From assembly GCA_017420455.1 (NCBI GenBank), contig JAFOJB010000462.1, positions 1 through 12,002 of the forward strand: a stretch of 12,002 nt of DNA, in the 5' to 3' direction. This DNA comes from Blautia sp. GTDB lineage: Bacteria > Bacillota > Clostridia > Lachnospirales > Lachnospiraceae. How positions within the stretch are numbered: position 1 is the stretch's first letter; each line of letters begins with the position of its first letter. Both the position numbers and the translations under genes were made by a program. Below the pieces are notes generated by a model that saw only the letters and a list, made by a program, of their open reading frames with translations, was not told where the DNA came from and ran no database searches. Positions 1 through 12,002 of the stretch are shown here, one piece after another.

Positions 1-516
1 AAAACAGAGAAGAACCTTATGGAAGCATTTGCAGGGGAATCTCAGGCAAGAAATAAATATACATATTATGCATCCCAGGCAAAGAAGGCCGGCTATGAGC
101 AGCTGGCCGCCCTGTATCTGGAAACGGCAGATCAGGAAAAGGAACATGCGAAGATGTGGTTCAAGGAATTCCATGGAATTCATGATGTTGACCAGAATCT
201 TCTGGACGCTGCAGAGGGAGAGAACTTCGAGTGGACGGATATGTATGCCCGTATGGCCAGAGAAGCCAGGGAAGAGGGCTTTGAAGAACTGGCAAAGAAG
301 TTCGAAGGCGTGGCCAGCGTAGAAGCAGCTCACGAAAAGAGATACAGAAAGCTTCTGGAATCCTACAAGGCGGACAGGACCTTCAAGGGAGACGCTCCTC
401 TTGGATGGAAATGCCGGAACTGCGGCTATGTCTATGAAGGGGAAGAAGCTCCCGAGGTATGTCCGGTCTGCGCGCATCCCAGAGCATACTTTGAAAGAAA
501 AGTGGAAAACTATTGA
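1..516 (+). CDS. rbr: Rubrerythrin, 5' end cut by window edge
   Basis: Rubrerythrin is a cytoplasmic peroxide-reducing protein of anaerobes: a ferritin-like di-iron four-helix bundle followed by a rubredoxin domain. The frame is open from base 1, and the codons before the ATG at 19 read KTEKNL, which matches the usual N-terminus of the family (about ten residues into the protein). The real start is therefore upstream of the window and the ATG at 19 is internal. Di-iron ligand motifs are visible: the Glu in [17 protein letters not shown] and VEAAHEKRY (two ExxH-type motifs). The C-terminal rubredoxin knuckles are CRNC (codons at 412 and 421) and CPVC (460 and 469), so the electron-transfer domain is intact. 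It is separated by 157 bases from the ior operon and is probably its own transcription unit. Identification is firm; only the first residues are unseen. Confidence 0.96.
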
Positions 517-612
517 TCCGCGGCAGGTATGCCTGATAACGCGGCAGGATAAGAGTCCCTGATTCCAGTTACACACAGAAGGGTGTTGCAGAAATGACTG
601 AGAACCGGTCAT

Positions 613-636
613 AGGGCAATGCCCTTTCTTCTTTCT
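613..636 (+). terminator. Weak candidate terminator after rubrerythrin
   Basis: A short stem AGGGC-AAT-GCCCT is followed by a pyrimidine-rich stretch, TTTCTTCTTTC. The stem is only 5 bp and the U-run is interrupted, so this is a weak intrinsic terminator at best. It lies in the 157-base gap between rubrerythrin and iorA, where a terminator would be expected. The 95 bases before it show no other convincing hairpin with a U-run. Confidence 0.3.
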
Positions 637-673
637 GGAGCAGGAGAGCAGCTTACTTACAAAGGGGAACAGC

Positions 674-2539
674 ATGCATAAAGAATTTTTAATGGGAAAC
701 GAAGCGATCGCTCTCGGCGCGCTTGCGGCAGGAGTGAATCTGGCGGCCGGTTATCCGGGTACGCCTTCCACGGAGGTTCTGGAAACCATCGCGAAGCGGA
801 ATCCGGGAAATGTATATGTGGAATGGTCGGTCAATGAGAAGGCGGCAATGGAAGTGGCTGCAGGAGCGGCCTATACCGGCGCGCGGGCTCTGGTGACCAT
901 GAAACAGGTCGGGCTCAACGTGGCATCGGATCCGCTGATGAGCCTGGAATATATCGGGGTAAAAGGAGGCATGGTGGTGCTGGTTTCAGATGACCCCGGC
1001 CCCATTTCCTCTCAGACGGAACAGGACACAAGGACCTTTGGGATGTTCTCCAAGGTTCCGGTCTTCGACCCCTGCTCCGTACAGGAAGCCTATGAAATGA
1101 TCCAGGAGGCCTTTGAATTTTCCGAAAAATACGGGACACCGGTCTTTTTCCGCCCTACCACCAGGATCGACCATGGGTATGAGGCGCTGGAGGTGAAGGA
1201 TCCGGAGGAATACCATGTCCATACGTACGAAGGCTTTGTAAAGGATGCCTCCCGCTGGGTGATCTTCCCAAGGCTGTCGGTGAAAAATCACGCCCTGATC
1301 GAAAAGCGGAACGCTCTCCTTTCCGATACCTTTTCGGATTATCCTGGAAACCGGATCCTTGCAGAGCAGGAAAAGGGCTGCAGAAAAGGAATCGCTTCCC
1401 ATGGAATCAGCTTCATGTATACTCTGGATTCCCTTCGCGGCAGAAATGCCAGGGTCTTAAAGGTGGCGACGCCGTTCCCGTTTCCGGAAAAGCTGGCGCT
1501 TTCCTTCCTGCAGGGCCTTGACGAGGTGCTTTGCATAGAGGAGCTGGATCCTGTCATCGAAAGAGCGCTCCTCCATATCTGTGGAAAGTACGGCCTGCAG
1601 GTAAAGATCCTCGGAAAGCTTACCGGGGATATCCCTCCGTCCGGAGAGAATACGATGGAGATCGTAAATAAGGCTTTGGGAGCCTTCCTGGGACAGGCAG
1701 AGGAGAAGCTGACTCCTGCGGCGAGGGAACTTCCCGAGCCTCCCGCGCTTCCGGTAAGGCCGCCGGTGCTGTGCGCAGGCTGTCCCCATCGCGCTTCCTT
1801 CTATGCGGTCAAACAGGCCATGAAGGGGAAGAAAACCATCTACTGCGGAGATATCGGCTGTTATACTCTGGGCAACGCGCAGCCGCTTGATATGTGCGAC
1901 ACCTGTCTGTGTATGGGAGCAGGCATCGGCATCGCCCAGGGAGTGGGGCATATGGAACCGGATACCAGATGCTTTGCCTTTGTAGGGGATTCCACCTTTT
2001 TTGCCTCCGGGATCACCGGGACAGTGAACGCCTTTTACAATCAGGCAGATATGACACTGGTGGTGCTGGACAATTCCACCACGGCCATGACCGGCCATCA
2101 GCCGCATCCGGGGACAGGCCGCACCGCAATGGGACAGGTGGTGGAAAAGGTCAGCATGGAAAAGGTACTGAAAGCCATCGGACTGAAGGTGGTAGAAACC
2201 GTGGATCCGCTGGACCTCAACGCTGCAGTGAAGACAGTGAAACGCGTGGCGGAGGAGCCGGGCGTGAAGGCTGTCATCTTCCGGTCGCCCTGCATCGCCA
2301 TATCCAGGCCTTCCGGTCACTCCGAGGTGGACCAGGAGAAATGTATCGGATGCGGGAAATGCATCCGCGAGCTGGGGTGTCCCGCTTTGAACCTGGCGTC
2401 TGACGGTAAGAAGACCCGGATCGACACCGCCCTTTGTACAGGCTGTACCTTATGTGAACAGATCTGTCCTGCAGGCGCGATCTCCGGAGGAAAAAAGAAT
2501 GATCTTCTGGCCGGGAAGGGAGGAGAAGGGCATGAATAA
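674..2539 (+). CDS. iorA: Indolepyruvate ferredoxin oxidoreductase, alpha subunit
   Basis: This is the large, catalytic subunit of the thiamine-diphosphate enzyme that decarboxylates aryl-pyruvates (indolepyruvate, phenylpyruvate, hydroxyphenylpyruvate) to arylacetyl-CoA and reduces ferredoxin, in the cytoplasm. It has 621 residues, normal for the family. The N-terminal domain has MGNEAIALGALAAGV and AGYPGTPSTEV, and NEKAAMEVAAGAA carries the conserved Glu that activates the cofactor. CAGCPHR (from residue 367), GDIGCYTLG (392) and GDS (438) with LDNSTTAMTG (D466, N467) make up the diphosphate/Mg2+ site. The C-terminus has two [4Fe-4S] motifs: C557/C560/C563 with C569-Pro, and C588/C591/C594 with C598-Pro. 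The start is supported by AAGGGG about 8 bases upstream. The stop overlaps the iorB start by 8 bases, which implies translational coupling. Substrate preference cannot be read from sequence. Confidence 0.95.
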   Translation: MHKEFLMGNEAIALGALAAGVNLAAGYPGTPSTEVLETIAKRNPGNVYVEWSVNEKAAMEVAAGAAYTGARALVTMKQVGLNVASDPLMSLEYIGVKGGMVVLVSDDPGPISSQTEQDTRTFGMFSKVPVFDPCSVQEAYEMIQEAFEFSEKYGTPVFFRPTTRIDHGYEALEVKDPEEYHVHTYEGFVKDASRWVIFPRLSVKNHALIEKRNALLSDTFSDYPGNRILAEQEKGCRKGIASHGISFMYTLDSLRGRNARVLKVATPFPFPEKLALSFLQGLDEVLCIEELDPVIERALLHICGKYGLQVKILGKLTGDIPPSGENTMEIVNKALGAFLGQAEEKLTPAARELPEPPALPVRPPVLCAGCPHRASFYAVKQAMKGKKTIYCGDIGCYTLGNAQPLDMCDTCLCMGAGIGIAQGVGHMEPDTRCFAFVGDSTFFASGITGTVNAFYNQADMTLVVLDNSTTAMTGHQPHPGTGRTAMGQVVEKVSMEKVLKAIGLKVVETVDPLDLNAAVKTVKRVAEEPGVKAVIFRSPCIAISRPSGHSEVDQEKCIGCGKCIRELGCPALNLASDGKKTRIDTALCTGCTLCEQICPAGAISGGKKNDLLAGKGGEGHE

Positions 2540-3119
2540 GAATATCATCCTTTGCGGCGTAGGCGGACAGGGAACCATCCTGGCTTCCCGGCTGATCGCT
2601 GCGGCAGCCATGAATTCCGGTATTCCGATCCTCACTGCGGAGACGATCGGCATGGCGCAGAGGGGCGGAAGCGTATTCAGCCATCTGCGTCTTGGAGAAG
2701 GCGTTCATTCCCCGCTGACCGCCAGAGGAGAGGCGGATCTGATCATCGGCTTTGAGCCGGGCGAGACGGTGCGGCAGCTTCCCTTTTTGAAGCCTGACGG
2801 CGCGGTGGTTGTGAATACAAGTCCGGTGATGCCGGTAAGCGCCATGATCGGCAAGGCCCCCTACGATGCGGGGGAGATGCTTTCCTATCTGAAGGAGCAT
2901 GTCAGGCATCTGACATGTGTGGACGGTGAAATGGCAGCGAAGGAGCTGGGCTCCTCCAGGGTCCTGAATGTGGTGCTCCTGGGCGCGGCACAGCAAAGCG
3001 GCGCTCTGGGCTTTACTTCGGAGGAAATGGAGCAGGCTCTGAAGGAAAAGGTGCCGGCCAGGTTCCTTGCGCTGAACCAGGCTGCCTTTGCTTTCGGTAA
3101 AAAAACGAAGAACAGCTGA
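2532..3119 (+). CDS. iorB: Indolepyruvate ferredoxin oxidoreductase, beta subunit
   Basis: This is the small (gamma-domain) subunit that pairs with IorA. The protein has 195 residues from the ATG at 2532, the typical size. The motif GVGGQGT lies at residues 9-15, followed by ETIGMAQRGGSVFSHLR, both characteristic of the IorB/PorG-like domain that belongs to 2-oxoacid:ferredoxin oxidoreductases. The open frame runs upstream to 2454, but that part overlaps iorA codons. The ATG at 2532 is preceded by a purine-rich GGGAGGAGAAGGG site and gives the correct family N-terminus, MNKNIILCGVGGQG. It overlaps the iorA stop by 8 bases, a common arrangement for this subunit pair. The next gene, the CoA ligase, follows after 32 bases with its own ribosome site. 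Confidence 0.94.
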   Translation: MNKNIILCGVGGQGTILASRLIAAAAMNSGIPILTAETIGMAQRGGSVFSHLRLGEGVHSPLTARGEADLIIGFEPGETVRQLPFLKPDGAVVVNTSPVMPVSAMIGKAPYDAGEMLSYLKEHVRHLTCVDGEMAAKELGSSRVLNVVLLGAAQQSGALGFTSEEMEQALKEKVPARFLALNQAAFAFGKKTKNS

Positions 3120-3151
3120 GGATATAAGAAAAACAGAGGAGATATTTTGCT

Positions 3152-4387
3152 ATGCAGATCAATGAAAAACAGCTTTCCCAGGTAAATCATCAGATCGGGC
3201 GGCTTCTGGCCGCAGATAATTTCTATGGCCGCAGGCTGAAGGAGGCGGGAGTTTCCCATGTGGATACAGTGGAGGAGTTCCTGAATCTTCCTTTTTCCGA
3301 GAAGCAGGATCTTCGGGATGCGTACCCGCTTGGTCTGATGACCTGCAGGGAGGAAGAGATCGTCAGGATCCATTCTTCCTCCGGAACTACAGGCCTTCCT
3401 GTGATCATTCCCTATACGGCAAAGGATGTGGATGACTGGGGAGAAATGTTCAAACGCTGCTATATGTTCGCGGGCATTACAGAAAAGGACCGGATCCAGA
3501 TCACGCCGGGATATGGGCTCTGGACGGCCGGAATCGGTTTTCAGAACGGCTGTGAGAAGCTTGGAGCCATGGCCATTCCCATGGGACCCGGAAATACGGA
3601 GAAGCAGCTGCAGATGATGATGGACCTTCGGAGCACCGTAATCTGCGCAACCTCCTCCTATGCCCTGCTGCTGGCGGAGGAGATTGAAAAGAGAGGGATC
3701 CGGGACAGGATTCACCTGAAAAAGGGAGTCATCGGAAGTGAGCGCTGGGGAGAAAAAATGCGGAAGCGCATTTCTTCAGAACTGGGCATCGAGCTGTATG
3801 ACATTTACGGACTTACGGAGATTTACGGACCCGGCATCGGCATCAACTGTAAATATGACCAGGGCATGCATTATTGGGACGATTATATCTATCTGGAGAT
3901 CATTGATCCGGAAACCGGGAAAAACGTTCCGGACGGAGAATGGGGCGAGATCGTCATTACGACTCTTGTCAAAGAAGGGGCTCCCCTGATCCGTTTCCGT
4001 ACCCACGATCTTTCCAGGATCATTCCGGGAGAGTGTCCCTGCGGAAGCCATTTCCCGAGGATCGATGTGATTTCCGGCAGAAGTGACGATATGGTGAAGA
4101 TCAAGGGCGTGAATTTCTTCCCGAGACAGATCGAAGAGATCCTCGCTTTGTTCCCCGAGCTTTCCAGCGAATATCAGATCCGTATTTCTCATCTGGACGG
4201 CAAGGATACCATGCGTATTTATGTAGAAGCCAGCGGTTCCTACGACTTTAAGAGCCTGCAGAAATCTGTGGCCGATGCCGTGAAATCCAGGATCGGCTTT
4301 ACGCCTCTGGTCTATGTGGTGGAGCTGGGCTTCCTGCCGCGGAGCGAGAAGAAGACGAAGAGGGTTATCGACGAGCGGTTTGCGTAA
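3152..4387 (+). CDS. Phenylacetate-CoA ligase (PaaK-like adenylate-forming enzyme)
   Basis: This adenylate-forming enzyme couples arylacetate, CoA and ATP to arylacetyl-CoA, AMP and pyrophosphate. The 411 residues are slightly shorter than usual for PaaK (about 430-440). The phosphate-binding loop HSSSGTTGLP starts at H74. YGLTE at residues 219-223 is the adenine/Mg motif, and RFRTHD ends with the ribose-binding Asp286. The C-terminal domain has CPCG, then GRSDDMVKIKGVNFFPRQIEE, a PaaK signature, and a basic end KKTKRVIDERF that should hold the catalytic Lys. AGAGGAGAT precedes the ATG. Its place directly after iorAB links it to arylacetyl-CoA. Whether it activates scavenged arylacetate or runs in the other direction is not decided by sequence. 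Related PaaK-like enzymes accept other aromatic acids, so no specific symbol is given. Confidence 0.9.
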   Translation: MQINEKQLSQVNHQIGRLLAADNFYGRRLKEAGVSHVDTVEEFLNLPFSEKQDLRDAYPLGLMTCREEEIVRIHSSSGTTGLPVIIPYTAKDVDDWGEMFKRCYMFAGITEKDRIQITPGYGLWTAGIGFQNGCEKLGAMAIPMGPGNTEKQLQMMMDLRSTVICATSSYALLLAEEIEKRGIRDRIHLKKGVIGSERWGEKMRKRISSELGIELYDIYGLTEIYGPGIGINCKYDQGMHYWDDYIYLEIIDPETGKNVPDGEWGEIVITTLVKEGAPLIRFRTHDLSRIIPGECPCGSHFPRIDVISGRSDDMVKIKGVNFFPRQIEEILALFPELSSEYQIRISHLDGKDTMRIYVEASGSYDFKSLQKSVADAVKSRIGFTPLVYVVELGFLPRSEKKTKRVIDERFA

Positions 4388-4403
4388 ATAAGGGGACCGA
4401 AGG

Positions 4404-5132
4404 ATGGATATTGTACAGTTTCAGAGAGCTCTGGAGGACGTTCTTGCCGCCGCGAAGGAGAATGGAAACAGGATTTCCGCGGAGGAGCTCGGAAATGCTT
4501 TTGCGGGGATGGACCTTGACCGGGAGAAGATGCTCCGGGTGCTGGGGTACCTGCAGGGAAAAGGAATAACTGTTGCTGACGAAGAGAACGCCGGAAGATC
4601 CTTCTGTACGGACGGGGAGATCGTCTTCCCGGGCACCAGGAAGGAGCTTTCGCAGGAGGAGCAGGAGTATCTTAAAGGCCTGTTCTCCGGCTTTTCGGAG
4701 GAGAGAGCAAAAGACGGGAAAGAAAAACTCCGGAACCGGTATATGAGAAGGGCGGCGTTCCTTGCGGCGAAATGGCACTGTGAGGAGCTGCTCCTTGCGG
4801 ACCTGATCCAGGAGGCGCAGATGGCTCTGCTTATCGCAATGCAGGAGGATGTTCCGGAGGGAGAACAAACCGGAGAATGGTACGAACAGAAGATCCTGGA
4901 GGGAATCCGGAGCGCCATACAGAACCAGGTGGACCAGAAATACCACGATGACGTGCTGGTGGAGAAGGTGACGAACCTGGAGAAGGCCATCCGGGAACTC
5001 ACAGATGAGGAGGATGGAGAGGTGCACTTTACCGCCGCGGAGCTGGCGGTGATCCTGGATATGAAGGAAGAGGAGCTGCAGGATATCCTGCGGCTGACCG
5101 GGGACGATACAGAGAATGATCAGGGCAGGTAA
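4404..5132 (+). CDS. Sigma-70-like protein lacking region 4 (degenerate sigma factor)
   Basis: The product has 242 residues and no exact function that I recognise, but it aligns by eye with a primary sigma factor. Residues 5-60 resemble region 1.1 (helix-rich, ending DREKMLRVLGYLQGKGITVADEE). Residues 82-147 resemble regions 1.2-2.2: LSQEEQEYL, then RNRYMRRAAFLAAKWH and LLADLIQEAQMALLIAM, the core-binding signature. Residues 159-180 (WYEQKILEGIRSAIQNQVDQ) fall where regions 2.3-2.4 read YATWWIRQAI in true sigma factors. Residues 183-234 resemble region 3 (VEKVTNLEKAIREL, then FTAAELAVILDMKEEELQDIL). No region 4 helix-turn-helix follows. The aromatic and basic residues used for melting the -10 element are mostly missing. 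It starts 16 bases after the ligase stop with GGGGACCGAAGG upstream, so it sits in the ior operon. It might bind RNA polymerase or act as a decoy; this is inference. Confidence 0.7.
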   Translation: MDIVQFQRALEDVLAAAKENGNRISAEELGNAFAGMDLDREKMLRVLGYLQGKGITVADEENAGRSFCTDGEIVFPGTRKELSQEEQEYLKGLFSGFSEERAKDGKEKLRNRYMRRAAFLAAKWHCEELLLADLIQEAQMALLIAMQEDVPEGEQTGEWYEQKILEGIRSAIQNQVDQKYHDDVLVEKVTNLEKAIRELTDEEDGEVHFTAAELAVILDMKEEELQDILRLTGDDTENDQGR

Positions 5133-5245
5133 GGGCTTGAATAACGCCGCCTGAACAGCAGCCGAAAATACATCAGTCCCCGGCCGGTGAGATCGTGAAC
5201 TGCAGCCGGAGGTTAGAGGCATCTAATGCTGATTCCAGAGAATCC

Positions 5246-5274
5246 TTGCCTATCCAGGAAAAATATGATATGAT
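5246..5274 (+). promoter_or_regulatory. Promoter of the DtxR-family gene, with overlapping AT-rich inverted repeat
   Basis: TTGCCT (5246-5251), a 17-base spacer and TATGAT (5269-5274) form a good SigA-type promoter, giving a 5' leader of about 75 bases before the ATG at 5357. AAATAT (5261-5266) and ATATTT (5276-5281) form a 6-bp inverted repeat spaced by 9 bases across the -10 box. A 21-bp dyad in this place could be an operator for autoregulation by the metal regulator. The promoter is fairly convincing; the operator is speculative. Confidence 0.6.
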
Positions 5275-5356
5275 AATATTTGTCTGCAGCCGGGAAAGAG
5301 ACATCACAGTTCTGGTAGTGAACGAATATTGCGAATGGGGAAAAATGGGAGGTTTT

Positions 5357-5752
5357 ATGGTAATTCATGAATCTGCGGAGGATTATCTGGAGGCGATACT
5401 GAGACTGTCCTTTACGGAGAAGGAAGTGCGGTCTGTAGATATTGCGGCTATGCTCAATGTATCGAAACCGAGTGTCAGCCATGCTATGAAGCTGCTCAGG
5501 GAAGATGAGTACATTGCCATGGACAGGTATGGCACCATCACTCTTCTGGAGAAGGGAGCTGTGATTGCCAGAAGGATCTATGAGAGGCATGTAGTTCTGT
5601 CACATATGCTGGAATGTCTTGGAGTGGATCCGGAGATTGCGCTTCAGGATGCCTGCAAGATGGAACACGATCTCAGCGATGAAAGCTTTGAGGCGATCAA
5701 GGCCTATATGCATGGCAAAGAGGGCACTGCGCCGGAAAAAGAGAAAAAGTGA
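5357..5752 (+). CDS. DtxR/MntR-family metal-dependent transcriptional regulator
   Basis: This is a dimeric metal-sensing repressor of 131 residues. The N-terminal winged helix-turn-helix covers residues 1-65 (VRSVDIAAMLNVSKPSVSHAMKLL is the DNA-reading part). The dimerisation and metal domain covers about 70-120. There is no C-terminal SH3-like domain, so the length fits the MntR branch. Metal-ligand positions are D9 and E12 (SAEDYLEA), H78 (ERHVVL) and C100/E103/H104 (DACKMEHDLS). The ATG at 5357 is chosen over upstream in-frame starts because GGGAGG (5347-5352) precedes it at good spacing and the family N-terminus begins here. It has its own promoter. No metal transporter is next to it, so its targets are unknown. 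Its last codons and stop lie inside the first unit of a tandem repeat array. Symbol left blank because Fe versus Mn specificity is unclear. Confidence 0.9.
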   Translation: MVIHESAEDYLEAILRLSFTEKEVRSVDIAAMLNVSKPSVSHAMKLLREDEYIAMDRYGTITLLEKGAVIARRIYERHVVLSHMLECLGVDPEIALQDACKMEHDLSDESFEAIKAYMHGKEGTAPEKEKK

Positions 5753-5853
5753 TCTCGTGAAAAAAGTGATCTCGCGAAAAAGTGATCCTGTGAAAAGTGA
5801 TCCTGTGAAAAAGTGATCCTGTGAAAAAGTGATCCTGCAAAAAAAGTGATTCC
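5741..5853. repeat. A-rich tandem array, about seven units of 15-17 bp
   Basis: Seven consecutive units fit the pattern GTGAAAAAGTGATCCT: 5741-5756, 5757-5773, 5774-5789, 5790-5804, 5805-5820, 5821-5836 and 5837-5853. Units 5 and 6 are identical. Length differences come almost only from the number of A residues in the A-run (4 to 7). The outer units diverge (CTC instead of CCT; GAG or GCA at the start). The stop codon TGA of the regulator gene (5750-5752) lies in unit 1. Because unit length is not a multiple of three, the array is not a coding repeat. Confidence 0.9.
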
Positions 5854-5861
5854 GTAAAAAC

Positions 5862-5905
5862 AAAGCTGTGAAAAAACGGTTCTGCCGTTTTTTCACAGCT
5901 TTTTT
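5862..5905. terminator. Strong bidirectional intrinsic terminator
   Basis: A perfect 18-bp inverted repeat, AAAGCTGTGAAAAAACGG (5862-5879) and its complement (5885-5902), surrounds a 5-base loop. On the plus strand the stem runs into TTTTTT (5900-5905); on the minus strand it runs into CTTTGTTTTT. It therefore fits a terminator for the regulator gene and for the converging EamA-type gene. The arm contains TGTGAAAAAA, very close to the core of the adjacent tandem array. Confidence 0.9.
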
Positions 5906-5994
5906 CGTTATGCCGGAATCTCCATCCGAAGGTCAGATCCCCTGCTTCCGGCAGCAGGCAGGCGGTCATGAGCGGATCCTGGATGCGGCGACTG

Positions 5995-6063
5995 CCGGAA
6001 CCACAGGCTGCGTCATCCCGGAACCACAGGCGGCACCATACCGGAACGGCAGGCTGCAGCCAT
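5995..6063. repeat. Three 23-bp GC-rich tandem repeats
   Basis: Three adjacent units of exactly 23 bp begin with CCGGAAC: 5995-6017, 6018-6040 and 6041-6063. Units 1 and 2 share CCGGAACCACAGGC; unit 3 has CCGGAACGGCAGGCTGC. The array is in the 180-base gap between the bidirectional terminator and the stop of the permease gene. A period of 23 makes a coding repeat unlikely. The rest of the gap (5906-5994 and 6064-6086) shows no clear feature. Confidence 0.85.
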
Positions 6064-6086
6064 ATCTGGTTCTGCAGGCAGCGGCG

Positions 6087-7016
6087 CTATTCCTGAAGCT
6101 GAAGGCCGGCAGCGGTGCCGGGCTTCCAGGGGAGCTGCGCCAGCACGATGGCGGCAAACATGACGCCGCAGCCGAGGATCTCCCTGCCGGAGAGCATCTG
6201 TCCCAGGATGATCCAGCCGGCTATCGCGGAGATACAGGACTCCAGGCTCATGATCAGAGAGGCAACAGTGGGGTTCAGCCCCTTCTGTCCGATGATCTGC
6301 AGGGTATAGGCAACTCCGCAGGAAAGCACCCCTGCATACAGGACAGGCTGCCAGGCGGCCATCAGCGAGGAAAGGGAGGGGCTTTCAAAAAGAACGGCAG
6401 GGATCGCGGAAAGGATTCCGCTTACCAGGAACTGCAGGAAGGAAAGCTTCACTCCGGAAACCAGCGGAGAATAGTGGTCTACCGACAGAATCTGAAAGGA
6501 GAAAAACAAGGCGCATCCCATCACCAGGATATCCCCCGTATTGATCGAAAGACCGTCGGTGATGCAAAGAAGATAGAGACCGCAGAGCGCGAGGAAAACC
6601 GCGCCCCAGATCAAAGGAGTGCATTTTCTTTTCAGAAACAGGCCGAGGATGGGGACCAGGACAATATAGCATGCGGTGATGAAGCCTGCTTTTCCTACGG
6701 TGGTATACTTGATCCCGAACTGCTGGAGATTGCTTGCGATACATAAAAATACACCGCATGTCAGGCCCCCTTTCAGCAGAAGGGAAGATTCCCCTCCCGG
6801 AGCGGGAACGGCTGCAGGCTTCTCCTTTCTGTCCATGAACAGGATCACAGGAAGCAGAACGGCGGCGCCGATCAGGAAGCGGGCGGCGTTGAAGGTGAAG
6901 CCTCCCACATAATTCATCCCAATACTCTGCGCAACGAAGGCAAAGCCCCAGATGGCAGCAGTCAGAAGAAGCAGAAAGGAATTTCTCAGAGTAGTTGTTT
7001 TTGTCTTCGTCGTCAT
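6087..7016 (-). CDS. EamA/DMT-superfamily permease
   Basis: This is a drug/metabolite transporter-type membrane protein of 309 residues, a normal length for the ten-helix EamA family. Hydrophobic segments alternate with short polar loops throughout. Two EamA halves are visible: the first starts with LLLLTAAIWGFAFVAQ and holds VGKAGFITACYIVLVPILGLFLKRK; the second starts near SINTGDILVMGCALFFSFQ and ends with NPTVASLIMSLESCISAIAGWIILGQ, the matching motif. The ATG (complement of 7014-7016) is preceded by GGAG six bases upstream. The substrate cannot be told; members export amino acids, purines or other metabolites. It follows argG on the same strand after 135 bases, so an amino-acid exporter role is possible but not shown. 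The gene converges with the metal regulator. Confidence 0.9.
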   Translation of the reverse strand: MTTKTKTTTLRNSFLLLLTAAIWGFAFVAQSIGMNYVGGFTFNAARFLIGAAVLLPVILFMDRKEKPAAVPAPGGESSLLLKGGLTCGVFLCIASNLQQFGIKYTTVGKAGFITACYIVLVPILGLFLKRKCTPLIWGAVFLALCGLYLLCITDGLSINTGDILVMGCALFFSFQILSVDHYSPLVSGVKLSFLQFLVSGILSAIPAVLFESPSLSSLMAAWQPVLYAGVLSCGVAYTLQIIGQKGLNPTVASLIMSLESCISAIAGWIILGQMLSGREILGCGVMFAAIVLAQLPWKPGTAAGLQLQE

Positions 7017-7048
7017 AGTATGCTCCGGAAAAAAGCCGTATAATGATC

Positions 7049-7082
7049 ATCCGGCAGGTTCTTGAAAAAGAGCCTGCCGGAT
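7049..7082 (-). terminator. Strong hairpin between argG and the permease gene
   Basis: ATCCGGCAGGTTCTT (7049-7063) and AAGAGCCTGCCGGAT (7068-7082) form a 15-bp stem with one T/G mismatch and a GAAA loop (TTTC on the minus strand). On the minus strand a run of six T (complement of 7029-7034) follows only after 14 more bases, and none follows on the plus strand. It may end most argG transcripts or act in the permease leader, but it is not a canonical intrinsic terminator. Confidence 0.45.
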
Positions 7083-7122
7083 AGACATGGGGTAACTATA
7101 AAAGGCAAATCAGACTGAAGAT

Positions 7123-7144
7123 ACCCTTTCGGGTTCTTTTTTTT
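7123..7144 (+). terminator. Small stem followed by eight T, plus-strand orientation
   Basis: ACCC-TTTC-GGGT (7123-7134) is followed by TC and a run of eight T (7137-7144), about eight bases from the argG stop. It reads as a weak terminator on the plus strand, that is for transcription entering argG from its 3' end. On the minus strand the A-run precedes the stem, so it would not terminate argG. No plus-strand gene lies just upstream, hence low confidence. Confidence 0.25.
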
Positions 7145-7151
7145 CAGCTGA

Positions 7152-8375
7152 TTATCTGGTATGTTCATTTTCGGCCAGCTTCATGGCCCGCACCTTGAGC
7201 GGGAGGCCGAAGAGGGTGATGAATCCGGAGGCATCGTGATGATCATACAGATCGCCAGTCGTAAAGGATGCCAGAGATTCATTATAAAGGCTGTAGGGGG
7301 AAGTCGTTCCGGCTTTGATGATGTTTCCTTTGTAAAGCTTCAGCTTCACCTCACCGGTGACATATTTCTGGGTGGATTCCACAAAGGCCTGCAGCGCTTC
7401 GCGAAGAGGCGTGAACCATTTGCCCTCATAGACAACCTGGGCAAACTGGCTGCCAAGCTTTTTCTTGGTTTCCATGGTCTCTCTGTCCAGGCACAGCTCT
7501 TCCAGCTGCTCATGGGCTTCCACCAGGATCGTTCCGCCGGGAGTTTCATATACGCCGCGGGATTTCATTCCCACTACCCGGTTTTCCACAATATCGACAA
7601 TACCGATGCCGTTTTCTCCGCCGATGCGGTTCAGCTCCGTGATGATTTCGGAAACCTTCATGGCCTGGCCGTTCAGGGTTCTGGGGACGCCTGCTTCAAA
7701 GGTGAGCGTAATATCCGTCACCTTGTCCGGAGCCTTCTGCGGCGTGACGGACAGCACCAGCATATCGTCGTAATTCGGAGCCTTGGAAGGATCCTCCAGC
7801 TCCAGACCCTCGTGGCTGATGTGCCACAGGTTCCGGTCACGGCTGTAGCTGTGGCTGGCGTCGAAGGGAAGGTCGATTCCATGGGCGTTTACAAAGGCAA
7901 GCTCGTCGTCACGGGATTTCATCGTCCAGACATCCGTCATCCGCCAGGGGGCGATGATCCTGATATCCGGCGCCAGAGCCTTGATGCTCAGCTCGAAACG
8001 GATCTGGTCATTTCCTTTTCCGGTAGCTCCATGGCAGATTGCCACGGCGTTCTCCTTCCTGGCAATCTCCACCAGACGTTTCGCGATACAGGGACGCGCC
8101 ATGGAAGTGCCCAGAAGATATTTATGCTCATATACAGCGCCTGCCTGGACGCAGGGCATGATATATTCATCGGAGAACTCATCCACTACATCCTCGATAT
8201 ACAGCTTGGAGGCACCGGAAATCCTGGCTCTCCTGTCAAGACCATCCAGTTCGTTTCCCTGTCCGCAGTTTACGCAGCAACAGATCACTTCGTAATCGAA
8301 GGTTTCTTTCAGCCAGGGAATGAGGGCTGTTGTATCCAGACCGCCGGAATAGGCGAGAACCACTTTTTCTTTCAT
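7152..8375 (-). CDS. argG: Argininosuccinate synthase
   Basis: This enzyme condenses citrulline and aspartate with ATP to argininosuccinate, the penultimate step of arginine synthesis, in the cytoplasm. The 407 residues match the usual length. The N-terminal ATP-pyrophosphatase loop is AYSGGLDTT (residues 8-16). Further family signatures are [20 protein letters not shown] (citrulline/aspartate binding region), [15 protein letters not shown], and GVYETPGG near the C-terminal helical domain. The ATG (complement of 8373-8375) has AGGAGG (complement of 8384-8389) 8 bases upstream. It is transcribed away from argC, and the 348-base gap carries shared regulatory elements. No argH follows it on the same strand inside the window; the next gene is a permease. 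Confidence 0.98.
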
Positions 8376-8405
8376 GATGTTATCCTCCTGTCTGCAATGG
8401 CAGCG

Positions 8406-8440
8406 GCAGTATTTTATGCAGAAAATGCATAAAATACTGC
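8406..8440. promoter_or_regulatory. Perfect 15-bp inverted repeat in the argG leader, operator candidate
   Basis: GCAGTATTTTATGCA (8406-8420), loop GAAAA, and TGCATAAAATACTGC (8426-8440) form a perfect dyad. It lies in the argG 5' leader, 30 bases before the start codon, downstream of the predicted start site. The TATGCA/TGCATA half-sites repeat at 8445-8450 (TATGCA) and in both promoters. ArgR binds paired imperfect palindromes of this sort, so this may be an ArgR operator. The RNA would also form a stable hairpin. Confidence 0.55.
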
Positions 8441-8492
8441 TGAATATGCATTATTAAGATTTCTTTTGATCAGGTTTTTGCCGACAAGTGAT

Positions 8493-8521
8493 AATATACA
8501 ACATTTAAAATAAATATGCAA
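8493..8521 (-). promoter_or_regulatory. argG promoter overlapping an ARG-box-like sequence
   Basis: On the minus strand TTGCAT (complement of 8516-8521), 17 bases, then TATATT (complement of 8493-8498) form a good SigA-type promoter. Transcription would start near 8486, leaving a leader of about 110 bases. The -35 box lies in TTGCATATTTATT (8509-8521), which resembles the ArgR/AhrC box of Bacillus as I recall it (TTGMATTTTTATTCA type). Repressor binding there would block polymerase. Confidence 0.6.
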
Positions 8522-8594
8522 GCCTTTTTTTCAGGAAATGGGGATGAATTATTGCATAAAGATTGTGGTAGGGAAAGAGGTGAAAATTTCATTT

Positions 8595-8659
8595 TGCACA
8601 AAGGGGAAATCGCACTGCGAAAAAGGGAAATCGCAGCAGCGAAACAGGTGAAAAAATAG
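8595..8659. repeat. Three imperfect 21-22 bp repeats with A-tracts upstream of argC
   Basis: Units 8595-8615, 8616-8636 and about 8638-8659 repeat the pattern TGCGAAAAAGGGAAATCGCA. The first two share an exact GGGAAATCGCA (8604-8614 and 8625-8635) with 21-bp spacing; the third is weaker. The array ends at the -35 box of the argC promoter (8661). A-tracts spaced by two helical turns can bend DNA, which is an inference here. The remainder of the gap, 8522-8594, holds only a loose ATGAATTATTGCATA (8544-8558) that might be another half-site. Confidence 0.65.
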
Positions 8660-8660
8660 G

Positions 8661-8689
8661 TTGCATATTATGCAGATCAGATGTATAAT
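8661..8689 (+). promoter_or_regulatory. argC promoter with overlapping TGCATA dyad
   Basis: TTGCAT (8661-8666), a 17-base spacer and a perfect TATAAT (8684-8689) give a strong SigA-type promoter; the leader would be about 28 bases. TGCATA-T-TATGCA (8662-8674), a 13-base palindrome, covers the -35 region and part of the spacer, and is the best operator candidate for arginine repression of the argCJB operon. It uses the same TTGCATA word as the argG promoter. Confidence 0.75.
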
Positions 8690-8723
8690 CTGGTATGAAT
8701 TTACTGACAAAGGAGAGGTTTTT

Positions 8724-9764
8724 ATGATCAAAGCTGGAATCATCGGAGCCACAGGGTACGCAGGAAATGAAATCGTCCGTCTGCTCCTCGGACACAAGGA
8801 AGTGGAAATAGCCTGGTATGGCTCAAGAAGTTACATCGACAAAAAATATGCCGGGATCTATCAGAACTTTTTCAGACTGGTGGACGCAAGCTGTATGGAT
8901 GAGAACATGCATGCGCTTGCACGGGAAGCGGATGTGATCTTTACTGCGACACCGCAGGGCTTCTGTGCGTCGATGCTTCAGGAAGAAATCCTTTCCACAA
9001 CAAAAGTCGTGGATCTTTCCGCGGACTTCCGGATCAAGGATGTGGCCAGGTATGAGGAATGGTACGGCATCAGGCACGCGTCCCCCCAGTTTATTCCAGA
9101 GGCGGTATACGGCCTTTGCGAGATTAACCGGGAGGAGATCAGAAAGGCCAGACTGGTGGCAAATCCCGGATGCTATACGACCTGCTCCATTCTTACCATT
9201 TATCCTCTGGTGAAAGAGGGGCTGATCGATCCGGATACCATCATCATCGACGCGAAGTCCGGAACCTCCGGCGCAGGAAGAGGCGCGAAGGTGGACAATC
9301 TGTTCTGTGAAGTAAACGAAAATATCAAGGCATATGGGGTGGCGTCCCACAGGCATACTCCCGAGATCGAAGATCAGCTGGGTTATGCGTGCGGCCGGGA
9401 GCTCCGGCTCACCTTTACTCCCCATCTGGTTCCCATGAACAGAGGAATCCTGGTGACAGCCTATGCTTCTCTGAAAGACGGGGTTACACAGGAAAGTATA
9501 CACGAAGCATACGAAAAGTATTATAATAAGGAAAGATTTATCCGGGTTCTGGATCCCTCCGTGTGTCCCCAGACAAAATGGGTGGAGGGGAGTAATTATG
9601 TGGATATCAACGCGGTCATCGACAGGAGGACGAACCGCGTGATCATGATGGGAGCCCTGGATAATCTTGTAAAAGGCGCTGCCGGACAGGCCGTCCAGAA
9701 TATGAATCTGATGTTCGGCTTCGAGGAGGCGGAAGGACTGATGCAGGTCCCGATGTGCCCGTAA
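8724..9764 (+). CDS. argC: N-acetyl-gamma-glutamyl-phosphate reductase
   Basis: ArgC reduces N-acetylglutamyl phosphate to the semialdehyde with NADPH, the third step of ornithine synthesis. The protein has 346 residues from the ATG at 8724, the family's usual length. The Rossmann motif GATGYAGNEIVRLL is at the N-terminus (residues 7-20). The active-site Cys is C150 in NPGCYTT, and SHRHTPEI (H209/H211) supplies the catalytic His. SGTSGAGRGAK is the substrate loop. The open frame extends upstream to a TTG at 8661, but that codon is the -35 box of the promoter; AGGAGAGG (8711-8718) before the ATG at 8724 fixes the start. It is the first gene of a plus-strand argC-argJ-argB operon and is divergent from argG. 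Confidence 0.97.
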   Translation: MIKAGIIGATGYAGNEIVRLLLGHKEVEIAWYGSRSYIDKKYAGIYQNFFRLVDASCMDENMHALAREADVIFTATPQGFCASMLQEEILSTTKVVDLSADFRIKDVARYEEWYGIRHASPQFIPEAVYGLCEINREEIRKARLVANPGCYTTCSILTIYPLVKEGLIDPDTIIIDAKSGTSGAGRGAKVDNLFCEVNENIKAYGVASHRHTPEIEDQLGYACGRELRLTFTPHLVPMNRGILVTAYASLKDGVTQESIHEAYEKYYNKERFIRVLDPSVCPQTKWVEGSNYVDINAVIDRRTNRVIMMGALDNLVKGAAGQAVQNMNLMFGFEEAEGLMQVPMCP

Positions 9765-9799
9765 AGACGGATCCTGCGTACAGGCAGGCGGGGGAAGGC

Positions 9800-9900
9800 G
9801 CCGCAGCAGTCTGCGGCAGCTGACGTCAGCACGGCATATGAGCGCAGGATGTTGCGGAAATCTTGAAAATGGCTGGGACGAACCACTGGTCAGCGACCAG
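9800..9900. other. Cluster of three perfect inverted repeats between argC and argJ
   Basis: The 169-base gap holds GCCGCAG-CAGT-CTGCGGC (9800-9817, 7-bp stem), the palindrome GCTGACGTCAGC (9819-9830), and CTGGTC-AGC-GACCAG (9886-9900, 6-bp stem). None is followed by a U-run, so none reads as an intrinsic terminator. They may stabilise or separate argC and argJ messages. No internal promoter was clear. Confidence 0.5.
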
Positions 9901-9933
9901 AAAATAATATATCAGAAAAGAGGAACAGAGAAT

Positions 9934-11157
9934 ATGAAGGCAGTGGAAGGCGGCGTAACAGCTGCCATTGGTTTTCAGGCAGCCGCGGCAGCGGCACAGA
10001 TCAAATATAAGGACCGCACAGACATGGCGATGATCTACAGTGAAGCTCCCTGTAGTGCGGCCGGAACCTTTACCACCAATATCGTGAAGGCAGCGCCGGT
10101 GAAATGGGACCAGGATATCGTATATCACCATCAGAACGCCCATGTGATCGTGGTAAACAGCGGAATCGCAAACGCCTGTACAGGGGCAGAGGGGTTCGGT
10201 TATTGCAGAGCTACAGCGGCTGCGGCATCAAAGGCTCTTTCCGTTCCGGAGGACAGTGTGCTGGTGGCCTCTACAGGCGTGATCGGAATGCAGCTTCCGG
10301 TGGACCGGATCCAGAACGGCGTCCGTCAGATGGCGGCGTCCCTTTCGGGGGAAATCGAGGCTGGTACTGCCGCGGCGAAGGCAATCATGACGACGGATAC
10401 GGAAAAGAAGGAGGCTGCGGTGCAGTTTGAGATTGGCGGCCATGTGGTCACTCTCGGAGGAATGTGCAAAGGCTCCGGGATGATCCATCCCAACATGTGC
10501 ACCATGCTCTGCTTCCTCACGACGGATGTGAATATCTCGAAGGAACTCCTGCAGGAGGCTCTTTCTGAAAACATCAAGGATACCTTCAACATGGTTTCTG
10601 TGGATGGGGATACTTCCACCAACGATACGGTGCTCCTGCTGGCGAACGGGATGGCCGGCAATCCGAAGATTACGGAGAGAAACGAGGATTTCCACAGCTT
10701 CTGCAAGGCGCTGAACTACGTGAATACCTTCCTTTCCCGGAAGATCGCCGGAGACGGGGAAGGCGCCACCGCCTTGTTTGAAGTCAGGATCGTCGGCGCG
10801 AAGAGCAAGGAGCAGGCAGTGACTCTGGCAAAATCCGTGGTTTCCTCTTCTCTTACCAAGGCTGCGATCTACGGGCATGACGCCAACTGGGGCCGCATTC
10901 TGTGCGCCATGGGCTACTCCGGAGCCTCCTTCGACCCGGAGAAGGTGGACCTGTATTTTGAGAGCCGGGCAGGAAAGATCAAGATCATGGAGAATGGGGT
11001 ATCCACCGGGTACAGCGAAAAGGAGGCCACAAAGATCCTTTCCGAGGACGAGGTGACCGCCATTGCGGATATCAAGATGGGAAGTGAAAGCGCCACCGCC
11101 TGGGGGTGCGATCTTACCTATGACTATGTGAAGATCAACGCGGATTACAGATCCTGA
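9934..11157 (+). CDS. argJ: Bifunctional glutamate N-acetyltransferase / ornithine acetyltransferase
   Basis: ArgJ moves the acetyl group from N-acetylornithine to glutamate, so acetyl is recycled; in bifunctional forms it also acetylates glutamate from acetyl-CoA. The 407 residues from the ATG at 9934 fit the family. AGAGGAAC (9919-9926) precedes this ATG; in-frame codons upstream to 9838 do not look like the family N-terminus. The precursor is cut by itself into alpha and beta chains before a Thr nucleophile. Here this is T190 in KGSGMIHPNMCTML. The residue before it is Cys189, where many homologues have Ala. SVDGDTSTNDT and GHDANWGRI are further conserved motifs. The gene lies between argC and argB. 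Whether it is bifunctional cannot be read; no argA or argE is in the window. Confidence 0.97.
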   Translation: MKAVEGGVTAAIGFQAAAAAAQIKYKDRTDMAMIYSEAPCSAAGTFTTNIVKAAPVKWDQDIVYHHQNAHVIVVNSGIANACTGAEGFGYCRATAAAASKALSVPEDSVLVASTGVIGMQLPVDRIQNGVRQMAASLSGEIEAGTAAAKAIMTTDTEKKEAAVQFEIGGHVVTLGGMCKGSGMIHPNMCTMLCFLTTDVNISKELLQEALSENIKDTFNMVSVDGDTSTNDTVLLLANGMAGNPKITERNEDFHSFCKALNYVNTFLSRKIAGDGEGATALFEVRIVGAKSKEQAVTLAKSVVSSSLTKAAIYGHDANWGRILCAMGYSGASFDPEKVDLYFESRAGKIKIMENGVSTGYSEKEATKILSEDEVTAIADIKMGSESATAWGCDLTYDYVKINADYRS

Positions 11158-11218
11158 AAAAGAAGACGGATGGAATCATAAATCAGTATATTCCTGTGAA
11201 TAATGGGAGGAAGAATAA

Positions 11219-12002
11219 ATGGTAAAACAGAAATATCTGGACAAGGCGGAGGTGCTCATCGAGGCGCTTCCCTATATACAGAGGTTCAACCGGAAGATCG
11301 TGGTGATCAAGTACGGCGGGAGCGCCATGCTGGACGAAGAACTGAAGAAGAACGTGATCAAGGATGTGGTTCTTCTGAAGCTGGTCGGCTTTAAACCCAT
11401 CATCGTTCACGGCGGCGGAAAGGAGATCAGCCGCTGGGTGGGGAAGGTCGGCATGGAACCGAGATTTGTGAACGGTCTCCGGGTGACGGATGCAGAGACC
11501 ATGGAGATCGCGGAGATGGTTCTGGCCAAGGTGAACAAGGAACTGGTGACCCTGGTACAGTCTCTGGGCGTCAAGGCTGTCGGAATCAGCGGCAAGGACG
11601 GAGGCCTCCTGAAGGTAGAGAAGAAGTTCTCCGGCGGTGAGGACATCGGTTTCGTCGGAAATATCACGGAGGTAGAGCCCAAGATCCTTCACGATCTTCT
11701 GGAGAAGGATTTCCTTCCCATCGTGTTCCCGGTAGGATATGACGATAATTTCATGACCTACAATATCAATGCGGACGATGCGGCCTGCGCCATCGCGGAG
11801 GCCATGCACGCAGAGAAACTGGCATTTCTGACGGATATCGAGGGAGTGTACAAGGACCAGAAGGATCCGGAAAGCCTTATCTCCATGCTGCACCTGGAGG
11901 ACGCGAGAAGCCTGATCAGGGATGGCTATGTAGGAGGCGGCATGATCCCGAAGCTCCGGAACTGTATCAGCGCCGTAGAGCATGGAGTAAACCGCGTGCA
12001 TA
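11219..12002 (+). CDS. argB: Acetylglutamate kinase, 3' end cut by window edge
   Basis: ArgB phosphorylates N-acetylglutamate, the committed step of ornithine synthesis. The 261 codons present run off the right edge without a stop, so about 30-40 C-terminal residues are missing judging by family length. The start ATG at 11219 follows GGGAGG (11205-11210). The nucleotide and substrate motifs are visible: [49 protein letters not shown] and [10 protein letters not shown]. The N-terminus has about 26 residues before the first strand ([21 protein letters not shown]). In known enzymes this N-terminal helix belongs to hexameric, arginine-inhibited kinases; E. coli ArgB lacks it. Feedback inhibition by arginine is therefore likely, an inference. 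It follows argJ after 61 bases; further arg genes are likely beyond the window. Confidence 0.97.

Follow-up and report, generated by a model that had tools for sequence, protein, structure and literature searches.

What a protein that starts like a primary sigma factor and stops before the domain that recognizes the -35 element does for its cell is the question raised by one gene of Blautia sp. (Lachnospiraceae), together with whether the gene's position at the end of an iorAB-CoA ligase operon accounts for it. The gene lies in a 12,002-nucleotide stretch of DNA, referred to here as the window, in which its ORF (4404-5132, forward strand) is intact and runs exactly as a sequence-only reading of the window had placed it. 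The 242-residue product has a calculated pI of approximately 4.5 and is given SigL-type as a working name only. With a probability of roughly 0.55, it would modulate RNA polymerase without reading promoters, with core binding predicted from the residues it retains.

The features of the window are collected in Table 1. By their domains, the genes follow the order rubrerythrin, iorA, iorB, paaK, truncated RpoD paralogue, DtxR-type repressor, and EamA; the names iorA, iorB, and phenylacetate-CoA ligase (paaK) are those we assume for these genes, and the genes past EamA are presumably argG, argC, and argJ. The stop codon of paaK precedes the ATG of the truncated paralogue by 16 nt. An antisense ORF of 285 aa (4365-5222, reverse strand), with no Pfam match, covers the whole gene and exceeds its length, so that a longest-ORF tiling misses the true gene. 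A tandem repeat of a 16-base unit in 6.7 copies (5743-5850) and a strong, two-way terminator-like hairpin of 18-19 pairs (5862-5902) are located between the DtxR-type gene and EamA, and a further tandem repeat with a period of 23 occupies 5995-6064. A promoter-like site with TG before its -10 element was seen upstream of the DtxR-type gene (5246-5274, forward strand); the frequency of promoter-like sites in the region is not above that in shuffles.

Table 1. Features of the window discussed in the text (gene names as assumed by the authors)
Feature	Position	Strand	Basis
IorA-like (POR_N, TPP_enzyme_C, Fer4); iorA	674..2539	+	domains
IorB-like (POR); iorB	2529..3119	+	domain
Phenylacetate-CoA-ligase-like AMP-binding enzyme; paaK	3152..4387	+	domains
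Possible ribosome-binding stretch, purine-rich, before ATG	4391..4403	+	sequence
Truncated RpoD paralogue, 242 aa	4404..5132	+	homology to RpoD; purifying selection among homologues
Region 1.1-like domain, residues 7-62	4422..4589	+	Pfam PF03979
Regions 2.1-2.2, residues 98-148	4695..4847	+	alignment and RpoD profile; model helices 105-123, 131-147
DLIQEAQ, residues 133-139, equivalent to E. coli sigma70 D403-N409	4800..4820	+	alignment
Regions 2.3-2.4, residues 149-182, promoter-melting residues replaced	4848..4949	+	alignment
Regions 3.0-3.1, residues 183-233; protein end just beyond	4950..5102	+	alignment, profile
DtxR/IdeR-type iron-dependent repressor	5354..5752	+	domains

The sequence-only reading had recognized, by eye, regions 1.1, 2, and 3 of a primary sigma factor in that order, followed by a stop, and had named a profile search as the way to check this. 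Pfam, NCBIfam, and a profile of 21 RpoD sequences of Clostridia bear out the arrangement. The region 1.1 model PF03979 matches with 26.1 bits (cut-off 22.5; E 8.6e-6); NCBIfam RpoD-type models cover residues 82-233 with a best E of 3.3e-12, at scores far under their full-length cut-offs; and the 21-RpoD profile scores 47.8 bits over residues 5-64 and 99-233, which form two collinear blocks. Chance similarity was ruled out by shuffling, since among 1000 shuffles run against the same profile, of which 961 were reported, the top score was 10.4 bits. Similarly, a profile of 32 diverse members of the family matches C. difficile SigA at 1e-36, spanning region 1.1 to the end of region 3.1. The Pfam models for regions 2 and 3 have no match to the window protein at E 0.01. 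Among 87 aligned members, in which the window's own genus is heavily represented, the models for regions 1.1, 2, 3, and 4 match 76, 60, 24, and 4 proteins at the same threshold, respectively, the best of the four region 4 matches having an E of 0.0024. Sigma-70 family homology is thus given by the NCBIfam matches in the window together with the 60 Sigma70_r2 matches among its relatives, and on these profiles the product is homologous to RpoD, with regions 1.1, 2, and 3.1 in order.

The protein stops after region 3.1, without the region 3.2 finger or region 4, and the -35 recognition domain that had been reported missing is indeed absent from every frame downstream of the gene, which shows that the gene is not a frameshifted rpoD. 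An interrupted rpoD is also ruled out by the relatives, which stop at about the same place: 4-41 residues (median 8) are left past the column of E. coli residue 500 in 109 members vs 111-118 in RpoD. With group 1 sigma factors the protein shares region 1.1; the features of that group in regions 2.3-2.4, the finger, and region 4 are not found in it. It is not the primary sigma factor of its cell either, because its own genome encodes a distinct, normal RpoD in a 381-aa frame (G000:C136).

The residues kept and lost were compared in a set of 26 members, one per genus, aligned with the 21 RpoD sequences (26 of the 29 best-match loci L002-L030, without L006, L025, and L026), and in a broader sample of 109 distinct members, distinguished by their last 110 residues. 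In E. coli sigma70, we take D403, Q406, E407, N409, and position 413 to be core-contact positions, and Y430, W433, W434, Q437, T440, R436, E458, and others to be DNA positions. The beta' clamp contacts D403, Q406, E407, and N409 are present in 26, 23, 26, and 25 of the 26 members and in 109, 90, 108, and 99 of the 109, respectively; the window protein itself has Q at the N409 position, where most relatives keep N. Of the promoter-melting and -10 positions, W433 and W434 are found in no member of either set, T440 in none of the 26 and two of the 109, Y430 in three and seven, and Q437 in three and nine. The YATWWIRQAI segment of RpoD, which had been described as replaced, has WYEQKILEGI as its aligned counterpart in the window protein, in an alignment that is gapped inside region 2.3 and in which single residues there are less certain. 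The loss of W433 and W434 is independent of the alignment, as two adjacent tryptophans occur nowhere in any of the 109 proteins.

The same division was found over longer stretches. Between positions 378 and 500, 65 positions are invariant in RpoD, and those kept (present in at least 80% of the 26 members) number 2/14 in region 2.1, 6/12 in 2.2, 0/11 in 2.3, 0/14 in 2.4, 1/9 in 3.0, and 1/5 in 3.1. The 6/12 of region 2.2 vs 0/25 of regions 2.3-2.4 gives a Fisher p of 4e-4 with positions treated as independent, a contrast that may be inflated because the members were collected by similarity, which favours conserved stretches; a 57-member set again gave 6/12 and 0/25. Identity to the RpoD consensus is 48.8% in the 2.2 helix and 4.3% in region 2.3. 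The mean charge of the stretch 419-460 is +3.3 in RpoD and -3.6 in the 26 members, with -6 in the window protein. The division is not complete: the region 2.1-2.2 stretch has also turned acidic (mean +2.9 in RpoD to -2.9 in the 26 members), and position 413, L402, and K414 on the core side are kept in none of the 26, so the clamp interface is not intact. On the DNA side, R436 and E458 are partly retained (16/26 and 13/26). In these alignments, the family keeps the clamp-contact residues of region 2.2, region 3.1, and mostly region 1.1; the residues that melt and recognize the -10 element are lost, as is the basic DNA face, and sigma finger and region 4 are absent. According to one review, sigma2 docks on RNA polymerase mainly by contact of the 2.2 helix with the beta' coiled coil and reaches the -10 element via regions 2.3-2.4 (PMC4598750).

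A structure model of the 242-aa protein has a mean pLDDT of 87.2, and its sigma domain 2 overlays 92 residues of 3ugo_A at 2.9 A; all 50 of the 50 structure matches listed are sigma or sigma-containing RNA polymerase entries. The overlay on sigma domains 2 and 3 that the sequence-only reading had named as decisive was thus obtained for domain 2; overlays extending to residue 233 are at approximately 10 A or worse, leaving the arrangement of region 3 unconfirmed by the model. A phage origin was considered and is unsupported, as a Foldseek search of viral models at E 0.001 found nothing.

The truncated RpoD paralogue is lineage-specific and fast-evolving. Searching with the protein gave 377 homologues at E <= 1e-3; among the 120 of these matches that were listed, lengths are 228-277 aa and the three that carry an informative name are annotated as hypothetical, in Blautia or Eubacteriales. 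When the profile built on 32 diverse members (A2) was run on 250 Lachnospiraceae genomes, one per genus label, at least 161 of the 250 genera had a match at E <= 1e-20 in a frame of at most 340 aa, a count to which sigma factors of other kinds may contribute through frames of 300-340 aa; by hand count, at least 140 have frames of at most 300 aa. The 161 are made up of 87/89 in a first run and 28/66, 29/50, and 17/45 in subsets run again, all in stop-to-stop frames, and exclude two high-scoring genomes with frames of 358 and 359 aa (G110 and G007), one match at a contig edge (G109), and one whose E slightly exceeds the limit (G068). Within the genus of the window, a match at E <= 1e-12 occurs in 20 of 25 genomes, counting its own. 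Beyond the family, 62 genomes of other families (16 from the same order and 46 from the same class) yielded 59 matches at E <= 1e-18, spread over 58 genomes; 58 of the matches are in RpoD-sized frames of at least 359 aa and the remaining one is in a 312-aa frame at 1.3e-19. Furthermore, when 291 genomes from across the class were sampled at E <= 1e-40, short frames were found in six genomes, all from the gene's own family. A limited literature search found no description of a truncated RpoD family, and the family may be undescribed so far.

The dN/dS ratio is 0.03-0.17 (median 0.10) in the 62 usable of 70 overlapping pairs, in which some loci are one place taken twice, and values of approximately 0.1 indicate that the protein is maintained. 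Identity to relatives within the genus is 38-51%, vs approximately 90% for ArgG, which speaks against a role like that of a typical core subunit. A decaying, functionless relic of an rpoD duplication would fit such fast divergence; it is nevertheless barely credible given the dN/dS, the spread over at least 161 of 250 genera, and the retention of D403 and E407 in 109 and 108 of the 109 members.

In a tree of 82 rows, the 16 RpoD rows are split off by a branch with support of 100/100, and the truncated members have longer branches than RpoD. The fork beside RpoD lacks resolution, and its rows include three members linked to dgt, which a branch separates from the rest with support of only 78/71. 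In these three genera, the gene lies directly upstream of dgt, at 24 nt (L129), 12 nt (L175), and 15 nt (L176); dnaG and rpoD come next after dgt in L129 and L175, with the domains of the L129 genes confirmed, and are located approximately 12 kb further on the same strand in L176. This adjacency and the tree position suggest, without proving, an origin by duplication beside rpoD. A fuller scenario, that a Lachnospiraceae ancestor duplicated the 5' two thirds of rpoD, first beside the rpoD operon, and that the copy became a decoy sigma competing with RpoD for core and setting global transcription capacity in a dominant gut-bacterial group, is held tentatively, at somewhat less than even odds.

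Several variants were observed along the way. Two RpoD-like genes are close together in L175 (G162), with the truncated gene between them, and in G067:C2. A short subtype of 170-209 aa (L177-L192, e.g., L188:5386-5970), often near a LysR-like gene and PurL, seemingly misses region 1.1, as do the 16 tree members under 212 aa, a form defined by length whose single origin is poorly supported in the tree, at 41/31. In addition, L014, L022, and L026 carry His-rich tails that are possibly metal-binding.

The place of the gene in the window had been read as fixed and as tying the protein to aromatic amino-acid metabolism. A modulator dedicated to the iorAB-CoA ligase pathway would agree with the 16-nt distance from paaK in this genome, yet around the 108 further distinct members, of which 84 come with 4 kb or more of upstream sequence, iorA, iorB, paaK, and rubrerythrin were found in no case. 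The tie is contradicted as a general rule and this explanation is extremely unlikely, although for expression in this species the link could still hold. DtxR-type genes are near 21 of the 108, and the other neighbours vary by lineage: in some, a GatB-like gene lies upstream of the gene and an FtsH-like one downstream, both named by sequence inspection; others have an amidase and CNNM, an S41 peptidase close to rho, PurL and a helicase, or an M16C peptidase beside a 306-aa gene without Pfam match. When neighbourhoods were compared across lineages, no partner gene common to all of them was seen beside the members.

Three further explanations assign the protein other partners or another task. It could be a sigma mimic that titrates an anti-sigma factor, the retained 2.2 helix serving as bait for an anti-sigma that covers this helix. 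A degenerate sigma domain that no longer reads promoters follows the logic of PhyR, a response regulator with an ECF-type sigma-like domain that titrates NepR. According to the review cited above, the fourth helix of the anti-sigmas RseA and ChrR blocks the contact of region 2.2 with the beta' coiled coil (PMC4598750). The mimic is nonetheless unlikely, as the protein has no receiver-domain match, no partner gene shared across lineages was seen among its neighbours, and its conserved residues are those with which RpoD contacts core. That the protein is one half of a split sigma whose region 4 comes from a second protein is distinctly unlikely. The model for it is SigO-RsoA of B. subtilis, where, according to PMC10028694, SigO supplies sigma4 and RsoA sigma2 and both are required; a table in PMC10141391 gives the pair as 22.54 and 9.00 with the domains 'sigma2, sigma3; sigma4', an order that conflicts with it. 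A title cited in PMC10028694 states that RsoA binds SigO with its 2.3-like segment, which means that the protein need not have lost its function along with the DNA residues in region 2.3, and the window's own genome contains an extra region-4-type match, PF04545, over the cut-off (26.1 bits, in a 121-aa frame with an internal stop; G000:C380:3520-3639, reverse strand). However, no partner gene recurs alongside across lineages, and the -10 reading residues of region 2.4, which a split sigma would need, are lost.

A true alternative sigma factor that starts transcription at unusual promoters without region 4 would account for the kept order of regions 1.1-3.1 and the sigma domain 2 fold; it is very unlikely in view of the loss of W433, W434, Q437, T440, and the basic DNA face and the absence of finger and region 4. 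The part that grips the polymerase is kept and the parts that read DNA are lost, so that the protein probably regulates the polymerase itself. This agrees with the earlier suggestion of a modulator without normal promoter recognition as far as the residues go, and whether it acts as decoy or other modulator is our inference.

As a core-binding modulator, the truncated paralogue would bind core RNA polymerase via region 2.2 and would compete with or replace RpoD on it, either as a decoy ahead of initiation or on polymerase that is already elongating. The result would be a tuning of the polymerase supply for promoters rather than a choice of promoters. A further contribution could come from region 1.1, an acidic DNA-mimic domain in RpoD, if it sits in the DNA channel. 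The gene was counted in nearly two thirds of the family's sampled genera, yet the few homologues with a name among the matches listed are hypothetical proteins. If core binding is true, the family would be a sigma-derived protein counterpart of RNA polymerase-sequestering factors and would alter the understanding of promoter strength and of competition among sigma factors in a group that is a major part of the human gut microbiota.

Among known systems, MzaA, the sigma-like protein of the MZA anti-phage system, cross-matches with the family in sigma regions 2-3; its models are 683 and 726 positions long, and true RpoD matches it better (8.5e-69) than family members do (best 5.7e-12). Membership in MZA was ruled out on this ground and because PADLOC models do not match the window protein at E 0.01. 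The sigma-like domain of PhyR is also a sigma fold that has ceased to read promoters, but PhyR is a response regulator whose sigma-like domain is of ECF type, whereas the truncated paralogue is a relative of RpoD without receiver-domain match. RsoA is likewise a separate sigma2 protein (PMC10028694); it needs SigO, whereas the truncated paralogue has no partner gene found beside it and has regions 1.1 and 3.1 of its own. From RpoD/SigA of group 1, the family differs by its missing regions 3.2 and 4, its lost promoter residues and basic face, and its longer branches, and it resembles them in the collinear regions 1.1, 2.1-2.2, and 3.1, in the fold of sigma domain 2, and in D403, Q406, E407, and N409, which are largely kept.
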